From: Salipaludibacillus sp. LMS25
GTDB taxonomy: Bacteria > Bacillota > Bacilli > Bacillales > Salisediminibacteriaceae
Direction of reading: 5' to 3'
Length of the DNA stretch: 64,000 nucleotides
NCBI RefSeq assembly: GCF_024362805.1
Contig: NZ_CP093299.1
Location: 2,202,001-2,266,000 of the forward strand
Position 1 is the stretch's first letter. Each line of letters opens with the position of its first letter. The notes under the pieces are model-generated. The model ran no database searches. It was not told the DNA's origin and worked only from the letters and a program-made list of their open reading frames with translations. The position numbers were made by a program, and so were the translations under genes. Positions 1 to 64,000 of this stretch are shown here, in pieces.

Positions 1-52
1 CTGTTATAGTAAGAAGTACTGGAAGTAAGAAAAAGGATGTTAGACTCAAAAG

Positions 53-97
53 TAGACACAGTATATTATTAAACTAACTAATAATATGAGGTGTCTA
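53..97. repeat. 45-nt near-perfect palindrome
   Basis: The arms TAGACAC and ATATTATTA are mirrored by TAATAATAT and GTGTCTA around a 7-nt centre, with 3-nt mismatched steps. A short reading frame starts right after it (ATG at 99). It could be the end of a decayed insertion sequence or an operator. Nothing else in the window matches it. Confidence 0.5.
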
Positions 98-98
98 A

Positions 99-285
99 AT
101 GAGTAGAGTAGATAAACATGTGATGAAGATTTTAAAAGAAGCACGGTCCAATTGATGATAGAACAAAACAAGTCCCTTGCCTCGATGGTGAGGGTTCTGG
201 TGCTTATTCCAACTAACATTCCCAATTTGAAAAAGAAATATGGAGAAGAGTTTATAGAAGCAGTTCTTCCAAACAATACAAGCTG
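99..285 (+). other. Decayed or unassigned coding stretch
   Basis: An ATG at 99 opens a frame that stops after 18 codons. Other frames carry on with protein-like sequence up to the truncated hairpin element at 288. This looks like a gene fragment with frameshifts that was cut by the element. I do not recognise the family. Confidence 0.2.
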
Positions 286-287
286 CG

Positions 288-364
288 GGCAGTTTATCCC
301 CCACCTAAACGTTTCGATCTTCTTAAGTTTTGAGGTGGGGGTTTTACTGCCCCTTAAGAGTGGG
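288..364 (-). repeat. Hairpin element A, copy 1 (truncated, minus orientation)
   Basis: This copy has the left-end hairpin of family A: TTTAT, then CCCACTCTTAAGGGGCAG, a GGTGGGGG/CCCCCACC stem and the closing CTGCCC arm. The right-end hairpin seen in full copies is missing. The neighbouring 182-codon gene starts 60 bp beyond it. Confidence 0.85.
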
Positions 365-426
365 ATAAAAAAAGCCGAATGCCCATGCATTCTATGGAAG
401 TCCAGTGAAATAAGGAAGGTGACACA

Positions 427-975
427 ATGAAAGACTATGAAAGGCTATATAAGAAATACGTACACAGAAAAGATCGCTTATCCTTCACAAAAGAAGATGT
501 AGAGCGAATAATTATTAAAAAATTTAAGGCAACGGCATTTCCGAAAGAGGCCTTACTCGACTTAAAAAACGATGATCACTTTGACTATGATAAGATCTAT
601 AAGTGCTTTGTGATCGATGATCCACAGATATTACATGGTCTTTATTCAGATGAAGAAAGAAAACTGCATCGTGAAGATCTGTTAGACCATAGAGAAAACC
701 CGCTAAACCCACGAAAAGTGAAAGATTGGGACTATAACCATATTATAATGGATGAACTGGAAGGGCGTCGCATTGATATTGTATTAGAAAGTAAAGACGG
801 AGAGGTAATCACAGAATTTGAAGTTAGAAATTGTGAATCTATGAACAGGTATCTAAATGCCTTGATTGTATGTTCTAACCTAGAAAGAGAGCTAACTACT
901 TATTCTGAGGACATTCACGATGAGAACTTTCAATTTTATTTAGATAATTTGGATGAATATGGTTTTTTAGATTAG
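427..975 (+). CDS. Hypothetical protein, 182 aa
   Basis: I do not recognise this family. The ATG follows a good Shine-Dalgarno (AAGGAAGGTG). The protein is soluble, acidic and rich in Asp, Glu, Lys and Tyr, with no signal peptide or membrane segment. A central stretch (about residues 110-140) alternates as beta strands (RIDIVLESKDGEVITEFEV). It stands alone between two hairpin elements. Decayed sequence upstream leaves open that it was the last gene of a lost operon, for example an immunity protein of a polymorphic toxin, but nothing in the sequence proves this. Confidence 0.6.
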   Translation: MKDYERLYKKYVHRKDRLSFTKEDVERIIIKKFKATAFPKEALLDLKNDDHFDYDKIYKCFVIDDPQILHGLYSDEERKLHREDLLDHRENPLNPRKVKDWDYNHIIMDELEGRRIDIVLESKDGEVITEFEVRNCESMNRYLNALIVCSNLERELTTYSEDIHDENFQFYLDNLDEYGFLD

Positions 976-1034
976 GTTTGCCTTAATAAAGCTCACAAAA
1001 GTATCAGCGAAAATACGTTGGTGTTATTATTTGT

Positions 1035-1187
1035 CACAGATAACCGTCCATAAAACTCCCGGCACAAAATAGAGAACAGAGCTAAAACTATACAGGGGGA
1101 GAGAACGGCCGCTAAAGTCCTGATTCACTCAACCTTCAATCAGTGGGAGTTTTCGTTCTTCTCCCACTGATTGAAGGTTCGTTTTAT
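1035..1187 (+). repeat. Hairpin element B, copy 1
   Basis: This copy starts CACAGATAACCGTCC and ends GGTTCGTTTTAT. It has a left imperfect hairpin, the core TCCTGATT and a right hairpin formed by CAATCAGTGGGAG and CTCCCACTGATTG. It is preceded by TTTGT where most copies have TTTAT. Confidence 0.9.
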
Positions 1188-1321
1188 ATGGTATAACATC
1201 TGGCTTTTTAGTAGTTGTTCATAAGAGAAAACAGGTAAAACTACTATAAGTAGCAATAAGGGGAGACTAAAAAGCACGAAGTAACAATAAGACCGTGCTT
1301 AAATCATTAAATACGTTCTTT

Positions 1322-1356
1322 AAAAGAAGGCATGCCACTGAGGCATCCCTTCTTTT
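1322..1356. terminator. Bidirectional intrinsic terminator
   Basis: The stem AAAGAAGGCATGCC pairs with GGCATCCCTTCTTT around an ACTGA loop, and a T-run follows on the plus strand (A-run before it). It insulates the metallophore promoter from the upstream gene. Confidence 0.75.
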
Positions 1357-1390
1357 TCAGTTATATACGGTGAATGACTGACATAATCGT

Positions 1391-1621
1391 TCAACACCAA
1401 CAAGCGAACAATGATAAATCGTCGGGGATAGAGTAAGAGACGATGACTTCTGGAGAGTCAGTGACGTCTCGTGTTCCCATGATGAGAAAGTTTATTTCAT
1501 TTCCTTTAACAGAAGACGAGGCACCCACCTCTAGCAGGAGATCGCCGTATGAGTCTTCGGTATACATATTTTTACAATAAAATGGATTTCTTTTTAAAAA
1601 TAAAAAGTTGACGTCTACCAA
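1391..1621 (-). CDS. Possible small ORF, 76 codons (TTG start)
   Basis: This open frame lies on the minus strand in an otherwise gene-free gap and has protein-like composition (for example EVGASSSVKGNEINFLIMG). Against it: the start is TTG, no well-placed Shine-Dalgarno is visible, and the start lies between the -35 and -10 boxes of the opposite metallophore promoter. It may be a decayed remnant. I do not recognise it. Confidence 0.25.
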   Translation of the reverse strand: MVDVNFLFLKRNPFYCKNMYTEDSYGDLLLEVGASSSVKGNEINFLIMGTRDVTDSPEVIVSYSIPDDLSLFACWC

Positions 1622-1635
1622 TATTATGCTATAAT
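1608..1635 (+). promoter_or_regulatory. Sigma-A promoter of the metallophore operon
   Basis: TTGACG (-35), a 16-bp spacer and TATAAT (-10). The expected transcription start near 1642 lies just before the Zur operator, so a bound repressor would block initiation or clearance. Confidence 0.85.
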
Positions 1636-1649
1636 CCTTTTATAAAGCA

Positions 1650-1668
1650 AATCGTAATAATTACGATT
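1650..1668. promoter_or_regulatory. Zur operator (zinc-uptake repressor box)
   Basis: AATCGTAATAATTACGATT is a perfect 9-1-9 inverted repeat and matches the known Bacillus Zur box (AATCGTAATnATTACGATT). It sits about 15 bp after the -10 box and about 55 bp before cntK. Predicted result: the whole cnt operon is repressed with ample zinc and induced by zinc starvation. It differs from a Fur box (GATAATGATAATCATTATC). Confidence 0.92.
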
Positions 1669-1722
1669 ATCATCTGTGCATCTATTAAAGGTCTTATGAA
1701 TTCAATTTTGAGGGTGGTGAAG

Positions 1723-2556
1723 ATGAAGCGAGAGATAGATTTTGTGAAATTTAACCCGACTCAAAACATGACGATTCTTATTGAGGATGACAACGTGGTG
1801 CAAGACTACGAAAAGATCGCAACTAAAATAATGGCCTATGATAGCGTGTATGGGGAACAAGTGGGGTTTGTTAAAACACCTTTAAATAAAAAAGCGTCCG
1901 CATTACTTCGCATGGCAGGAGGTGAATTTTGTGGTAATGCATGCATGGCATTAGGCACTTTAAAGGCGTTCGAGCAAGAGCTCGATATCGATGAAAAGGT
2001 AGATATCGTTTTAGAGGTTTCGGGCACAGATAGCTTAATCGTGTGCCAAGTGAGGAGAACCGCCCATAAGTATTGCTGTCAATTGAACATGCCTATTCCT
2101 ACAACGTTGGAGCAAACGACCTTACATTATGAAGGGAGTGAGCTGTCTGTCACATTCGTCATCTATAGAGAAGCGATTCATCTCATCATAAACGTTGACG
2201 GCATCACCGACTCGCTAAAGGACAAAGCAGAATCGTTAGCAAGACTGCTAGGAGGGAATCTAAACACCCATCTAATTGGGGTTTTAATGTATAACCCTAT
2301 ATCCAATGAATTGGCGCCCCTTATCTATGTGCCACACCTCGATAGCATGATGTGGGAAAGAGGCTGTGGATCTGGGACAGCTTCTATAGGAGCCTATCTC
2401 ACTTGGAAAAATAAAAGGAAGACTGTAGCGGAGATTAGCCAGCCCGGCGGCACTATCACCGTGTCAGGCAACTATTTAGCTGGAGAAATACGCCATCTTA
2501 ACATTGAAGGAAGTGTTGAACTCGTTGCTAAAGGAACAGCTTACATAGACGTTTAA
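1723..2556 (+). CDS. cntK: Histidine racemase of opine-metallophore synthesis (CntK-like)
   Basis: CntK belongs to the diaminopimelate-epimerase fold and turns L-histidine into D-histidine, the first building block of staphylopine. Both catalytic cysteines are present: GGEFCGNACM near residue 75 and RGCGSGTASIG near residue 220, followed by QPGG. The length (277 aa) fits. I chose the ATG at 1723 because GAGGGTGGTG lies just upstream; an ATG at 1696 lacks a ribosome site. It is first in the operon behind the Zur promoter. A housekeeping DapF role is unlikely because the next two genes are the other metallophore synthases. Confidence 0.93.
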   Translation: MKREIDFVKFNPTQNMTILIEDDNVVQDYEKIATKIMAYDSVYGEQVGFVKTPLNKKASALLRMAGGEFCGNACMALGTLKAFEQELDIDEKVDIVLEVSGTDSLIVCQVRRTAHKYCCQLNMPIPTTLEQTTLHYEGSELSVTFVIYREAIHLIINVDGITDSLKDKAESLARLLGGNLNTHLIGVLMYNPISNELAPLIYVPHLDSMMWERGCGSGTASIGAYLTWKNKRKTVAEISQPGGTITVSGNYLAGEIRHLNIEGSVELVAKGTAYIDV

Positions 2557-2578
2557 CTAAACGTATTGAGGTGAGAAC

Positions 2579-3373
2579 ATGACGACGTTAACAACCTTTC
2601 AAGATTATTTGAGTGGACTTTTAACACAGTTCGATGATTTGGTAGACACCTATGATCATACGATGACTTACAGTCCAGAGTTAGAGAGGTTACTCGATGA
2701 GTATTCTACATTCATTACAGATGAGGCTAATAAAAACGTATGGGAACAACTCATACATGAAGACAATAATGAGTTGAATCAACTGGTTGTGAAATTAAGA
2801 AAGCAATCAGCACGCTGTGTGGCGATTATGGAGAAATACCGCGCATTAAAACTATTAAATCACCATGAAAGCATGACAGACTACTTTAAAAATATTGAGT
2901 CAAGTATAGAAAGTGAGTTTGGTAGCTTCCATGTCACGTCGAAGTCAAAAGTCTTATTAGTCGGTTCAGGCTCATTCCCCATGACACTACTGCTAATTGC
3001 TAAGCGGACAGGAGCAGATGTCATTGGAATCGATATTGATGACGAGGCAGTACAACTTGGCAGAAAAGTTGTTGAAAAACTAGGAAAAGGGTTAAATGTG
3101 AGATTAGAACAGTCACCAGTAGAAAACATAGACACACTAAAAGCGGTCACTCATGTTATTTTTAGCTCCACTGTTGAACAGAAGTACGATCTACTAGATC
3201 ACTTACATCCATTGACCCATAAGGATGTGGTGGTGGCCATGCGCTATGGTGACCAGTTGAAATCGTTATTTAATTACCCAAGCCGAGAGGTAGATGAGCA
3301 AAAATGGCGAAAGGTCAACGCAATCGTACGCCCAGAGCATGTATTTGATATTATCTTGTATCAAAAGGCATAG
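2579..3373 (+). CDS. cntL: Nicotianamine-synthase-like aminobutyrate transferase (CntL-like)
   Basis: CntL transfers the aminobutyrate part of S-adenosylmethionine to D-histidine, giving the intermediate that CntM completes. The SAM-binding Rossmann motif VLLVGSGSFPMTLLLIAKR is at about residues 122-140 and the acidic ribose-binding motif GIDIDDEA is at about 151-158. The N-terminal third is helical, as in this family. The length (264 aa) fits. GAGGTGAG precedes the ATG and the gap to cntK is 22 bp. Whether the amino acid used is histidine cannot be read from the sequence; the adjacent racemase favours D-His. Confidence 0.92.
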   Translation: MTTLTTFQDYLSGLLTQFDDLVDTYDHTMTYSPELERLLDEYSTFITDEANKNVWEQLIHEDNNELNQLVVKLRKQSARCVAIMEKYRALKLLNHHESMTDYFKNIESSIESEFGSFHVTSKSKVLLVGSGSFPMTLLLIAKRTGADVIGIDIDDEAVQLGRKVVEKLGKGLNVRLEQSPVENIDTLKAVTHVIFSSTVEQKYDLLDHLHPLTHKDVVVAMRYGDQLKSLFNYPSREVDEQKWRKVNAIVRPEHVFDIILYQKA

Positions 3374-3402
3374 CTTAGACATGCTGAGAAAGGAAGGATC
3401 GG

Positions 3403-4704
3403 ATGAAGGCTTTTAAGCGAGTCCTACTATTAGGGACAGGACCTGTTGCAGTTCAACTTGCGGTTATTATTAAACGTCATCTCACGTGTCAAATTGGTAT
3501 CGCCGGCAGAAAATCAGTTCGCTCCGACGCTTTTTTTGACGCTTTAACAGATCAGCAACAATGCCTGTACGTGGCCACTCAAAACAGTAAGGATGACAAC
3601 CTAGCAGGTGACTGTAGGGTTGACGAGGTGTTTACAGACTATGAAACGGTAAAAGGTGAGTGGGATACGCTTATTCTGACAGTCACAACAGATGCTTATT
3701 TAGACGTACTCAAGCAATTGGATAAAACCGTTTTAAAAGCAGTCACATGTATCGTCTTAATCTCCCCGACATTCGGTTCGAATCGTTTAGTAGCCACTTA
3801 TATGAGGGCTTTTGGTGACACGAGAGAGGTTATTAGCTTTTCAACGTACTTGGGGGATACAAGATGGCGAGATGCCACGCCGTCAAATCGTGTTTTAACG
3901 ACAGCGGTCAAACATAACCTTTATATCGGCTCTACGCATGGTGAATCGGAAAATGTTAACACGTTATGTGACCTCTATGACACATTAGGGGTGAATGTAA
4001 ACGTGATGGCATCACCCATTGAGGCAGAGTCGCGAAATATCTCCTTATACGTTCATCCGCCATTAGTTATGAATGATTTCTCACTTCGTCACATCTTTGA
4101 AAAGCAAGAAACGAAAACATATGTGTACAAAATGTATCCAGAAGGCCCGATTACGTACGCTTTAATTCGCCATATGTTGGCCCATTGGAAAGAAATCATG
4201 ACGATTTTAAAGGCTCTTAATATTGCTGGCATCAATTTGCTGAAGTTTATGACAGAGGATAATTACCCAGTAAGACCGGAAAGTTTACCACGGGAAGAGA
4301 TTGAAAATTTTAATCAGTTAGCCCCGATCCATCAAGAGTATTTAGTCTATATTCGTTACACGTCCTTGCTGATAGATCCTTTTTCTAAGCCGGATAGTAC
4401 AGGCCGCTATTTTGATTTTTCTGCGGTTCCTATAAGACACGTTTTCGTTAACAGCGAAGGATTATTAGACATACCAAGGATGCCTAAGGAAGACTATTAC
4501 CGGTTAAAGATCATCCAAGGAATTGCCCACCATTTACAAGTAAAAAGCGACACAATCGATCACTTCATACAGACATATGAAGACGCCCTGCGCAAAGCGG
4601 CTCAATCTCATCAAGGAGAGCCTTTATCTGATGCATTCACTGTTCAAACGTTTCATGAAGATATAGCGATGATTATTAGTCACTTAAAAACGCCCACTTC
4701 TTGA
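3403..4704 (+). CDS. cntM: Opine dehydrogenase of metallophore synthesis (CntM-like)
   Basis: CntM reductively joins the CntL product to an alpha-keto acid using NAD(P)H: pyruvate gives staphylopine, alpha-ketoglutarate gives pseudopaline or bacillopaline. The N-terminal Rossmann motif is LLLGTGPVAVQLA (about residues 8-20). Family-typical stretches follow: LISPTFGSN, ISFSTYLGDTRW, LYVHPPLVMNDFS and YFDFSAVP. The length of 433 aa is usual. AAGGAAGG precedes the ATG. The keto-acid choice cannot be decided by eye. Two hairpin elements separate it from the uptake genes. Confidence 0.93.
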   Translation: MKAFKRVLLLGTGPVAVQLAVIIKRHLTCQIGIAGRKSVRSDAFFDALTDQQQCLYVATQNSKDDNLAGDCRVDEVFTDYETVKGEWDTLILTVTTDAYLDVLKQLDKTVLKAVTCIVLISPTFGSNRLVATYMRAFGDTREVISFSTYLGDTRWRDATPSNRVLTTAVKHNLYIGSTHGESENVNTLCDLYDTLGVNVNVMASPIEAESRNISLYVHPPLVMNDFSLRHIFEKQETKTYVYKMYPEGPITYALIRHMLAHWKEIMTILKALNIAGINLLKFMTEDNYPVRPESLPREEIENFNQLAPIHQEYLVYIRYTSLLIDPFSKPDSTGRYFDFSAVPIRHVFVNSEGLLDIPRMPKEDYYRLKIIQGIAHHLQVKSDTIDHFIQTYEDALRKAAQSHQGEPLSDAFTVQTFHEDIAMIISHLKTPTS

Positions 4705-4740
4705 AAAAGAGAGATGATCTGTCCCTTTCTAGCATATTAT

Positions 4741-4888
4741 CACACATAACCGTCCGTAAACCTCCCGGCACAAAATAAAGAGAAGAGCTAAATCTATTTA
4801 AGTGAGAGCTAACGGCCGTTAATGTCCTGATTAACTTAACTACCACTCAGTGGGAGGAGGACACCACCGCTGAGTGAAGATTCGTTAT
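4741..4888 (+). repeat. Hairpin element B, copy 2
   Basis: It starts CACACATAACCGTCCG after ATTAT and ends GATTCGTTAT, directly joined to an A copy. It lies between cntM and cntA, so its hairpins would be in the operon mRNA and could lower expression of the downstream genes. Confidence 0.88.
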
Positions 4889-5041
4889 CCCACTCTTAAG
4901 GGGCAGTAAAACCCCACTTCAAAACTTAAGAAGATCGAAACGTTTAGGTGGGGATAACCTGCCCCTAAAGGTCCCATAAGTTAAACTAACAATCAGTGGG
5001 GGATGAAGATAAACGCCCACTGAATTGAAGCTGAGTTTTAT
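4889..5041 (+). repeat. Hairpin element A, copy 2
   Basis: This full-length copy starts CCCACTCTTAAGGGGCAG and ends GAGTTTTAT. It is abutted to B copy 2: the end of B served as the insertion site. Confidence 0.9.
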
Positions 5042-5225
5042 GAAAACAGTAAATGTTTCGTTTTTCATAAAATGAGCGGAACGCCCCATACGAGGGCCAG
5101 CCAGACCCCGCATAGTAAAAGTGGTCTTTTCATGATGGAAAAGGGAGCCATGATTTTACCAACATCTTCAACGATAGGAAAGCGAGAATTTTCATATTTA
5201 ACGTAAGGTAAAGGAGCGACGTACA

Positions 5226-6842
5226 TTGAGAGTGAAAGAGATGATGTTTGTAAGTTTTATCGTTTTAATCGGCACGGTGTTAACAGCTTGTACAGGGGGA
5301 GAGGAGTCGGATGCTGACATAGAGGTAAGCACACAGACGCAAGAGGAAATTGTCTATGCTACGGCACAAGATATCAATGATATGAATCCTCATCTGTACA
5401 CAGGGTCAATGCCAGCCCAAGGCATGATATATGAATCACTCGTTGAAAATACAGAAGAGGGTATAGAGCCGCTACTGGCGGAGTCTTGGGAGATATCTGA
5501 TGATGGCACCGTATACACCTTTCATTTAAGGGAAGATGTGACCTTCCATGACGGGGAACCCTTTAATGCCGAGGCGGTGAAGAAAAATATTGACGCGGTA
5601 CAAGCAAATGCGGAGACGCATGCGTGGATTAAATTATCCACGCAAATAGAAGATTGCCGTGTCGTTGATGAGTACACGGTTGAGCTGGCATTGTCTGAAG
5701 CGTATTATCCAACGTTAGTTGAGTTATCCATGACGCGACCTTACGTTTTCATATCGCCAAACGATTTTATAGATGAAGGAACAAAGGATGGTGTCACAGG
5801 GTTTCATGGTACCGGGCCATACATGTTAACGGATCATAAGGTTGATGAATACGCAACCTTCACAGCCAACGATGCTTATTGGGGAGGGGAGCCCGCCATC
5901 GAGACGATCACCTCTAAAGTACTCCCAGCAGGAGAAACAACATTTTTAGCTTTACAAAAAGGGGAAGTTAACTTTGTTTTTACAGATGATCGCGGTGTTG
6001 ACACACTGGATGTGGAAGCGATCGATCAATTAGTGGCTTCTGGGGCGTACCAACTCATTAGAAGTGATGCCATGAACACGAAAATGATCGTGGCCAATAG
6101 TAGTCAAGATGAGAGCCCAGTGAGTGAACGGGCTGTACGAGAAGCGATTTGGCATGCCATTGATCGGGAAACGATTGCGGAGGACATTTTAGATGGTAGT
6201 GAAACCGTGGCGGACACCCTCTTTTCTTCTAATATCATGTATGCCGATGTGGATTTGGACAGACGTTCATTTGATTTAGAAAAAGCGACGGCCATTTTAG
6301 ATGAAGCAGGTTGGTTATTAGAGGATGGGTCTAACGTGAGAATGAAGGACGGGAACGCATTAACAATGACGCTTTATTATGACAGTCACTCTTCTTCACA
6401 GAAAACACAGGCTGAATTTATTCAAGCCACTTTAATAGAAGCAGGTGTTCAACTAGAGATTGTCGGAGAAGAATCCACATCGATCGCCAATAGACGGTCA
6501 ACAGGCGAGTATGAGTTGTTATTCAATCAAACATGGGGGCTGGCGTATGATCCGCAAAGTACGATCGCTGCGTTTACGTCAGAAGCGTCATATCTTCATA
6601 CCACGAGTGGTATTGCGGAAGCCGACACGCTTTATCAAAAAATAGAAGACGTGATGGTAACGACGGATGAAGACATGAGACAAAATCTCTACGCGGATAT
6701 TTTGGAGATCGTCCATGACGAAGCTGTTTTTATTCCTATTTCAAATGGCAGTCTCACGGTAGTAGCGCCAACAGAGCTAGAGGGCGTTTCTTTTAAGCAA
6801 ACACAATTTGAGCTGCCATTTGAACACATGTCCTTTGAATAG
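5226..6842 (+). CDS. cntA: Metallophore-metal substrate-binding lipoprotein (CntA-like)
   Basis: This is an SBP family 5 (oligopeptide/nickel) solute-binding protein. It would capture the metal-loaded opine at the cell surface and deliver it to CntBC. The signal peptide ends in the lipobox LTAC near residue 22, so the Cys is lipidated. Family landmarks include the WEISDDGTVYTFHLREDVTFHDG block (about residues 82-104) and GTGPYMLTDH. The length (538 aa) is typical. The start is TTG, set by AAAGGAG upstream; no better ATG exists. It follows two hairpin elements, which may permit separate control of its level. Confidence 0.9.
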   Translation: MRVKEMMFVSFIVLIGTVLTACTGGEESDADIEVSTQTQEEIVYATAQDINDMNPHLYTGSMPAQGMIYESLVENTEEGIEPLLAESWEISDDGTVYTFHLREDVTFHDGEPFNAEAVKKNIDAVQANAETHAWIKLSTQIEDCRVVDEYTVELALSEAYYPTLVELSMTRPYVFISPNDFIDEGTKDGVTGFHGTGPYMLTDHKVDEYATFTANDAYWGGEPAIETITSKVLPAGETTFLALQKGEVNFVFTDDRGVDTLDVEAIDQLVASGAYQLIRSDAMNTKMIVANSSQDESPVSERAVREAIWHAIDRETIAEDILDGSETVADTLFSSNIMYADVDLDRRSFDLEKATAILDEAGWLLEDGSNVRMKDGNALTMTLYYDSHSSSQKTQAEFIQATLIEAGVQLEIVGEESTSIANRRSTGEYELLFNQTWGLAYDPQSTIAAFTSEASYLHTTSGIAEADTLYQKIEDVMVTTDEDMRQNLYADILEIVHDEAVFIPISNGSLTVVAPTELEGVSFKQTQFELPFEHMSFE

Positions 6843-6867
6843 GGGGATGTCTTCCTCTTTTGTTTAT

Positions 6868-7000
6868 CACAGATCACCGTCCGTAAACCTCCCGCCTCAA
6901 AATAGAGAGGAGAGCTAACGGTCGGTAATGTCCTGATTGACTCCAAGACCAATCAGTGGGAGAAGGACGAAAATGCCCACTGCTTGGAGGGTCAGTTAAT
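6868..7000 (+). repeat. Hairpin element B, copy 3
   Basis: This somewhat decayed copy starts after TTTAT with CACAGATCACCGTCCG. The right hairpin is imperfect (CCAATCAGTGGGAG/GCCCACTGCTTGG). It sits between cntA and cntB. Confidence 0.85.
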
Positions 7001-7042
7001 GAAGAAAGTGAGATTTTCCGCTAAATTTGGAAGGAGATTTTT

Positions 7043-7975
7043 ATGGGAAGGTATATTGTGAGAAGAGTCCTTATCGCCATCCCCATGCTGTTAATCATCT
7101 CGTTTTTAACGTTTTTATTCATTAATCTTGCCCCATTAGATCCAGCAGAAGTGGTTTTGAAAGCGCAAGGAGTGCCGACGATTACAGATGAGTTAATGGC
7201 GCAAACGAAAGAAGAATTAGGCATGGATAGACCGTTTATTGTTCAGTATTTTAATTGGCTTATAGCGTCTTTACAGCTGGACTTTGGATCGTCCTATGTG
7301 ACGGGAAAACCGGTTTGGTCTTTATTGGGACCGGCTTTTCTCAACACGTTTAAATTAACAATTGTGTCCTCTTTTTTCATCATCATCTTGTCGATTTTAT
7401 TAGGGGTTATCTGCGCATTACAGGAAGGAAAGATGATGGATAAGTCGATCAGAGGTGTGTCCTTCTTCCTTACAGCGATCCCGTCTTATTGGCTTGCATC
7501 CATGATGATATGGTTTGTGTCTGTCAAGTTGGATTTATTACCGACAAATGGCATGACGTCTTATCAAAGCTACATCCTCCCTGTGACGGTCATCGTCATA
7601 AGCTATGCAGGTATTTATTTTAGAAATGTGAGAACGTCCATGATCAGTAACTTGAATGAAGATTATGTGTTATATGGGAGAGCGTGTGGATTACCAGAAA
7701 AGACAATTACGATGCACATCTTAAGAAATTCATTACAAGTGGCCATGTCTATTTTCGGGATGGCGGTCCCGATTATATTAGGAAGTACCGTGGTGATAGA
7801 AAATGTTTTTGCCTGGCCAGGGCTAGGGAGTTTAACAGTGAGAGCTATCTTAAGCCGAGATTTCCCGATCATTCAAGCGTACGTTTTGATATTAGCAGTG
7901 GCATTTATCGCATTTAATACGCTTTCTGACATTATAACGGCGGCGATGAATCCGAAGATAAGGAATGATCTTTAA
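7043..7975 (+). CDS. cntB: Metallophore ABC importer permease 1 (CntB-like)
   Basis: This is a DppB-type inner-membrane permease that pairs with CntC. It has about six membrane segments, beginning with VLIAIPMLLIISFLTFLFI. The EAA-type loop for the ATPase contact is near LYGRACGLPEKTI (about residues 212-224). The end ENVFAWPGLGSL is characteristic of the family. The length of 310 aa is usual. GGAAGGAG precedes the ATG and the next gene starts immediately after the stop. Confidence 0.92.
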   Translation: MGRYIVRRVLIAIPMLLIISFLTFLFINLAPLDPAEVVLKAQGVPTITDELMAQTKEELGMDRPFIVQYFNWLIASLQLDFGSSYVTGKPVWSLLGPAFLNTFKLTIVSSFFIIILSILLGVICALQEGKMMDKSIRGVSFFLTAIPSYWLASMMIWFVSVKLDLLPTNGMTSYQSYILPVTVIVISYAGIYFRNVRTSMISNLNEDYVLYGRACGLPEKTITMHILRNSLQVAMSIFGMAVPIILGSTVVIENVFAWPGLGSLTVRAILSRDFPIIQAYVLILAVAFIAFNTLSDIITAAMNPKIRNDL

Positions 7976-8869
7976 ATGAAGGTGTTAAAACAACTAGGTC
8001 AAGACAAGTTAGCGGCTATTTCTCTCATGATCATTGTCATTACGGTTGTGGTCGGCATTTTTGCTCCTTTATGTGCGCCTCATCCCCCTAACGAAGTGAA
8101 CATGGCTTTAAGACATGCCTCACCGTCATGGCCATACCTTTTAGGTAACGATCACTTAGGGCGATGCGTGTTGTCCAGGCTGATATATGGGATTCGCCCC
8201 AGTGTGTTGGCTGTGCTCGTAGCGTTAATCGTGTCTGTGCTAATAGGAGGCCTTTTAGGGTTTTTAGCCGGTTATTTTAGAGGAAAAGTGGATGCCATTA
8301 TTATGAGGTGCTGTGATGTGATGCTCTCTTTCCCTGGTTATGTCATGACATTAGCCTTCGTCGGTATTTTTGGCGTCGGCCTAGAAAATATATTAATCGC
8401 CTTTATTTTAGTGAAATGGGCATGGTTTGCCCGTGTCATTAGAACGTCTGTCATGCAATACGCTGAATTGGAGTATGTGACGTTTTCCAAAGCAATCGGC
8501 ATGCGTCACGTGACCATCATGTACAAACACTTGTTACCCGTTACGTTTTTAGATATTGCGGTCATATCAAGCAGTGCTATCGGGTCAATGATTTTGCAAA
8601 TATCCGGTTTCTCGTTTTTAGGCTTAGGCATTCAAGCGCCCAATGCTGAATGGGGGATGATGCTAAACGAGGCGAGAGATATTATGTTTACGCAACCACA
8701 AGTCATGTTAGCACCTGGCTTAGCCATTGTCATTGTCGTGTCAGCCTTTAATTTTTTATCTGATGCGCTTCAAGTGGCGTTAGATCCCAAATTAATTAAC
8801 GCTAAGCAACGTAAAATCGGCCGCAAACCTCTCTCAAAAGTCATGATTAAGGAAAAAGAGGTGATCTAA
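7976..8869 (+). CDS. cntC: Metallophore ABC importer permease 2 (CntC-like)
   Basis: This DppC-type permease is the partner of CntB. The N-terminal membrane segment is followed by the family motif PYLLGNDHLGRCVLSRLIYG (about residues 49-68). The cytoplasmic EAA loop lies around FSKAIGMRHVTIMYKHLLP and the C-terminal part has SGFSFLGLGIQAPNAEWG. The length of 297 aa is normal. It starts directly after the cntB stop, so translation is probably coupled. Confidence 0.92.
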   Translation: MKVLKQLGQDKLAAISLMIIVITVVVGIFAPLCAPHPPNEVNMALRHASPSWPYLLGNDHLGRCVLSRLIYGIRPSVLAVLVALIVSVLIGGLLGFLAGYFRGKVDAIIMRCCDVMLSFPGYVMTLAFVGIFGVGLENILIAFILVKWAWFARVIRTSVMQYAELEYVTFSKAIGMRHVTIMYKHLLPVTFLDIAVISSSAIGSMILQISGFSFLGLGIQAPNAEWGMMLNEARDIMFTQPQVMLAPGLAIVIVVSAFNFLSDALQVALDPKLINAKQRKIGRKPLSKVMIKEKEVI

Positions 8870-8871
8870 TA

Positions 8872-9699
8872 ATGACCACGATTTTAAACGTTCACAATCT
8901 AAAGGTCTGGGATGGCCACACAGGACAGCCGATTATTCATAATAGTTCTTTCGATTTAAAGCAAGGAAGCTGTCTGGCGATTGTCGGAGAAAGCGGGAGC
9001 GGTAAATCTGTGACGTGCCGAGCACTTATGAAGTTGAATAAAGCCCCATTAATGCAATCAGGAGAGATTTTATTTAACGGTCACAACGTTAACACACTTG
9101 CGGAAAAGAAGATGAGAAAACTGAGAGGCAAAAACCTGTACATGATCTTACAAAATGGCATGGGCGCATTTGATCCGTCTTGTGTCATCGGGCGTTACGT
9201 AAAAGGGATTCTCACTGAGCATTTTCGTTGGAGTATAAAAGAGATGGAAGAAAGAATGATGAAAGCGATGGAAAGTGTCATGCTGAAAAACCCGGCTCAC
9301 ATTATGACCCAATACCCTCATCAACTGTCTGGTGGCATGCTCCAACGGATGATGATTGCTTTAGCTATTGTGATAGAGCCTGATATCATTTTTGCCGATG
9401 AACCGACGACCGCGCTTGATACGATTTCACAATTTGAAGTGTTAGAACAGTTGATGGCGCTGAGGGAAAAGATGGGCTGTTCCATGATAGTTATTTCTCA
9501 TGATTTAGCAGTTGTTAAAAAGCTAGCGGATAACGTGTTAGTGATGAGGAATGGTGAGATTGTTGAAAGAGGTCAGACACAAGCTGTTTTTTCTGACCCA
9601 GAACATGCGTATACCCGCTATTTAGTGTCGACTAGATTAGCGTTAAGTGACCATTTTAAAAAAATAATGGAGGGAGACCCTATCGTTGCTGAAGGTTAG
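8872..9699 (+). CDS. cntD: Metallophore ABC importer ATPase 1 (CntD-like)
   Basis: This DppD/OppD-type ATPase powers CntBC. Walker A is VGESGSGKS (about residues 38-46), the signature is LSGGM, Walker B is IIFADEPTTALD and the switch is ISHD. The usual C-terminal Cys-rich extension of OppD proteins is short or absent, as in CntD. AGAGGTGAT precedes the ATG. The 3' end overlaps cntF by 14 bases. Confidence 0.92.
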   Translation: MTTILNVHNLKVWDGHTGQPIIHNSSFDLKQGSCLAIVGESGSGKSVTCRALMKLNKAPLMQSGEILFNGHNVNTLAEKKMRKLRGKNLYMILQNGMGAFDPSCVIGRYVKGILTEHFRWSIKEMEERMMKAMESVMLKNPAHIMTQYPHQLSGGMLQRMMIALAIVIEPDIIFADEPTTALDTISQFEVLEQLMALREKMGCSMIVISHDLAVVKKLADNVLVMRNGEIVERGQTQAVFSDPEHAYTRYLVSTRLALSDHFKKIMEGDPIVAEG

Positions 9700-10432
9700 T
9701 CATGTGTCCAAGTCCTACAAAAAAGGCGGGATGTTTTCTTCCAAAAAGCAGAAAGTGCTACATAATGTGTGTTTTGACTGTCAGGCTGGCGAATGTCTCG
9801 GCATTATTGGTGAGAGTGGCAGTGGGAAATCCACATTAGGCCGTTTGTTATTAGGGGTTGAAAAACCGGATCAAGGAAACATCACGTTAAACGGACAAAT
9901 TGTTACTAACAGACATGTTAGATTAGGCTGCATGAGTGCCGTGTTCCAAAACTATCAATCGTCTATCAATCCCTTTTTTACAGTTGAGGACGCTATTATG
10001 GAACCACTCATGATGATGAGTAAGAACCATGTAAAGAGTCGTCAAAAAGTGGATCAGTTATTACATGACGTAGGGTTAAGTCTTTCCTACAAAACGACAT
10101 ACCCCCATGAATTATCCGGCGGGGAGGTTCAACGGGTATGTATTGCAAGAGCGATTGCAACTGAGCCTGAATGGCTTATATTAGACGAAGCGATTAGCTC
10201 GTTAGATATGTCTATTCAACTACAGATTCTTGAGCTCTTAAAAGCGTTAAAAAAGACGTACAAGATGAGCTATATTTTTATTACTCATGATATACAAGCG
10301 GCTGCTTATATGTGTGATAGAGTATTGATTTTCAAAGAGGGTCAAGTAGAGGAAATCATCGAGATTGACCAATTGAAGTATGTCACATCACCATATGCAA
10401 AGCGGCTCTTAAAGGCACTAATTACGTTTTAG
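9686..10432 (+). CDS. cntF: Metallophore ABC importer ATPase 2 (CntF-like)
   Basis: This is the second ATPase of the importer, DppF/OppF type. Walker A is IGESGSGKST (about residues 40-49), the signature is LSGGEVQR and Walker B is LILDEAISSLD; DEAISSLD replaces the more common DEPTSALD. The start is TTG inside the end of cntD, set by GGAGGGAGA upstream. The overlap implies coupled translation and balanced amounts of the two ATPases. Confidence 0.92.
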   Translation: MLKVSHVSKSYKKGGMFSSKKQKVLHNVCFDCQAGECLGIIGESGSGKSTLGRLLLGVEKPDQGNITLNGQIVTNRHVRLGCMSAVFQNYQSSINPFFTVEDAIMEPLMMMSKNHVKSRQKVDQLLHDVGLSLSYKTTYPHELSGGEVQRVCIARAIATEPEWLILDEAISSLDMSIQLQILELLKALKKTYKMSYIFITHDIQAAAYMCDRVLIFKEGQVEEIIEIDQLKYVTSPYAKRLLKALITF

Positions 10433-10459
10433 CGTCAATCGCTAGAGATGATGATCTAT

Positions 10460-10667
10460 CACAGATAACCGTTCGTAAAACTCCCGCGTTAAAATAGAGG
10501 AGAGATAAATCTACTTAAGTGGGAGATAACAGACGCCTGTCCTGATTGACTCGGGCCAACAGGATGTTTGTCACACAAGCGTTTTCGCAGGACGCGAAGA
10601 CGTTAGCTTGTGTTCCTTATCAATGGGAGAGGAACGAAAACTTCCATTGATTGAAGGTTCGTTTTAA
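10460..10667 (+). repeat. Hairpin element B, copy 4, with internal insertion
   Basis: It begins CACAGATAACCGTTCG and ends ATTGAAGGTTCGTTTTA. The copy is longer than the others because an extra stretch of about 60 bases with its own stem (CACAAGCG...GACGTTAGCTTGTG) lies inside. It sits between cntF and cntE and could act as a partial terminator before the exporter gene. Confidence 0.85.
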
Positions 10668-10758
10668 AGACAAGCCTTTATGAATCAATCATACGTGTTC
10701 GTTAGCAAATGTCTAGACGAACGATAGAGAGAATCGTTACAGCTTGGAGGGGAAAAGT

Positions 10759-11943
10759 GTGAATGGAGCCATGTCATGGCCTTTTCTACGTTTGTATCTA
10801 TTGGTACTTCTTTATTTTAGTGCCAATGCTATTTTAAATGTGTTTATTCCTCTGCGCGGGGAATCACTTGGAGCGACGAATACGACCATTGGCATTATAA
10901 TGGGAGCCTACTTGTTTACGACGATGTTTTTTAGACCGTGGGCAGGACAAATTATTCAAAAGCATGGGCCGCTAAAAGTATTACGTTTTATACTCGTTTT
11001 CAATGGTTTGGCTTTAATTTTATATACGATAACAGGATTAGGAGGATACTTGATTGCACGCATGATGCAAGGGGTCTCCACAGCGTTTTTTTCCATGGCA
11101 TTACAAATAGGCATTATCGATGCTTTACCGGAGGAAGATCGTTCTCAAGGGATTTCCCTGTATTCGTTATTTTCATATATACCGGGAATTATTGGGCCGC
11201 TGCTGGCATTAGGAATTTGGCAAGGTGGGATGGGATACTTCGCCATCGTCATGGTCACCATCGCCATCTTGACAGGCGTGTTTGGCTTTAGTGCTAACGT
11301 AGACAGCGCTCAAAGCCAACCTGATACTAAACATACTGATTCAAATGGGAACATATTTAAGTCATTAAGTCAGTTAGTTAGACATCCAGATTTATTTAGA
11401 AGTAGTGCCCTTATGCTAGTCGGGTCACTGATATTTGGCGCCACGACGATCTTTATCCCTCTGTATGCTGTTCAAGTGGACAAGGGGAACGCTGGGATTT
11501 TCCTTATGATCATGGCCGCTACCGTGGTGTTTGCCCGCTTTACATTAAGGAAAAGAATTCCTTCCGATGGCAAGTGGCATGCCCCTTTTATGATCGGGAC
11601 GATGCTTTTATTAGCGTTAGGATCACAGAGTGTCAGCATAGCGATTTACGGCGGCGCCTTCTTTTTTTACGTAGGGGCAGTTTTGATAGGGACCGCCCAA
11701 GCATTGCTGTACCCGACGCTAACCACTTACTTAAGTTTTGTTCTGCCTGAGACGAGTCGCAATGTGCTATTAGGGTTGTTCATTGCCATGGCGGACCTAG
11801 GTGTCTCGTTAGGTGGTATCATTATGGGTCCAGTAGCGGATATGCTCTCCTACTCGTGGATGTATATGGTATGTGCCATTTTAAGTGTCACCATACTAGT
11901 CGTCGTCGTTTACGATCGAAAAAAAGTCGTGGTCCAGGAGTGA
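10759..11943 (+). CDS. cntE: MFS exporter of the opine metallophore (CntE-like)
   Basis: This is a 12-segment major-facilitator exporter, expected to release the apo-metallophore as CntE does in Staphylococcus. The loop between segments 2 and 3 contains FFRPWAGQIIQKHGPLKVL, a form of the MFS motif A. The protein is about 394 aa. I chose GTG at 10759 because GGAGGGG lies 6 bases upstream; a TTG at 10744 overlaps the ribosome site. It is the last gene of the cluster. The export role is inferred from neighbours and length; MFS proteins are not substrate-specific by sequence. Confidence 0.88.
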   Translation: MNGAMSWPFLRLYLLVLLYFSANAILNVFIPLRGESLGATNTTIGIIMGAYLFTTMFFRPWAGQIIQKHGPLKVLRFILVFNGLALILYTITGLGGYLIARMMQGVSTAFFSMALQIGIIDALPEEDRSQGISLYSLFSYIPGIIGPLLALGIWQGGMGYFAIVMVTIAILTGVFGFSANVDSAQSQPDTKHTDSNGNIFKSLSQLVRHPDLFRSSALMLVGSLIFGATTIFIPLYAVQVDKGNAGIFLMIMAATVVFARFTLRKRIPSDGKWHAPFMIGTMLLLALGSQSVSIAIYGGAFFFYVGAVLIGTAQALLYPTLTTYLSFVLPETSRNVLLGLFIAMADLGVSLGGIIMGPVADMLSYSWMYMVCAILSVTILVVVVYDRKKVVVQE

Positions 11944-11962
11944 ATAAAGGTGCTTGTGATAA

Positions 11963-12013
11963 GCTCCTCCTAACGGTGCCAGGTAAAACCTGTGTCACAT
12001 TGGGGGAGTTTTT
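11963..12013 (+). terminator. Terminator of the metallophore operon
   Basis: CTCCTCC pairs with GGGGGAG, with an inner stem CCAGGT/ACCTG, and TTTTT follows. It is 20 bp after the cntE stop. Confidence 0.65.
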
Positions 12014-12508
12014 CGTGTGTTTAAATCCATTGAGTACTCATCAAGAACTTATCTATTATGAAAAATCACTAGGAGGAAGGATAACGTCAATGTGGTGATG
12101 TATACATGATTTAAACGACGTTTATCCGAGAGCAATCTAAGAAATGTGTATGTGTGTTCATTAAGTAAGTTATGGTAATATATTTTCAAAATTATTGTTC
12201 ACCTCTTTATTTAGATAAGAAGTCTTGTCAATAATCGAGTCATTAGTTAGAGTAAAATAAGCGGATATTTTCCGGTTAGATGCAGAAGATAGCTCATTTT
12301 GGGGGATATAGGGGGAAATTTTCCGACTATGCAAAGCAAAACGACTCATTTTTCAGATGTTCCGAATGGATAGACGGAATATCTCCGTCTACTTAAGATA
12401 TTTTCATGGCTAATGACTATTTAAGAGAATTTTTTCCGCCTATTAATTTAACTTTTTGGCTTTAAATACTAAGAAGTTTGGTTCTGAAATTTCAAACAAC
12501 ATTTAAAA
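12014..12508. other. Intergenic, no gene seen
   Basis: About 500 bases, AT-rich, without a convincing reading frame. It holds short direct motifs (ATTTTCCG occurs near 12267 and 12312) but nothing I can name. It precedes the CRISPR leader. Confidence 0.5.
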
Positions 12509-12691
12509 CTGGTGCGAACCATAAGCGCACATAAAATCCCTAGGGGACCCGCACCAAAAAAAGCCTGAATAATGTATAAATGTGTGATAAAGTATAAATA
12601 TCGGAAGGAATAACACCCCTCATTTTAGACAAAATATAAAGAAATCTCTCATTATAGGGAGTTCGCTTCCTTTAATTAGGAGAATTTCGCT
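12509..12691 (+). promoter_or_regulatory. CRISPR leader of array 1
   Basis: It is closely similar to the sequence before array 2. It opens with GGTGCGAACC and GGGACCCGCACC, which can pair (GGTGCG/CGCACC), and ends with TTAGG and AATTTCGC next to the first repeat. Two arrays with a common leader were probably served by the same adaptation machinery. Confidence 0.85.
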
Positions 12692-13402
12692 GTCGCACTC
12701 TTTATGAGTGCGTGGATTGAAATTTAATTGAAACATTAATGGATGAAGTGGAAATTAGTCGCACTCTTTATGAGTGCGTGGATTGAAATGCAAAGGGATA
12801 TGGCTGCTACTGTCTTTTCTAGTGTCGCACTCTTTATGAGTGCGTGGATTGAAATTTTAAGTGGTTTGTCGCCGTTACCTCTAAGAGTATGTCGCACTCT
12901 TTATGAGTGCGTGGATTGAAATACAACAATTACGTGATCACAATCGTGTCGTTATTGTCGCACTCTTTATGAGTGCGTGGATTGAAATAGTCTAGCTCTT
13001 TTATAATGGTGGAATGTCTTTGTAGTCGCACTCTTTATGAGTGCGTGGATTGAAATAGCTTGTCAATTTCATTGTTTATGTCATGCAGCCACGTCGCACT
13101 CTTTATGAGTGCGTGGATTGAAATTCTTTAGGACTTAAAGACATATAAATAACTCCTTGTCGCACTCTATTGAAATTAGGTACTCTGATATTCTATTAGG
13201 GTCTTCTGAAGTCGCACTTTTTATCCCACTCTTAAGGGGCAGTAAAACCCTCACCTCAAAACTTAAGATCGAAAAAGTTTAGGTGGGGGATAAACTGCCC
13301 CTAAAGGTCCGATAAGTTAAACGAACAATCAATGGGGGATGAAGGAAAACTCCCACTGATTGAAGCTTAGCTTTATGAGTTCGTGGAGTGCGTGGATTAA
13401 AA
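12692..13402 (+). CRISPR. CRISPR array 1, type I-C repeat, 8 spacers, damaged at its far end
   Basis: The repeat is 32 nt, beginning GTCGCACTCTTTATGAGTGC and ending GTGGATTGAAAT, which is type I-C. Intact repeats start at 12692, 12758, 12824, 12891, 12957, 13025 and 13093. Repeat 8 (13159-13176) has lost 14 internal bases. Repeat 9 (from 13211) is split by hairpin element A and its far part is partly duplicated. Spacers are 34-36 nt. The repeat differs from array 2 by one base (T for C at position 11), and that T creates TTTAT, the element's insertion site. Damage lies at the leader-distal, older end. Confidence 0.97.
13225..13376 (+). repeat. Hairpin element A, copy 3, inside a CRISPR repeat
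   Basis: It is 152 bp, from CCCACTCTTAAGGGGCAG to GCTTAGCTTTAT. It is flanked by GTCGCACTTTTTAT on the left and GAGT on the right, which together rebuild the repeat sequence around TTTAT|GAGT. The site before insertion can therefore be read from the seven intact repeats. Confidence 0.95.
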
Positions 13403-13437
13403 GGGACTGTATCATTAAGGCGATACAGTCCCTTTTA
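13400..13437. terminator. Bidirectional terminator between CRISPR array 1 and the MutS2 paralogue
   Basis: AAGGGACTGTATC and GATACAGTCCCTTTT form a perfect stem around ATTAAGGC. It ends the minus-strand gene and probably also CRISPR transcription. Confidence 0.85.
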
Positions 13438-13446
13438 ACATTTTTA

Positions 13447-15374
13447 TTACTCTTCGTCTTTTAGGACGAGTCCTTCCACGTATTTTCGTTCAAGTAGGTG
13501 TTTTGTTTTTCGATAATCCACCGATTTGAAAATAATATCAAAATCATAATCCGGGGGGTATAGTTCACTTGCCGGAATGTGAAGTGTTAGCCGTTTATGG
13601 TTAATGCGGTGTTTTTCACCTTTTATTTGAATGATGTAATCTCCTTTCTCATCAGGGCCTTGATAAACAATGCCTACTTCTTGATGTGGAGACACGGTGA
13701 CGTTGTCTCCCTGATTAAATAATGGGATAGCTGTTTTTTTCTTTTTCTGTTGTGTCCTCATATAGTTCGTTGTGGCCAGTTGTTTGTCATAACGCCTTTT
13801 TTGCGTTTGGTCGATGTATGCTATGGAATAGGATGTCTCATCGACCTGATTGCCGCATAATTGTTGAGCCCGATGAATCAGTGTTGGGTGAAGACCGAGT
13901 TTGAAGGCGATGTCGAATGCCTGACTATTCCCTGTTTCCCCTAATAAAAGCCGATAAGTAGGCTGCAATGTTTCCACGTCAAATGCCATTGAGCCATTTA
14001 GAAATCCGTCGTGTGTCTGTGCCAATGATTTTAACTCGCGATAGTGAGTCGTAGCAACGATTGTCGCCCCTTTAGCATATAACTGCTCAAGGATGATGTG
14101 AGCGAGGGCCATGCCTTCGTTTGGATCGGTGCCTGAGCCCAGTTCATCAATAAGGACTAATGTTTTATCATCGGTTATTTCCAGAATGTCAATAATGTTC
14201 GTTAGGCGAGAACTAAAGGTACTTAAATTTTGTTCAATGCTTTGACCGTCACCAATGTCGACAAATAGTTTTTGAAAGACGTGAAGCGATGTGTTGGGGC
14301 CAGCCGGAATCATCAACCCCGTTTGTGCCATAAGCGTCAGCAGTCCGATAGTCTTTAACGTCACTGTTTTTCCCCCAGTATTCGGGCCGGTAATCACGAG
14401 TGCACGGTCTCGTATACCTAGTTGAAGGGATAATGGGACAGCTTGCTCTCCTAGTAGTGGATGACGTGCTGCATCAAGGTGAATCATGTAGTCTTCATTA
14501 AGCTTTGGAATAACGGCGTTGATGGATTGGCCGTACTTGGCTTTAGCGAATAGGACGTCATAGTGATGCATAATGTCCATTGCCATGTGTAAGTCGCTCT
14601 CTATCTCTAATACGCTGGCGGTTAACGTATAAAGGATCGTTTCCACTTCATATGTTTCCGCCGTAGTTAAGTCATTGAGTTGCTCATAGAGAGTGGCTAA
14701 TTCTTTCGGTTCCACAAAGATAGTAGCGCCAGATGAAGAGTGTCTATCATAGTGCCGGATACTTTCGAACGGTATTGCTTTTTAATCGGAATGGTCAATC
14801 TGTCATTCTTCTCAACTACAATACTTTCTTGAAGGTACGGAGCCCATTTTTTCGAACGACAAATTGCTTCAGCTTTTTCTTTAATTTCCGTTTGCTTAAT
14901 GCGGCGGTGACGACGGATGTTTGCTAGTTCTGGTGAAGCGTGATCATCAATTTGACCATGACGAAGGCTGCCAGCGATGGCGCTTTCCGTATCACTCATA
15001 TCATTTATCGACAACACGTAGTTGGCCACGTTTGGCGCCACGGATACTTTATCACGCATAAACATTTTTAATTTACGACAATGGTCAAGGAAGGAGAGGA
15101 CACGCTGTAATTGACTAGGTCGTAAGTACAATCCTTTCTTTGCCTGCTGAAGATAAGCCGACATGTCATCGAGTGAGTGAATAGGGATGCTAGAACTGAT
15201 CGTCATAATACGATAAGCCTCCCAAACGTCGTTTAACATCTGGTCAATGTGCTTCTTTACAAATTTCGGTTCACTTGTGCGAATGGTTTCTTTAGCCCGG
15301 TCAGTATGGGCGAATGACGCGACAGTATCTAGAATGTGTTGATAGTCCAGTTGTTTTAATGATGTATGATTCAT
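13447..15374 (-). pseudogene. MutS2-type paralogue without Smr domain, one-base frameshift
   Basis: MutS2 proteins are DNA- or ribosome-acting ATPases; B. subtilis MutS2 splits collided ribosomes. The N-terminal part (225 aa, 15374-14697) has the MutS2 core ending KVSGTMIDT. The rest (from 14715) has EPKELATLYEQL, Walker A TGPNTGGKTVTLKT, Walker B LVLIDELGSGTDP and TTHYRELKSLA. The expected bridge SSSGATIFVEP is encoded only if one base is restored near 14735. The joined protein is about 640 aa and ends after a basic linker, without the Smr nuclease domain of true MutS2 (about 785 aa). GAAAGGA precedes the ATG. A ribosome-sensing leader lies upstream. The shift could be a sequencing error. 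Confidence 0.85.
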
Positions 15375-15405
15375 GACGTCGATCGTCCTTTCTCTAAAAA
15401 AATAT

Positions 15406-15440
15406 ACACAAAAAACGCCTCAAGCAGTCGCTTGAGGCGT
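15406..15440 (-). terminator. Conditional terminator in the leader of the MutS2 paralogue
   Basis: ACGCCTCAAGC and GCTTGAGGCGT form a strong stem with a 4-base loop, followed on the minus strand by a T-run. It lies between the promoter and the gene, about 30 bases before the start codon, so it must be overcome for expression. Confidence 0.88.
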
Positions 15441-15661
15441 TTAGCCGCCCTTTACGTTGAACAGGCCCAGCCTGGAAAAAGCAGACGGGTGCTGTATCGA
15501 TTGCTTGGTTCTTAACTCATACGAATAGGCAAGACAAATAAACCGACATTGTTGACGGTTTTAAACCTATTCGTACATATCCGGTTATGGATTAGTTAAG
15601 AACACGCACACTCATAAAACAAACTCCTTTTGCCCCGTCCATGAGGCATTCAACGTAAAGG
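15441..15661 (-). promoter_or_regulatory. Leader RNA with competing pairings (attenuator)
   Basis: Three sets of long complementary arms are visible. 15649-15661 pairs with 15449-15461 over 13 bases (TTCAACGTAAAGG). 15594-15603 pairs with 15508-15517 (GTTCTTAACT). 15566-15575 pairs with 15520-15529 (CCTATTCGTA). The leader peptide stop codon lies in the second arm, so a stalled ribosome would change which stems form. The layout matches antibiotic-inducible leaders of vmlR and erm genes. Confidence 0.75.
15592..15615 (-). CDS. Leader peptide MSVRVLN
   Basis: ATG with AAAGGAG 8 bases upstream, seven codons and TAA. The last codons lie in the GTTCTTAACT pairing arm. A ribosome slowed here, for example by a macrolide or lincosamide, would open the stem and could prevent the downstream terminator. 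Which drug acts cannot be told from the sequence. Confidence 0.75.
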   Translation of the reverse strand: MSVRVLN

Positions 15662-15677
15662 TTGTGTAATTGATCCA

Positions 15678-15706
15678 AGTATAGACATATTCTAACATTT
15701 TGTCAA
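15678..15706 (-). promoter_or_regulatory. Sigma-A promoter of the MutS2 paralogue
   Basis: TTGACA, a 17-bp spacer and TATACT on the minus strand. It is about 60 bases before the leader peptide, leaving a leader of about 300 bases before the gene. Confidence 0.85.
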
Positions 15707-15847
15707 TAAAGAGTTGAATGGTCATACTGTTGATCCAATAATTAAAAAGCTATGGCATCGTAATCTCTTCTAACCGCCCGTTAGTCTAAAAATGGAACCT
15801 TTGGGGATAATATCGATTCAGACACTTTATGGATAGGAGTGGTTAAA

Positions 15848-16171
15848 ATGAACAGCGATAATAAGAAACAACAGAAAACGGTTTTTAAAGATAACCAAGA
15901 TTTAGTTCCAGAAGGTACATTACCAGGTGATAGGGAAGATCGAAGCGACAAAATGGCGACGTTAAATTCTGAGGATATTCGTTTCAAACATGCTGATGAT
16001 ATTTATCCCACTCTTAAGGGGCAGTAAAACCCCGACCTGAAAACTTAAGAAGATCGAAAAGTTAAGGTGGGGGATAAACTGTCCCTAAAGGTCCGATAAG
16101 TTAAACTAACAATCAGTGGGGATGAAGGAAAACTCCCACTGATTGAAGCTTAGCTTTATGAAGAATATTGA
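15848..16171 (+). pseudogene. Small 56-codon gene split by hairpin element A
   Basis: An ATG with GATAGGAGTGG upstream starts a 53-codon frame, hydrophilic and rich in Asp and Lys, ending ADDIY at 16006. Element A follows at once. If 16007-16159 is removed, the frame continues with EEY and a stop. The split falls exactly after TTTAT and between codons. With the element, the frame gains TLKGQ and stops. I do not recognise the family. Confidence 0.75.
16007..16159 (+). repeat. Hairpin element A, copy 4
   Basis: Full-length copy inserted 3' of TTTAT in the small gene. It is nearly identical to copy 5, including the shared variants CCCCGACCTGAAAAC and AGTTAAGG, because both lie in a tandem duplication. 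Confidence 0.93.
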
Positions 16172-16257
16172 TATGCGGTTAGCTTACAAAGAGTATGATG
16201 GGTTATTAACTAAGCGTTGCTAAAAAAGTTTGGTAAACATCATCAAACATTATTTAT

Positions 16258-16310
16258 ACGGTTAGACGTCGTGAGGGTATCACGTATGTTTAACCGTTAT
16301 TTTATTTTTA
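16258..16310 (+). terminator. Terminator of the split small gene
   Basis: ACGGTTA...GTCGTGA pairs with TCACG...TTTAACCGT, and a T-rich run follows. A second copy lies at about 16717-16769 in the tandem duplication. Confidence 0.7.
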
Positions 16311-16311
16311 T

Positions 16312-16451
16312 CACAGACAATCGTCCGTAAAACTTCCGGTTCAAAATAGAGAGGAGAGGTCTATTCAGATGTGAGATAACGGATGCTAATGTCCTGATCG
16401 ACACAATCAGTTGGGGGAAGGACGAAACTACTGATTGAAGGTTCGTTTTAT
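16312..16451 (+). repeat. Hairpin element B, copy 5
   Basis: It begins CACAGACAATCGTCCG after TTTAT and ends GGTTCGTTTTAT. Its right hairpin is weakened by mutations. An A copy starts immediately after it. Confidence 0.88.
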
Positions 16452-16604
16452 CCCACTCTTAAGGGGCAGTAAAACCCCGACCTGAAAACTTAAGAAGATC
16501 GAAAAGTTAAGGTGGGGGATAAACTGCCCCTAAAGGTCCGATAAGTTAAACTAACAATCAGTGGGGATGAAGGAAAACTCCCACTGATTGAAGCTTAGCT
16601 TTAT
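16452..16604 (+). repeat. Hairpin element A, copy 5
   Basis: Full-length copy in unit 2 of the tandem duplication, starting at the end of B copy 5. Confidence 0.92.
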
Positions 16605-16770
16605 GAAGAATATTGATATGCGGTTAGCTTACAGAGAGTATGATGGGTTATTAACTAAGCGTTGCTAAAAAAGGTTGGGAAACATCAACAAACATTTATG
16701 GCTTATTATTGTTTATACGGTTAGACGTCGTGAGGGTATCACGTATGTTTAACCGTTATTTTATTTTTAT

Positions 16771-16914
16771 CACAGACAAACGTCCGTAAAACTTCCGGTT
16801 CAAAATAGAGAGGAGAGGTCTATTCAGGTGTGAGATAACGGAAGCTAATGTCCTGATCGACACAATCAGTTGGGGGAAGGACGGAAACACTTACTGATTG
16901 GGGTTCGTTTTAAT
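16771..16914 (+). repeat. Hairpin element B, copy 6
   Basis: Second-unit counterpart of B copy 5, ending GGGGTTCGTTTTAA. The right stem carries further differences, so the two units have been separate for some time. Confidence 0.87.
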
Positions 16915-17105
16915 CACAAAGGGGAGACGGGTTACCAAGTAAAGTCGTGTCTTGCCCTATTTCCTATTTAGTGGCTAAATATGGTTATTTGGTTTAAATA
17001 TGTTTAATTTTCTGCTTTTCCGGTTATTTGAAATAAATGAGAGCTTAAGGCTATGTGACATAATTAGAAGTTAATTAACTATTTTTTAATGGGTGGTGAC
17101 ATATT

Positions 17106-18092
17106 ATGATCAATCTAAAACAAGAAGGAAAATTAGGTTTTGGGACAGCGCCGTTAGGTAATATGTATCGCGTGATTCCAGAAGAGGAAGCAAAAGATAC
17201 GGTAAAAGCAGCTTGGGAACACGGCATTCGCTATTTTGACACGGCACCATTTTACGGTGCAGGTCTTGCGGAGATGCGTTTAGGCGAGGTGCTGTCACAC
17301 TATGAGCGAGATGACTACGTGTTGAGTACGAAAGTCGGTCGTGTAGTTCTTGATGAAACAGAAAAGAAAGATGGTTTGTTTCAATATGGTCGTCAGAATA
17401 AGGTCGTTGATGATTATAGTGCGGAGGGGACACGCAAGTCGATAGAGCAGAGTTTAGAGCGACTTCAGACAGACAGGCTTGATATTGTTTACGTCCATGA
17501 TATTTCACCGGACTTCCATGGTGATGAGTGGTTGTCCAAATTTGAAGAGGCAAGAACAGGGGCTTTTCGCGAGCTGACACGGCTTCGGGATGAAGGCGTG
17601 ATTAAGGCGTGGGGGATAGGCGTCAATCGAACTGAGCCGATAGAGCTTGCTTTAGAATTGGAAGAAACGAAGCCAGACATCGCGCTCCAAGCGACGAGGT
17701 ATACGCTATTAAACCATGAGCATGCTTTAAAACGGCTCATGCCATTAGCAAAAGAAAAAGGAGTAGATATTGTCGTCGGTGCGCCATACGGTTCTGGCAT
17801 TATTGCTGGAGGTTCACATTATGAATACAGTGAAGCCTCGTCTGAGATCAGCTCAACAGTTGACAAGTTAAACGCGTTAGCTAACGCACATAATGTAAAC
17901 TTGATTGCTGCGGCTCTTCAGTTTTCAGCAGCTCATCCAGCTGTAGCGGCCGTCATCCCAGGAACTACTCGGCCAGAGCGGATTGAACAAAATATCGCAG
18001 CCTTACATGAAGAGATACCGACCGCATTTTGGCAAGAATTGCGTGACAAAGGTTTCGTCTCTCCTGAGGCGCCGTTGCCAATTGATGACTAA
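17106..18092 (+). CDS. Aldo/keto reductase
   Basis: This is an NAD(P)H-dependent TIM-barrel oxidoreductase of the aldo/keto reductase superfamily, 328 aa, cytosolic. Catalytic-type positions are visible: Asp and Tyr in YFDTAPFYGAGLAEMRLG (about residues 43-60), Lys in LSTKVGR and His in YVHDIS. The cofactor-binding C-terminal part has VIPGTTRPERIEQN. It resembles the D-threo-aldose/L-fucose/pyridoxal dehydrogenase branch; the real substrate is unknown. GGGTGGTGAC precedes the ATG. Confidence 0.9.
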   Translation: MINLKQEGKLGFGTAPLGNMYRVIPEEEAKDTVKAAWEHGIRYFDTAPFYGAGLAEMRLGEVLSHYERDDYVLSTKVGRVVLDETEKKDGLFQYGRQNKVVDDYSAEGTRKSIEQSLERLQTDRLDIVYVHDISPDFHGDEWLSKFEEARTGAFRELTRLRDEGVIKAWGIGVNRTEPIELALELEETKPDIALQATRYTLLNHEHALKRLMPLAKEKGVDIVVGAPYGSGIIAGGSHYEYSEASSEISSTVDKLNALANAHNVNLIAAALQFSAAHPAVAAVIPGTTRPERIEQNIAALHEEIPTAFWQELRDKGFVSPEAPLPIDD

Positions 18093-18439
18093 GACTAGCC
18101 AATATGTAGTGTAGCAAGGCATTATAAAGACACTTTAGTGGGCACGTGTTGAGCGAGTCGTCTAAGTTGCTTTGTTTACCCTCCACTCGATACAATTTAA
18201 TTGAGGTTAATCGCGTTACGGTTGCGTAAATATTTACCCTTTAAATATCCTCGTTTTAGAAAAAAAGGCCGAGAGTGGTGCGAACCGATTGAAAATAGGC
18301 CACTCAGACGGGAAGGTCGTGAAAACTGAAAAAATAATAAAGGGGTGTTTTGAGTTTTTAAAAATAGTAGAAATTAATAATGCTACTCCAATATATAGAG
18401 GTAACTAGACTAATGAGATGAATTGAAAGGATGTATGAC
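18093..18439. other. Intergenic, with a fragment resembling the CRISPR leader
   Basis: There is no gene. Near 18277 the motif GGTGCGAACC recurs; elsewhere in the window I saw it only at the start of the two CRISPR leaders. The rest of the leader is not recognisable and no repeat follows. It may be chance or a decayed leader. Confidence 0.35.
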
Positions 18440-19093
18440 ATGAAAGTTCTTGTTGTAGGCGCGAACGGTCAAATTGGGAAACATCTTGTATCCTTCATTA
18501 AAGAGAGTGAAGGGATGGAAGCAAGAGCGATGATTCGTAAGGAGGAACAGGCTCCCTTTTTTGAAAATTTAGAGGCCGAAACGGCAATCGTTGATTTAGA
18601 GGATGATGTGGAGACCATTGCAAAGGCGGCAGAAGGTGTTGATGCCATTGTCTTTACCGCTGGTTCAGGCCCGCACACAGGGAAGGATAAAACGATCCTG
18701 ATCGATTTAGACGGTGCAGTCAAAACAATTGAAGCCGCCAAAGTGGCTGGTGTTAAGCGCTTTATTATGATATCGTCCTTTGATACGAGTCGAGAAGCCA
18801 TTCAAGGAGCACCAGCGTCATTTGCACCGTACGTAGCAGCAAAGCATTATGCAGATGAGTGGTTAAAAGACACAGACTTAGACTATACGATCATCCATCC
18901 TGGTGCTTTAACGAATGACAAAGGAACTGGTAAGATAAAAACCCACCAAGAATCAGAAATAAGAGAGGTGCCGCGAGAAGATGTGGCGAAAGTGATCGTG
19001 GCCAGCTTGGAGAACGATGCAACCATTGGCAAGGCATTTCAAGTGGTGACTGGTGATGTGCCAATTAGCGAAGCGGTGAACGCGATATCGTGA
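18440..19093 (+). CDS. NAD(P)-binding oxidoreductase, YhfK-like atypical SDR
   Basis: This is a Rossmann-fold protein of about 217 aa in the same family as B. subtilis YhfK. The nucleotide motif GANGQIGKHL is at about residues 7-16. VFTAGSGPHTGKDKT and the YxxxK-like AKHYADEWLK (about 138-147) are family landmarks, followed by DYTIIHPGAL. I chose ATG 18440 because GAAAGGA lies 9 bases upstream. A broken second copy of the 3' half is at 20376. Confidence 0.85.
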   Translation: MKVLVVGANGQIGKHLVSFIKESEGMEARAMIRKEEQAPFFENLEAETAIVDLEDDVETIAKAAEGVDAIVFTAGSGPHTGKDKTILIDLDGAVKTIEAAKVAGVKRFIMISSFDTSREAIQGAPASFAPYVAAKHYADEWLKDTDLDYTIIHPGALTNDKGTGKIKTHQESEIREVPREDVAKVIVASLENDATIGKAFQVVTGDVPISEAVNAIS

Positions 19094-19118
19094 GAAGACA
19101 TCTTTAGGGTGAAAAAAT

Positions 19119-19153
19119 CGGGACTATTCAGCGCATATATGAATAGTCCTTTT
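19119..19153 (+). terminator. Terminator of the YhfK-like gene
   Basis: GGACTATTCA pairs with TGAATAGTCC, followed by TTTT. A longer version of the same hairpin ends the broken copy at 20731. Confidence 0.8.
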
Positions 19154-19209
19154 GAGCTAATATACGTCAAGTCTACTTTCTCCTATCAAAAGAAGTCCTC
19201 TTAAGCTTT

Positions 19210-19758
19210 TTAACACTGTCTATCGAGATAAGTATGGACACGGTACTTTGTTAATATTCGCCATAATAAACAAAAAATAAAAAAACCTAAAGCTGTGCCT
19301 AATGTGTTCAAAATAAGATCATCAACGTTAAATTGCCGCATGGCTCCAAATGTCCTATTTATTATTAATTGGGTTATTTCTATTATTAGGGAAAAAAACA
19401 ACCCAACTAGTGTGGTCTTAATAACATTTCTCCTCTTTGGGAATAACAATGGGATATATATTCCAAGAGGCAGTAGCATGATAAGGTTGTACACATAAAC
19501 ACTTTGGATACCGTAATGAATCGACTCATAAATGAAGTAAAAAGGAATGAGCTGCGGCTCGACTATAAATCCAAAGTTATAAGGATCTATAGGGAAAATA
19601 GTTAAATTAATGACATTCATTATATAGTATAAAAAACTATAGAGAACAAGGCGCCATAGTAGGGGCTTTTGGCTATGTCGATTTATAATGAGGTCACCAA
19701 TAATTATAATGGCAAGAAAAATGATACCGACCATATGAATAAAATTATTGTCTATCAC
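19210..19758 (-). CDS. VanZ-like membrane protein
   Basis: 182 aa with five predicted membrane segments. The VanZ-type landmarks are NLIMLLPLGIYIPLLFPK (about residues 90-107), EITQLI (about 126-131) and NVDDLILNTLGTALGFF (about 145-160). VanZ proteins give low-level teicoplanin resistance in enterococci, but most homologues have no defined role. It stands alone on the minus strand between the two copies of the YhfK-like gene. Confidence 0.82.
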   Translation of the reverse strand: MIDNNFIHMVGIIFLAIIIIGDLIINRHSQKPLLWRLVLYSFLYYIMNVINLTIFPIDPYNFGFIVEPQLIPFYFIYESIHYGIQSVYVYNLIMLLPLGIYIPLLFPKRRNVIKTTLVGLFFSLIIEITQLIINRTFGAMRQFNVDDLILNTLGTALGFFIFCLLWRILTKYRVHTYLDRQC

Positions 19759-19804
19759 TTAAGGTCATCCTCTCAAAGGAGGGGGAATCCCTCCTTGTCT
19801 CTAT

Positions 19805-20264
19805 TTACTGTTTTAAAGACCCTTCTGTTTGAACATAGAAACTACCATTACCTTTTGTAATAACTAAATAGTATTTACTAGAATTTGCATCTGGTTTTTT
19901 CGGAAATGTCTTTTTAAAGCTGCTTGCATTTTTATAATTAGTAGTTTTAAAGTCCACGTAACCAGTCCCACATCCATAATCTTTATCTATTCCCTTAACA
20001 TCACGTTTAAGACAGTATTTAACCGTCTCACCACTAATAGTACCAGTCGACTGGCTTTTATTGTGATTGTAATAAGCTTTGTCATTAATAGTAACGGTAC
20101 TTCCTGAGCTAAGTTTATGGAATTTATTATTATCTTTTCCATTTGCATGTTTGAAAAGACCAGCAGAAAATGATGTTGTGGCGGCTAAAGCTGGTGCAGC
20201 TGGCAGTGTAAAAGAAACATAATAAACATAACTAAAACAGCTTTGAGCCTTTTTTTAAATTCAT
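19805..20264 (-). pseudogene. Small secreted protein, frameshifted in the signal peptide
   Basis: The start MNLKKGSKLF stops early. With frame changes in the signal peptide, a hydrophobic stretch (LVMFIMFLL), a PAAPALAA cleavage site and about 125 mature residues follow (for example GSTVTINDKAYYNHNKS and VKYCLKRDVKG), ending at 19805. The mature part has two cysteines. I do not recognise it; a bacteriocin-like or cell-wall protein is possible. The shift could be a sequencing error. Confidence 0.6.
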
Positions 20265-20375
20265 TGTTTTATCTTTTCTTCTATTAATCTAGTAATTAAT
20301 CAAGCCTAATGGATGTATTATACACTATTATCCATTATATTCAAGATATTTTTATTGTTTAAAAGTTAATCTTGT

Positions 20376-20701
20376 AAAGCGATTTATTATGATGTTGCCT
20401 TTAATACGAGTCGAGAAGCCATTCAATCAGCCCCAGCGTCTTTTGCACCGTACGTAGCAGCAAAGCATTATGCAGATGAGTGGTTAAAAGACACAGACTT
20501 AGACTATACGATCATCCATCCTGGTGCTTTACGAATGACAAAGGAACTGGGAAGATAAAAACCCATCGTGAGTCGGAAATTAGAGACGGGCCGCAGGAAA
20601 ATGTGGCGAACGTGACAAGCTTAGAAAACGACGCAACAATTGGCAAGGCATTTCAAGTGGTGACTGGTGATGTACCAATTAGTGGAGTGGTTAACACGTA
20701 A
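20376..20701 (+). pseudogene. Broken duplicate of the YhfK-like gene (3' half)
   Basis: The DNA repeats 18757-19093 of the intact gene with scattered changes. The first 105 or so codons are absent. A base is missing where the intact gene reads GCTTTAACGAATG (here GCTTTACGAATG), which shifts the frame, and a short deletion lies near VANVTS. The duplicate keeps the terminator. Confidence 0.88.
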
Positions 20702-20730
20702 TCGGGAGAAAATATTTATCCTTAGTGTGA

Positions 20731-20780
20731 AAAAATAGGACTATTCAGCGTTGCCCACACGCTGAATAGTCCTATTTTTT
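20731..20780. terminator. Terminator after the broken YhfK copy
   Basis: AAAAAATAGGACTATTCAGCG pairs perfectly with CGCTGAATAGTCCTATTTTTT. The stem works in both directions. Confidence 0.88.
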
Positions 20781-20856
20781 CATTGTTTAGGAAACTATAG
20801 ATTTTTGAGTTGTGGATAAGTTTTGGTTATGATGATCGTAAGTGGAGGTGTCGTAA

Positions 20857-22104
20857 GTGGGTAAAAATGGTGGTGTGATTAAGAAAATCTTATGGGATCA
20901 TTTTGCTGGCTTTTGGGAAATACAGGATCATCGTTTTCCTAAGGATTACCAAAACGATATTTATGAAACGGTTGATAAGGCAATGAAGTGTGGTTCAAGG
21001 GATCTCGGGTTTGCTAAGTATGAGTGCTTAGGTTGTCAAGGAGAAACGAAGCCTGTATTTATTGGATTTACATGTAAGAGTCGCTTTTGCCATAAGTGTG
21101 GAAAGAAGTATACGGATGAATGGTCGGATAAACAAGAAGAGATGATTTTCGATGTTCCTCATCGGCATATGGTTTTTACAATTCCTGAAGAATTAAGAAA
21201 AGTATTTTTTCGGGATCGTTATAAATTGAATGAATTGAGTAAAGAAGTGGCGGAGGTATTTAAGAATTACTTCTATCACAAAAGTAAAAAGCGTCGGATG
21301 GAAGTAGGCGTGATCACGGTGATTCATACATTTGGTCGTGATCTAAAATTTAATCCTCATATTCATGCTCTTGTGACAGAAGGAGCTCTAGATCGTCACA
21401 AAGAGTGGGTTCCTAGTGAGTACATATCTTATCATTATTTAAGAAAGTCTTGGCAGAAGCTTGTGCTGGATCTCATGAAGAGGTGGTTTCCTCAAAACGA
21501 TAGGACTGACGAACTCATTAATGATTTGTATCAAAGGTACCCACATGGTTTCTATGTGAATGCCGAGACAAAAATGAAACATGCTAAAGGAGCTGCCAAG
21601 TATATTGGGCGTTACTTAGCTAGACCAGCTATAGCTGAATATCGAATCACATCTTATAACGGACAAACCGTTAAGTTTTGGTATGAAGATCATCGTACAG
21701 GACAACGAAAAGATGTGGCATGGCCCGTTTATAAATTTATTTTTAAACTTCTTCAACACATCCCACCAAAACATTTTCGAATAGTGGGACGTTTTGGTCT
21801 GTATAGTCGTCGGTCTCATAAACAAGCGAATGCCATTTTAAAGCTATATACGTTTGTAAGGGTAAGAAAGATTTCCTTATTGTTAGAGACGTCGAAGAAA
21901 AAGAAAACCTATCGGCAACGGATGATCGAAGAGTTTGAACGTGATCCTTATCAGTGTCCTCATTGTCAGAGAGAAATGGAGCTTACGATGATATGGCCCG
22001 CAGACCATGGGTATCTTTATCACTATATGGAAGGGATGACCATTTTAAAAACAGAAATGAAGAGAAGGAGGGAAATGGATGCGATCAAACGACGAGCAGG
22101 ATAA
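20857..22104 (+). CDS. IS91-family HUH transposase
   Basis: 415 aa. It is a single-strand, rolling-circle transposase acting on DNA. An N-terminal zinc finger is visible (CLGC...CKSRFCHKCGKKY, about residues 54-85). The HUH motif is in FNPHIHALVTEG (about 165-176). The Tyr region is KYIGRYLARPAIAEYRI (about 248-264). A second Cys pair lies near CPHC at the C-terminus. GGAGGTG precedes the GTG start. It appears intact. Confidence 0.88.
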   Translation: MGKNGGVIKKILWDHFAGFWEIQDHRFPKDYQNDIYETVDKAMKCGSRDLGFAKYECLGCQGETKPVFIGFTCKSRFCHKCGKKYTDEWSDKQEEMIFDVPHRHMVFTIPEELRKVFFRDRYKLNELSKEVAEVFKNYFYHKSKKRRMEVGVITVIHTFGRDLKFNPHIHALVTEGALDRHKEWVPSEYISYHYLRKSWQKLVLDLMKRWFPQNDRTDELINDLYQRYPHGFYVNAETKMKHAKGAAKYIGRYLARPAIAEYRITSYNGQTVKFWYEDHRTGQRKDVAWPVYKFIFKLLQHIPPKHFRIVGRFGLYSRRSHKQANAILKLYTFVRVRKISLLLETSKKKKTYRQRMIEEFERDPYQCPHCQREMELTMIWPADHGYLYHYMEGMTILKTEMKRRREMDAIKRRAG

Positions 22105-22330
22105 AGAAGAGCCACTAAGCTGGTTAGATGACAAAGAAGATCCTTTTGGACTAAAGGAAGAAATAGAGACGATCACGTTTAAATGTGTTGACTGTCATAA
22201 AACCGATGAGGTTCCAGATTTTGTTGTCGATGATTTTGCTTATGATAAAGAAAAAGGTGAACAAGTGGAAGTGGTGTGTCCTTTTTGTGATGGAACGATG
22301 CAAATAGCGAAAGACGTTTCAAAAGACTAA
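22079..22330 (+). CDS. IS91-associated small zinc-ribbon protein
   Basis: 83 aa, overlapping the end of the transposase by 26 bases with GGAGGG before the ATG. The acidic N-terminus is followed by CVDC and CPFC pairs (about residues 36-39 and 68-71), a probable zinc ribbon. The overlap suggests an accessory of the same element. The role is unknown. Confidence 0.7.
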   Translation: MRSNDEQDKEEPLSWLDDKEDPFGLKEEIETITFKCVDCHKTDEVPDFVVDDFAYDKEKGEQVEVVCPFCDGTMQIAKDVSKD

Positions 22331-22413
22331 TTAACACTTGGGACGTGGATAAGGCGCGTTAGCGCTTTTGTTCTGTCCGAAATTGGAATTGAATACCCTT
22401 TGAATACCCCGAG

Positions 22414-22580
22414 CTAAAATGTCATGTACTTCTGGAATATCTCAGCTGTTTTCTCCTTCGCTTCATCAGTCACATGAGTGTAAATATCCATTGTAGTTTG
22501 AATATCTGTATGGCGAGCCGGGCTTGTACATCTTTGATGGAAGCACCAGCTGCAAACAACAAATTGGTAGAAGAATTCAT
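22414..22580 (-). pseudogene. Tyrosine recombinase (integrase) C-terminal remnant
   Basis: The end HTDIQTTMDIYTHVTDEAKEK carries the catalytic-Tyr region of phage/ICE integrases. The preceding FAAGASIKDVQARL is in another frame, so the gene is frameshifted, and everything upstream is missing. It marks an old integration event next to the IS91 element. Confidence 0.8.
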
Positions 22581-22765
22581 CAAAGCTGTGAGTAAAAATG
22601 CTAAGAAGGTGTGCTTCTCGATTAAGAGACCTCTCCATCCAAAATGTTTATATTTATTGACACTTTATGTAATAATGTAGAAAAAGACTAAATAAATAGT
22701 GAGTTATCTTATAATAAAATTAATGGGATTCCTTAGTTAAATCAAATGTTGGAGGGGCCATCGTT

Positions 22766-23380
22766 ATGGTCAAAAAACTATTAACTTTATTGCTTGTTGT
22801 AATTTTAGGTTTATCTTTCAGTAGTACAAGTAGTGCTGATACTTTCTCAGAAAAAGAAGCGTACCAAAAAGAACTATCGAATCTAAGCGCGGAAGAAATA
22901 AGAGCAAATTTTGAAAGAATTGATGAAGAATATGAAATAGGGGAGGCTTTTTCAGTAAAAGATCAGACTTTTATTGAAATGTATGCTTCTCCAGTCAATA
23001 AAGGTGAATTTACTACACTAGCTTCGAAAAAAATTTCCGCATCAAAAACTGTTAATGGTATTAAAGTGACAGTTAATGGTACAATTAAAGATGATATACA
23101 AAACCTCGTCAATCAAAGTTTTAGTGGTGATTTAAAAACCAGAACAACAAAGGGAGCTAGTAAAGTCTCATCTGTGAAAACAACCGTTCACCATACGGCA
23201 TATGGACTAGTGGGAAGCGGTGGGATTGGTAAAGTATATTCTGGAACTATTTCAGCCTCTGGTAAAAATAATAATTTGAACTCAAAAAAGAGATATAGTG
23301 CTATAGTAGCTTATGCTTCAACATGGTGCACTGTAACTGTTGAGCATTCTGGTGGTACCTTTACAATCAATCCGAAATAA
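22766..23380 (+). CDS. Secreted protein, 204 aa
   Basis: The N-terminal signal peptide (MVKKLLTLLLVVILGLSF, cleavage near SSAD) directs export. The rest has a charged helical part (about residues 25-75) and a Ser/Thr/Lys-rich beta part (about 90-204). I do not recognise the family. TTGGAGGGG precedes the ATG. A 37-aa membrane peptide follows 21 bp downstream in the same direction, so the two may form a small unit such as an antimicrobial plus helper; that is only a guess. Confidence 0.75.
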   Translation: MVKKLLTLLLVVILGLSFSSTSSADTFSEKEAYQKELSNLSAEEIRANFERIDEEYEIGEAFSVKDQTFIEMYASPVNKGEFTTLASKKISASKTVNGIKVTVNGTIKDDIQNLVNQSFSGDLKTRTTKGASKVSSVKTTVHHTAYGLVGSGGIGKVYSGTISASGKNNNLNSKKRYSAIVAYASTWCTVTVEHSGGTFTINPK

Positions 23381-23401
23381 AAAAATAAAGGAGGGTCTAC
23401 A

Positions 23402-23515
23402 ATGCTATCAAGCTTTGGAATCCCGGGAGGTATTATTACGTTATCAGCTGTCGCGGGATTGATTTATCTGATTAGAAAAATAGTAAGAAAAGACAACCCA
23501 AAACCTATTGAATAA
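23402..23515 (+). CDS. Small membrane peptide, 37 aa
   Basis: A very good ribosome site (AAAGGAGGG) precedes the ATG. One hydrophobic segment (IPGGIITLSAVAGLIYLI) is followed by a basic tail (RKIVRKD). The size and charge suit a small membrane protein or toxin-like peptide. I do not recognise it. Confidence 0.6.
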   Translation: MLSSFGIPGGIITLSAVAGLIYLIRKIVRKDNPKPIE

Positions 23516-23656
23516 AAAACATAACCCATTATTAAGAGTTTGAGTGAATTTTATATGCAAGCCCCTTAAGTTACTGTTGATTTGAATTAAATTGACAGTA
23601 ACTATTTTTATTATGTTCAACTGAATTGACATAGAAAAACGAGATGAAAAAAACAC

Positions 23657-24122
23657 CTAGGCTGCCATACTCCTGAATTCTACTGGGGTATGGCAGTTTA
23701 ACTTTTTAAATGGTCGTATATAATTGTAATAATACATATACGTTTCTACTTTTTCTAGTACAATAGAATTTGTAAGGTGCACTCGTTGCTGAGTGCTGAA
23801 TTCTTCCGACTTTAGCGAGGAATGGAAGGATTCAATGACGGCATTATCAAAGCAGTTGCCTTTCCGAGACATGCTTGTGGTAATGCCTTTTTCTTTTGCT
23901 TTTTCTTGAAATTTATAGGATGTATACTGAGCTCCTTGGTCATTGTGTAATATGACGCATAATTCTCCCTACCTCTACAAGCATCTTCTAAAGTGTTTAT
24001 CACGATTCGATAGGCAATAATTTCATTGTTAGACAAGTCTATTATGGTTGATAAATATAACATAGGTAAGTATGTCATGTCAGTCATCCACTTTTGATTC
24101 GGACTCTCTGCGGAGAAATTTT
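23657..24122 (-). pseudogene. IS3-family transposase remnant
   Basis: The C-terminal part SMSRKGNCFDNAVIESFHSS with YNYIRPFKKL is the DDE integrase end of IS3 orfB. Upstream, SAESPNQKWMTDMTYLP is in another frame, and the middle is shifted again. The N-terminal part and orfA are missing. Confidence 0.88.
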
Positions 24123-24210
24123 GTTCATATGTCTTAAGCGAAACGAGAATCTAATAGAAGCGAAGTCATGAAGGTCAGGCTCGTTATGTGATGGACATGC
24201 AGACAAATCT

Positions 24211-24239
24211 CACACATGAAAGGCTTTTGTCATACGTTA
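24211..24239 (+). promoter_or_regulatory. Sigma-K-like (late mother-cell) promoter
   Basis: CACA, 16 bases, CATACGTTA: this fits the B. subtilis sigma-K pattern (mACm, 16, CATAnnnTA) at every fixed position. It is 36 bp before the ATG of the Ig-repeat gene. The match is by eye and short motifs can arise by chance. Confidence 0.6.
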
Positions 24240-24274
24240 AGGTAGTGAAAATTTAACAAGAGGGTGTTAAAAAA

Positions 24275-26311
24275 ATGAGCTCAGAAGTGTGTCGTTTAGT
24301 GAATAATGGTGGGCGTGTTTCCTGTTTCTTATCACATATAAATGGAGCGCCTGTTGAGCCTTCAGAGATAGTGTGTGAAGAGGTTCGCGATCCCCAAGGG
24401 CGTGAAGATGTTTCAGTGTCACTCAATGATGGGGAAAAAACAGTCTTACAAAAGGTCGTGATAGAGAAGTCAGGATTTATTGTCGTAGAAGTGACAGATG
24501 GGATTAACACATGTTTAACAGAGCCGATTCCTTTTTCTAAAACGGAGCATGTCCTCCTTTGTGCTCCTGAAGGGACAGAGATTCGCTGTAACATAACGGA
24601 TGTCCAGTGCTTTGCATTTGTCCAATGTCGAAATGGTATTTACGAATACGTTGATATCGTGCTCGACTTTTGTCAAGATATTCAAGCAGTGGCCCATACA
24701 GTTGTGGAGGTGGAAGGCCAGTTTTGTTCGCCTAGAGAACCAGTTAAACAACGCTGTCCCCCTATTTCCATCCCGGCAACATGCCGAAAAGAAAAAAAGC
24801 AGTCAGTCATCCCCACTGTTTTAGAAGACGAGGGGCAACCTCAAGGTGGAAAAAGAAAAAAGGGTGAAATAGTCTGTGTCAATACGGAAAAAGTATATGA
24901 CTGGATTGTGAAGCAGACTGAGATTAAGATAAGAAGATTTGCAGAAGATACCCCATTTATTTGCGATATTTGCTTAATTGATTTGTTTGTATCAGCTCAT
25001 ATCATTTGTGAAGACATGCTAATGGGGAGGGTGGAATGTAATGGAGTACCTGTAGAAGGAGCGGTTGTCTTGTTGTCAGCCACCCCTAATAATGTGACAT
25101 TCTTTCCTAATCCAGTTATAACTGATGCGTTCGGGGAATTTGAGGCCAACGTGATCGTACCTGTTGGGACAGAGCCGACGGATATCGTCATTACGGCAAG
25201 TACGGCTGTGAATGATCAGCAGTTATCCATCTCGTTACCGACGATTGTCCGATGTTTAGCAGATCCGTGTATTTTATTTTTATTTGGGCCGCCAACGATT
25301 GATTGCATGGATATTGTGTCAGGCCGTATTCGTTGTGGTAATACCCATGTTCCAAATGCAGAAGTGACTTTAACCGCAGATCCACCAATTGTCAGCTTCG
25401 ACCCGAACCCAACAGTGACGGATGCGGAGGGAAGTTATTTTTCAGGCGTTAGTGTCCCGAGTGGTACGCCGCCCACCGATGTAGACATTACGGCTTCCGC
25501 TACGGTAGACGGCCAATTGCTTTCAGAAACGATTACTGTGAATGTGTCGTGCGTAGGGGATTGTGTATTGACATTGGAAGCGGATGCGGTCATTACGTGT
25601 GAGGGAGAATTAACAGGTACGTTAACGTGTAATGGGCAACCAGTAGCAGGTGCTTCAATCGAATTTAGCATCTTCCCAGATGTGGGGACGTTTAATCCCA
25701 ATCCAACCATAACGGCAGGAGATGGAACGTTCGCCACCACGTTAGTCATACCTGAAGGCACGCCACTGATATCTACTGTTATTTCGGCTATGACGTTACT
25801 GGATGGGGAAACCGTGATGATGATGATTGGACGGCGAGTTGAATGTCCAGCCATTGAGTGCCCTTGCAAATTCCGCATTGGGGTAGAAGGTGGGTCGGCA
25901 CCAGCTACTGCTAATATAACCGTGGGCGGTGTGCCTTCAACATTAACAGGGACGATTAATGTTACGGCCGTCCAATGCTTTTCAGCAGCTCCTATGTGTA
26001 ATCCAGCCAGTAATAATTTCAATGTGGCCTTCGGAAATGGTGGGAACACGATTAACTTTATTGCAGGTAGAAGAATTGAGATTGACTGTGAGGGCAATAC
26101 GTTTGCGAGGGTGCGAGGGGTAGCGAGAGTAGCAGGGAATGTGTATCCAGAGGCGATTTTTGAGGTGACGATTTCGCTCACGATTGGGGCAGGAAATATT
26201 GGCGTATGGACGGTTGACGGGACAGATTTTCATGGTAATACGTTTACGACGACCTTTACAGCTGGTGTAACGCCAATTACCTTTATTGGTGATTGTAATG
26301 AGAGGCCATAA
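24275..26311 (+). CDS. Large Cys-rich Ig-repeat protein, probable spore-surface component
   Basis: 678 aa without a signal peptide. Residues 1-165 are rich in cysteine and beta strands. A linker (about 165-205) is basic. CVNTEKVYDWIVKQTEI (about 207-223) leads to at least three repeats of about 90 residues with the pattern CxGxVxCNGxPVxGAxVxLSA, FxPNPxxTDAxGxF, VPxGTxPTDxxITA (starts near 245, 345 and 435), typical of bacterial Ig-like domains. A last beta-rich domain ends FIGDCNERP. AGAGGGTGTT precedes the ATG. The sigma-K-like promoter, the many cysteines and the absence of a signal peptide suggest assembly on the spore from the mother cell. The exact family is not certain. Confidence 0.75.
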   Translation: MSSEVCRLVNNGGRVSCFLSHINGAPVEPSEIVCEEVRDPQGREDVSVSLNDGEKTVLQKVVIEKSGFIVVEVTDGINTCLTEPIPFSKTEHVLLCAPEGTEIRCNITDVQCFAFVQCRNGIYEYVDIVLDFCQDIQAVAHTVVEVEGQFCSPREPVKQRCPPISIPATCRKEKKQSVIPTVLEDEGQPQGGKRKKGEIVCVNTEKVYDWIVKQTEIKIRRFAEDTPFICDICLIDLFVSAHIICEDMLMGRVECNGVPVEGAVVLLSATPNNVTFFPNPVITDAFGEFEANVIVPVGTEPTDIVITASTAVNDQQLSISLPTIVRCLADPCILFLFGPPTIDCMDIVSGRIRCGNTHVPNAEVTLTADPPIVSFDPNPTVTDAEGSYFSGVSVPSGTPPTDVDITASATVDGQLLSETITVNVSCVGDCVLTLEADAVITCEGELTGTLTCNGQPVAGASIEFSIFPDVGTFNPNPTITAGDGTFATTLVIPEGTPLISTVISAMTLLDGETVMMMIGRRVECPAIECPCKFRIGVEGGSAPATANITVGGVPSTLTGTINVTAVQCFSAAPMCNPASNNFNVAFGNGGNTINFIAGRRIEIDCEGNTFARVRGVARVAGNVYPEAIFEVTISLTIGAGNIGVWTVDGTDFHGNTFTTTFTAGVTPITFIGDCNERP

Positions 26312-26351
26312 CTTATTAGTCTTAATACCGCTAGTGTATTGACTAGACAAT

Positions 26352-26390
26352 CGCAAAAGTTAGTGTGTGTGCTAACTTTTGCGGTTTTTT
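26352..26390 (+). terminator. Terminator of the Ig-repeat gene
   Basis: CGCAAAAGTTAG pairs with CTAACTTTTGCG around an 8-base loop, then GTTTTTT. Confidence 0.9.
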
Positions 26391-26410
26391 CTATTACTAT
26401 ATTAGATACC

Positions 26411-26638
26411 CTAATCTTCTATACTAGTAATGTATTTTTGGTAAAAATGTAGAATCAGAGAAATCTTGTTCTGAAGCTCACGTTCTCCTAGTGTTATTTC
26501 TATTAGTTCATGAATGGCCCTGTCAAAATCCTCATAGCTAATACTCTTTTCATTCCTTTCTACTACAAGTGATGAGGCAAGTGAAAAACTAATAAGCAAG
26601 AAGACAATCACTATAGGGGAAGGGCTGTCACAATTCAA
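26411..26638 (-). CDS. Small putative secreted protein, up to 75 aa
   Basis: A hydrophobic N-terminus (IVIVFLLISFSLASSLVV) is followed by an acidic helical part with SYEDFDRAIHELIEI. A related but broken copy is at 34975 (SYEDFDMEIHDMIEI). The start is uncertain: TTG at 26638 or GTG near 26605, neither with a good ribosome site. I do not recognise the family. Confidence 0.45.
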   Translation of the reverse strand: MNCDSPSPIVIVFLLISFSLASSLVVERNEKSISYEDFDRAIHELIEITLGERELQNKISLILHFYQKYITSIED

Positions 26639-26762
26639 TTTTTAATACGAATAATACTAAAAAATTTATATTAAATAGTCGTTTAAAAAGTGCTTCAGTG
26701 GAAGATCGTGACTCCCGGAGGATCAGCCACGCCTGAAGATCCAATGATACGAAAGGATTTAT

Positions 26763-26916
26763 CCCACTCTTAAGGGGCAGTAAAACCCCCACCTCAAAAC
26801 TTAAGAAGGTTGAAATGTTTAGGTGGGGGATAAACTGCCCCTAAAGGTCCGATAAGTTAAACTAACAATCAGTGGGGATGAAGGAAAACTCCCACTGATT
26901 GTTAGTTTAGCTTTAT
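26763..26916 (+). repeat. Hairpin element A, copy 6
   Basis: Full-length copy after TTTAT. Its right hairpin is extended by a change near the end (CTGATTGTTAGTTTAGCTTTAT), which makes it pair with AACTAACAATCAG. Confidence 0.92.
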
Positions 26917-27028
26917 TCAATGAAAAATTTTTCTCCATACCTCCTCACATGTCTTCTAGTAATCTCTATCAGTGGTATATTTTACAGACGTTAGCGTTAA
27001 CCGTTCATCCTATTCCAAAATAAAGAGT

Positions 27029-27053
27029 AAAAGCCGATTCATTATCGGCTTTT
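27029..27053. terminator. Terminator after the bacteriocin transporter operon
   Basis: AAAAGCCGAT and ATCGGCTTTT form a perfect stem around TCATT, downstream of the minus-strand operon. Confidence 0.8.
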
Positions 27054-27121
27054 AACTACGATAGAGGAAGTATAAAAAAGCTAATGTTAGCTCTCCGTAT
27101 TAAATGAGTCCTCTTAAGACG

Positions 27122-27832
27122 CTAACATGTGTCATCACTTTTAAGGGGCTTTTTAATAAGTCCCGTAGGAGATTCTAAACAGCGGCCATCCTCTAACTTA
27201 TATATTTTATGGCACCTTTCGGCGACTACTGAATCATGGGTGACGATAATGAATGTCTTGCCTGCTCTGTTTAGGTGAACACATAAGTCAAGGATATCCT
27301 TTTCGGCCTCTTCATCCAATGAACCAGTCGGCTCATCAGCAAGTATGAGTTCTGGGTCTTGGATTAGCGCTCTAGCAATAGCCACTCTCTGGGCTTCTCC
27401 TCCAGACAATGTCTCGATGGACTGGTCTTCAAGATAACCGATGTCAAGGTTAGCCAACATTTTTTTCGCTTGACTCATGGCGTCTTTTTTAGGGTGTTTT
27501 CCGTAAAGTAAAGGTAAAGCAACGTTCTCTGTGACATTCTTCGTATCAATTAACGGATAATGTTGCATGATAAAACCTATTTTTTCCCTTCTGAAGGTGG
27601 CTAACGCTTCCCGCCCTTTCGATGATAATGCCTCATCGTGAAAGAAGTACTGTCCTTCATCTACATGCTCTAAGCCTGCCATGATATTTAATAAAGTAGA
27701 TTTGCCAGCACCGCTTCGTCCCATGATGGCAATCATCTCTCCTGTATTTACTTGCAAATTTAAGCAATCTAACACTTTAATCCGTTGCTTCTTGTTAGTA
27801 AACGCTTTGCAAACGTTATTTAATTGAATCAT
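27122..27832 (-). CDS. ABC transporter ATPase of a lactococcin-972-like locus
   Basis: 236 aa, MacB/LolD-type ATPase, cytoplasmic face. Walker A is MGRSGAGKST (about residues 37-46), the signature is LSGGEAQR, Walker B is LILADEPTGSLD and the switch is VTHD. It ends the operon, with 3 bp to the permease gene. In lactococcin-972 loci such an ATPase works with the associated membrane protein in export or self-protection. Confidence 0.88.
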   Translation of the reverse strand: MIQLNNVCKAFTNKKQRIKVLDCLNLQVNTGEMIAIMGRSGAGKSTLLNIMAGLEHVDEGQYFFHDEALSSKGREALATFRREKIGFIMQHYPLIDTKNVTENVALPLLYGKHPKKDAMSQAKKMLANLDIGYLEDQSIETLSGGEAQRVAIARALIQDPELILADEPTGSLDEEAEKDILDLCVHLNRAGKTFIIVTHDSVVAERCHKIYKLEDGRCLESPTGLIKKPLKSDDTC

Positions 27833-27835
27833 GGC

Positions 27836-29119
27836 TTAATCTCCCCTTTTTAGAACGGTGCTCATAGATAAACGCGTCAGTTGCATAGCTAAAATGATAA
27901 GTGGTATTATGGCGAGTAATCCTGTCATGGCAGTCATCATCGCTCCGTAGGCAACAATAGCGGGATGCAAACCAATAAATAAAGACACCGCGAATAGAAC
28001 GATGATCATTGGAGTCATCACAATGAAGAAAACTTCCGCAACTATGTATCTAAATACGCGGGTCATCGTGCCGCCAGAAATGAGGTGAATGGTAATATTC
28101 TTGAAATTATCTTGAATCTTTTTCCACATTAATGCGGTTAACATGACAATTGCTATGATAAATAGGGCCACCGTTAGGACTATGAGCGCTGTTAGTTGTT
28201 CTCCTATCGTATCCAATAATGCACCGAGTCCAGAGTCTACGGCACCTAAGACGGTGAAGTCGTGGAAGTTAGTAGCCTCTTTCGCCTGTTCGATGAGTGC
28301 CTCGATATATAACTGATTTTCTTCACTGAAGATCTGGCCATTAATAATTTGTAAATAATGAAACATTAGAAAATCAAACTCCTCTTGATTCTGGGGCTTA
28401 CCGAATGTTTGTGAAGGTAAAACGATGAATCGATCCACATACATTTCCGCCTCAATGCGAGTATTAATAAAGGAGTCTGCTTCAATAAATCCAATGACTT
28501 CTAACGTAAATGGATAACCGAGATTAAGAGACTCAATGTGGTCTCCTATGTCAAAGACACCTTGATATTCTGCTCCTAAAAGAACAGGGATCGTCTTAAA
28601 ATCTGGATTTTTAAAGTCTGACTCGTTAAATAGTCGGCCATCCACAAGGTTGTGGATTGGGAATGTGTCTAATGCTTGCTGATTAACTTTTAGGGCTTTT
28701 ACAATATGGTAGGTGTTTCCATTTTCTTCGTATGGAGAGCGAGCATCCCCATATTCATAACCTGATAAAAAAATGTCTGCTTCTGATGGATCATCAAATA
28801 TAACGCTAATTGTCTGAGTGACGACCGAAATAAACGGTTCACTCAATTGTTCATCGAGATATGTATACATATCCTGAAGTTTCAACAACCCTTCTGGATC
28901 TTGCATAAATTGGGTTTCTTCCTCATTATATAAGGTGTCCATTAACGTATACACACTTAGATCATCATATGTTTCAACAATATCTTGTCTTTCTTGCATG
29001 TGTACATAAGCCATAAATAAGGTTGACATCATTAAAGCAAAAATTAAAACAACAAACATCATCGTACAAGTAAATCCTTTTTTTCTTGTCAAATTCTCTT
29101 TCACTTCATTCACGATCAT
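27836..29119 (-). CDS. Bacteriocin-associated ABC permease, second half type
   Basis: 427 aa. One N-terminal membrane segment (about residues 15-37), a large extracytoplasmic part (about 40-300) and three C-terminal membrane segments form the FtsX/MacB topology. It lies between another permease and the ATPase. In classical lactococcin-972 loci one protein of about 650-700 aa fills this place; here there are two separate genes. Confidence 0.75.
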   Translation of the reverse strand: MIVNEVKENLTRKKGFTCTMMFVVLIFALMMSTLFMAYVHMQERQDIVETYDDLSVYTLMDTLYNEEETQFMQDPEGLLKLQDMYTYLDEQLSEPFISVVTQTISVIFDDPSEADIFLSGYEYGDARSPYEENGNTYHIVKALKVNQQALDTFPIHNLVDGRLFNESDFKNPDFKTIPVLLGAEYQGVFDIGDHIESLNLGYPFTLEVIGFIEADSFINTRIEAEMYVDRFIVLPSQTFGKPQNQEEFDFLMFHYLQIINGQIFSEENQLYIEALIEQAKEATNFHDFTVLGAVDSGLGALLDTIGEQLTALIVLTVALFIIAIVMLTALMWKKIQDNFKNITIHLISGGTMTRVFRYIVAEVFFIVMTPMIIVLFAVSLFIGLHPAIVAYGAMMTAMTGLLAIIPLIILAMQLTRLSMSTVLKRGD

Positions 29120-29128
29120 GACGGTTAT

Positions 29129-30103
29129 TCACCTTTCTATTTGAGCTCTTGTGTAAAAATAGATGCCACTGGACATGACGAGTACACAAACAAACATGAT
29201 AATGTACCCCATGAGAATATTAGATATATGAAGTGTTATATCTGCTCTATTTACCCATGTCATCGCAAAAAATAGACTGCTTGCTCCCACAAAGAGGTAA
29301 CTAGCTGTTCCCACTAATATACAAGCTGTGGCATTTCTCACAAAGGGTTCTTTTACTCGTATACCTATTTTCCACATAATCTCGTAGTGGCGTTTTTGCT
29401 TGGAAAAATATGCGATTACTATTAAGATGTTAAAGAAAATAACAAGCATGTAGAAGATGAGTGTGATAACAGGGTGATATCGATTGGCCCCTATAAAATT
29501 TAATGTCCCCGCTTCTTCCGCTAAGATAGTCGTCGTTGACAGCTGTTTATTTGCGAAGGAGAGGACACCTGCCTCCTGCTGGCGGTGATCCGTATGAAGT
29601 GTATAACGTTTTGAAAGGGGACTTTCTAAAGAATCTAGGTTTACTAGTATTAAATGATCGATCTTGGCCGCATGAGAGGTGCCCATGACCCCAATAATCT
29701 CATAATGATCACGTTCAATCAGTTCTACAAAATCCTCTCCAACTGATTTCCCAATGACAGCTACTTTTTTCCCGGCGTAAAAGTCATCTTCTGAGAAATA
29801 GCGTCCTTCAATCATCGGAGGAATGTACGTATTTTCTTGAAAGAACAGTCCTCTTATTTGACCATCACCATTAAAGACGGTAAACGGTCCAGTGATATCG
29901 GCTTTTTCCCAACTCACATCATACGCCTCATCAAAGGTAAAAGCGTCCGCATTGGGTGCTACCAACTCATGTGCTAACATATCCAATTGTGCTTGCTTCA
30001 CTTGATAAAAGCTGAAAACCATAACGGCTAAGCTTAACACAAGATACATAAGTCCGATGAGTAATAAGCCATTTTTTTTAAGTTTTCTATACTGTTCTGT
30101 CAT
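29129..30103 (-). CDS. Bacteriocin-associated ABC permease, first half type
   Basis: About 324 aa with the same topology: one N-terminal membrane segment, an extracytoplasmic part (about residues 45-210), then three membrane segments. I chose the ATG at 30103 since AAAGGAG lies 8 bases upstream; the longer frame to 30145 would begin inside the terminator hairpin. It is 9 bp from the next permease. Confidence 0.75.
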   Translation of the reverse strand: MTEQYRKLKKNGLLLIGLMYLVLSLAVMVFSFYQVKQAQLDMLAHELVAPNADAFTFDEAYDVSWEKADITGPFTVFNGDGQIRGLFFQENTYIPPMIEGRYFSEDDFYAGKKVAVIGKSVGEDFVELIERDHYEIIGVMGTSHAAKIDHLILVNLDSLESPLSKRYTLHTDHRQQEAGVLSFANKQLSTTTILAEEAGTLNFIGANRYHPVITLIFYMLVIFFNILIVIAYFSKQKRHYEIMWKIGIRVKEPFVRNATACILVGTASYLFVGASSLFFAMTWVNRADITLHISNILMGYIIMFVCVLVMSSGIYFYTRAQIER

Positions 30104-30120
30104 GGCTAAACTCCTTTTGT

Positions 30121-30153
30121 AAAAAAATGAAGCTGCCATACACATGGCAGCTT
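30121..30153 (-). terminator. Terminator between bacteriocin and transporter genes
   Basis: AAGCTGCCAT and ATGGCAGCTT pair around a 4-base loop with a T-run on the minus strand. Partial readthrough would give much bacteriocin and less transporter, a common arrangement. Confidence 0.85.
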
Positions 30154-30159
30154 ATTAAG

Positions 30160-30570
30160 TCATCTAGAGCCATAAAAAGATCTTGCACTATAATTTTTAT
30201 CGCGCCATGGTGATTTTGCTTCTGACTTCCCTTTTTCACTATTTTGTCTCCCGCTATCAGCTCTAACAATGTCAGCTCCGATGAGTTGTCGTGACTAGAG
30301 TTGAGCTCTTGTGTAATGTTTTTTATCCCAATGAGTAACGGCCACAGCTCGGTACCTTCCATTCTTCTCTTCTTTCCAACCTTGATGGACGGTTGGCTTG
30401 CTAAATATACCCACATCTCCCTCGTTCGTTAAAGACCAATAACCAGTTTCTTCATCCCAACCACCTTGAGCTTTAAGCTCATCCAAATCGACAGATGCTA
30501 AAGCTGTACCGCCCGTTGCTAATACGCTTACCATCACAAAACTTGTTAGCATTCTTTTAAATTCCTTCAT
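30160..30570 (-). pseudogene. Lactococcin-972-like bacteriocin precursor with in-frame amber codon
   Basis: The N-terminal signal peptide (TSFVMVSVLATGGTALAS) is followed by AQGGWDEETGYWSL, a GGxW-type start of mature lactococcin-972-like proteins. The frame stops at TAG after THWDKKHYTRAQL (codon 92). The same frame then reads on for 44 codons with family-like spacing (ADSGRQNSEKGKSEA, NYSARSFYGSR) to a TGA at 30160. So the protein is truncated by one nonsense change, or TAG is a sequencing error. The family assignment rests on the GGxW start, the size and the operon, not on an alignment. Confidence 0.65.
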
Positions 30571-30589
30571 CCTTAAACATCCAATTTAT

Positions 30590-30744
30590 CCCACTTTTAA
30601 GGGGCAGTAAAACCCCCACCTCAAAACTTAAGAAGATCGAGATGTTTAGGTGGGGGATAAACTGCCCCTAAAGGGTCCGATAAGTTAAACTAACAATCAG
30701 TGGGGGGTGAAGGAAAACTCCCACTGATTGAAGCTTAGCTTTAT
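30590..30744 (+). repeat. Hairpin element A, copy 7
   Basis: Full-length copy after TTTAT, directly upstream of the minus-strand bacteriocin gene, 20 bp from its start codon. It therefore separates that gene from any older promoter. Confidence 0.93.
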
Positions 30745-31011
30745 AGTAATATATGGTACGTTTAATAAAATTCCACATTAAATCCCTATTTCCTTTAATA
30801 AAAAATAAATGGTAATTATGCACTAGATGATTTTCCTGCTTATGAATTGTCTCTTCATAAGGTGCAATAGAAAATCACTACTCTGTGGAGAGTATGCCTG
30901 ATAATGAGGCGCCATTTTCAACTGGGTTGTAGAGGTCATCTAGTGACAGCCACGTTTCTAACTTTAGCTTACGATGCTGAATTTTTATCCTATGTTTAAA
31001 CGTTCGTTTAT

Positions 31012-31165
31012 CACAGCTAAGCGAACATAAACCTTTCGCGTGAAAATAGAGAGGAAAGCTAACTCTATTTGGATGGAAGATAACGGACGTTAATGTCCTG
31101 ATTGACTCACCTACAAATAAGTGGGGGATGAAGGAAAATCCCCACTGATTGAAGCTTAGCTTTAT
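31012..31165 (+). repeat. Hairpin element, B left end joined to A right end (hybrid)
   Basis: The left part starts CACAGCTAAGCGAACATAAAC after TTTAT and contains GATAACGGACGTTAATGTCC as in B. The right part (GGGGGATGAAGGAAAATCCCCACTG, ending GCTTAGCTTTAT) is that of A. It shows that the two families exchange ends and are moved by the same activity. Confidence 0.88.
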
Positions 31166-31214
31166 AAGGGTCTACCTGTTTATTCTTCAATGTTTTAGGG
31201 TTATAGCCACACGT

Positions 31215-31440
31215 ATCACAGGTGGGAATGTTTAATCAAGTGGCGGCAAGACGCCACCTGATGTCTCGATGTTTCAGCTTGCTGAAACGAGTTCGGCGGC
31301 TTTGTCTGTCGCGGTGGGAGGCAAGTAGTCAGGGGGATGACAAGAGACGTTGCTGTGAGAGCATTTTGTCTATTAAAATGCTAGGCATGCATGCGACTAT
31401 CAAGCGGTTTTAAGGGAAGGGGCTTAGGCTGTTTCATTCT
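31215..31440. other. Gene-free stretch with several strong hairpins
   Basis: GTGGCG...CGCCAC (near 31241-31256), GTTTCAGC/GCTGAAAC (near 31271-31288) and AGCATTTTGTC...ATTAAAATGCT (near 31359-31382) are visible. The stretch is more GC-rich than its surroundings. It may be a structured RNA or the remnant end of a mobile element. No known RNA class fits by eye. Confidence 0.35.
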
Positions 31441-31643
31441 TATTGACTGTAAGCGTATGACAAGCGAAAACACTTAACCCCATCTCTCACGTCTCAGATA
31501 GATGTCTGACTTTCGCCTTTTAACGGTGATGGTCATGATTAAAACTGACCATTATTCATCACTTGTACATTGAATGCGTGACGATTTAATTCTACACTAA
31601 AGGTAGTCAACATTGCCGGATGGCGCGTGAGGGTGGGATTTTT

Positions 31644-32240
31644 ATGACACTACAATTAAGTGCTAAAGCAAAAAATACAAGGCGCAAGATTTTACAGGCA
31701 GCCAAAGAGTTAATGTTAAAAAAAAGCATCGATAAAACGACTGTCAATGACATAGTGGAGAAGGCAGGTGTGGCGAAAGGAACTTTTTATCTCTACTTTG
31801 AGAGTAAAGAGGAGTTGGCATGGAGCTTTATAGAGGAAGGGGCTCCTGTCTTTAATCTTCATTTAGAACAACTGAGATCTAAGGAGGTATGTAGAGAGAC
31901 AATCGATTGCTTTATCGATAATATGGTTGCCTTTTGTATAGAAAACAGGCAACTCTTTAAAATTATTCATCATGTGAAGTTTTTAGAATTTATTCATTTT
32001 GAGAAAAAGCAATTACAATTTGAAAGCCTTTATATATCACATATTAAAACTTTTTTAGACCGCGGTGTTGCGGAAGGGACATTAAACATACCGGATACAG
32101 ACTTTTACGCAAACTTTATCTTTATTTCCCTTCATGAACTGATTGAAAGAATGGTCCTTCATGATGATGACGCTTTGCATGAAGCAACACACAAGATAAA
32201 AGAAATCGTACATCGTTTATTAAGGTGGGAGGAGACATGA
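31644..32240 (+). CDS. TetR-family transcriptional regulator
   Basis: About 198 aa. The N-terminal helix-turn-helix is at about residues 10-55 (TVNDIVEKAGVAKGTFYLYFESKEEL). The C-terminal ligand domain is unassigned. I chose ATG 31644 since GAGGGTGGG precedes it; a frame start at 31620 has no ribosome site. The stop overlaps the start of the transporter gene (ATGA), so it most likely controls that transporter. Confidence 0.9.
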   Translation: MTLQLSAKAKNTRRKILQAAKELMLKKSIDKTTVNDIVEKAGVAKGTFYLYFESKEELAWSFIEEGAPVFNLHLEQLRSKEVCRETIDCFIDNMVAFCIENRQLFKIIHHVKFLEFIHFEKKQLQFESLYISHIKTFLDRGVAEGTLNIPDTDFYANFIFISLHELIERMVLHDDDALHEATHKIKEIVHRLLRWEET

Positions 32241-34471
32241 AAAAACTAGCGAACATCATTGTGAGAAGATACAAGGCGATTCTTTTACTTAGTCTTGTTT
32301 TCTTTGTCCTGTCTATTTTTACCACGTCAAACTTATCGATTCTGTCAAACATGGAGGAAATGCTACCGGAAAACAGCCGTACATTACAAGCTAGCAAGGA
32401 ATTTGACCACTATTTTCCCTCTCAAGATAATGGGATTGTTGTAGTGAAAGGGGAGGCTGAAACGAGTAAACAATTTTTAGACGATTTGGAACAGGAATTA
32501 ATGACAAGAGAGCTAAAAGCAGATATCTTATATCGGATCGATTTGCAAGAGCTAGACGAACAGCAACTGCTCTATTTAGATGATGAATTTTTTGAATATT
32601 TAGAAAAATATCTAGAAGCAGCTGATATAGCGAACATTCACGCATTAATCACACCATTAACGGAAGAAGCGACTGGTGAAAACATGCTATATATTACCAA
32701 TGAGACTGAGGCGGCTTTCTTAATGATGCTTCGACCTGTCATTGATAGAAACGATTTTTTAAATAGTCGAGAGGATTTCTATCATACCGTAACAGAGTCT
32801 ATCCACGTCTTACTTGAGCGAGAGGACTATCACTCTCTTGACGCTGGCTTGACTGGCGGAGCCTTTATTCAAGATATAGAAGCAGACAATGAGGCACTTG
32901 ATGGCTTCTTTGGAACGATGGTCATCACAGTGATACTTATCTTACTCATCATCATGATCACATTTCGCAAAACGCTTTTATTATCAAGTGTTGTATACCC
33001 GCTCGTATTAGGGGTGTTATTAGCTGCTAGTTTTGCTTATCTCTTATACGGTTCTATTAATATGTTTACGATGAGCTTTGCGCTACTGTTAATCGGCTTA
33101 GGAATCGATTTTTCTATTCACTTCATTTCAAGATACTTAGAGGAGCGAGAACTGGGGAAAACGTCGACACATTCAGTAAAAACGGCGTTGCATGAAACAG
33201 GAGTAGGCATTATAATTGGCGCCATCACAACGAGCTTTGCCTTTCTCACTTTTTTATTTGCTAAATTTAAAGCTTTTGAACAAATGGGCGTCATCTCGGC
33301 AATGGGTATTGTGTCATTGTGTGTATCCATGATCATCCTCGTGCCTGCTTTCGTCATGCTCATTGATAGAAAAGCGGTAAAGCAACGGAAAAAAATCGCA
33401 TTTACTGGATTAAATGACTTAGGCCAAAGTATTGTAAAATGCCCGATGACTTATCTCATGGCCGTGCTTGTATGTGTGCCACTTCTGTTTTTTTCAGTAA
33501 AAAACATAGAGGTGGTTGGCGACTTAGATAAGATTTTTCCAGACGACCTTGAGAGTGCGAAATGGTCTGACGTTGTGGCAGATGAATTCGGCTACAATAC
33601 GAACACATTAGCGTTTATGGTGGAAAATGAGGAAGTATTAACCGCGACGATAGACACGTTGAAAAAGAGAGATGACGTGGACTCTATTATGTCTATTTAT
33701 GACTACTTACCTGATAATCAAGCGTACAAACGAGAGGTGTTGGAGCAATTAAAAACGTTTTTAACCGATATTGGCGATGAAAATAGTGACTCGTTTCATG
33801 TTTCAAAAATGGGGATTCACGATCTTCCAACAAATGTCACCTCACACTTTATTGGAAAAGAAGGGCGTTTACTTGTTGAAGTGGTTCCTTCCGTCAATAT
33901 TTATGATCAAGGCCATTATAGCAGTTTAGAGCAGGCTATCACGGCTGCCAGTGGCCATAGCCCCGTAAGTATGGCCGCAGTTATGAATGAAGTCATTGAA
34001 TTAGTGAAAGGAGACATTGTGACCATATCCAGTGTATGTCTTGTCATGATTGCCATCGTGCTGCTCTTATTATTTAAATCAGTTAAAAACATGGTGATTT
34101 GTCTTATTCCTCTGATGCTCACGCTGTATGTTACTTTAGGTATCATTCCTCACCTTGGGAGAGAGTTAAACGTATTTAGTATCGCTGCTTTTCCGCTCAT
34201 TATCGGCATTGGTATCGATAGTAGTATCCATCTTGTCCATCGCTTAAAGACACAGACCGATGTAGGCTACGTTCTCATGACAACAGGAAAAGCGATTATT
34301 TTAACTGGGATCACAACTTGCATTGGATTTGGCAGCCTGATGTTTATTAACCACCCTGGGATGGCCAATCTAGGGGCAACGGTTGCTATCGGTATGATAG
34401 TGTGTCTCGTTATCACCCTTACCTTTGTGCCGGCGCTATATGTCAAGATGCACCGCGTTAAACACCATTAA
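32237..34471 (+). CDS. MMPL/RND-type membrane transporter
   Basis: About 744 aa, two repeated halves, each one membrane segment, a large extracytoplasmic domain, then five membrane segments (about residues 10-32, 220-385, 395-415, 585-740). GLGIDFSIHFISRYLEE (near 293-309) and GIGIDSSIHLVHRLK (near 660-674) are the family's membrane motifs with a charged residue. Such proteins export lipids or drugs. GGGAGGAGAC precedes ATG 32237, which overlaps the tetR-like stop. Substrate unknown. Confidence 0.88.
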   Translation: MKKLANIIVRRYKAILLLSLVFFVLSIFTTSNLSILSNMEEMLPENSRTLQASKEFDHYFPSQDNGIVVVKGEAETSKQFLDDLEQELMTRELKADILYRIDLQELDEQQLLYLDDEFFEYLEKYLEAADIANIHALITPLTEEATGENMLYITNETEAAFLMMLRPVIDRNDFLNSREDFYHTVTESIHVLLEREDYHSLDAGLTGGAFIQDIEADNEALDGFFGTMVITVILILLIIMITFRKTLLLSSVVYPLVLGVLLAASFAYLLYGSINMFTMSFALLLIGLGIDFSIHFISRYLEERELGKTSTHSVKTALHETGVGIIIGAITTSFAFLTFLFAKFKAFEQMGVISAMGIVSLCVSMIILVPAFVMLIDRKAVKQRKKIAFTGLNDLGQSIVKCPMTYLMAVLVCVPLLFFSVKNIEVVGDLDKIFPDDLESAKWSDVVADEFGYNTNTLAFMVENEEVLTATIDTLKKRDDVDSIMSIYDYLPDNQAYKREVLEQLKTFLTDIGDENSDSFHVSKMGIHDLPTNVTSHFIGKEGRLLVEVVPSVNIYDQGHYSSLEQAITAASGHSPVSMAAVMNEVIELVKGDIVTISSVCLVMIAIVLLLLFKSVKNMVICLIPLMLTLYVTLGIIPHLGRELNVFSIAAFPLIIGIGIDSSIHLVHRLKTQTDVGYVLMTTGKAIILTGITTCIGFGSLMFINHPGMANLGATVAIGMIVCLVITLTFVPALYVKMHRVKHH

Positions 34472-34679
34472 AGTGGTTGTCTCATAAATGATCTGGCAGA
34501 AAGAACACACAGGAAAGGGAGACCAAAATTCCTCCCCGGTCCACTAGACTCGACTTCACGATCATTCTTTCTTAGCGTGTAATAACGATCGGCATTTAAG
34601 TATTCAGTTCGTTGACCTTGAGAAAAGCTAAAAGAACCCATTATAGGTCAACACCATTGAGCAACTCATTACATGCCAT

Positions 34680-34709
34680 CCCCCTTAAGATGCCCTCATC
34701 TTAAGGGGG
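34680..34709. terminator. Hairpin after the MMPL gene
   Basis: CCCCCTTAAGATG pairs perfectly with CATCTTAAGGGGG. A T-run is weak, so it may be a terminator or a remnant repeat. Confidence 0.55.
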
Positions 34710-34974
34710 ATTGATTGAATAAATATCCATAGATTAATCATACATTAGAGTAACCTCAAATAGTGTACATTTTCTGGCCTCTTTTAATTTTTACCAGTTA
34801 CTGAAATTTTAATTTTGAATGGTTTCATTATACCATTCATCTGTGAGACATATGCCGCATTATTAGCAACCGTCACTGGGAAGCTCTTGTATGAATTTTT
34901 CTATCTTTTTCTATACTATCTAATCATTCATTTTCATAATCATCAGTCAAGATCGTAAAATCTGAGACAATCTT

Positions 34975-35115
34975 CTAAAGGTTCAAGTTCCTCTTCTGAA
35001 TCTCTATCATGTCATGAATTTCCATATCAAAATCCTCGTAGCTAGTACTCTCTTCATGCCCTTCTACTGCAAGTGATGATACAGGTAAAAAACTTATAAA
35101 CAAGAAGACAATCAT
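34975..35115 (-). pseudogene. Broken relative of the small secreted protein at 26411
   Basis: ATG, hydrophobic start IVFLFISFLPVSSLAVEG, then STSYEDFDMEIHDMIEIQ, and an early stop at 34975. After a frame change the sequence would go on as in the other copy (EEELEPLEDCL). The shared core SYEDFD and the similar signal peptide show common origin. Confidence 0.55.
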
Positions 35116-35172
35116 AGCTATTTCCCCCTTTTTTACATAAAATATAACCATATTATGAAAAGGGTGATAAAA

Positions 35173-35571
35173 TTGAAGGGAATAAAAATAACGACTGTAT
35201 TATTAAGTGGCCTTTTACTCACAACAAGTTGTGCTGGGTTAAGTAATACTGAGACTGTAATCGGGGAAAACTATACCTTTGGTAATGAATCTCAACACAA
35301 TGTCTTTCTCTACTACGATGAGAATAAGGATGGTGTTGGGGACAGTGCAATTGTTCCCGCAAAATTAGTTAAACTAAATTGGGATGATCACGTCATTATT
35401 GCTCAACAAGAAAAACTCAGTTCTGGAGAACCCACAGGACAATATAGATACTGGATAGAAGATCGAGATAATAGAGAGCTTATTGGTGCCAATTTAACCT
35501 TACAAGAATTCGAAGAACTAAAAAAGTCGTTAAATATTAACTTAGAATTGAAAGAACTTAGTGAATTTTAA
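35173..35571 (+). CDS. Lipoprotein, DUF3997-like
   Basis: About 132 aa. The signal peptide ends in lipobox LTTSC (about residue 20). The mature part has LVKLNWDDHVIIAQQ (about 85-99) and YWIEDRDNRELIGANLT (about 113-128), which follow the pattern I know from DUF3997-type Bacillus lipoproteins. I chose TTG 35173, with AGGGTGAT upstream; the ATG at 35155 lacks a ribosome site. Function unknown. Confidence 0.7.
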   Translation: MKGIKITTVLLSGLLLTTSCAGLSNTETVIGENYTFGNESQHNVFLYYDENKDGVGDSAIVPAKLVKLNWDDHVIIAQQEKLSSGEPTGQYRYWIEDRDNRELIGANLTLQEFEELKKSLNINLELKELSEF

Positions 35572-35621
35572 CCCCTCCTTTTCTTTATCTGTATGTAAAA
35601 ATTATACAGTGTTTTTCGTAT

Positions 35622-37283
35622 TTAGGCACTGCTGAATAACTTTAAAAGTAAGATTTCACAAGGATTCTGGGCATTTATGTCGAAGTAAGGTGCAAGGAAA
35701 AACGTAGACTGTTATAAAAAAACCTTGCATGTGGAGGTCGAGAAAACATGTACAATCATTCAGAACATCACATGTTGTTACCTGACGATTTTTTTCTGCC
35801 ATTTGGCGGCAAGTTAAATAAACATAACCGGTGGGTAAAACTGGCGAACCTTATTCCATGGTGGAAAGTAGAAGACCAGTATAAACATCACTTGAAAGAC
35901 CTCACTCAAGGTGCGCACGCTTACTCGGTTCGGCTGGCTCTTGGTGCCCTTATCATTAAAGAAAGGTTAGGGACGAGTGACCGTGAAACGGTGGAGCAGG
36001 TGACTGAGAATCCGTATCTTCAGTACTTTCTAGGCTTGCCAGACTATCAAGAAGACCCACCCTTTCATGCCTCCTCGATGACTCATTTTAGAAAGCGTAT
36101 TACCCGTGACATCTTGAACCAAGTAAATGAATGGGTGGTAGAAGAAGCCCGTGGCTCTTCTAAAGAGGCTGATTCTGATGATGACGACTCTCATCATGGC
36201 TCAGGTGGTGCTTCAAAGTCCTCCGTATCTAAACCAGATCAGCCGGATAAGTCTGAGGAACCACGTTATCATCAAGGAAAGCTGCTCATTGATGCGACAT
36301 GTGCCCCAGCTGATATCACCTATCCGACTGACGTGACTCTTTTGAACAAGAGCCGTGAAAAATTAGAAGGCATGATTGATACCCTTCATGACTCCCTTGG
36401 TGGTAGTCAAAAGAAACCAAGAACATACCGTCAAAAAGCCCGTAAAGAGTATGTGAGTTTGACTAAGCAGAAGAAGCCGTCCAAACGTAAGCTGAGAAAG
36501 GGAATTAGAAAGCAACTCAACTACGTCAAACGTGATCTAAAGCATGTGACAAACTTGGTAGATCAGGTTGGGCTTTCAGCTTTAAGTCGTCGTCAGTATC
36601 GTGATCTCTTAGTGATTCAAGCCGTTTACCGACAACAAAAGCAGATGTACACGTCAAAATCTCATCGAATTGATGACAGAATCGTGAGTATCTCACAACC
36701 GCATGTACGACCGATTGTTCGAGGAAAAGCACACACAAACGTTGAATTTGGTGCGAAACTGTCACTCGTTATGAGGGATGGCTGGGCATTCCTAGATAAC
36801 GTAAGGTGGGATGCCTACCACGAAGGGACAGATTTGAAAAGAGCGATAGCGTCGTACAAAAACCGCTTTGGGTATTATCCAGAAGCTGTTTTAGCAGATC
36901 GGATTTATCTGACACGTGAAAATCGTGCTTATTGCAAGCGAGAAGGGATTCGCCTTAGCGGTCCAAAGCTAGGAAGACCCTCGAAAAAAGAAAATAAAGA
37001 ACAAAAACGAGTCGCCTACCAGGATGCACGTGAGCGAAATGCCATTGAGGGCAAATTCGGAGAAGCCAAACGCACTTATGGTTTAGGGCTTATTCGAGCA
37101 CGTCTAAAAGAGACAAGTGAATCTATTATCGCCCTGCAAGTGTTAAATCTTAACTTGTCGAAGGCCTTAAGGGCTCTTCATTTTTTCTTGCTTATGACAA
37201 CGATCGGATCACTCACGTCAGATAAACGAGACTGTCAGATGAAAACTCATTAAAAGGGATGTTGTTAAGCAACCCCTATTTAG
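35622..37283 (+). mobile_element. IS5-superfamily insertion sequence
   Basis: Imperfect inverted ends are visible: TTTAGGCACTGCTGAATAAC at about 35621-35640 against GTTGTTAAGCAACCCCTATTTAG (reverse sense) at 37261-37283. One intact transposase gene lies between them. A direct target repeat was not identified. Confidence 0.75.
35748..37253 (+). CDS. IS5/IS1182-type DDE transposase
   Basis: 501 aa. The N-terminal domain has LPDDFFLPFGGKLNKHNRW (about residues 11-29) and ENPYLQYFLGLPDY. The DDE residues are visible: Asp in LLIDATCAPADITYPTD (about 178-194), Asp in VLADRIYLTRENR and Glu in AIEGKFGEAKRTYGLG (about 432-447). A low-complexity Asp/Ser/His stretch is near 140-160. The frame is intact. 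Confidence 0.88.
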   Translation: MYNHSEHHMLLPDDFFLPFGGKLNKHNRWVKLANLIPWWKVEDQYKHHLKDLTQGAHAYSVRLALGALIIKERLGTSDRETVEQVTENPYLQYFLGLPDYQEDPPFHASSMTHFRKRITRDILNQVNEWVVEEARGSSKEADSDDDDSHHGSGGASKSSVSKPDQPDKSEEPRYHQGKLLIDATCAPADITYPTDVTLLNKSREKLEGMIDTLHDSLGGSQKKPRTYRQKARKEYVSLTKQKKPSKRKLRKGIRKQLNYVKRDLKHVTNLVDQVGLSALSRRQYRDLLVIQAVYRQQKQMYTSKSHRIDDRIVSISQPHVRPIVRGKAHTNVEFGAKLSLVMRDGWAFLDNVRWDAYHEGTDLKRAIASYKNRFGYYPEAVLADRIYLTRENRAYCKREGIRLSGPKLGRPSKKENKEQKRVAYQDARERNAIEGKFGEAKRTYGLGLIRARLKETSESIIALQVLNLNLSKALRALHFFLLMTTIGSLTSDKRDCQMKTH

Positions 37284-37354
37284 TGTATATATTTTTTATA
37301 TTATTTTGTCAAATTTAAAGAATTTAGGGATGTATTAAAAGCCTTAGCGTAAAA

Positions 37355-37396
37355 GACCGTGGACGCCATCCATAGGGATGGGTCCATGGCCTTTTT
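37355..37396 (+). terminator. Intrinsic terminator
   Basis: GGCCATGGACC pairs with the upstream GACCGTGGACGCC around CATCCATAGGGATG, and TTTTT follows. Confidence 0.65.
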
Positions 37397-37497
37397 GCCT
37401 GTGTTTATGCTGCTTGTTTCTTTTGGTGGCGTTTTCTCACCGCTAGTGGTAGGGTAACGTTATTATACTGAAAGAGGCGATTTTTAACTTGAAACAG

Positions 37498-37545
37498 GGG
37501 CTGTCAAAAGGTCACTTTTAGTGACCTTTTGACAGCTCCTTTTAT
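37498..37545. terminator. Perfect long hairpin with T-tract, invaded by element A
   Basis: GGAGCTGTCAAAAGGTCAC-type arms (37498-37515 and 37521-37539) are perfectly paired, followed by CCTTTTAT. Element A copy 8 starts right after TTTAT, so the element used the terminator's T-tract as its target. Confidence 0.82.
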
Positions 37546-37695
37546 CCCACTCTTAAGGGGCAGTAAAACCCCCACCTCAAAACTTAATAAAATGGAAAAG
37601 TTTTGGGAGATAAACTGCCCCTAAAGGGCCGATAAGTTAAACTAACAATCAGTGGGGGTGAAGGAAAACTCCCACTGATTGAAGCTTAGCTTTAT
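37546..37695 (+). repeat. Hairpin element A, copy 8
   Basis: Near full-length copy with a weakened left stem (TGGAAAAGTTTTGGGAG). It sits between the plus-strand terminator and the minus-strand ABC-F gene. Confidence 0.9.
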
Positions 37696-37740
37696 GTTTA
37701 TGGCTTATTCAATACGCCCTCATCTTAAGAGGGGGCGCTA

Positions 37741-39381
37741 TTAGGAACCCAACTCTTTCAACTGTCTCGTCAAGTCGTTAAATTTCCGATCAAGCTCTGC
37801 GTAGTCTTGGCTTGTGGGATTTGATAGGCTCAATTTCCCTAACACGTCTTGCCGTTCTGTTTCAAGAGCTAACCGTCTATCGGCTGTCGTGTCACGTTCA
37901 GGGGATGGCTTGTGGTCAGTGAGCTGTTTGTGAATGCGCTGCTGTGAAAAAACGAGCCTCGTGTTGGTCGTTTTTTCAATAAAGTAGCGATCGTGTGAGA
38001 CGATGAGAAGGGTGCCGTTATAATGTGATAACGTCTCTTCTAATTGTTCCCGTGAAGGGAGGTCGAGATGATTTGTCGGTTCATCTAACACGAGCACCTC
38101 TTTTTCTTCGAGAATATACGTCATAAGCTTACACTTCACCCGCTCCCCCATACTCATATGTCGGATAGGTTGGGCCCACTGGGAGGCAGTAAACCCTAAA
38201 TGCTTCATCACGTTTTGAACCTTGCCCCGCTCTTTATAGCTGTCTTGCGCAAACAAGTGGGAAGGCGTTTGATCGAGTGGCAAGTCAAAGACGTCTTGTG
38301 TTAAATAACCTATCGTGGCAGAGGGTGAGAGCCACACGTCCCCTTGAGCCGTTTCATGACCCATCAGTATGTTCAAAAAGGTCGTTTTCCCACTACCATT
38401 TGGACCGATAAGAGCGACCTTTTCCCCATGTTGGATTGTAAAGCTGGCATCTTTAAAAAGTGGTTGCTCGTCAAACGACTTTGTCAGCTGTTTTACCTCT
38501 AAAAATCGTTTCCCTACTTTTGTATTGGCGGTCATGGAGAAGTGAACGTCATCATCTTGTTCCACAGGAGCCGCGTTTATTTTTTCTAACTCTTTTTCCA
38601 AGCGCTTCTGTTTAGATTTTACTTGAGCATCCATACGTTTGGCTTTCAAACGGTAATACTCTTTATAGCCTTCTTTTTTCGTCGATTGTGCGTGAGCCTT
38701 TTGTGACCATGAGGTGAGTTCCTTTAATTGGCCTTCTATACGTGCCACCATTTTCTGTTGGTTATCGTATTGGCGTTGCTGGGATTCACGCTTTTGTTTC
38801 CTAGCTTTCATATAGCTCGTATAGTTGCCTTTATGGTCAATCAGTGTCTCATTTTCCAATGACCATATTTTAGTGGATACAGCATCTAAAAAATAGCGGT
38901 CATGGGAGACGAGGATAACCGTTCCACGGTACGCCTTAAGTTGGGTGATTAAAAAGGCGGTGCTGTCATCGTCAAGGTGATTTGTCGGTTCATCTAACAT
39001 GAGAATGTCAGCCTCTAATGCTAGACCTTTTGCAAGGCGTGCTTTCACTTTCTCACCACCGCTTAATTGTGAATAAGGCTGGTTCGGGACATGCCACTTC
39101 TCTAGTAAGGTCACCTCCTGTTTTGTCATATCACCCCTTACGTACGATACCGTTTCTTGCTCGACCATGGCGAAGTTAAGGAAAGTTACCACTTGTTTAA
39201 TCTCCCCTGTGGTGGGGGAGGCATCACCATGTAACATGTGTAAGAACGTGGATTTCCCAGCCCCGTTTTTACCTATAAGCCCGATTATATCACCTTCTTG
39301 CACATGGGTACTGACGTGTTGGAACAGGACGTGATCTTTCACATGGATGCTTACATTGTTTAGCAGTAATAACTCTTTCAA
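37741..39381 (-). CDS. ABC-F ribosome-protection protein (Vga/VmlR-like)
   Basis: 546 aa with two ATPase domains and no membrane segments. Walker A motifs are GLIGKNGAGKST (about residues 32-43) and ALIGPNGSGKTT (about 325-336). Signatures are LSGGEKVKARL and MSMGERVKCKL. Walker B motifs are LMLDEPTNHLD and LVLDEPTNHLD. The basic linker between them (about 195-280) is the element that reaches into the ribosome in this class. Such proteins remove lincosamides, streptogramin A or pleuromutilins. The start is TTG at 39381 with GGAGAGGG upstream; a longer frame would begin in the terminator. A leader-peptide attenuator controls it. Drug range cannot be read. Confidence 0.88.
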   Translation of the reverse strand: MKELLLLNNVSIHVKDHVLFQHVSTHVQEGDIIGLIGKNGAGKSTFLHMLHGDASPTTGEIKQVVTFLNFAMVEQETVSYVRGDMTKQEVTLLEKWHVPNQPYSQLSGGEKVKARLAKGLALEADILMLDEPTNHLDDDSTAFLITQLKAYRGTVILVSHDRYFLDAVSTKIWSLENETLIDHKGNYTSYMKARKQKRESQQRQYDNQQKMVARIEGQLKELTSWSQKAHAQSTKKEGYKEYYRLKAKRMDAQVKSKQKRLEKELEKINAAPVEQDDDVHFSMTANTKVGKRFLEVKQLTKSFDEQPLFKDASFTIQHGEKVALIGPNGSGKTTFLNILMGHETAQGDVWLSPSATIGYLTQDVFDLPLDQTPSHLFAQDSYKERGKVQNVMKHLGFTASQWAQPIRHMSMGERVKCKLMTYILEEKEVLVLDEPTNHLDLPSREQLEETLSHYNGTLLIVSHDRYFIEKTTNTRLVFSQQRIHKQLTDHKPSPERDTTADRRLALETERQDVLGKLSLSNPTSQDYAELDRKFNDLTRQLKELGS

Positions 39382-39409
39382 ACAGACCCTCTCCTTTTTC
39401 CGGGAGAAC

Positions 39410-39446
39410 AAAAAAACCTCCCAATTATGTTGGAAGGATTAGTCAT
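39410..39446 (-). terminator. Conditional terminator in the ABC-F leader
   Basis: CCTTCCAA and TTGGGAGG pair around CATAA, then a T-run on the minus strand. The sequence AGGATTAGTC at 39434-39446 can instead pair with GACTAATCCT at 39511-39520, giving an antiterminator that removes the 5' arm of the terminator. Confidence 0.85.
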
Positions 39447-39547
39447 GGATTACCGCACTTAAATAAGCTATTTAGCATGTGGCTAGATAGGTTACATGTA
39501 AAAATGGGCAGACTAATCCTACTTTTCATCAGCTGAAATAATGCCAT

Positions 39548-39589
39548 TCAACGTTTAAAAAGAGGCTTAGTTATCCATTGGCCACCCAT
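39548..39589 (-). CDS. Leader peptide MGGQWITKPLFKR
   Basis: ATG with GAAAGGA upstream, 13 codons, then TGA, between the promoter and the antiterminator arm. A ribosome slowed on it would favour antitermination. The layout equals that of vmlR-type regulation in B. subtilis. Confidence 0.75.
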   Translation of the reverse strand: MGGQWITKPLFKR

Positions 39590-39615
39590 CAGTCCTTTCG
39601 TGTTATGTTGCGATC

Positions 39616-39644
39616 ATTATAACATGGATGACAACTGGAAACAA
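39616..39644 (-). promoter_or_regulatory. Promoter of the ABC-F leader
   Basis: TTGTTT, 17 bases, TATAAT on the minus strand, about 20-25 bp before the leader peptide. Confidence 0.7.
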
Positions 39645-40180
39645 TGCTTTGTTAAGCAGAGGGGGAGCCACCTAGAGATTAGCATGAGGGTGGGGTGGTT
39701 AAAGGTCTTGCACGAATTGAAAGACTGACCTTAAAAAAGAGGTAAGTGTTGTTAAGCGAGGTGCGGTATGACATAAAAGAAGGGATCAATAGACATGGTG
39801 ACGTCGTGTTTCTGTGCCATAGGGTTTGGAAGCCTCCCCACTACGTGGCCTCTTATTAGAGAATTAGAGCTATAGACCTATAATGATCTTGTGACAGATA
39901 GACAAAATGCGATGTTTCTGTGTTAGATTCAACCGAACAGCTGGATTTACTACAGGCATGATGCCTTTTACATACAATGCCTAACATGACAGGAGAAACA
40001 GACGGATTTATGCTGACACGCCCCGTTACAACTACTAAAAGCGTCATTCTAACGTGACCCTTCCCTCCCAACCCTTCGTATGGATAGACCTCCCCATCTT
40101 TAGCTACCTAATAAAATAGTCATGCATTCAACCACTTTCGACCTATGTCTTTTGTTAAAAGCACCCCAAATTTTTCATGG
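39645..40180. other. Intergenic, no gene seen
   Basis: About 540 bases without a convincing coding frame. A 71-codon minus-strand frame at 39856-40071 has no ribosome site and unusual composition. The stretch leads to the promoter block of the type VII-like operon. Confidence 0.5.
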
Positions 40181-40254
40181 ATTCATGACTTTCGTATGTT
40201 CCTTAGATTGCTTCTTTTACCTTATAATAGTAGGCATTGACTTTAACTGTAACG
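40181..40254 (+). promoter_or_regulatory. Shared promoter block, copy 1
   Basis: TCATGACTTTCGTATGTT, a T-rich spacer, then CCTTATAATAGTAGGCATTGACTTTA. Nearly the same block lies before b1 (44261) and b2 (45711). A -10 box (TATAAT) is clear, the -35 is poor, so the conserved upstream part may bind an activator. It drives the four-gene operon. Confidence 0.75.
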
Positions 40255-40288
40255 AAAATAGAGAGAATAACATAGGGGGTTAAGAGAT

Positions 40289-40630
40289 ATGATTTTAGGT
40301 GGAGTAGTTACGTTGGCATTAATTAAGAAAGGTGGATTAGATGGACCGGCAAAAATTAAAATAAGTGACGAACAGCTGACAGAGATGCTGTCAACGTATC
40401 AATCATTACATGACGAGGTACAGAGCATGCTAGCAGATTTTTTTCAACCGTTAGAAAGTTTAGAAGGTGAAGGAGCCTTTACCGGTGAGGCGGGACAGGC
40501 ATTTACCGAATATTGTACGTTATTAAGAAGCTATTTAGAGGCACGGTATGATTTATCTTTTGAAGAAATAAAATTAACGATTGAACAGTTTCATACAGCA
40601 TTAAGTGAAATTGATCAACTAGATATTTGA
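40289..40630 (+). CDS. Small helical protein, WXG100/LXG-partner-like
   Basis: 113 aa, helical. After a short N-terminal hydrophobic part (MILGGVVTLALIKKGG), two helices flank GEGAFTGEAGQAF (about residues 58-70), a turn like the W-x-G turn of WXG100 and LXG proteins. The C-terminal helix ends ALSEIDQLDI. It heads an operon of three small helical or coiled-coil proteins and one large protein, as in Bacillus LXG toxin loci. Its likely job is a chaperone or partner for type VII secretion. No homologue is firmly recognised. Confidence 0.6.
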   Translation: MILGGVVTLALIKKGGLDGPAKIKISDEQLTEMLSTYQSLHDEVQSMLADFFQPLESLEGEGAFTGEAGQAFTEYCTLLRSYLEARYDLSFEEIKLTIEQFHTALSEIDQLDI

Positions 40631-40639
40631 GGTGAGACG

Positions 40640-40975
40640 ATGTCTAAACAAATTAAAGTAAATGCAGAAGCCATAGAAGGTATAGTGGAAAAGGCGCGTC
40701 AAGTACCAGAGCAACGCATGGACGAAGCGATTGATAAGTTGAAGACCCTTTCGGAGACGTTAAGTACGTGGGAAGGGGAAGCCCCACAAGGTCATGCTGA
40801 GTTATACAAGGAAGTACACTTTGCATTAATTAAGACAAAAATGTTAATGTCCACGATCCTAAAGACACTTGATCAGTCCGTTGAGAGTTTAGCGGAACAA
40901 GATGACGAATTAGGTGAATCAATGAAGGGAAATGTCACGAGAGAAAACGTGATGGATAGTTTATTAGAAGAGTAA
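40640..40975 (+). CDS. WXG100-like protein (YwqI/DUF5344-type position)
   Basis: 111 aa, two long helices around STWEGEAPQGH (about residues 41-51), a W-x-G turn. It is 9 bp after the previous gene with GAGGTGAG before the ATG. WXG100-like proteins form dimers and are secreted or act as partners in type VII systems. Confidence 0.7.
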   Translation: MSKQIKVNAEAIEGIVEKARQVPEQRMDEAIDKLKTLSETLSTWEGEAPQGHAELYKEVHFALIKTKMLMSTILKTLDQSVESLAEQDDELGESMKGNVTRENVMDSLLEE

Positions 40976-41005
40976 TTTAATATTTTAATTAAAGGCAGTG
41001 ATGAG

Positions 41006-41521
41006 ATGGATAACAGTCGTTTAATAACAAGATACAAAGAACAAATGGCATCTAGTGAGGATACGATTACGTCTCTCGTTCGGAGCAATGCCACGTTACA
41101 ATCAAATTATGATGCGGCCACAAGCCGAATAAAAGAGTTAGAAAAAGAACTAGAAACAGTCCTATCCTACAGAAACGCAATGGATAAAGAATTGGCCGCA
41201 TTAGAAGAACTGACGGATGGAGCAGGTTCCCCAATGGGACGCATTAAGTTTTTGGAAACAGGTGTTCTAGAAAGTGGATTTTTAGCAAAAATGGAATCTC
41301 GTGTAGCTGAACGACGACAACGGCAAGCAGCCGCACTGGATAGTATAGCAGCAGCCATAGAACGTCTCGACAAAAAAGCCAGCGAGATTGAGGAAGAAAT
41401 TGAAAGAGAGCGAGCAAAAGCAGCCAACTATAGTCAAATGCTTTCTAGCAACAGTGGAAGAATAAATAATCTCAGATCAGAAATTAAAAGTAGTCGAAGT
41501 CGTTTAAGAGGATTAGTATAA
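41006..41521 (+). CDS. Coiled-coil protein (YwqH/DUF5082-like)
   Basis: 171 aa, nearly all coiled coil: residues about 15-70 and 95-165 with Glu/Lys/Arg heptads (IERLDKKASEIEEEIERE). YwqH-type coiled-coil proteins precede LXG toxins in Bacillus. The order here (WXG-like, coiled coil, large protein) agrees. Confidence 0.65.
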   Translation: MDNSRLITRYKEQMASSEDTITSLVRSNATLQSNYDAATSRIKELEKELETVLSYRNAMDKELAALEELTDGAGSPMGRIKFLETGVLESGFLAKMESRVAERRQRQAAALDSIAAAIERLDKKASEIEEEIERERAKAANYSQMLSSNSGRINNLRSEIKSSRSRLRGLV

Positions 41522-41535
41522 GAGAGGTGAGTCGT

Positions 41536-43002
41536 GTGGGGAATTATATCGCGGATCGGCAACAACTAAGTGATATGGTGGAAGAGCACCAGAGGGTCAT
41601 TAAAGTGTGGGATGAGCATGTTGAAGAATTAAATCAAATGCGAAATAATGTCAACAATTATATCTATAGGAAAGAAATGCAAAAAATTGAAAATGAGCTA
41701 GAAAAAGAGAGAGAAGAGAAAGAGAAAGTTCTTGAATTTTGGAATGGCATGGCCCAAGCAGATTACGATGCTAAAAGGAACTTTCAAACAGCGAGTGAAG
41801 GATTTATTACGATATTTTCAAAGCTTGATACACTAACTCGTGAAATTGGAAAGACGAATGGGAATTTAGAAAAGCTAAATGTTAATGAGATGCAGGATCT
41901 TATTTTTAAAGATAATCTTCTGGTAGAAATGCTATTAAAGAAAATGGGATACAATGGAGTTATGTCAGAAGCAGAAAGAGAATTCCTTTTTCAATATCTG
42001 CAAAATGATTTTCTAGACAATGAGATGTTAGAAGAAATTGAAGAAATTGTGGACCTTATCTTGACTGATGATGTGGAAGCTATAGAAGAAGGTTTAATGA
42101 ATATAATCAATAATAGAGTACTAAAATCAGATGAATCTTTAGAAATGGAAATGGCTAAAATTCAAGCATACTTATTTATGGGCAATTTAACTTCTCATGA
42201 ATTTGCCAAAAATGACCTGGAAGAAGAAGTTAATGAAATACTGCACTCATATTTAAAAATACTTGAAAATTGTAAAGCATTTGGTGACAGAATGAAGTAT
42301 GAAACTGGTTTAGAAGACTTAAATGAAATGAATATTAAAGTTGAAATTGATTATGAAAAATCGAGTATACCGGTTAGTCATATTTTTAAACAAAAAACCA
42401 GAATTTTAGGACCGCATATTGATGATTTTGATGAAACAACGGTGACTTACTACTCGCCTCCAGGAGCGGTTGGCAAAATTAAAATCCAGAATAATAAAGA
42501 ACTAAAAGAGAGTTTAGAGAATTTTACATTTAATCAAGGTGCTAATGAACTTTATAATAAAATTGTTGATGAAATGATAGGACTTACTGGTAAATTTGCA
42601 TTGCCAATAGAGACTGGTAGTTCTATAGTAAATATTTTAAGTGAAAAAGATGAAATTAAAAATACAATTAAAAATGAAGATGCTGAAATAGTTGCTGATC
42701 GGCTGAAGATGGCAGTCATTGTCTCCGAACAGGATTTTTTAGTAACGGAGGATGATCTTAAAATAGTGATGGTACCCACTATGGCTACTTTTGAACTAAT
42801 TGAACGTTGGGAGAAAGCTCATGAGCTTAATTCAGAAATCCCTTTTCCTAGTGAGCAAGTGAATAATCGTGATTGGTATGCAATCAGTGAGTTTTATATT
42901 AATGCTCAAAGTACTTTTAGTGACTATGATGGATTAGACCAATACATACATGATGATAGTATTAGATATCAATCCGTTGAGGAGATGGCCGAAGAGTGGT
43001 AA
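41536..43002 (+). CDS. Large type VII-effector-like protein ending in a b module
   Basis: 488 aa from the GTG at 41536, chosen because GAGAGGTGAG precedes it. Residues 1-90 are coiled coil (MQKIENELEKEREEKEKV). The middle is helical and acidic. Residues about 409-488 match the small b proteins downstream: KIVMVPT, ERWEKA, PSEQVNNRDWYA, and a tail DGLDQYI. No LXG signature is obvious at the N-terminus. The plan of N-terminal helical part plus exchangeable C-terminal module is that of polymorphic toxins. The module's activity is unknown. Confidence 0.65.
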   Translation: MGNYIADRQQLSDMVEEHQRVIKVWDEHVEELNQMRNNVNNYIYRKEMQKIENELEKEREEKEKVLEFWNGMAQADYDAKRNFQTASEGFITIFSKLDTLTREIGKTNGNLEKLNVNEMQDLIFKDNLLVEMLLKKMGYNGVMSEAEREFLFQYLQNDFLDNEMLEEIEEIVDLILTDDVEAIEEGLMNIINNRVLKSDESLEMEMAKIQAYLFMGNLTSHEFAKNDLEEEVNEILHSYLKILENCKAFGDRMKYETGLEDLNEMNIKVEIDYEKSSIPVSHIFKQKTRILGPHIDDFDETTVTYYSPPGAVGKIKIQNNKELKESLENFTFNQGANELYNKIVDEMIGLTGKFALPIETGSSIVNILSEKDEIKNTIKNEDAEIVADRLKMAVIVSEQDFLVTEDDLKIVMVPTMATFELIERWEKAHELNSEIPFPSEQVNNRDWYAISEFYINAQSTFSDYDGLDQYIHDDSIRYQSVEEMAEEW

Positions 43003-43508
43003 AAAAATAGATGCTGATGGAGTGGTATCAAATTTTGAAAAAAGACAAGCTGCTTCATCGTACCAAGAAAAGTCGAATTTTCTTTCTACGCTTTTTGAAA
43101 CAAGTGTTCAAGCAGCTAGGTCCTCCTTTATCTTCAGCTAAAGATCAGTCGCTGTGCTTTTTAGGACATGTGTATTTGAGCTCGTACTTACAGTCATAAT
43201 TATCATAACGATACGCAATTTCTTGAACAGAAGTAGGGACAAAGTAGGGATTCAATCCTTTGATCTCAGGATCCTTTCTCTTATTATAAGCAGTGATCGA
43301 TAAATTTGTTAATAAATCGCTAATCACCCCACATCAAATGTGCCAAAGCCAATCGGAAGCGCAAGCTTCTCGCTCAGTCTGCTCTTGTTGCGAAGAAAGC
43401 TACAATCTAATTGGAACATATAATTATTGTTGAGCCATTTAATCAAATCTTTTATCGTTGAAAAAACGTTCTCAATTCACTGGATAGGTTATAAATCTGA
43501 ATATCAAT
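43003..43508. other. Decayed stretch after the effector-like gene
   Basis: Short frames on both strands (for example 43145-43327 minus, LNPYFVPTSVQEIAYRYD) look protein-like but lack start signals. They may be remnants of inserted genes. No family is recognised. Confidence 0.3.
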
Positions 43509-43548
43509 AGACTTCCTTATCGTATAGTCGCCATAAGGGAGTCTTTTT
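43509..43548 (+). terminator. Intrinsic terminator
   Basis: AGACTTCCTTAT pairs with ATAAGGGAGTCT, then TTTTT. Confidence 0.8.
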
Positions 43549-43564
43549 CCAGTCCTTAGTTTTA

Positions 43565-44086
43565 TTGTACCCATCACTTGGTAAAAATATCATTAATATG
43601 ATGTTAGTAGACGATCAAGCCTATTTAGAAGAAAATGCCTTGGAATTACTAAATTATCCTGATTCATTCGAAAAGACCCTCCATGTAGAGTTCATTGAAG
43701 ATGATTATGCCCTCGTTTTTTATGAGTGGGGCCACATACTAAGTTATAATATGTTTGGTATGGCAGAAATGGAAAAGAATCTGTTCTCATGGGAATTAAT
43801 AACGGCCTATTCGGAATACAGGCCAGAAAATTATTCAATAGAGTGGCTGATAGTTGAGTTGGATGACTACACGGTCATGAGAGGGAGAATAGCTGATGAA
43901 GACATTGATAAAGTGATGCTAAACATGGCCGGAGAGGCGTATGAAGTAGATCATTTTGGAAATGGAAGTAACTACTGGTTTTACATAGGAGAGAAGGAAG
44001 ATTATACGGGAGCAAGCCTTCAAGGCATCTCTGTCTCAGGTGAGGTCATTGAAGAAATAGCGTTCAGTGAAGCAACAGTACAATAA
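43565..44086 (+). CDS. Family a protein, copy 1 (lacks its membrane segment)
   Basis: 173 aa. Shares with the other a proteins VEFIEDDYALVFYEWG (about residues 41-56), EMEKNLFSWELI, the region around YWFYIGEKEDYTGA and the end GEVIEEI. The N-terminal membrane segment of the other copies is missing and the start (TTG, or ATG near 43601) has no clear ribosome site, so the 5' end is probably lost. It follows the effector gene as each a follows a b, which would suit an immunity-type partner; that is inference. Confidence 0.6.
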   Translation: MYPSLGKNIINMMLVDDQAYLEENALELLNYPDSFEKTLHVEFIEDDYALVFYEWGHILSYNMFGMAEMEKNLFSWELITAYSEYRPENYSIEWLIVELDDYTVMRGRIADEDIDKVMLNMAGEAYEVDHFGNGSNYWFYIGEKEDYTGASLQGISVSGEVIEEIAFSEATVQ

Positions 44087-44149
44087 GGAAGGTAAAACGA
44101 TATCAGTAATTTTCTTATTATCTGCTCATGATTCGTTGAGTCTACTAGT

Positions 44150-44186
44150 GCTACGTTCAAAGCATGTTGAACGTAGCGATTTCTTT
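44150..44186 (+). terminator. Terminator after a1
   Basis: GCTACGTTCAA pairs with TTGAACGTAGC around GCATG, then GATTTCTTTT. Confidence 0.8.
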
Positions 44187-44260
44187 TGGCTTAAAACCGA
44201 TAGTCAATCTGTGTCTTTAGACCTGTCGCTCTCTCTGCATCCGGTTTGCTGTTCACCCAC

Positions 44261-44324
44261 ATCATGACTTTTGCCTGTTACGGCAACCGTTTTATTTCCT
44301 TATAATAGTAGGCATTGACTTTAT
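44261..44324 (+). promoter_or_regulatory. Shared promoter block, copy 2, split from its gene by element A
   Basis: TCATGACTTTTGCCTGTTAC, spacer, CCTTATAATAGTAGGCATTGACTTTAT. Element A copy 9 follows directly after TTTAT; in copy 3 the same block runs on uninterrupted. Confidence 0.78.
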
Positions 44325-44428
44325 CCCACTCTTAAGGGGCAGTAAAACCCCCACCTCAAACTTAAGAAGATCGAAAAGTTTAGGTGGGGGATGAAGGAAA
44401 ACTCCCACTGATTGAAGCTTAGCTTTAT
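44325..44428 (+). repeat. Hairpin element A, copy 9 (internally deleted, 104 bp)
   Basis: It has both ends but lacks about 50 central bases. The loss runs from one GTGGGGGAT to the other, so it arose by recombination between these short repeats. It lies in the 5' leader of b1. Confidence 0.9.
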
Positions 44429-44487
44429 AGGTGAGTGAACGTATTCAAGCATATTGAGTTAAATTGAAAAAAGAAAAAGGTGAAAAA

Positions 44488-44937
44488 ATGAAAAAATGGA
44501 AGAATGTATTGATTTCGACAATCATGGTGATATCAGCTTTCTTAATCATTCATCATACAGCTAGCCAGGACGTGGTGGAAAATGAAGAGTTACTAGAATA
44601 CTGGGGGGTAGCGAATACGAACTCATTAGGGACTTATTTTACGAGTACGGACCCTATCGAAGTAGCATTTTTTCCGACTGAATTTACAGAAATGGCCATG
44701 GAGAGGTGGGAAATTATTGCGGATATTTATGAGGAAGTGACGTATCCGGAGGAAGCTATCAATAATAATGATTGGCTAGAAGCGGATGCGATTCTGCAAG
44801 ATGCTTTAGATGACATGAGAATGGCAGGCAAAGACGACGATACGGGAGTCATTATCGCGTTTATTTATTCTGGTGGTGTAACAGGAAACTTAAGACAAAA
44901 GTTTAATAGGGCAGGAATTGAGTATGAGTATGAGTAA
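44488..44937 (+). CDS. Family b protein, copy 1
   Basis: About 149 aa. One N-terminal membrane segment (NVLISTIMVISAFLIIHH), then the b domain: IEVAFFPTEF, ERWEIIADIYEEVTYPEEA, NNNDWLEADA and a tail GVIIAFIYSGG. I chose ATG 44488 because AAAGGTG precedes it. Predicted anchored outside the membrane. It pairs with a2, 50 bp downstream. Family not recognised. Confidence 0.72.
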   Translation: MKKWKNVLISTIMVISAFLIIHHTASQDVVENEELLEYWGVANTNSLGTYFTSTDPIEVAFFPTEFTEMAMERWEIIADIYEEVTYPEEAINNNDWLEADAILQDALDDMRMAGKDDDTGVIIAFIYSGGVTGNLRQKFNRAGIEYEYE

Positions 44938-44987
44938 GCAAGTACGACCATCTGTGAATCATGATAATCGTAAGGCGGGATAGGATA

Positions 44988-45560
44988 ATGTCAAAAAAAC
45001 TAAAAATATCACTCATTATAGGTGGTGTGGCGTTACTTCTATTTGTCAGTTGGTTCTTCTTTTTGAAAGATGACTATAAACAAATAGAAAACGAGGTTTA
45101 TTCGTTAAATCAAGTGATGACACAAATAGCTCATATCGAAATGATAGAAGATGATTATGCGTTAGCTATTTATGTGTGGGGAAAGAATCAGCATGCAGGT
45201 ATCATAGAATTTGAAAGAACGCTGTTTGGCTGGAAGATGACGAGTGGAGTAAGCGAATTGTTATATGGCGGTCTACAATTTGTTGAATTAGAAAACTTTT
45301 CTGTAATTCATTACTCAGATCGCCCCAATATAGAAGAAGTGCGCGTCCAGTTGAGAAATGGTCATACACACCCGGCGTTATTAAAAGAAGGAAATGGGAC
45401 GGGTGAAGGGTTTTATGCAATCAACCCTGACCGTTGGTATTACTATTCCGACACAGAGGATTTAGCAGGGGCCACTGTCACCACATACAATAAGGACGGG
45501 CAAGTAGTGGAAGAAATGCAGATTCCTGATGATCCAAGTGGAGGGACAGTTGCACAGTAG
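44988..45560 (+). CDS. Family a protein, copy 2
   Basis: About 190 aa. N-terminal membrane segment (KISLIIGGVALLLFVSWFFF), then DDYKQIENEVYSLNQ, IEMIEDDYALAIYVWG, EFERTLFGWKM, WYYYSDTEDLAGATV and a Gly/Glu-rich end. The extracytoplasmic part is beta-rich. ATG 44988 has GATAGGA before it. A terminator follows at 45608. Confidence 0.72.
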   Translation: MSKKLKISLIIGGVALLLFVSWFFFLKDDYKQIENEVYSLNQVMTQIAHIEMIEDDYALAIYVWGKNQHAGIIEFERTLFGWKMTSGVSELLYGGLQFVELENFSVIHYSDRPNIEEVRVQLRNGHTHPALLKEGNGTGEGFYAINPDRWYYYSDTEDLAGATVTTYNKDGQVVEEMQIPDDPSGGTVAQ

Positions 45561-45607
45561 AAGAACGATGGTGAACGCTATAAATAGTTATTGATTTATA
45601 GGTAGAG

Positions 45608-45637
45608 CTACATTGGATCTTCTCCAATGTAGTTTTT
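45608..45637 (+). terminator. Terminator after a2
   Basis: CTACATTGGA pairs with TCCAATGTAG around TCTTC, then TTTTTT. Confidence 0.92.
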
Positions 45638-45710
45638 TGAGGTTTTTTCAGATCGGTAACAGAGTCTTTAGAACTATCCTTCTCGTCTTATCTTCCTTCC
45701 ATCTTACCCA

Positions 45711-45777
45711 TATCATGACTTTTGTCTGTTACCACGGTCCTTTCTTTTCCTTATAATAGTAGGCATTGACTTTATAA
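45711..45777 (+). promoter_or_regulatory. Shared promoter block, copy 3
   Basis: TCATGACTTTTGTCTGTTAC, spacer, CCTTATAATAGTAGGCATTGACTTTAT. It is the uninterrupted counterpart of copy 2 and drives b2-a3 and perhaps the following genes, since no terminator is seen up to a5. Confidence 0.78.
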
Positions 45778-45856
45778 TGTGAGAGAACGAAAGAATGGAC
45801 GAGCGCTTTGCGATACATACGTTGTTTAACAGTCATAAGTGAGGGGGATAAATGGC

Positions 45857-46378
45857 TTGACTAAATTAATGAGACAATTAAACACGTGTTTAAAGAATAT
45901 CTGGGTCAGGATCACATTGGGGATTATTTTAATATTAGCAGGATTAACGTATTTAGAAGTCTACTTAGATAATAAAGAACCAAAGGACGCTGAAAATATG
46001 AAGATTCTAAATGTTTATAATACAGCGGTCACCAATTTTTATCTTGATGTGGCTTATTACAGCAATGAACCACCAATGGATGTGGCGTTTGTAAAAACTG
46101 GCTACACGGATGAGGTTCTAGAAAGGTGGCAGTTAGTGGCGCGCTATTATGCTGATATCAACTATATGGCTTATCCAGAAGAAGTTGTTCAAGAAAATGA
46201 CTGGTTCGCAGTAAATGAGTTTTTCACAGATAGTTTAGTAGAACTTCGCTATTTATATCATGGTGATGATGAATTTAAAGCATCTACTCCAAATCCTGAT
46301 GCTGTTGAGAAATTTATTCTAACAGGTAATCGCGATAATATAAACGAAGACTATCATTCCGAAATGGGAATAGAGTGA
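45857..46378 (+). CDS. Family b protein, copy 2
   Basis: About 173 aa. Membrane segment ITLGIILILAGLTYLEVYL, then MDVAFVKTGYTDEVLERWQL, YPEEVVQENDWFAVNEFF and NPDAVEKFILTGN. I favour TTG 45857 after GAGGGGG; an ATG at 45869 is possible. It is 15 bp before a3. Confidence 0.7.
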   Translation: MTKLMRQLNTCLKNIWVRITLGIILILAGLTYLEVYLDNKEPKDAENMKILNVYNTAVTNFYLDVAYYSNEPPMDVAFVKTGYTDEVLERWQLVARYYADINYMAYPEEVVQENDWFAVNEFFTDSLVELRYLYHGDDEFKASTPNPDAVEKFILTGNRDNINEDYHSEMGIE

Positions 46379-46393
46379 TAGAGAGGGAAGTGT

Positions 46394-46954
46394 ATGTCTA
46401 AAATAAAGCTTATAAGTGGCGTATTTTTAATAGTAAGTGTGATCATAGGCTTTATCGTCACGATAAAGTTAATGCTAGCTGATGATTTAACACAAATTGA
46501 AGAACAAGTCAATTCACTTAACCAGGGACCTTATATCCTGCATACTGAATTTATTGAAAATGATCATGCCATCGTTTTTTATCAATGGGGCACTATTCTT
46601 CACCATAGAAAACTGGCTTTTATGGAACTTGAGAAAACGCAATTTACGTGGGAGTTTAAAAGTGCCCATGCCACTCATATATCACGTGAAGATAGGCTAG
46701 AAGCCCAATTGACAGAATTAGGTGATAAGTCTGTCTTGAGAGGTCGAGTGGACAACGCCGATATAGAGGACATTACCATTTTATCTACAAGCGGTCATAC
46801 CTATTCTGGAACACTAATAGAGGATGACAATGGGAGAAAGTACTGGTTCTTCATCGGCGAAGATGATGATTTCACTGAGGCTACGATTACTGGTTTGTCA
46901 AAATCAGGTGAAGTGATTGAAGAAATTACAGCGGTTAAAAGTATATATCGGTAG
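46394..46954 (+). CDS. Family a protein, copy 3
   Basis: 186 aa. Membrane segment (VFLIVSVIIGFIVTIKLML), DDLTQIEEQVNSLNQG, TEFIENDHAIVFYQWG, ELEKTQFTWEFKSA, YWFFIGEDDDFTEATI and SGEVIEEI. AGAGGGAAG precedes the ATG. It shows the family pattern most fully. Confidence 0.72.
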   Translation: MSKIKLISGVFLIVSVIIGFIVTIKLMLADDLTQIEEQVNSLNQGPYILHTEFIENDHAIVFYQWGTILHHRKLAFMELEKTQFTWEFKSAHATHISREDRLEAQLTELGDKSVLRGRVDNADIEDITILSTSGHTYSGTLIEDDNGRKYWFFIGEDDDFTEATITGLSKSGEVIEEITAVKSIYR

Positions 46955-46969
46955 GTCCTTAAAAAAGGT

Positions 46970-47228
46970 GTAGATATTCAAGCGGATCTCTGAGGTTTTC
47001 CCCGAAAAGACATATCCTGAAGAAGCGATTGAACAAAATGATTGGTTAGTAGTTAGTAGAGAATTTGCGATCGGTGCAGAGGAATTAGAGAAGGTTTATG
47101 GAGAAGATATGGGATTAAGCAAAAATATGGTATGGTCATATATTCTTTGGAATGAAGAAAGTTCGAAACTTCAAGGATATATCAACCAAACATCTGATAA
47201 TAAAGCCTATAAAGAGAAGGAGGTGTGA
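46970..47228 (+). pseudogene. Family b remnant, copy 3 (N-terminal part lost)
   Basis: The frame reads RISEVFPEKTYPEEAIEQND, then the WLVV and SREFA region and GLSKNMVWSYILWNEES, ending at TGA 47226-47228. The membrane segment and the first part of the b domain are missing and an in-frame stop lies upstream. Its end overlaps the ribosome site of a4, so position and order b-a are kept. Confidence 0.75.
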
Positions 47229-47230
47229 CT

Positions 47231-47800
47231 TTGAAAAAGCGACTAGTTACTGCCATGATCATAGGTTTTATCATGTTATTAGGATATGCTGTTTTCTTTT
47301 TCATTACGCTAAAAGATGATGAAGAACAAATTAGAGATGAAGTACGCTCTGCTTATGGGGAGATAAACATAGTCGGGATTAAAATATCAGATGATGAATC
47401 GTCTGCAATTGTGATTTTTGAAAGAGGTTTTGACCACCTTGGTGCCATGACGCTATCAAAGTCATGGTTTGAGTGGGACATGCAGGAATCATCGAGCGAA
47501 CGTTTACCCAGTCCAATGAGTGACGGGGTATTTTATAGAGAGTACGATGAGTACACAGTGTTGGCAGGGAAAGTAGGGTGGAATACGTCTGACATAAAGG
47601 TAGACATTGGTGAAGAACGTGAGGAGCTTTCAGCTACCATTACAGAATTAATAAATTTAAGTGGGTCCTTTTGGTATCTAATAACTGAAAATGATGATCT
47701 ATCTGATGCCGTTGTGAAAGTATATGATGAGGAAGGTAACGTGATTGCAGAAATGGATGAAGACGTATTTAATGGCGCTCGCGTAGACCTTAATAACTAA
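47231..47800 (+). CDS. Family a protein, copy 4 (divergent)
   Basis: About 189 aa. Membrane segment (MIIGFIMLLGYAVFFFITL), then DDEEQIRDEVRSAYG, a weaker core (DESSAIVIFERGFD, SKSWFEWDM) and FWYLITENDDLSDAVVKVYD. TTG 47231 follows AGGAGGTG. Confidence 0.68.
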   Translation: MKKRLVTAMIIGFIMLLGYAVFFFITLKDDEEQIRDEVRSAYGEINIVGIKISDDESSAIVIFERGFDHLGAMTLSKSWFEWDMQESSSERLPSPMSDGVFYREYDEYTVLAGKVGWNTSDIKVDIGEEREELSATITELINLSGSFWYLITENDDLSDAVVKVYDEEGNVIAEMDEDVFNGARVDLNN

Positions 47801-47955
47801 TATCATACCTTTTAAGCAAGTAGTTTAATGTATCTGAATTCAGTGTTTACTAGGCCAACAAATAGTTGAGAACAAAACTAATCCTCTTTGAACAGAGAGG
47901 GTTAATGTTGCTGTTATTAATGACTTCACAATTTAATGGAGGGAGGGCATCCACA

Positions 47956-48441
47956 GTGAGGGATAGAAGCAAAGAGATAACACACACGTTTTTGCTATGT
48001 GGGAGCGTTATGATAATCATGTTCATGATTTTCGTAGCTATCCAACATCACAGACATATAAAGCAAGAGAATGACTATTTTCACGAACTGGTTTTTCTAG
48101 CGAAGGATTTCCAATTAAATATCCACTATCAAACAGAAAAGCCCGAATCTGACCACCTTGCTCCTACTCGGTTAACAGAAGAGCTGCTTTCGAGGTGGGA
48201 GAGCGTTGCAGCCGCATTTGAAGATATTAGTTATCCTCCAGCAGAAGCAGTGGAAAGAAACGACTGGGTGGAAGTAGAGCGAGCATGGATAGAGACACTT
48301 ATTGCTTATGAGGAAATATATGAAGCATCGGATAAAGTGGATTTAATACACCCGAGATCTATTAAAAACTACATATTCTCTAATAACTTAAGTGATAGGG
48401 ATAATTTGAAAGATCATTTAAAGGAAGAAAGTCATGAGTAA
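47956..48441 (+). CDS. Family b protein, copy 4
   Basis: About 161 aa. Membrane segment FLLCGSVMIIMFMIFVAI, then LAPTRLTEELLSRWESVAAA, YPPAEAVERNDWVEVERAW and HPRSIKNYIFSNN. I chose GTG 47956 because GGAGGGAGGG lies just upstream; the frame is open to 47866 without a ribosome site. Confidence 0.7.
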   Translation: MRDRSKEITHTFLLCGSVMIIMFMIFVAIQHHRHIKQENDYFHELVFLAKDFQLNIHYQTEKPESDHLAPTRLTEELLSRWESVAAAFEDISYPPAEAVERNDWVEVERAWIETLIAYEEIYEASDKVDLIHPRSIKNYIFSNNLSDRDNLKDHLKEESHE

Positions 48442-48488
48442 AAGGGGAAGAGAGTCAGGGGTTCTTCCTGAGGAAAGTAAGAGGTGAC

Positions 48489-49049
48489 ATGATGTTGGAT
48501 TCAAAAGCTAAATATTTTGTCTTTGTAGCGTTAGGCCTTACTTTAATGGTAGTCACTTACTTTATAATGATGAGTGCAATAAACGCTGAGCAGCAAATTA
48601 AAGACAAAGTTATTGATTTAGAACCTCTGAATATCGATGTTTTGCATGTTGAGTTGGTGGAAAAAGACTATGCTATAGCTTTTTATGAGAGGGTCTCCTT
48701 CGAGGCAGTAGGGGTAGTAGAATTGGAGAAAACACTATTTGGATGGAAGGTCATAAGTGTAGAAAAAATAAGATCTGGTGTTTTGGAAGGAAGAACAGCT
48801 GTCCATTATTCACAGCTAGCAAAAAGGACCATTCTAAAAGGAGATATGTATACTGATTTTGATGATGTTCTAGTGAAAACAGCTGATGGTAGGACATATG
48901 AAACAACGATTACTGAAAAACAAGAAGGACTTAACATATGGTTTTTAATAGTAGAGGATGAAGATTTTTCTGGGGCTACCGTAGAAGTTTACGGAGGAGA
49001 CGGAGAAACGATTGAAAAGGTATCAGTTAGTAGTAAGCCCGAACTATAG
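48489..49049 (+). CDS. Family a protein, copy 5
   Basis: 186 aa. Membrane segment (YFVFVALGLTLMVVTYFIMM), AEQQIKDKVIDLE, VELVEKDYAIAFYERV, ELEKTLFGWKVIS, IWFLIVEDEDFSGATVEVYG. AAGAGGTGAC precedes the ATG. It is the last intact member. Confidence 0.7.
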   Translation: MMLDSKAKYFVFVALGLTLMVVTYFIMMSAINAEQQIKDKVIDLEPLNIDVLHVELVEKDYAIAFYERVSFEAVGVVELEKTLFGWKVISVEKIRSGVLEGRTAVHYSQLAKRTILKGDMYTDFDDVLVKTADGRTYETTITEKQEGLNIWFLIVEDEDFSGATVEVYGGDGETIEKVSVSSKPEL

Positions 49050-49128
49050 TATAACCACGTTCCATATAAAGGCAGGCTAAAGAACTGTGTAAAAAAGTAA
49101 CGGGTTTAAGTATAGGAGGGGACTAACA

Positions 49129-49465
49129 GTGAAAATTAAAAACATTAATTGGTTATCACAAGAGGCGTTAGAAGCTGAAGTAGAGGTTACCGATGGGAAA
49201 TTTGAAATTAATTGTTTTGCACAACCATTAAATTATCAAATAGGTAGTAAATACAGATGTTATCAAGTGTAAGAAAAAGAAGTGATCTCTATTGAGAAGC
49301 TAGAAGAATAGTTTGCTTATAGTTTGTCGGGGAAATTAGTTGATAAAAAACTTGAAACAGTAATGGTCGGTAAACTATTCTGGAGTTAGATGGCATTTTA
49401 TTACCATTATATGTAACTAAAGGAGATTTTATATCTCTTAGTTGTCAAAGGTTAGACATTATTTA
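49129..49465 (+). pseudogene. Immunity-like protein remnant
   Basis: GTG with TAGGAGGGGAC upstream opens a frame KIKNINWLSQEALEAEVEV that meets TAA after 47 codons, a second stop later, and then a frame change before DGILLPLYVTKGDF. The intact form resembles small immunity-type proteins found beside Bacillus polymorphic toxins. Dead by three defects. Confidence 0.6.
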
Positions 49466-49529
49466 GAAAAAGAGATTTAAAATAAATGTTTTAGAAAAAT
49501 TGAGGGCTTATCAAGAAAAGAGTGGTAGT

Positions 49530-49987
49530 ATGGAACAAGTTTTTGAAGATAAATTTAGTGAGTTGCAAGCAGATATGGTGTCTATTTGTTTAGAGTATGT
49601 TGAAGATAGGGCAGAGAAGATATATATACATTGTTCCTTAGAAAAAAACTAGTTTCATCTCGTTTTTTCTATTGTATAAATGGCAAACTTGTTGAGAGGC
49701 ATAAATTAAATGATGCTCTTGATAGTACGGATGATTTCCAATATGATACATCAGGAGAAAGGCAAAGCGGTGTATTAAATATAATAAATGACAACATTGT
49801 GGAAATGCTTAAATTGAGTGAGGACTATAATAGAGAAATGCCTACCGAGATAAAGTTAATTTATAATGTAGCCTAAAATAGTTTAAAAGCAGATTACAGG
49901 TATGATATGGTGTATTCTAATTATCCTGATAAATCGCCTGATGATGTCTCAATGGAGTGGTTTGAGGAAATAAAATCATATATGTAA
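49530..49987 (+). pseudogene. YezG-family (DUF600-like) immunity protein, frameshifted
   Basis: MEQVFEDKFSELQADMVSIC starts the frame, which breaks at about 49650. The next part (FFYCINGKLVERHKLNDALD) is in a second frame, stops once (TAA at 49874), and goes on to MEWFEEIKSYM. YezG-type proteins neutralise the LXG toxin YeeF in B. subtilis. It supports an earlier, complete toxin locus here. Confidence 0.65.
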
Positions 49988-50280
49988 AATAAACCTCGAT
50001 TGCTGGGTGAAGCCTTTCGAAGTTTATTTTGTTACAGAATAGGGCGATAATAGATCCTTTTTGAGGGTAGTAAAGTAAGTATGTTATTTGGAATGTGACT
50101 TCAATTTATCCCACTCTTAAGGGGCAGTATAACCCCCACCTCAAAACTTAAGATCGAAAAGTTTAGGTGGGGGATAAACGGCCCCTAAAGGTCCCATAAG
50201 TTAAACGAACAATCAGTGGGGGAAGAAGGAAAACTCCCACTGATTGAAGCTTAGCTTTATAATGGTAGTAAAAAAACACC
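49986..50280 (+). repeat. Duplicated segment, copy 1 (partner at 52712-53018)
   Basis: CGATTGCTGGGTGAAGCC, AGGGCGATAATAGATCC, element A and AATGGTAGTAAAAAAA occur in the same order in both places, with scattered differences. The pair flanks the toxin remnant and rap-phr, and could recombine to delete them. Confidence 0.88.
50110..50260 (+). repeat. Hairpin element A, copy 10
   Basis: Full-length copy after TTTAT, inside the duplicated segment. Confidence 0.93.
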
Positions 50281-50340
50281 ATAAACCTTAGTTGATTTTA
50301 AGGATATGGGTTATATTGGTACAATTGTCGTTAATCCGAG

Positions 50341-50628
50341 ATGGAGTTATTAGATGAGTTAGCTAAGAGTGGTGTAAATTATAATCATGAAGTGATAGCT
50401 GGTAGAAAATTAGATAATGGAAAGTTAGTTTGGCTTGAAAAACTAATGATGGATTATATAATGTAATGCGTCATGTGGATGATTTTTCTGCCAAGGGGAT
50501 TTGATCCGATGAGATAGCTGACTTGATCATGGAGGCACTTAGTAATGGAAAGGGTGTTGGGTGCGATAGGCATGATATACCTCATAGAATCAGTATGATG
50601 GTACGCATAATGTGTCCGTACATCATGC
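50341..50628 (+). pseudogene. Polymorphic-toxin C-terminal remnant
   Basis: MELLDELAKSGVNYNHE, GKLVWLE, then after deletions VDDFSAKGI, a stop, and SDEIADLIMEALSNGKGVG. The series resembles the last domain of LXG-type nuclease toxins in Bacillus (HxxDFxxxGI, then LIMEALSNGKxVG). Several stops and losses make it inactive. Confidence 0.55.
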
Positions 50629-50772
50629 CACATTAGATACGTCATTTCATGACGTCTGTTGTTCATATAGTATATGTATCTGAGTATCTGATATCAAAAA
50701 GAAAACCCATACCGTGTGTTACGGTACGGGCGGGTCTAGCGATTTTAGTGCTTGTTCGATATACGCGCTTTT

Positions 50773-50910
50773 TTATCCTAAAAATCCGTTTTCGGCTGTT
50801 TGGAAATCATCTAAACCAAGTGTTTTATTTTCATTTGTGTTGAGATGATTCCCTGATAAGAGAAGTAATCCAAAAATAGCAGCGGTAATTAAGACTGTTC
50901 GTTTTTTCAT
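50773..50910 (-). CDS. Phr-type signalling peptide precursor
   Basis: 45 aa. A basic start and hydrophobic export signal (MKKRTVLITAAIFGLLLLSG) precede a short polar tail (ENKTLGLDDFQTAENGFLG) from which a penta- or hexapeptide would be cut. The ATG overlaps the rap stop (ATGA), the classical rap-phr layout. The reimported peptide would inhibit the Rap protein. The exact mature peptide cannot be fixed. Confidence 0.8.
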   Translation of the reverse strand: MKKRTVLITAAIFGLLLLSGNHLNTNENKTLGLDDFQTAENGFLG

Positions 50911-52019
50911 GATAACGCCTCCGTAAATTTTAATATTTGGTCTTTTGCTGTGCAAGCTTCCTCAAAATATTTAGATGACAGATCAGTGTTCTCCTGCTTT
51001 TTGTAATACAGAGCGGCATTTAGAGATAGATCAGCGACATCCGACCACAAATGTTGCTCTTTGAGTATATTCATATTCTCGTCAAAAGATGCCGAATTAG
51101 TTTCATCGTATAGAAAGTATATGAGGTTCAGTTTGGTCTTATATACATGTTCGTTTACACTTTCAGCATATGTTATGGCTTTATTTCTCCATTCACGAGC
51201 TATTTCATGTGATCCTAACTTGTAAAGAGTGCGACTTAACATATAGTAATTCCTAATCGTTAAACAATTTAAATCGCTTAACGTGAACGAGAGGGTTTTC
51301 TCAAAGCATTCCAAGGCTTCCAGAAGTTTTTCCTGTCTCTCATAACATATCCCTAAATTGAAATACCCTAAGCTTTCGGAATAGCCTTCTTTGTTTTCGG
51401 AAGCGATTTGTATGGCACGCTTGTATAGAGAGATGGCTTCATCCCATAGCTGAAGGTCAACCTTATTCATGGCGAAAATCATGTGACATTTGATTACGCG
51501 GTTGATGTAGCCTTCATGCGCTTTAAAACTTTCGAGTGCTCTTTCAGCATGATTTAAAGAGAAAAAGTTCTGGCGGATTTCATAATAGGTAATGGCAGTT
51601 TGATAGTGGAATTCAGCTCTTTCTATTTCGTCCGGTACTTTGTTGAGTTTGCTCTCTGCGACTCTGTAGGAGCTGATCGCTTTAATGAAGTCTTTTTCAT
51701 AGAAGCGATACATGCCGTTGAAAAGATAAAAATAATACTGGATCATATCGTCTGTGGTTGTCTCCAGCGTTTCGTATTTCACTTTGCCAAGAAGATTTCC
51801 TGATTCACTATAATTTTCAGTCATCAATTTAAAGCGAGAGTCTATGAGATTGAAATATAGAAGCACGTTCTGATTTTTTTCCATGTCTGGTAGTGCCTTA
51901 ATGATTTTTTCTCGCATGGCTGTAGCTTTGGGAATATTGTTTTGTTTGATGACCCTATACCACTCGTTAAGGTCGAAAGCCACTTTTTCAAAATCTATTT
52001 TTGTTTCCACCTTCGCCAT
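50907..52019 (-). CDS. Rap-family TPR regulator
   Basis: 370 aa. The N-terminal three-helix part (about residues 1-70, with LNEWYRVIKQNNIPKA) and about seven TPR repeats (for example GYFNLGICYERQEKLLEALE near 223-242) make up a Rap protein. Rap proteins dephosphorylate Spo0F or block response regulators such as ComA. The ATG touches the ribosome site (AAGGAAGG); a GTG three codons later (52010) has better spacing. Coupled to phr downstream. The target is unknown. Confidence 0.87.
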   Translation of the reverse strand: MAKVETKIDFEKVAFDLNEWYRVIKQNNIPKATAMREKIIKALPDMEKNQNVLLYFNLIDSRFKLMTENYSESGNLLGKVKYETLETTTDDMIQYYFYLFNGMYRFYEKDFIKAISSYRVAESKLNKVPDEIERAEFHYQTAITYYEIRQNFFSLNHAERALESFKAHEGYINRVIKCHMIFAMNKVDLQLWDEAISLYKRAIQIASENKEGYSESLGYFNLGICYERQEKLLEALECFEKTLSFTLSDLNCLTIRNYYMLSRTLYKLGSHEIAREWRNKAITYAESVNEHVYKTKLNLIYFLYDETNSASFDENMNILKEQHLWSDVADLSLNAALYYKKQENTDLSSKYFEEACTAKDQILKFTEALS

Positions 52020-52579
52020 CCTTCCTTTTCTCTTTCAATAATCATGCTATACCAACCATTAACATTTCAGCTACGTTTTCGGATGCTATTCTTTCTATCA
52101 AAATTCCTTTATCCTTCCCTCAATATACACTCCCTCGCTCTTTTTTCTATTTAATGTCATTTTACTACATATTCCATCATTTACAAGTGATATTTTTATA
52201 ATAAAAGTTTTACATTTTTGTTATATTAATTGAGCTTTTTTGCGTTAAATTTTAATTTTTTAACATATTATAGTCTCTATTGTTCATATATAATGTGTAT
52301 CTGGCGCCAAAAAATACCGCTAAATGGCGGTTTGGTACTTATAGGAGAAAGATTATCGCTACATGACGAGAAAGGACTATGAGATAGAAAGATGTAGAGA
52401 CAATTTAATAGAAGTTCAGTTTAGATGAGAGTTTTACGATAAGTTTTTTGCAAAATAGTTCTTCAGAAGAGGTTTTTATAGTGAGGGAAGTATTTGAAGA
52501 GATTGCTTATATAAGATATATCACTAACGTTGCATTAATTTAGTTTCACTATTAAAAATACTCATAATGTTCAATAGAG
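52020..52579. other. Intergenic, no intact gene
   Basis: AT-rich promoter-side sequence of rap (52020-52300) and a stretch with short broken frames (52340-52550) that I cannot assign. Confidence 0.4.
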
Positions 52580-52713
52580 TTATTTTGTGCAAAGAAAAAG
52601 TCCTTTATAATGGTTAGGTCAGGTGGTAATCCCGTCCAAATCCAATAAAAAGGACAAACGCATGGATAAGATTACACGAAAAACGTCATTTGGGCAATGG
52701 TTTTCACCAGGAA
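52580..52713 (+). mobile_element. IS4-family left-end remnant
   Basis: CAAAGAAAAAGTCCTTTATAAT, GGTGGTAATCCCGTCCAAATCC and the first codons of the transposase (MDKITRKTSFGQWFSP) match the minus-strand end at 60201-60270. It is cut off after about 16 codons, where the duplicated segment begins. Confidence 0.85.
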
Positions 52714-53018
52714 ATAAAATCAACTTCGATTGCTAGGTGAAGCCTCTCAAGGTTTATTTTGTTCCAAAATAGGGCGATAATAGATCCTTTTTGAAGGTAG
52801 TCAAAGTAAGTATGCTGTTTGAAATGTGATTTCAATTTATCCCACTCTTAAGGGGCAGTAAAACGCCCACCTCAAAACTTAAGAAGATCGAAAAGTTTAG
52901 GTTGGGGGACAAACTGCCCCTAAAGGTCCCATAAGTTAAACGAACAATCAGTGGGGGTGGAAGGAAAACTCCCACTGATTGAAGCTTAACTTTATAATGG
53001 TAGTAAAAAAATATCATA
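52712..53018 (+). repeat. Duplicated segment, copy 2 (partner at 49986-50280)
   Basis: See the partner entry; this copy also carries a full-length element A at the identical position, so the element was there before the duplication. Confidence 0.88.
52841..52995 (+). repeat. Hairpin element A, copy 11
   Basis: Full-length copy after TTTAT, ending GCTTAACTTTAT, within the duplicated segment. Confidence 0.92.
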
Positions 53019-53190
53019 ACCCTTTTGAAATCTATCGAGGTGATACGTAATATAGTTAGAAGGGGGGATGAAAATGTGTTAAAATTGGTAATGGAGGAAG
53101 CAGATACTCTTGTGAAATTGTGACATGGACTATGACAGTCTATTATGTGCAAATAAAAGATCGGGCAAAAACCAAGGGGATGTCGAAGTC

Positions 53191-53362
53191 TTGGTGCGAA
53201 CCCTAAGCGCACATAAAATCCCTAAGGGACCCGCACCAAAAAAAGAGCCAAATATGTAAAAATGTGTGATGGGATTAAAAGAAACTAAGTGCTTTTATAA
53301 AGAAAGAGCGACATTTATCCTAAAATATGTTGATAAATCCCTTATATTAGGTAAAATTCGCC
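53191..53362 (+). promoter_or_regulatory. CRISPR leader of array 2
   Basis: It matches the array 1 leader: GGTGCGAACC, TAAGCGCACATAAAATCCCT, GGGACCCGCACC, then ATGTGTGAT and TTAGGTAAAATTCGC before the first repeat. Confidence 0.88.
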
Positions 53363-55171
53363 GTCGCACTCTCTATGAGTGCGTGGATTGAAATACCAGA
53401 CACTTTAACAAAGTGGCGATCTCCACCGTCGCACTCTCTATGAGTGCGTGGATTGAAATTTCAATTCTTTTGTCGTGTCATACTTATCCTCGACGTCGCA
53501 CTCTCTATGAGTGCGTGGATTGAAATTTTAAATTGTCTTTGATAACTACGTACTGCTTGGGTCGCACTCTCTATGAGTGCGTGGATTGAAATAAGCTCTT
53601 TGACACCAAAGGCAAGGTTTCCCCAGTCGCACTCTCTATGAGTGCGTGGATTGAAATGGATCTCTTTCAAAGAGACAGTCACGGTGTTCAGTCGCACTCT
53701 CTATGAGTGCGTGGATTGAAATCTTGCTTGGCTAGAAACGATGGGACCAGAATCTGCGTCGCACTCTCTATGAGTGCGTGGATTGAAATCCTTTATCATT
53801 TGACGTTATTGATTTAGCAATCCCGTCGCACTCTCTATGAGTGCGTGGATTGAAATTTTCCTAAGCTCGTTATAGGTGTTGCCTAACGTGGGTCGCACTC
53901 TCTATGAGTGCGTGGATTGAAATATCGTGCTGGCTGTGTCTCGGCTTGCGACTATGTAGTCGCACTCTCTATGAGTGCGTGGATTGAAATAGGATAGGTC
54001 TGCTTTACTTAGATTTTATGGACGTCGCACTCTCTATGAGTGCGTGGATTGAAATTCCTACCTATCTGCGGTGGAGGAAGTGTCGCAAGTCGCACTCTCT
54101 ATGAGTGCGTGGATTGAAATTCGCCTTTTATACGACCATCTTAACGACACTTAACGTCGCACTCTCTATGAGTGCGTGGATTGAAATTTTGTGACTTCGA
54201 CTTCATCGTTAACTCGTAATTGTCGCACTCTCTATGAGTGCGTGGATTGAAATCTCTTGGCGATGAGGGGCGGCAGCAATCTCTGCGTCGCACTCTCTAT
54301 GAGTGCGTGGATTGAAATATCATATGAGAAGGAAATAAGTAAAAAAGATACGTCGCACTCTCTATGAGTGCGTGGATTGAAATGCGAACTAGCCCTCCGT
54401 CCATAAAGTCCTCGGCAAGCGTCGCACTCTCTATGAGTGCGTGGATTGAAATAGTTCCTACAACCACAGGGATATCACTTGTTTTGGTCGCACTCTCTAT
54501 GAGTGCGTGGATTGAAATTACAAATTTACGATCAAGACCAAAACGAGGATGAGTCGCACTCTCTATGAGTGCGTGGATTGAAATTAGAGAATGGACATCA
54601 TTGTAAGATAGTAGATTGGGTCGCACTCTCTATGAGTGCGTGGATTGAAATTGTAAGGTTCAACTCCTGACCACTTATTGGCGATTGTCGCACTCTCTAT
54701 GAGTGCGTGGATTGAAATTTAAATCGACAGTTACACCGTAATGCTTCTCGATGTCGCACTCTCTATGAGTGCGTGGATTGAAATCAATCATGCCCCATAT
54801 AATACTAAAAGCAATTGTTGTCGCACTCTCTATGAGTGCGTGGATTGAAATGCACAATGTTATTAAGGTATTTGCATCGACCCGTGGTCGCACTCTCTAT
54901 GAGTGCGTGGATTGAAATCGTTCCGAGAAAGAAAAAATGGTTTCGTTAGTCAGTCGCACTCTCTATGAGTGCGTGGATTGAAATTTCTATTTTTTCTGGT
55001 GTTAGATAGCCGCCATGTGTCGCACTCTCTATGAGTGCGTGGATTGAAATGCTTCCCCAGTGCCTTCTGTTGCTCTTGTGTAAGTGTCGCACTCTCTATG
55101 AGTGCGTGGATTGAAATGTGAGCAACGCAAAAACAGCATTTGTCTCTTAGGTCGCACTCTCTATGAGTGCG
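53363..55171 (+). CRISPR. CRISPR array 2, type I-C, 27 spacers
   Basis: 27 intact repeats of 32 nt (beginning GTCGCACTCTCTATGAGTGC) start at 53363, 53428, 53495, 53561, 53626, 53691, 53758, 53825, 53892, 53959, 54024, 54089, 54156, 54222, 54287, 54352, 54421, 54487, 54553, 54620, 54687, 54753, 54820, 54887, 54953, 55019 and 55086. A last repeat (55151-55171) is cut after 21 bases. All repeats are identical by eye. Spacers are 33-37 nt. The cut end joins an IS3 fragment, so the far end of the array was lost by insertion or deletion. cas3 lies 5.5 kb downstream. Confidence 0.98.
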
Positions 55172-55230
55172 ACACAAATAAATGTAACTAGTCATAAAAT
55201 ACAAAGGCTATTACTATCAATTCCTCCGAT

Positions 55231-55345
55231 CATAACCATCCAGTCAGTAAAAACGTCTTAAATCTCCAGGTTAAAGCAAAGGGGCTAAACCAGTATTGGG
55301 TACCGGATACCACCTATATTCCGACCAATGAGGGCTGGCTTTCTC
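55231..55345 (+). pseudogene. IS3-family transposase fragment
   Basis: The frame reads HNHPVSKNVLNLQVKAKGLN, then QYWVPDTTYIPTNEGWL, the conserved start of the IS3 orfB integrase core. Only about 38 codons remain. It sits 60 bp beyond the cut CRISPR repeat. Confidence 0.85.
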
Positions 55346-55483
55346 AGCAATTTAGAAAACGAAGCTTCAGAAGGGATTGGATCAGATACTAAAAAGCCAT
55401 ACTTAACTCGATTAGTTGTGATTCCTGGCTCGGAACAAGTTTTCTTCCAACACGAAAAAAGCAGAGAACGCTTCCCTGCTTCC

Positions 55484-56242
55484 TTAACTATTTATAGGGC
55501 ATTTTTTAATGTATTGGTACCCAACAAATAGGATAACACTAATTAATATAGCTTGGTAAAGGATGCTCCATAGAAAAGAAGGATAATCACCTATAGGTAC
55601 GATAATATAACTACCCTCGATTAAGTTAGAGAAAGTGTGGGACAAAAGCCCTTTCTGATTAAATACTATAAAATATTTAAGCAAATTCTCATTAAAAGAA
55701 AGATAGAGCGACGGTTCGAGGACATTTAACAAAAATAGTGCGCCAATACTAAATGCAACATTTTTAGTTAAAAGTGCAACTACAAATGCTAATTCCCCCC
55801 AAAAAAAACAAATAAGACTCACTGAAACGATTTGAAAAATGATCTGTGAAATAAATAGCTGACCTGGCGCACCTAAAAAAATATGCACAACCCAGCTAAA
55901 TAAAGTAGTCACCGTTGTGAGTAAAAAACTAGCGATAAGAATATAGCATGTTTTATAAAAAAAAGTCTGCACTCTGTTATACGAATTTAATAATAATTGA
56001 AACGTATTCCATGAATGCTCCTGATAACTTAGGAAAGAGCCTAAAATGATGATGGGAACGATCCCTAAAATAGTAAGTGACAATAGAAAGACGGAGCTAA
56101 AATACCCAGGAATTCTTAATTCTGCATATGGAAAAGGATCAAAAACGATATAGACCATAAATATGAATGTTAAAACTAGACTAGTAATTAACAGGGGATT
56201 GTTTTTAATTTTGATGGTCTCTGCTTTTATCCATGCATTCAT
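55484..56242 (-). CDS. ABC-2-type permease (bacteriocin self-protection type), second
   Basis: 252 aa with six membrane segments (for example LLITSLVLTFIFMVYIVF near residues 17-34). The N-terminus MNAWIKAETIKIKNNPLL is typical for BcrB/NisE-type permeases. It overlaps the previous gene by 4 bases and closes the operon. Confidence 0.8.
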   Translation of the reverse strand: MNAWIKAETIKIKNNPLLITSLVLTFIFMVYIVFDPFPYAELRIPGYFSSVFLLSLTILGIVPIIILGSFLSYQEHSWNTFQLLLNSYNRVQTFFYKTCYILIASFLLTTVTTLFSWVVHIFLGAPGQLFISQIIFQIVSVSLICFFWGELAFVVALLTKNVAFSIGALFLLNVLEPSLYLSFNENLLKYFIVFNQKGLLSHTFSNLIEGSYIIVPIGDYPSFLWSILYQAILISVILFVGYQYIKKCPINS

Positions 56243-56655
56243 TGGTTTTCTCCATTAATCATTATCACAAATTCATGATCGCCATTGCTTAATTCCAACT
56301 CTAATTCTCCTTCTCCCGCTGCTGCTTCAAAAGAAAAGTCATGACTGTCGATTATTGTTTCGGAAAAAATCATATCTCCATCTTCACTTGTGATTTTTAA
56401 AGTCATATCACTTGTATTGTCTTCCTTTTTCAGACTTACAACATTATTTTCTTCCAATAGTACCTTGAACTGAATTTTTTTATTTTGTAACAGGTGTCCT
56501 GAAACGCTGATGTCAGTGACCAACTCCGTTGATCCATCCACATAAGTATTATTAATGTTAAGGCCATCTGATTTATATTCACTATCTGAAAAAGCATTTA
56601 CACCAATAAAAACAAGTATAACAATTAATAAAGTACCGATTAATACCTTTCTCAT
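56239..56655 (-). CDS. Membrane-anchored accessory protein of the ABC system
   Basis: 138 aa. One N-terminal membrane segment (LIGTLLIVILVFIGVNAF) and an extracytoplasmic beta-rich domain (TLKITSEDGDMIFSETII, then GEGELELELSNGDHEFVIMI). It lies between two permeases, overlapping the second. It could bind the bacteriocin or help the transporter; family not recognised. Confidence 0.7.
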   Translation of the reverse strand: MRKVLIGTLLIVILVFIGVNAFSDSEYKSDGLNINNTYVDGSTELVTDISVSGHLLQNKKIQFKVLLEENNVVSLKKEDNTSDMTLKITSEDGDMIFSETIIDSHDFSFEAAAGEGELELELSNGDHEFVIMINGENQ

Positions 56656-56671
56656 AAAGAATCCCTACTTC

Positions 56672-57466
56672 CTAGGCTTTAAAATCCCTTTTCAAGTTAA
56701 CAAAGCTGTAAATAAAAAGCATAAATAGAATGATTAACAGACTGATCAGAAGGCTGCTTTCATAAGATAACGAACTAAGGTTGTAATATTGAATCTGTGG
56801 ATCATTATTTAAATTATAAAAAGAATTCCCAATCAGCGATGAAGTATAATGACTTAAAGTAAAGTACTGAGCTACTGGAAGATAGCCAGATAACTGATCT
56901 AATAATATAGGTAATATCATTGCAATTAAAATACCACCGTATACTCGCTGCGTGATAAATGCACCTAAAAAGCCAATTAAGGAGAATCCAGAAAGAATAA
57001 TCACACTGCTTAGTATTTGAGAGATTAATAGCTGCCAGTTAAAAGTGAAAGACTGCCTATTTACTATCAATCCTTCTATAATTCCAAGAACAACCATTGA
57101 TAAAACCAGACAAAATATAACTAAAAATAGTGTTAACACTTTGACTATTACTGAATGAATTCTCCCTAGATTAGTGATCGTATAAACATTTGTGTTATGT
57201 TTATATTCAGTACCAGAAATATAAGCACCAATGAATGCTCCAGGTATAAATCCTAAAAGTACTAAAAGAAGCAAATTAAATGAGCTCATATATTGAACGG
57301 TAATCAGCTCAGGTGTAAAGTACCCTGAGGTGTTGTTGAATCCTTTTTGAAAAAACATAAGCAGTAAGAAAGTAAAAATAATAACTAATACAACAATTAA
57401 CTCCGTAACTCTTTTAAGTTTTAGCAATTCCCCGGCTATCTGTCTCCTAAGCAACTGTATCACCAC
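56672..57466 (-). CDS. ABC-2-type permease, first
   Basis: 264 aa, six membrane segments (LIVVLVIIFTFLLLMFF near residues 23-39), start RRQIAGELLKLKRVTELI. It overlaps the end of the ATPase gene by 20 bases, so both are translated together. Confidence 0.8.
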   Translation of the reverse strand: MVIQLLRRQIAGELLKLKRVTELIVVLVIIFTFLLLMFFQKGFNNTSGYFTPELITVQYMSSFNLLLLVLLGFIPGAFIGAYISGTEYKHNTNVYTITNLGRIHSVIVKVLTLFLVIFCLVLSMVVLGIIEGLIVNRQSFTFNWQLLISQILSSVIILSGFSLIGFLGAFITQRVYGGILIAMILPILLDQLSGYLPVAQYFTLSHYTSSLIGNSFYNLNNDPQIQYYNLSSLSYESSLLISLLIILFMLFIYSFVNLKRDFKA

Positions 57467-58343
57467 CGGTAAATTGATGGAACCTATCTACAAGAGATTT
57501 CCGTTTAATACTATAAGAAATTGGAAAAACCCCAATCTCATAAAGAGCCTTTAAATAATGCGTATATTCTTGCGTCATTCTAATTGTAAGTGAAGAACCC
57601 TGCTGGTCATAAGCTGTGTCATTTTTGTCAAAACAGCTAATTGCTTTTTTAATATCCATCACATTTAATTCGATCTTCAGTACTTGATCACTTAAATTGC
57701 TCATTCCCCCGCTATCCACCACTCCACCTTTATGAAGGATAATATAATCTGTTAATACATCCTCCATCTGAAGGATAGAGTGACTCGAAAGGAGAATTGT
57801 TCTACCTTCATCCCTTAGTTGAATGATCATGTTTTTCAACCATAAAACACCATCCAAATCCAGTCCGTTGGTCGGTTCATCAAGTATTAATAGCTCCCTG
57901 TCGTTTGCTAATACTGTCATAGCTACTTGCAGTCTGCGTTTCATTCCGAGAGAAAAATCTTTAACCTTCTTCTTTGTATCGTCAATGGAGACCATTTCTA
58001 ATATCCTTAAAATTTCAGCTTTTTTTGGTGACCTCCCTTCTTGCAGAATAGTTATTTCTAAGTTCTCCCTTGCATTTAAATGCGGATACATGGCAATATT
58101 CTCTGATAAGTAGCCGATTTTCTTAGAACCACCTTGTGGAACTTCTCCAAAAACATGTAAAGTGCCTTCCGTAGGAAAAATAAGTCCTGTGATCAATTTA
58201 TTTAATGTCGTTTTTCCAGCCCCATTTTTCCCTAATAAACCTATAGTTCGGCCTTTTTCAATCTTAAGGTTTAATCGGCTTAGAGCTTTAGTATTTTTGT
58301 ACTCTTTGGTTAAGTTCTTTGTTTCTATAATTAAGTTTGACAT
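57447..58343 (-). CDS. ABC transporter ATPase (BcrA/lantibiotic-immunity type)
   Basis: 298 aa. Walker A is GLLGKNGAGKTT (about residues 32-43), the signature is FSLGMKRRLQVA, Walker B is LLILDEPTNGLD and the switch is LLSSHS. The C-terminal 80 residues are typical of BcrA-type ATPases. ATG 58343 has GGAGAG upstream. It heads the operon ATPase-permease-accessory-permease next to the secreted peptide gene. Probable role: protection from a membrane-active peptide, or its export. Confidence 0.85.
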   Translation of the reverse strand: MSNLIIETKNLTKEYKNTKALSRLNLKIEKGRTIGLLGKNGAGKTTLNKLITGLIFPTEGTLHVFGEVPQGGSKKIGYLSENIAMYPHLNARENLEITILQEGRSPKKAEILRILEMVSIDDTKKKVKDFSLGMKRRLQVAMTVLANDRELLILDEPTNGLDLDGVLWLKNMIIQLRDEGRTILLSSHSILQMEDVLTDYIILHKGGVVDSGGMSNLSDQVLKIELNVMDIKKAISCFDKNDTAYDQQGSSLTIRMTQEYTHYLKALYEIGVFPISYSIKRKSLVDRFHQFTGGDTVA

Positions 58344-58438
58344 GAACATTCTCTCCGCATTAACAAATTGAACAACCTATGTTGATTTGGTTAAACGTAA
58401 TCTATCATAGGTTGTCCTTCAGAATAAAGTATTGCTCC

Positions 58439-58820
58439 TTAAGGCTTACCAGTTGCTGTTATCCCCTGTGTTGTACTTTCAACCCCCATGGAGAATTGGT
58501 TTGTCGCTATTCCTAAAACAAATTTAGCTTGAGACTTTGTTTTTGTAGAAGTCCAAATGATTGAGTGTTACTAAAAGACCAAGCTAAACCTGTGCTGTGC
58601 TTAGGAGAAACGTTATTGTGTCTGGTAATCTTGGAACCGTTAGAATCATACCAACCCAAAACCCCTGTTTTAAAGATCTTTATACCTACCCAAGAATAAT
58701 ATTACTTGTGGATTTCGTTGCTGCTTCTGCTTCGTTAATACTTCCTGATGCAGCGAAACTTAACAATAGCATTGAAGCAACCATTGTTGCCATTCCAATT
58801 TTTTTAATGGATTTTATCAT
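58439..58820 (-). pseudogene. Secreted bacteriocin-like protein with frameshifts
   Basis: ATG with GGTAAAAAAG upstream, signal peptide (MIKSIKKIGMATMVASMLLL) and cleavage near SINEAEAA. The frame stops after NIILG. Read with two frame changes it continues IFKTGVLGWYDSNGSKIT, GLAWSFSNTQSFG, KSQAKFVLGIATNQFSMGVE and ends at 58439. It lies just upstream of the ABC operon, so it is a candidate for that system's peptide. Family unknown. Confidence 0.6.
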
Positions 58821-59169
58821 CTTTTTTACCTTCTCTACTATACAGCTGTTACTGTCTTAATCAATATACTTCTTACTCAAAACACCAATCAGCAACAGCC
58901 ATTACTTTATAATACCTATATTTTTGTATTTGGCAAGAAAAAAATATAATAAATAACATTAGTGTTGCGTAAGTATTGTAGTAATTTTCAGTTTGATTCA
59001 TTCTGCTGTTGAAAGCCAAAAAAATAAATACCCAAACAAAGGTGGCTCCACCCATTTGGAAAATTATTCACAATTAAACGTGTGCACCGACGACAACTAG
59101 TTTGTTACGGTACAACGTTACCTTCAAATTTCCGTAGCCACATGTGGGCTAGTTTCCACAAAGCATAAC
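58821..59169. other. Intergenic, no gene seen
   Basis: AT-rich; a short minus-strand frame (58873-59055) lacks a start signal. Includes the presumed right end of the IS4 remnant, whose limit I cannot fix. Confidence 0.4.
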
Positions 59170-60270
59170 GTTTTACGTTTACTTTTTGTTTCAATTTGAA
59201 TGAGAACGTGTAAACAAAAAACGATTAATGCGATAAACACTTAATTTTGCATGGCCCATTCGCTTTGTCCGTAAAACTTTTTGATGCTCAGATGCTGTTT
59301 GACCCATTTGAAAATAACTCAATTGCCCAGCGTGACTTATACATCTCTGAAATGTCTTCGACGCTTAAATCAAACCGATTGGTGATTAATTGTAGTTCAT
59401 TTCCTTTTGAATCGATCACTTTTAAAAGACCAAACACATTTTCAGCACGGTTTTGAGTCGCCCCTATCCAGACCATTTGATCGGATAAAACAGAGGAATC
59501 CTTAGGAAGTTTAAAATCATAAACGTCCCGTACGACTGCGTTTTTCCTTAGCCTAGAGAGAAAAAAGTAGCCATCATCTGTCATGCGATCAAAGCGGTCA
59601 TAGTCCAGATAACCGCGGTCAAACATATACATGCATGCTTTGTCATCAACCATGACCTCAAGCTGACCACGATCATGTTTGCTTTGCTGTTGTTATGACG
59701 GCTTTTTCGGGGTAGGAAGTCCCTTTTTTCCATAAGCACAAGTCGCAAATGTAACTTTACACCAGCTTTTGTTTTCCTGAACTTTGCCCATTTATGGTTC
59801 GTCAAATTAAGTGGCAATGTGCTTGAATCAATGATTTTTAACGGCATAATGCGTTTTTTAAAATGTGTTTTCGCATGAATTGGTGCGACTAGATCTAGAA
59901 AAAGCTTCTGAAAAAGATCTGGGTTCAGCCCATCTAATCGTCGTGAAAGCTGAGAAATACTAATCGAATCAAAGGTTATTCCTTCTTGAAGCTGGTCATC
60001 AAATAGACAATCACTTAGCGCATGGAGACTTTCAATTTCCTCTAGCTGTGCAAAAAGCAATAATTTCAAGAATGACTCTGTCGTTAATTTTTTCGTATAG
60101 TGATCTCATTTCAATGTTTTCACTTGTTCTTCACATAATTGAAGATTTATTGGTGAAAACCATTGTCCAAATGACGTTTTTCGTGTAATCATATCCATAA
60201 GTTATGTCCTTTTATTAGTGGATTTGGACGGGTTACCACCCGACTTATCTATTATAGAGGACTTTTTCTT
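59170..60270 (-). mobile_element. IS4-family element, transposase broken
   Basis: The transposase starts at 60201 (MDMITRKTSFGQWFSPINLQ), meets a stop near 60107, resumes with LKLLLFAQLEEIESLHALSD, shifts frame near 59690 and again near 59310. DDE-type motifs are readable: PLKIIDSSTLPLN, FDRGYLDYDRFDRM and YKSRWAIELF. The left-end DNA (60201-60270) equals that at 52580. No active product is possible. Confidence 0.88.
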
Positions 60271-60719
60271 TGTATAAATAAGATTCAGGAAAATTTTGAA
60301 TATTAAGTTTTAATTAATGCATTGCTAGTGAATAACTAATATTTAATTTATACCTCTGGTCATCTTATATTATAAAGCAAAGGTTCCTTATACCGAAAAT
60401 GTTCATCTATGAAAACAAAGCTTTATGCAGTGGGGAAGTATGCGAAAAGTAGCTATGGAGTGCAGTGATTAAGACTGGGGAGAGGGAATGATCTATGAGG
60501 GCGTATAGTAAACGTAATCTTTTCATCCTAACTATTTTTAATAACACCAGAAAAATTTCCTTTAATTGTTAGGTATAGATCTTTAAGACTATTATTAAGA
60601 CATCTTAAATAAGGAACATAGACTAGAAAAACAGGGAATTTTGTCTAATATATGCTGTATTTATCCAAGTGATATGGTAAAATGTACATAATTACGTTAT
60701 CATTTGAGGAGAATTGACG
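60271..60719. other. Upstream region of cas3
   Basis: No gene. A possible extended -10 (TGGTAAAAT at about 60675-60683) lies about 40 bp before the cas3 start, without a clear -35. The strong ribosome site GAGGAG is at 60706-60711. Confidence 0.4.
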
Positions 60720-63122
60720 ATGTATATGGCTCATGTGCGGGAATCGGATAAAAAGGTACAGACGTTGAAAGAACATTTGCTCGAAGCTAAACAATTGGCA
60801 GAGTGTTTGGGTGCCAAATTGGGACTGAAGCATGTGGCTGGATTAGCAGGGTTGCTTCACGATTTGGGCAAATACAGTGACCGCTTCCAAACGTATCTTT
60901 ATCAGGCTGTTTGGGAACCAGAAAAAACGACATTCAAACGAGGTGATGTGGATCACGCAACCGCTGGCGGCAGGTTACTGTTTGAGAACTATCACACAAA
61001 AGCACATACACCACACGAAAAGCTGCTTGCTGAAATTATTGGCAATGCGATTATCTCACATCATGCAAACCTCTATGACTTTATTTCTCCTAAATGTGAA
61101 TCGGACTTTCTAAGACGGGTGCAAGAAAAAGAGCTTCCTGAATACGACTTAGCTAAAAAACGCTTTTTTGCAGATACGATGACAGAAGAAGAGTTTAGGC
61201 AATACGTGACAGCGGCAGTGAGCGAGTTAACGCAATTTATGACATTAGATCCGACACAAACCTTTTTCCTGACAAAATATATATTTAGTTGTTTAATAGA
61301 TGCTGATCGTACGAATACGCGGATGTTTGAAGAACAGGTTGAGGAAGAAGAGGCCTTTGAACATCACCGATTGTTTAAGCGTTATCATCACCAATTATTA
61401 AACCACCTTGCCACCTTACAAAACAGCAGCAAAGCGCAAGAACCAATTAATGTATTGCGTTCCAAAATGTCTGAACAATGCGAATCATTTGCTGAAAGAC
61501 TATCAGGTATTTACACGTTATCAATCCCCACTGGGGGCGGTAAGACGCTTGCTAGTCTTCGCTATGCGTTAAAACATGCCCAACTACATCATAAGCAACG
61601 AATCATTTACATCGTGCCGTTCACGACGATCATTGAACAGAATGCTCAAGAAGTTAGACATATTTTAGAAGATGACGATCATATTTTGGAGCATCACTCC
61701 AATGTGGTTGAGGAAGAGGAAGCGGGAGACGAATTTGAAGATGGCGTGATTACCAAAAAGGAGAAGCTGAAGCTTGCCCGTGATAATTGGGAGAGTCCGA
61801 TTATTTTTACAACTCTTGTGCAATTTCTCAATGTGTTTTATGCGAAAGGCAACCGTAATACGCGGCGGTTACATAACTTAAGCCATTCTGTTCTCATTTT
61901 TGACGAGGTCCAAAAAGTACCAACGACGTGTGTCTCCCTTTTTAATGAGGCATTAAACTTTTTAAAAGAGTCTGCTCATTCTAGTATCCTTCTTTGCACA
62001 GCCACCCAGCCAACACTTGAAAATGTCACACATAGCTTGCTGAAAGAAAGAGACGGAGAGATCGTTCATAATTTAGCTGACGTCTCACAGGCTTTTAAAC
62101 GGGTCGATATTGTTAATAAGACGGACGAGCCACTGACCAATGAAACGTTAGCTGAGTGGATTGAAACGGAGGTATCCGACTGGGGGAGTACCCTTGTCAT
62201 TTTAAATACGAAATCAGTCGTCAAAGAGTTATATGAAAGATTAAAAGATAACCCTTTCCCTGTCTATCATTTAAGTACCGCCATGTGTGCGGCCCACCGA
62301 AAAAATCAGTTAGCGACCATTCGAGGATTACTTAAGGAAGGAACGCCATTTATTTGCGTCACGACGCAACTCATTGAAGCCGGTGTGGATGTGAGCTTTA
62401 AATGTGTGATTCGCTCACTTGCTGGTCTTGACTCAATTGCTCAAGCAGCTGGGAGGTGTAATCGACATGGAGAGGACCAGCTTCGACAGGTGTATGTCAT
62501 TGATCATATGGAGGAGAAGCTGTCGAAGTTGAAAGAAATTGAAGTGGGGAAAGGGATTGCCGGAAACATTCTAACTAGATTTAAAAAGAAACCTGAAAAA
62601 TATGAAGGAAGCATACTCTCTCAAGCGGCCATAAGTGACTATTTCCTTTATTACTATCGTAAAATGGACGCTAATTTAAATTATTACGTAAAAGAAGTTG
62701 ATAAGGAAATGACAAAGCTCCTCATGTCTCTCAATAAGGAAAATAGCTATGTGACCTACTATCAAAAGAAGACTGGTACGGCTTTTCCACTCCTGTTAAA
62801 TGGCAGTTATAAAACGGCAGCCGACCATTTCCATGTGATCGATCAGAAGACAACATCGGTTATCGTTCCTTATGGAGAAGGGCAAGACATCATTGCGCAA
62901 CTTAACAGTGATGAGTGGCTTGATGACTTATCGAAAGTATTGAAAATAGCACAACAGTATACCGTTAACCTTTATTCTCAGGAGATGGCATGTTTGATAA
63001 AGGAAGGCGCCATCGTGATGCATTTAGACGGCATGATTTATGAATTAAAAGAAGGTTGGTATAGCGACGAGTACGGAGTCGATTTGACAGGAGAAGGGGG
63101 AATGGGGTTTATGTCATGGTAA
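60720..63122 (+). CDS. cas3: Cas3 nuclease-helicase, CRISPR type I-C
   Basis: 800 aa. It unwinds and degrades DNA marked by Cascade. The N-terminal HD nuclease has LLHDLGKYSDRF (about residues 45-56), VDHATAGG and AIISHHANL. The helicase part has Walker A IPTGGGKTLASL (about 268-279), LIFDEVQ in place of DExH, LLCTATQPT, VTTQLIEAGVDVSF and AQAAGRCNRHG. The length fits I-C Cas3. I chose ATG 60720, 8 bases after AGGAG; an upstream TTG is too close. All motifs are intact. It is followed after about 700 bp by cas5c rather than at once. Confidence 0.95.
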   Translation: MYMAHVRESDKKVQTLKEHLLEAKQLAECLGAKLGLKHVAGLAGLLHDLGKYSDRFQTYLYQAVWEPEKTTFKRGDVDHATAGGRLLFENYHTKAHTPHEKLLAEIIGNAIISHHANLYDFISPKCESDFLRRVQEKELPEYDLAKKRFFADTMTEEEFRQYVTAAVSELTQFMTLDPTQTFFLTKYIFSCLIDADRTNTRMFEEQVEEEEAFEHHRLFKRYHHQLLNHLATLQNSSKAQEPINVLRSKMSEQCESFAERLSGIYTLSIPTGGGKTLASLRYALKHAQLHHKQRIIYIVPFTTIIEQNAQEVRHILEDDDHILEHHSNVVEEEEAGDEFEDGVITKKEKLKLARDNWESPIIFTTLVQFLNVFYAKGNRNTRRLHNLSHSVLIFDEVQKVPTTCVSLFNEALNFLKESAHSSILLCTATQPTLENVTHSLLKERDGEIVHNLADVSQAFKRVDIVNKTDEPLTNETLAEWIETEVSDWGSTLVILNTKSVVKELYERLKDNPFPVYHLSTAMCAAHRKNQLATIRGLLKEGTPFICVTTQLIEAGVDVSFKCVIRSLAGLDSIAQAAGRCNRHGEDQLRQVYVIDHMEEKLSKLKEIEVGKGIAGNILTRFKKKPEKYEGSILSQAAISDYFLYYYRKMDANLNYYVKEVDKEMTKLLMSLNKENSYVTYYQKKTGTAFPLLLNGSYKTAADHFHVIDQKTTSVIVPYGEGQDIIAQLNSDEWLDDLSKVLKIAQQYTVNLYSQEMACLIKEGAIVMHLDGMIYELKEGWYSDEYGVDLTGEGGMGFMSW

Positions 63123-63287
63123 AAAGCCTATCTTGTACCTACTAAATTCTTAATTGAATCCACGTTAATAGCGATCTTGATCTTAAAAAGATGATAAAGT
63201 CCTTTAAATGAGTCGATTTCATAATGCTGTTTTTAAAAAAGCAATAACACGAATGATATGCAATAACTTTCATTTAATATGCGGATG

Positions 63288-63443
63288 ATAAAACGAACTT
63301 TCAATCAATGGGGGTTTGCGTTCTTCTTTCACTGATTGTTAGTTGAGTCAATCGGGACATTAGTGTCCGTTACCTTCCGCCTAAATAGATTTAGCTCTCT
63401 CCTCTCTATTTTGAGCCGGGAGTTTTATGGACGCTTATCTGTG
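63288..63443 (-). repeat. Hairpin element B, copy 8, between cas3 and cas5c
   Basis: Minus orientation, starting CACAGATAAGCGTCCATAAAAC after TTTAT and ending GTTCGTTTTAT. Its hairpins lie in the cas mRNA between cas3 and the Cascade genes. Confidence 0.92.
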
Positions 63444-63637
63444 ATAAAAAGTGACCGAAATGTAAGACGGCGACTCCCTGAGGGTTGAGCGCAGTCTGAA
63501 GTGAATGTCACAATCATTGTTCGAATTTTGACATTCATTTAAATAAGAACTGTGTTTAATATGATAATTCAATAACAAGTAAGTACACCCATCATCTAAT
63601 CTATATATAAGTAGTGCAGATTAGATGGTGATACGAC

Positions 63638-63739
63638 ATGAAGTTAAACAAAACAGTGACAGTGAGTGTAAAAGGAGACCTTCTCCATGTCAACGTTATA
63701 TTAAAAATAGCTAAAACATGCGAAAAAAGGATGAGTTAG
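63638..63739 (+). CDS. Possible small ORF, 33 codons
   Basis: The frame MKLNKTVTVSVKGDLLHVNV starts with a weak ribosome site (GATGGTGATA). Composition is protein-like but there is no other support. It may be chance or a gene remnant in the cas3-cas5c gap. Confidence 0.25.
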   Translation: MKLNKTVTVSVKGDLLHVNVILKIAKTCEKRMS

Positions 63740-63815
63740 CTCGAATATGTAGCAGTCTGATATGAAAAGTAGATGTCAGGCTGCCCATCTTATTTTAACG
63801 AGGAGGTGAAACTAA

Positions 63816-64000
<185 letters not shown>

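Follow-up and report, generated by a model that had tools for sequence, protein, structure and literature searches.

The 64,000-nucleotide stretch of Salipaludibacillus sp. LMS25 DNA analysed here (the window) carries an operon for a candidate type VII secretion system (T7SS) effector, followed by an array of genes from two families, b and a, that encode predicted membrane-anchored proteins. We consider, with a probability of about 0.7, that this locus is a polymorphic antibacterial effector module secreted by a T7SSb, together with a membrane-anchored immunity array built by effector displacement. The end of the effector is similar to the b proteins beyond chance, and the effector tail and the immunity protein b seem to be paralogues, which is apparently a new feature; array growth through effector displacement is best read as being of an already known kind.

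The operon, like the b and a genes and the promoter-like elements of the window, lies on the plus strand. It begins with g1 (40289..40630), a small WXG100-like partner scoring just below the Pfam WXG100 cut-off (E 7.3e-6), the ATG of which aligns with the position of the ATG in the relative G007. This is followed by a second small WXG100-like partner, g2 (40640..40975), scoring just above the cut-off (E 3.5e-6), and by g3 (41006..41521), a coiled-coil partner of 171 aa with 85% identity to its counterpart in G007 and 36-68% to those of three further loci. The last gene is the candidate effector g4 (41527..43002). An earlier note, made from the sequence alone, had described two WXG-like proteins, a coiled-coil protein and a large protein, followed by b and a genes. 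This layout is present as stated, and the large protein is indeed the last gene of the operon, although its length is 491 rather than 488 aa. The predicted structure of g4 has a mean pLDDT of 76.8. A Pfam scan of g4 found no LXG domain, the sole match being WXG100 at E 0.05, and searches of Pfam, NCBIfam, PADLOC and PDB sequences gave no match that assigns a function. The effector module shows no obvious conserved set of catalytic residues. A strict GxxxGxxxG glycine zipper occurs in 4 of 16 effectors and is absent from that of the window, and none of the seven effectors tested for hydrophobic stretches contains a 19-residue window above 1.2 KD.

The C-terminal tail of g4 (42703..42999, residues about 393-491) carries the similarity to b. 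When a profile built from 26 b proteins, with no effector included, was run against the whole genome, it matched the g4 C-terminus at E 1.5e-12; the C-termini of two relatives' effectors were matched at E 8e-14 and 3e-12. With g4 as the query, plain BLAST of the whole genome found b1 at E 2.2e-4, and R, W, P and W residues are invariant in an alignment of 7 effectors and 20 b proteins. The resemblance pointed out in the earlier note is thus borne out. We found 16 effector relatives in 11 genomes, every one with a b-like tail, in a set biased toward tail-bearing effectors by the retrieval of G007 and G022 with a b/tail profile. In trees, 17 effector tails form one clade, separate from 59 b genes.

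The usual neighbour of the effector is b, not a, a separate b being the gene directly after the effector in 10 of the 12 short-form loci. The suggestion that the effector tail serves as the b of the first pair therefore fails, as in relatives a separate b gene usually sits between effector and first a. Exceptions are the G436 effector, which is followed by a lipoprotein-like gene rather than b, and the effectors of the LXG form, which share the tail and have other neighbours. At the effector/b loci of G250 and G417 a is missing, and in another genus a lipoprotein-like gene occupies the place of a. The last two findings, the separate clades of tails and free b, and the membrane anchor that free b have of their own argue against the idea that free b are spare copies of the effector end with a as their partner.

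In the window, the effector gene is followed by a gap of 562 nt (43003..43564), the site of the cognate b in most relatives, in which no b signal is left. The next gene, a1 (43565..44086), is truncated at its N-terminus and has no transmembrane segment; it shows 73% identity to G007_a18, with an alignment that begins at residue 29 of that protein, and 65% to G007_a1, and probably represents what is left of the cognate a. With the cognate b lost and a1 cut, the effector of the window may no longer be active, or a different pair may provide cover against it. The array continues with b1 (44488..44937), a candidate membrane-anchored immunity protein with 74% identity to G007_b9, and its putatively anchored partner a2 (44988..45560), 75% identical to the a of G007_b9. 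These are followed by b2 (45869..46378; 93% to G007_b6, partner a 95%) and a3 (46394..46954), by a b3 remnant (46983..47228) that lacks its 5' part and matches the b profile at E 1.7e-13, with a4 (47231..47800), and by b4 (47956..48441; 94% to G001_b5 and 93% to G007_b5, partner a 95% and 91%, respectively) and a5 (48489..49049). Of the five b-a pairs claimed previously, the order a1, b1-a2, b2-a3, broken b3, a4, b4-a5 stands, and the cognate b beside the effector is missing. Among the decayed ORFs at 49050-50628, a Pfam scan of five pieces gave only one match, at chance level.

Judged by hydropathy and charge only, a strong hydrophobic segment is present in 46 of 46 b and in 42 of 45 a proteins (leaving aside two a fragments no longer than 120 aa), mostly near the N-terminus with the positive charges inside. 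No second segment above 1.6 KD was found behind the first in any b or a tested. A search of PDB sequences with b gave one weak match, to a cell-division-control protein (E 0.011), and with a nothing below E 0.2.

A 25-nucleotide promoter-like element, CTTATAATAGTAGGCATTGACTTTA, lies upstream of g1 (40221..40245), with copies upstream of b1 (44299..44323) and b2 (45750..45774). These three are the only exact copies in the whole 4.5-Mb genome, every one at the effector/b-a locus; no further site was found genome-wide at up to 3 mismatches, and the reversed control gave 0. Some b-a pairs have kept an operon-type promoter-like element.

The relatives show how such arrays may have grown. The largest array consists of 24 alternating b-a pairs. 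In G007, the divergence of each b correlates with that of the a following it (rho 0.52; maximum of 2000 shuffles, 0.29), as against rho 0.18 between each a and the next b; b and the following a move jointly as a pair. The effector-adjacent b1-a1 of G001 corresponds to pair 12 in G007 (94/98%), although the effectors themselves are 26% identical. Likewise, G433_b1 corresponds to G436_b4 (99%), and G439_b1 and G440_b1 to G436_b5 (97%). The best twin of G007_b1 in another genome's array reaches 66%, and for 5 of 10 effector-adjacent b (G022A, G022B, G250, G200 and G417) no twin of at least 60% was found in another genome's array. Three G007 gaps contain 3' pieces of effectors before a b (E 4e-10, 1e-7 and 4e-5), whereas reverse-strand and three shuffled controls never fell below E 0.17. 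Of these pieces, the one between a2 and b3 best matches the G022B effector, and b3-a3 best matches G022B b1-a1; the order in this interval is promoter-like element, remnant, b3.

The effectors also switch modules behind a constant N-terminus. Compared in 40-aa steps, the short-form effectors of G433 and G436 are 92-97% identical within the first 160 aa and 32-54% thereafter, and their LXG-form effectors 90-100% within the first 200 aa and 17-40% thereafter, with sharp breakpoints near residues 160 and 200, respectively. The LXG forms are proteins of 603-609 aa in four genomes that share the C-terminal module and tail of the short form and have a different N-terminus. The 603-aa protein of G433, the only one of the four that was scanned, has an LXG domain (PF04740, E 5.3e-54). 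Five comparisons among the four proteins gave 87-100% identity per 40 aa over their first 200 aa, and a YwqH-like partner lies upstream of one of them. The occurrence of b tails on different LXG proteins, proposed earlier as a check, was thus observed. The proposal that the b-like tail is exchangeable is supported by two effectors with near-identical bodies, in which the tail and the adjacent b derive from another lineage: dS is 0.05-0.28 in the body, 0.92 in the tail and 1.4 in the adjacent b. The earlier view of a polymorphic-toxin-like locus with immunity-type genes downstream is supported.

The link to type VII secretion, also suggested previously, is upheld by the distribution of EssC, which exceeds the curated TIGR03928 cut-off in 10 of the 11 effector genomes; in the exception, G200, the effector has no targeting part. 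Three of eight genomes in the window's genus have EssC, exactly the three with b and an effector. EssC lies within 5 kb upstream of the effector operon in G433, G436, G439 and G440, and in G436, whose interval was the one scanned, EsaA (E 2e-50) and EssA (E 1e-5, below its cut-off) were found in between. The effector is present in 4 of 397 genomes and b in the same four, whereas a, at a threshold of E 1e-4, is present in 39, which do not include G250; the a family is accessory, widespread and often solitary. The earlier note had held that b and a occurring elsewhere without a type VII link would speak against the association. This applies in part: a is widespread in genomes without the effector. 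For b the same was not seen, with two exceptions. One is a G441 locus in which b adjoins a YezG-like immunity gene; the other is a solo b-a site, syntenic across three genomes of the window's genus, near which the gene list contains no obvious T7SS gene.

We propose that the small partners g1-g3 would deliver g4 to the EssC machine, in which a putative helical part for T7SS targeting (about 1-160) is joined to the b-like tail (393-491) by a connecting part that includes hypervariable region 246-392. Free b would be held by a single N-terminal membrane anchor and expose its domain to the cell exterior; in most cases it would have another anchored protein as partner, namely a in the window and possibly the lipoprotein-like protein in another genus. 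Alone or with this partner, b may protect against effector arriving at the outer face of the membrane, recognising it via the b-like tail, and tail and b may originate from one ancestral domain. Incoming modules of effector and b, with or without a, would insert behind the constant 5' genes and displace the old effector; the old pair would be shifted downstream and retained as orphan immunity against strains still using the old effector. In a more specific and tentative form, to which we give somewhat less than even odds, toxin and immunity protein are paralogues: the C-terminus of the effector would be a copy of the domain that the immunity protein exposes outside, and anchored b would neutralise the effector like with like, by replacing or capping the tail, with specificity evolving along the homotypic interface in up to 24 stored pairs.

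Recognition via the tail is consistent with the correlation of cognate b1 distance with tail distance (rho 0.65, 0 of 5000 permutations), which rests on 10 pairs, two of them identical, and ignores kinship between genomes; it could also come from joint replacement of neighbouring tail and b in one recombination event. The correlation of b1 distance is weaker with region 246-392 (rho 0.35, p 0.046; 0.19 without near-duplicates) and not seen with region 126-245 (rho 0.16, p 0.23). This bears on the alternative that the tail acts within the producer as a self-inhibitory or chaperone domain that covers 246-392, and that free b outside the cell binds the same region in trans. Region 246-392 is indeed the most divergent part of the effector (mean identity 18-22% versus 30-38% in the flanks), and the remnant between a2 and b3 spans it, its type being consistent with the following pair. 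However, cognate b tracks the tail far better, and we regard this alternative as unlikely.

The homology of tail and b, the inheritance of b and a as pairs with both domains probably outside, and the high polymorphism of the arrays could also be accommodated if b were not an immunity protein and the tail mimicked b to dock on a, or an a-b complex, of the target cell, the array being a set of polymorphic self-recognition receptors. We find this distinctly improbable, as G250 and G417 have effector and b with no a at the locus, G250 even without any a hit at E 1e-4, a lipoprotein-like gene takes the position of a in another genus, and the orphan matches and displaced effector ends are typical of immunity arrays. 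Lack of a toxin signature and of a conserved catalytic residue set would suit T7SS-exported surface adhesion or signalling proteins of alkaliphilic bacilli; this is very unlikely, because marks of polymorphic toxins are present: modules switch while the N-terminus stays constant, the module also follows a canonical LXG domain, and there are effector remnants and orphan pairs.

The locus resembles those of LXG polymorphic toxins of T7SSb in its upstream small WXG-type partners, constant N-terminal targeting part, switching C-terminal module and adjoining candidate immunity gene, and in relatives the module sits behind a genuine LXG domain. It differs in the absence of a Pfam LXG domain from the window effector, and in that the module, which has no match to described toxin families in the libraries searched, ends in a part related to the candidate immunity protein. 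To our knowledge, EsaG has no membrane anchor. In the excerpted accounts of Streptococcus TipC, this immunity protein has one N-terminal membrane segment, an outside domain and several tandem paralogues, with tipC in up to 15 copies; binding was observed only for the paralogue next to the toxin (PMC6193138, PMC9484751). The predicted topology of b and a resembles that in these descriptions, but here b-a pairs alternate, up to 24 of them, and those excerpts do not describe TipC as kin of a TelC domain. Tandem polymorphic immunity genes are also described, in an excerpt, for the Staphylococcus TspA/TsaI and EsaD/EsaG arrays, where a tspA 3' fragment between tsaI genes parallels the effector remnants here; TsaI has five predicted transmembrane segments, whereas b and a have one each (PMC9484751). 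As far as the excerpted report goes, EsxX is an extracellular toxin against which two membrane proteins, ExiC and ExiD, are jointly required, with orphan copies in toxin-less strains, like the pairs and orphans here; ExiC and ExiD are polytopic, unlike the single-segment b and a, and the glycine zipper of EsxX and TelE is not conserved here (EsxX: PMC12744356). The displacement model itself matches that given, in excerpt, for the Vibrio cholerae type VI system, in which the arrival of a new effector-immunity module drives out the old effector, while the old immunity gene is retained and pushed back; that system has single immunity genes rather than pairs, and the excerpt does not mention homology of an effector end to the immunity protein (PMC5361080).

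The locus contributes a long array of T7SS immunity pairs in which effector displacement has left legible traces, and an effector module that is portable, occurring behind two different T7SS targeting parts. It also offers natural sets of toxin tails with matching and non-matching immunity proteins for testing shared ancestry. A shared ancestor of immunity protein and toxin end, if true, would show one route by which immunity proteins for new toxins arise.

The four-gene operon g1-g4 and the downstream genes of the candidate immunity families a and b were present as an earlier note on this DNA had described them. A Pfam search found the products of g1 and g2 to be WXG100-like; g3 encodes a coiled coil, and g4, the candidate T7SS effector, is 491 aa long. 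Comparison of the window copies placed the b proteins in one family and the a proteins in another, with b1, b2, b4 and a2-a5 intact, b3 a remnant and a1 truncated. Because the cognate b gene, expected next to the effector, is lost and a1 is truncated, the window copy of the effector locus may be decaying.

The same note had read the C-terminal end of g4 (the tail) as a b module. This kinship was borne out by a profile made from b proteins only, which retrieved the tail in a search of the whole genome (E 1.5e-12), and by plain BLAST, in which g4 matched b1 (E 2e-4). R, W, P and W are invariant in an alignment of seven effectors and 20 b proteins. Seven tails formed a single clade against 46 b proteins in a first tree (99/98). 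A larger tree with more loci, from which b proteins shorter than 120 aa were excluded, again set 17 tails, one of them a remnant, apart from 59 b proteins as one clade (SH-aLRT 99.7); this tree is built on few columns, and many of its forks are weak. Therefore, the free b genes are not recent donors of the tails. In a structure model of the effector (mean pLDDT 76.8, pTM 0.66), the front part is predicted to comprise a long N-terminal helical hairpin, helices up to residue 268, three strands at 270-309 and more helices, and the tail a two-strand hairpin plus helices; pLDDT block means for the tail were 65 at 401-410, 82-93 over 411-480 and about 75 at the end.

In overlapping genome sets, a b profile containing one tail row matched 4 of 35 genomes of the family, and an effector profile matched 4 of 397 genomes drawn from the order, the same four in which b was present, and 8 of 41 genomes of a second family, one of which (G441) gave b only; a class-wide draw of 398 genomes yielded a single match, the window's own genome. 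Family a is far wider (39/397). In total, 11 genomes carried 12 effectors like g4 (short form) and four proteins of 603-609 aa with the same module behind a different N-terminus (LXG form), with the tail in all, a count biased towards tail-bearing effectors because G007 and G022 were found via the b/tail profile.

A b gene directly follows the effector, at most 36 nt away or overlapping, in 10 of the 12 short-form loci (the near-identical G439 and G440 both counted), the exceptions being G436 and the window. In G007, the effector is followed by 24 strictly alternating b-a pairs over about 34 kb, and G001 has eight b and ten a pieces. Two effector-b-a loci, one with a second b-a, occur in G022; G200 has the same order with a shortened effector, G250 effector-b-b without a, and G417 effector-b. 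The order is effector, b, a lipoprotein-like gene (lipobox judged by eye) and more b genes in G433, G439 and G440, and effector, lipoprotein-like gene, effector-tail remnant and b genes in G436.

All 46 b proteins and 42 of 45 a proteins were predicted to have a strong hydrophobic segment, which is absent from the seven effectors tested. Its start falls within residues 1-45 in 46 b and 43 a proteins, and charge suggests that the remainder of the protein lies outside in 45 and 43, respectively.

Among the 10 effectors with an adjacent b, tail distance was correlated with adjacent-b distance (Spearman 0.65, 0/5000 permutations as high); the correlation was weaker for region 246-392 (0.35, p 0.046) and absent for region 126-245 (0.16, p 0.23). 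Removal of G439 and G440 gave 0.64, 0.19 and -0.10, respectively. These values were computed without phylogeny correction, and physical linkage may account for part of the tail-b correlation. Since dS between the G433 and G439 effectors is 0.05-0.28 in the body, 0.92 in the tail and 1.4 in the adjacent b genes, a joint replacement of tail and b is probable. We consider it likely that b recognises the b-like tail of the effector.

Identity between the short forms of G433 and G436, taken in blocks of 40 residues, is 92-97% as far as about residue 160 and drops to 32-54% beyond it; that between their LXG forms falls from 90-100% to 17-40% at about residue 200. The N-terminus of the one LXG form scanned is a true LXG domain (E 5e-54). 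The module, including its b-like tail, is therefore borne by two different T7SS targeting parts. Neither b nor a adjoined any of the four LXG forms, and two of three genes scanned 3' of them matched DUF6612 (E 6e-13, 1e-6). Lipoprotein-like paralogues stand in tandem 3' of the tail-bearing LXG forms (L149 9395-12744, L151 10037-12279, L152, L155), and may be a further immunity family serving this module. An effector-free locus (L157 7229-8528), where a solo b gene adjoins a YezG-like immunity gene (E 5e-37), resembles a mixed antitoxin island. A second b-a locus, likewise lacking an effector (L011 7452-9217, also L046 and L047), recurs in a shared setting in three genomes of the window's genus, flanked by a putative SIR2-type gene on one side and a large exported-looking protein on the other.

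In 29 genomes examined, EssC scored above its curated cut-off in 10 of the 11 effector genomes. Within the window's genus it did so in three of eight genomes, exactly the three with b (by the b profile) and effector; it was found in 7 of 13 effector-free genomes of other genera, including G441 with its solo b, the gene being broken in G438. EssC lies at most 5 kb upstream of the effector in G433, G436, G439 and G440, and in G436 EsaA and EssA (the latter below its cut-off) were identified in between.

A search of the 4.5-Mb genome allowing up to three mismatches gave three copies of the promoter-like element CTTATAATAGTAGGCATTGACTTTA, all exact, before g1, b1 and b2. When 20 stretches were scanned in full with a tolerance of five mismatches, G007 showed it upstream of the operon and of 9 of its 24 pairs, G001 upstream of the operon and of two of eight b genes, and G022B, with four mismatches, upstream of the operon; decayed copies with 4-5 mismatches precede the first b of the solo loci in three genomes. 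Controls (other strand, reversed) gave none, nor did 13 of the stretches (G022A, G250, G200, G417, G441 and two loci each of G433, G436, G439 and G440). A transposon-end-like element, CCCACTCTTAAGGGGCAG...AACTCCCACTGATTGAAGCTTAGCTTTATA, of about 110-160 nt has two window copies (44315-44429, 50100-50261), the former immediately following the b1 copy of the promoter-like element.

Identities of b and a between strains move together (93/95, 74/75, 66/71 and 43/42%; rho 0.44 over 42 pairs, omitting those with a of 150 aa or less, 0/2000 shuffles as high). Inside G007, each b correlates with its own a at rho 0.52 (2000 shuffles at most 0.29) and each a with the next b at 0.18. The effector-adjacent pair of G001 corresponds to pair 12 of G007 (94/98%), the effectors of these genomes being only 26% identical; likewise, G433_b1 corresponds to G436_b4 (99%) and G439_b1, identical in G440, to G436_b5 (97%). 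A twin with more than 90% identity thus exists in a different array for four of the ten effector-adjacent b genes; that of G007_b1 is 66% identical, and the other five lack any at 60% or higher. In G007, remnants of effector 3' ends lie before b2, b3 and b13 (E 4e-10, 1e-7, 4e-5), with control matches (two on the reverse strand, one or two in each of three shuffles) never below E 0.17; another remnant lies before a b gene in G436. The remnant before G007 b3, itself preceded by the promoter-like element, best matches the G022B effector, and b3-a3 the own b-a of G022B. The tspA fragments between tsaI genes are a known parallel (PMC9484751). The history of the b-a arrays is that of the displacement model already published for T6SS arrays (PMC5361080).

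Around the locus, Rfam assigned 39409-39611 (minus strand) to the sRNA family ncr1575 (112.8 bits, gathering 60). Decayed ORFs 3' of a5 (49130-50640) resemble scraps of other genes; a Pfam scan of five of the pieces returned only a single match, at chance level. A small ORF that looks secreted follows the gene of a Rap-type protein (50773-52019, minus strand; RapH_N E 8e-20, TPR repeats), and the two may form a Rap-Phr quorum-sensing pair. A minus-strand ORF repeating ISIHALIESAT (53461-53697) resembles translated CRISPR repeats; a similar ORF (L053 6641-6976) repeats ISIHALMKSAT.

Taken together, the best reading of the locus, to which we give a probability of about 0.7, is an effector with an immunity array of the T7SSb polymorphic-toxin kind. 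ExiC and ExiD are both required against extracellular EsxX (PMC12744356), and by analogy with this pair a is suggested to be the second subunit of an immunity pair.
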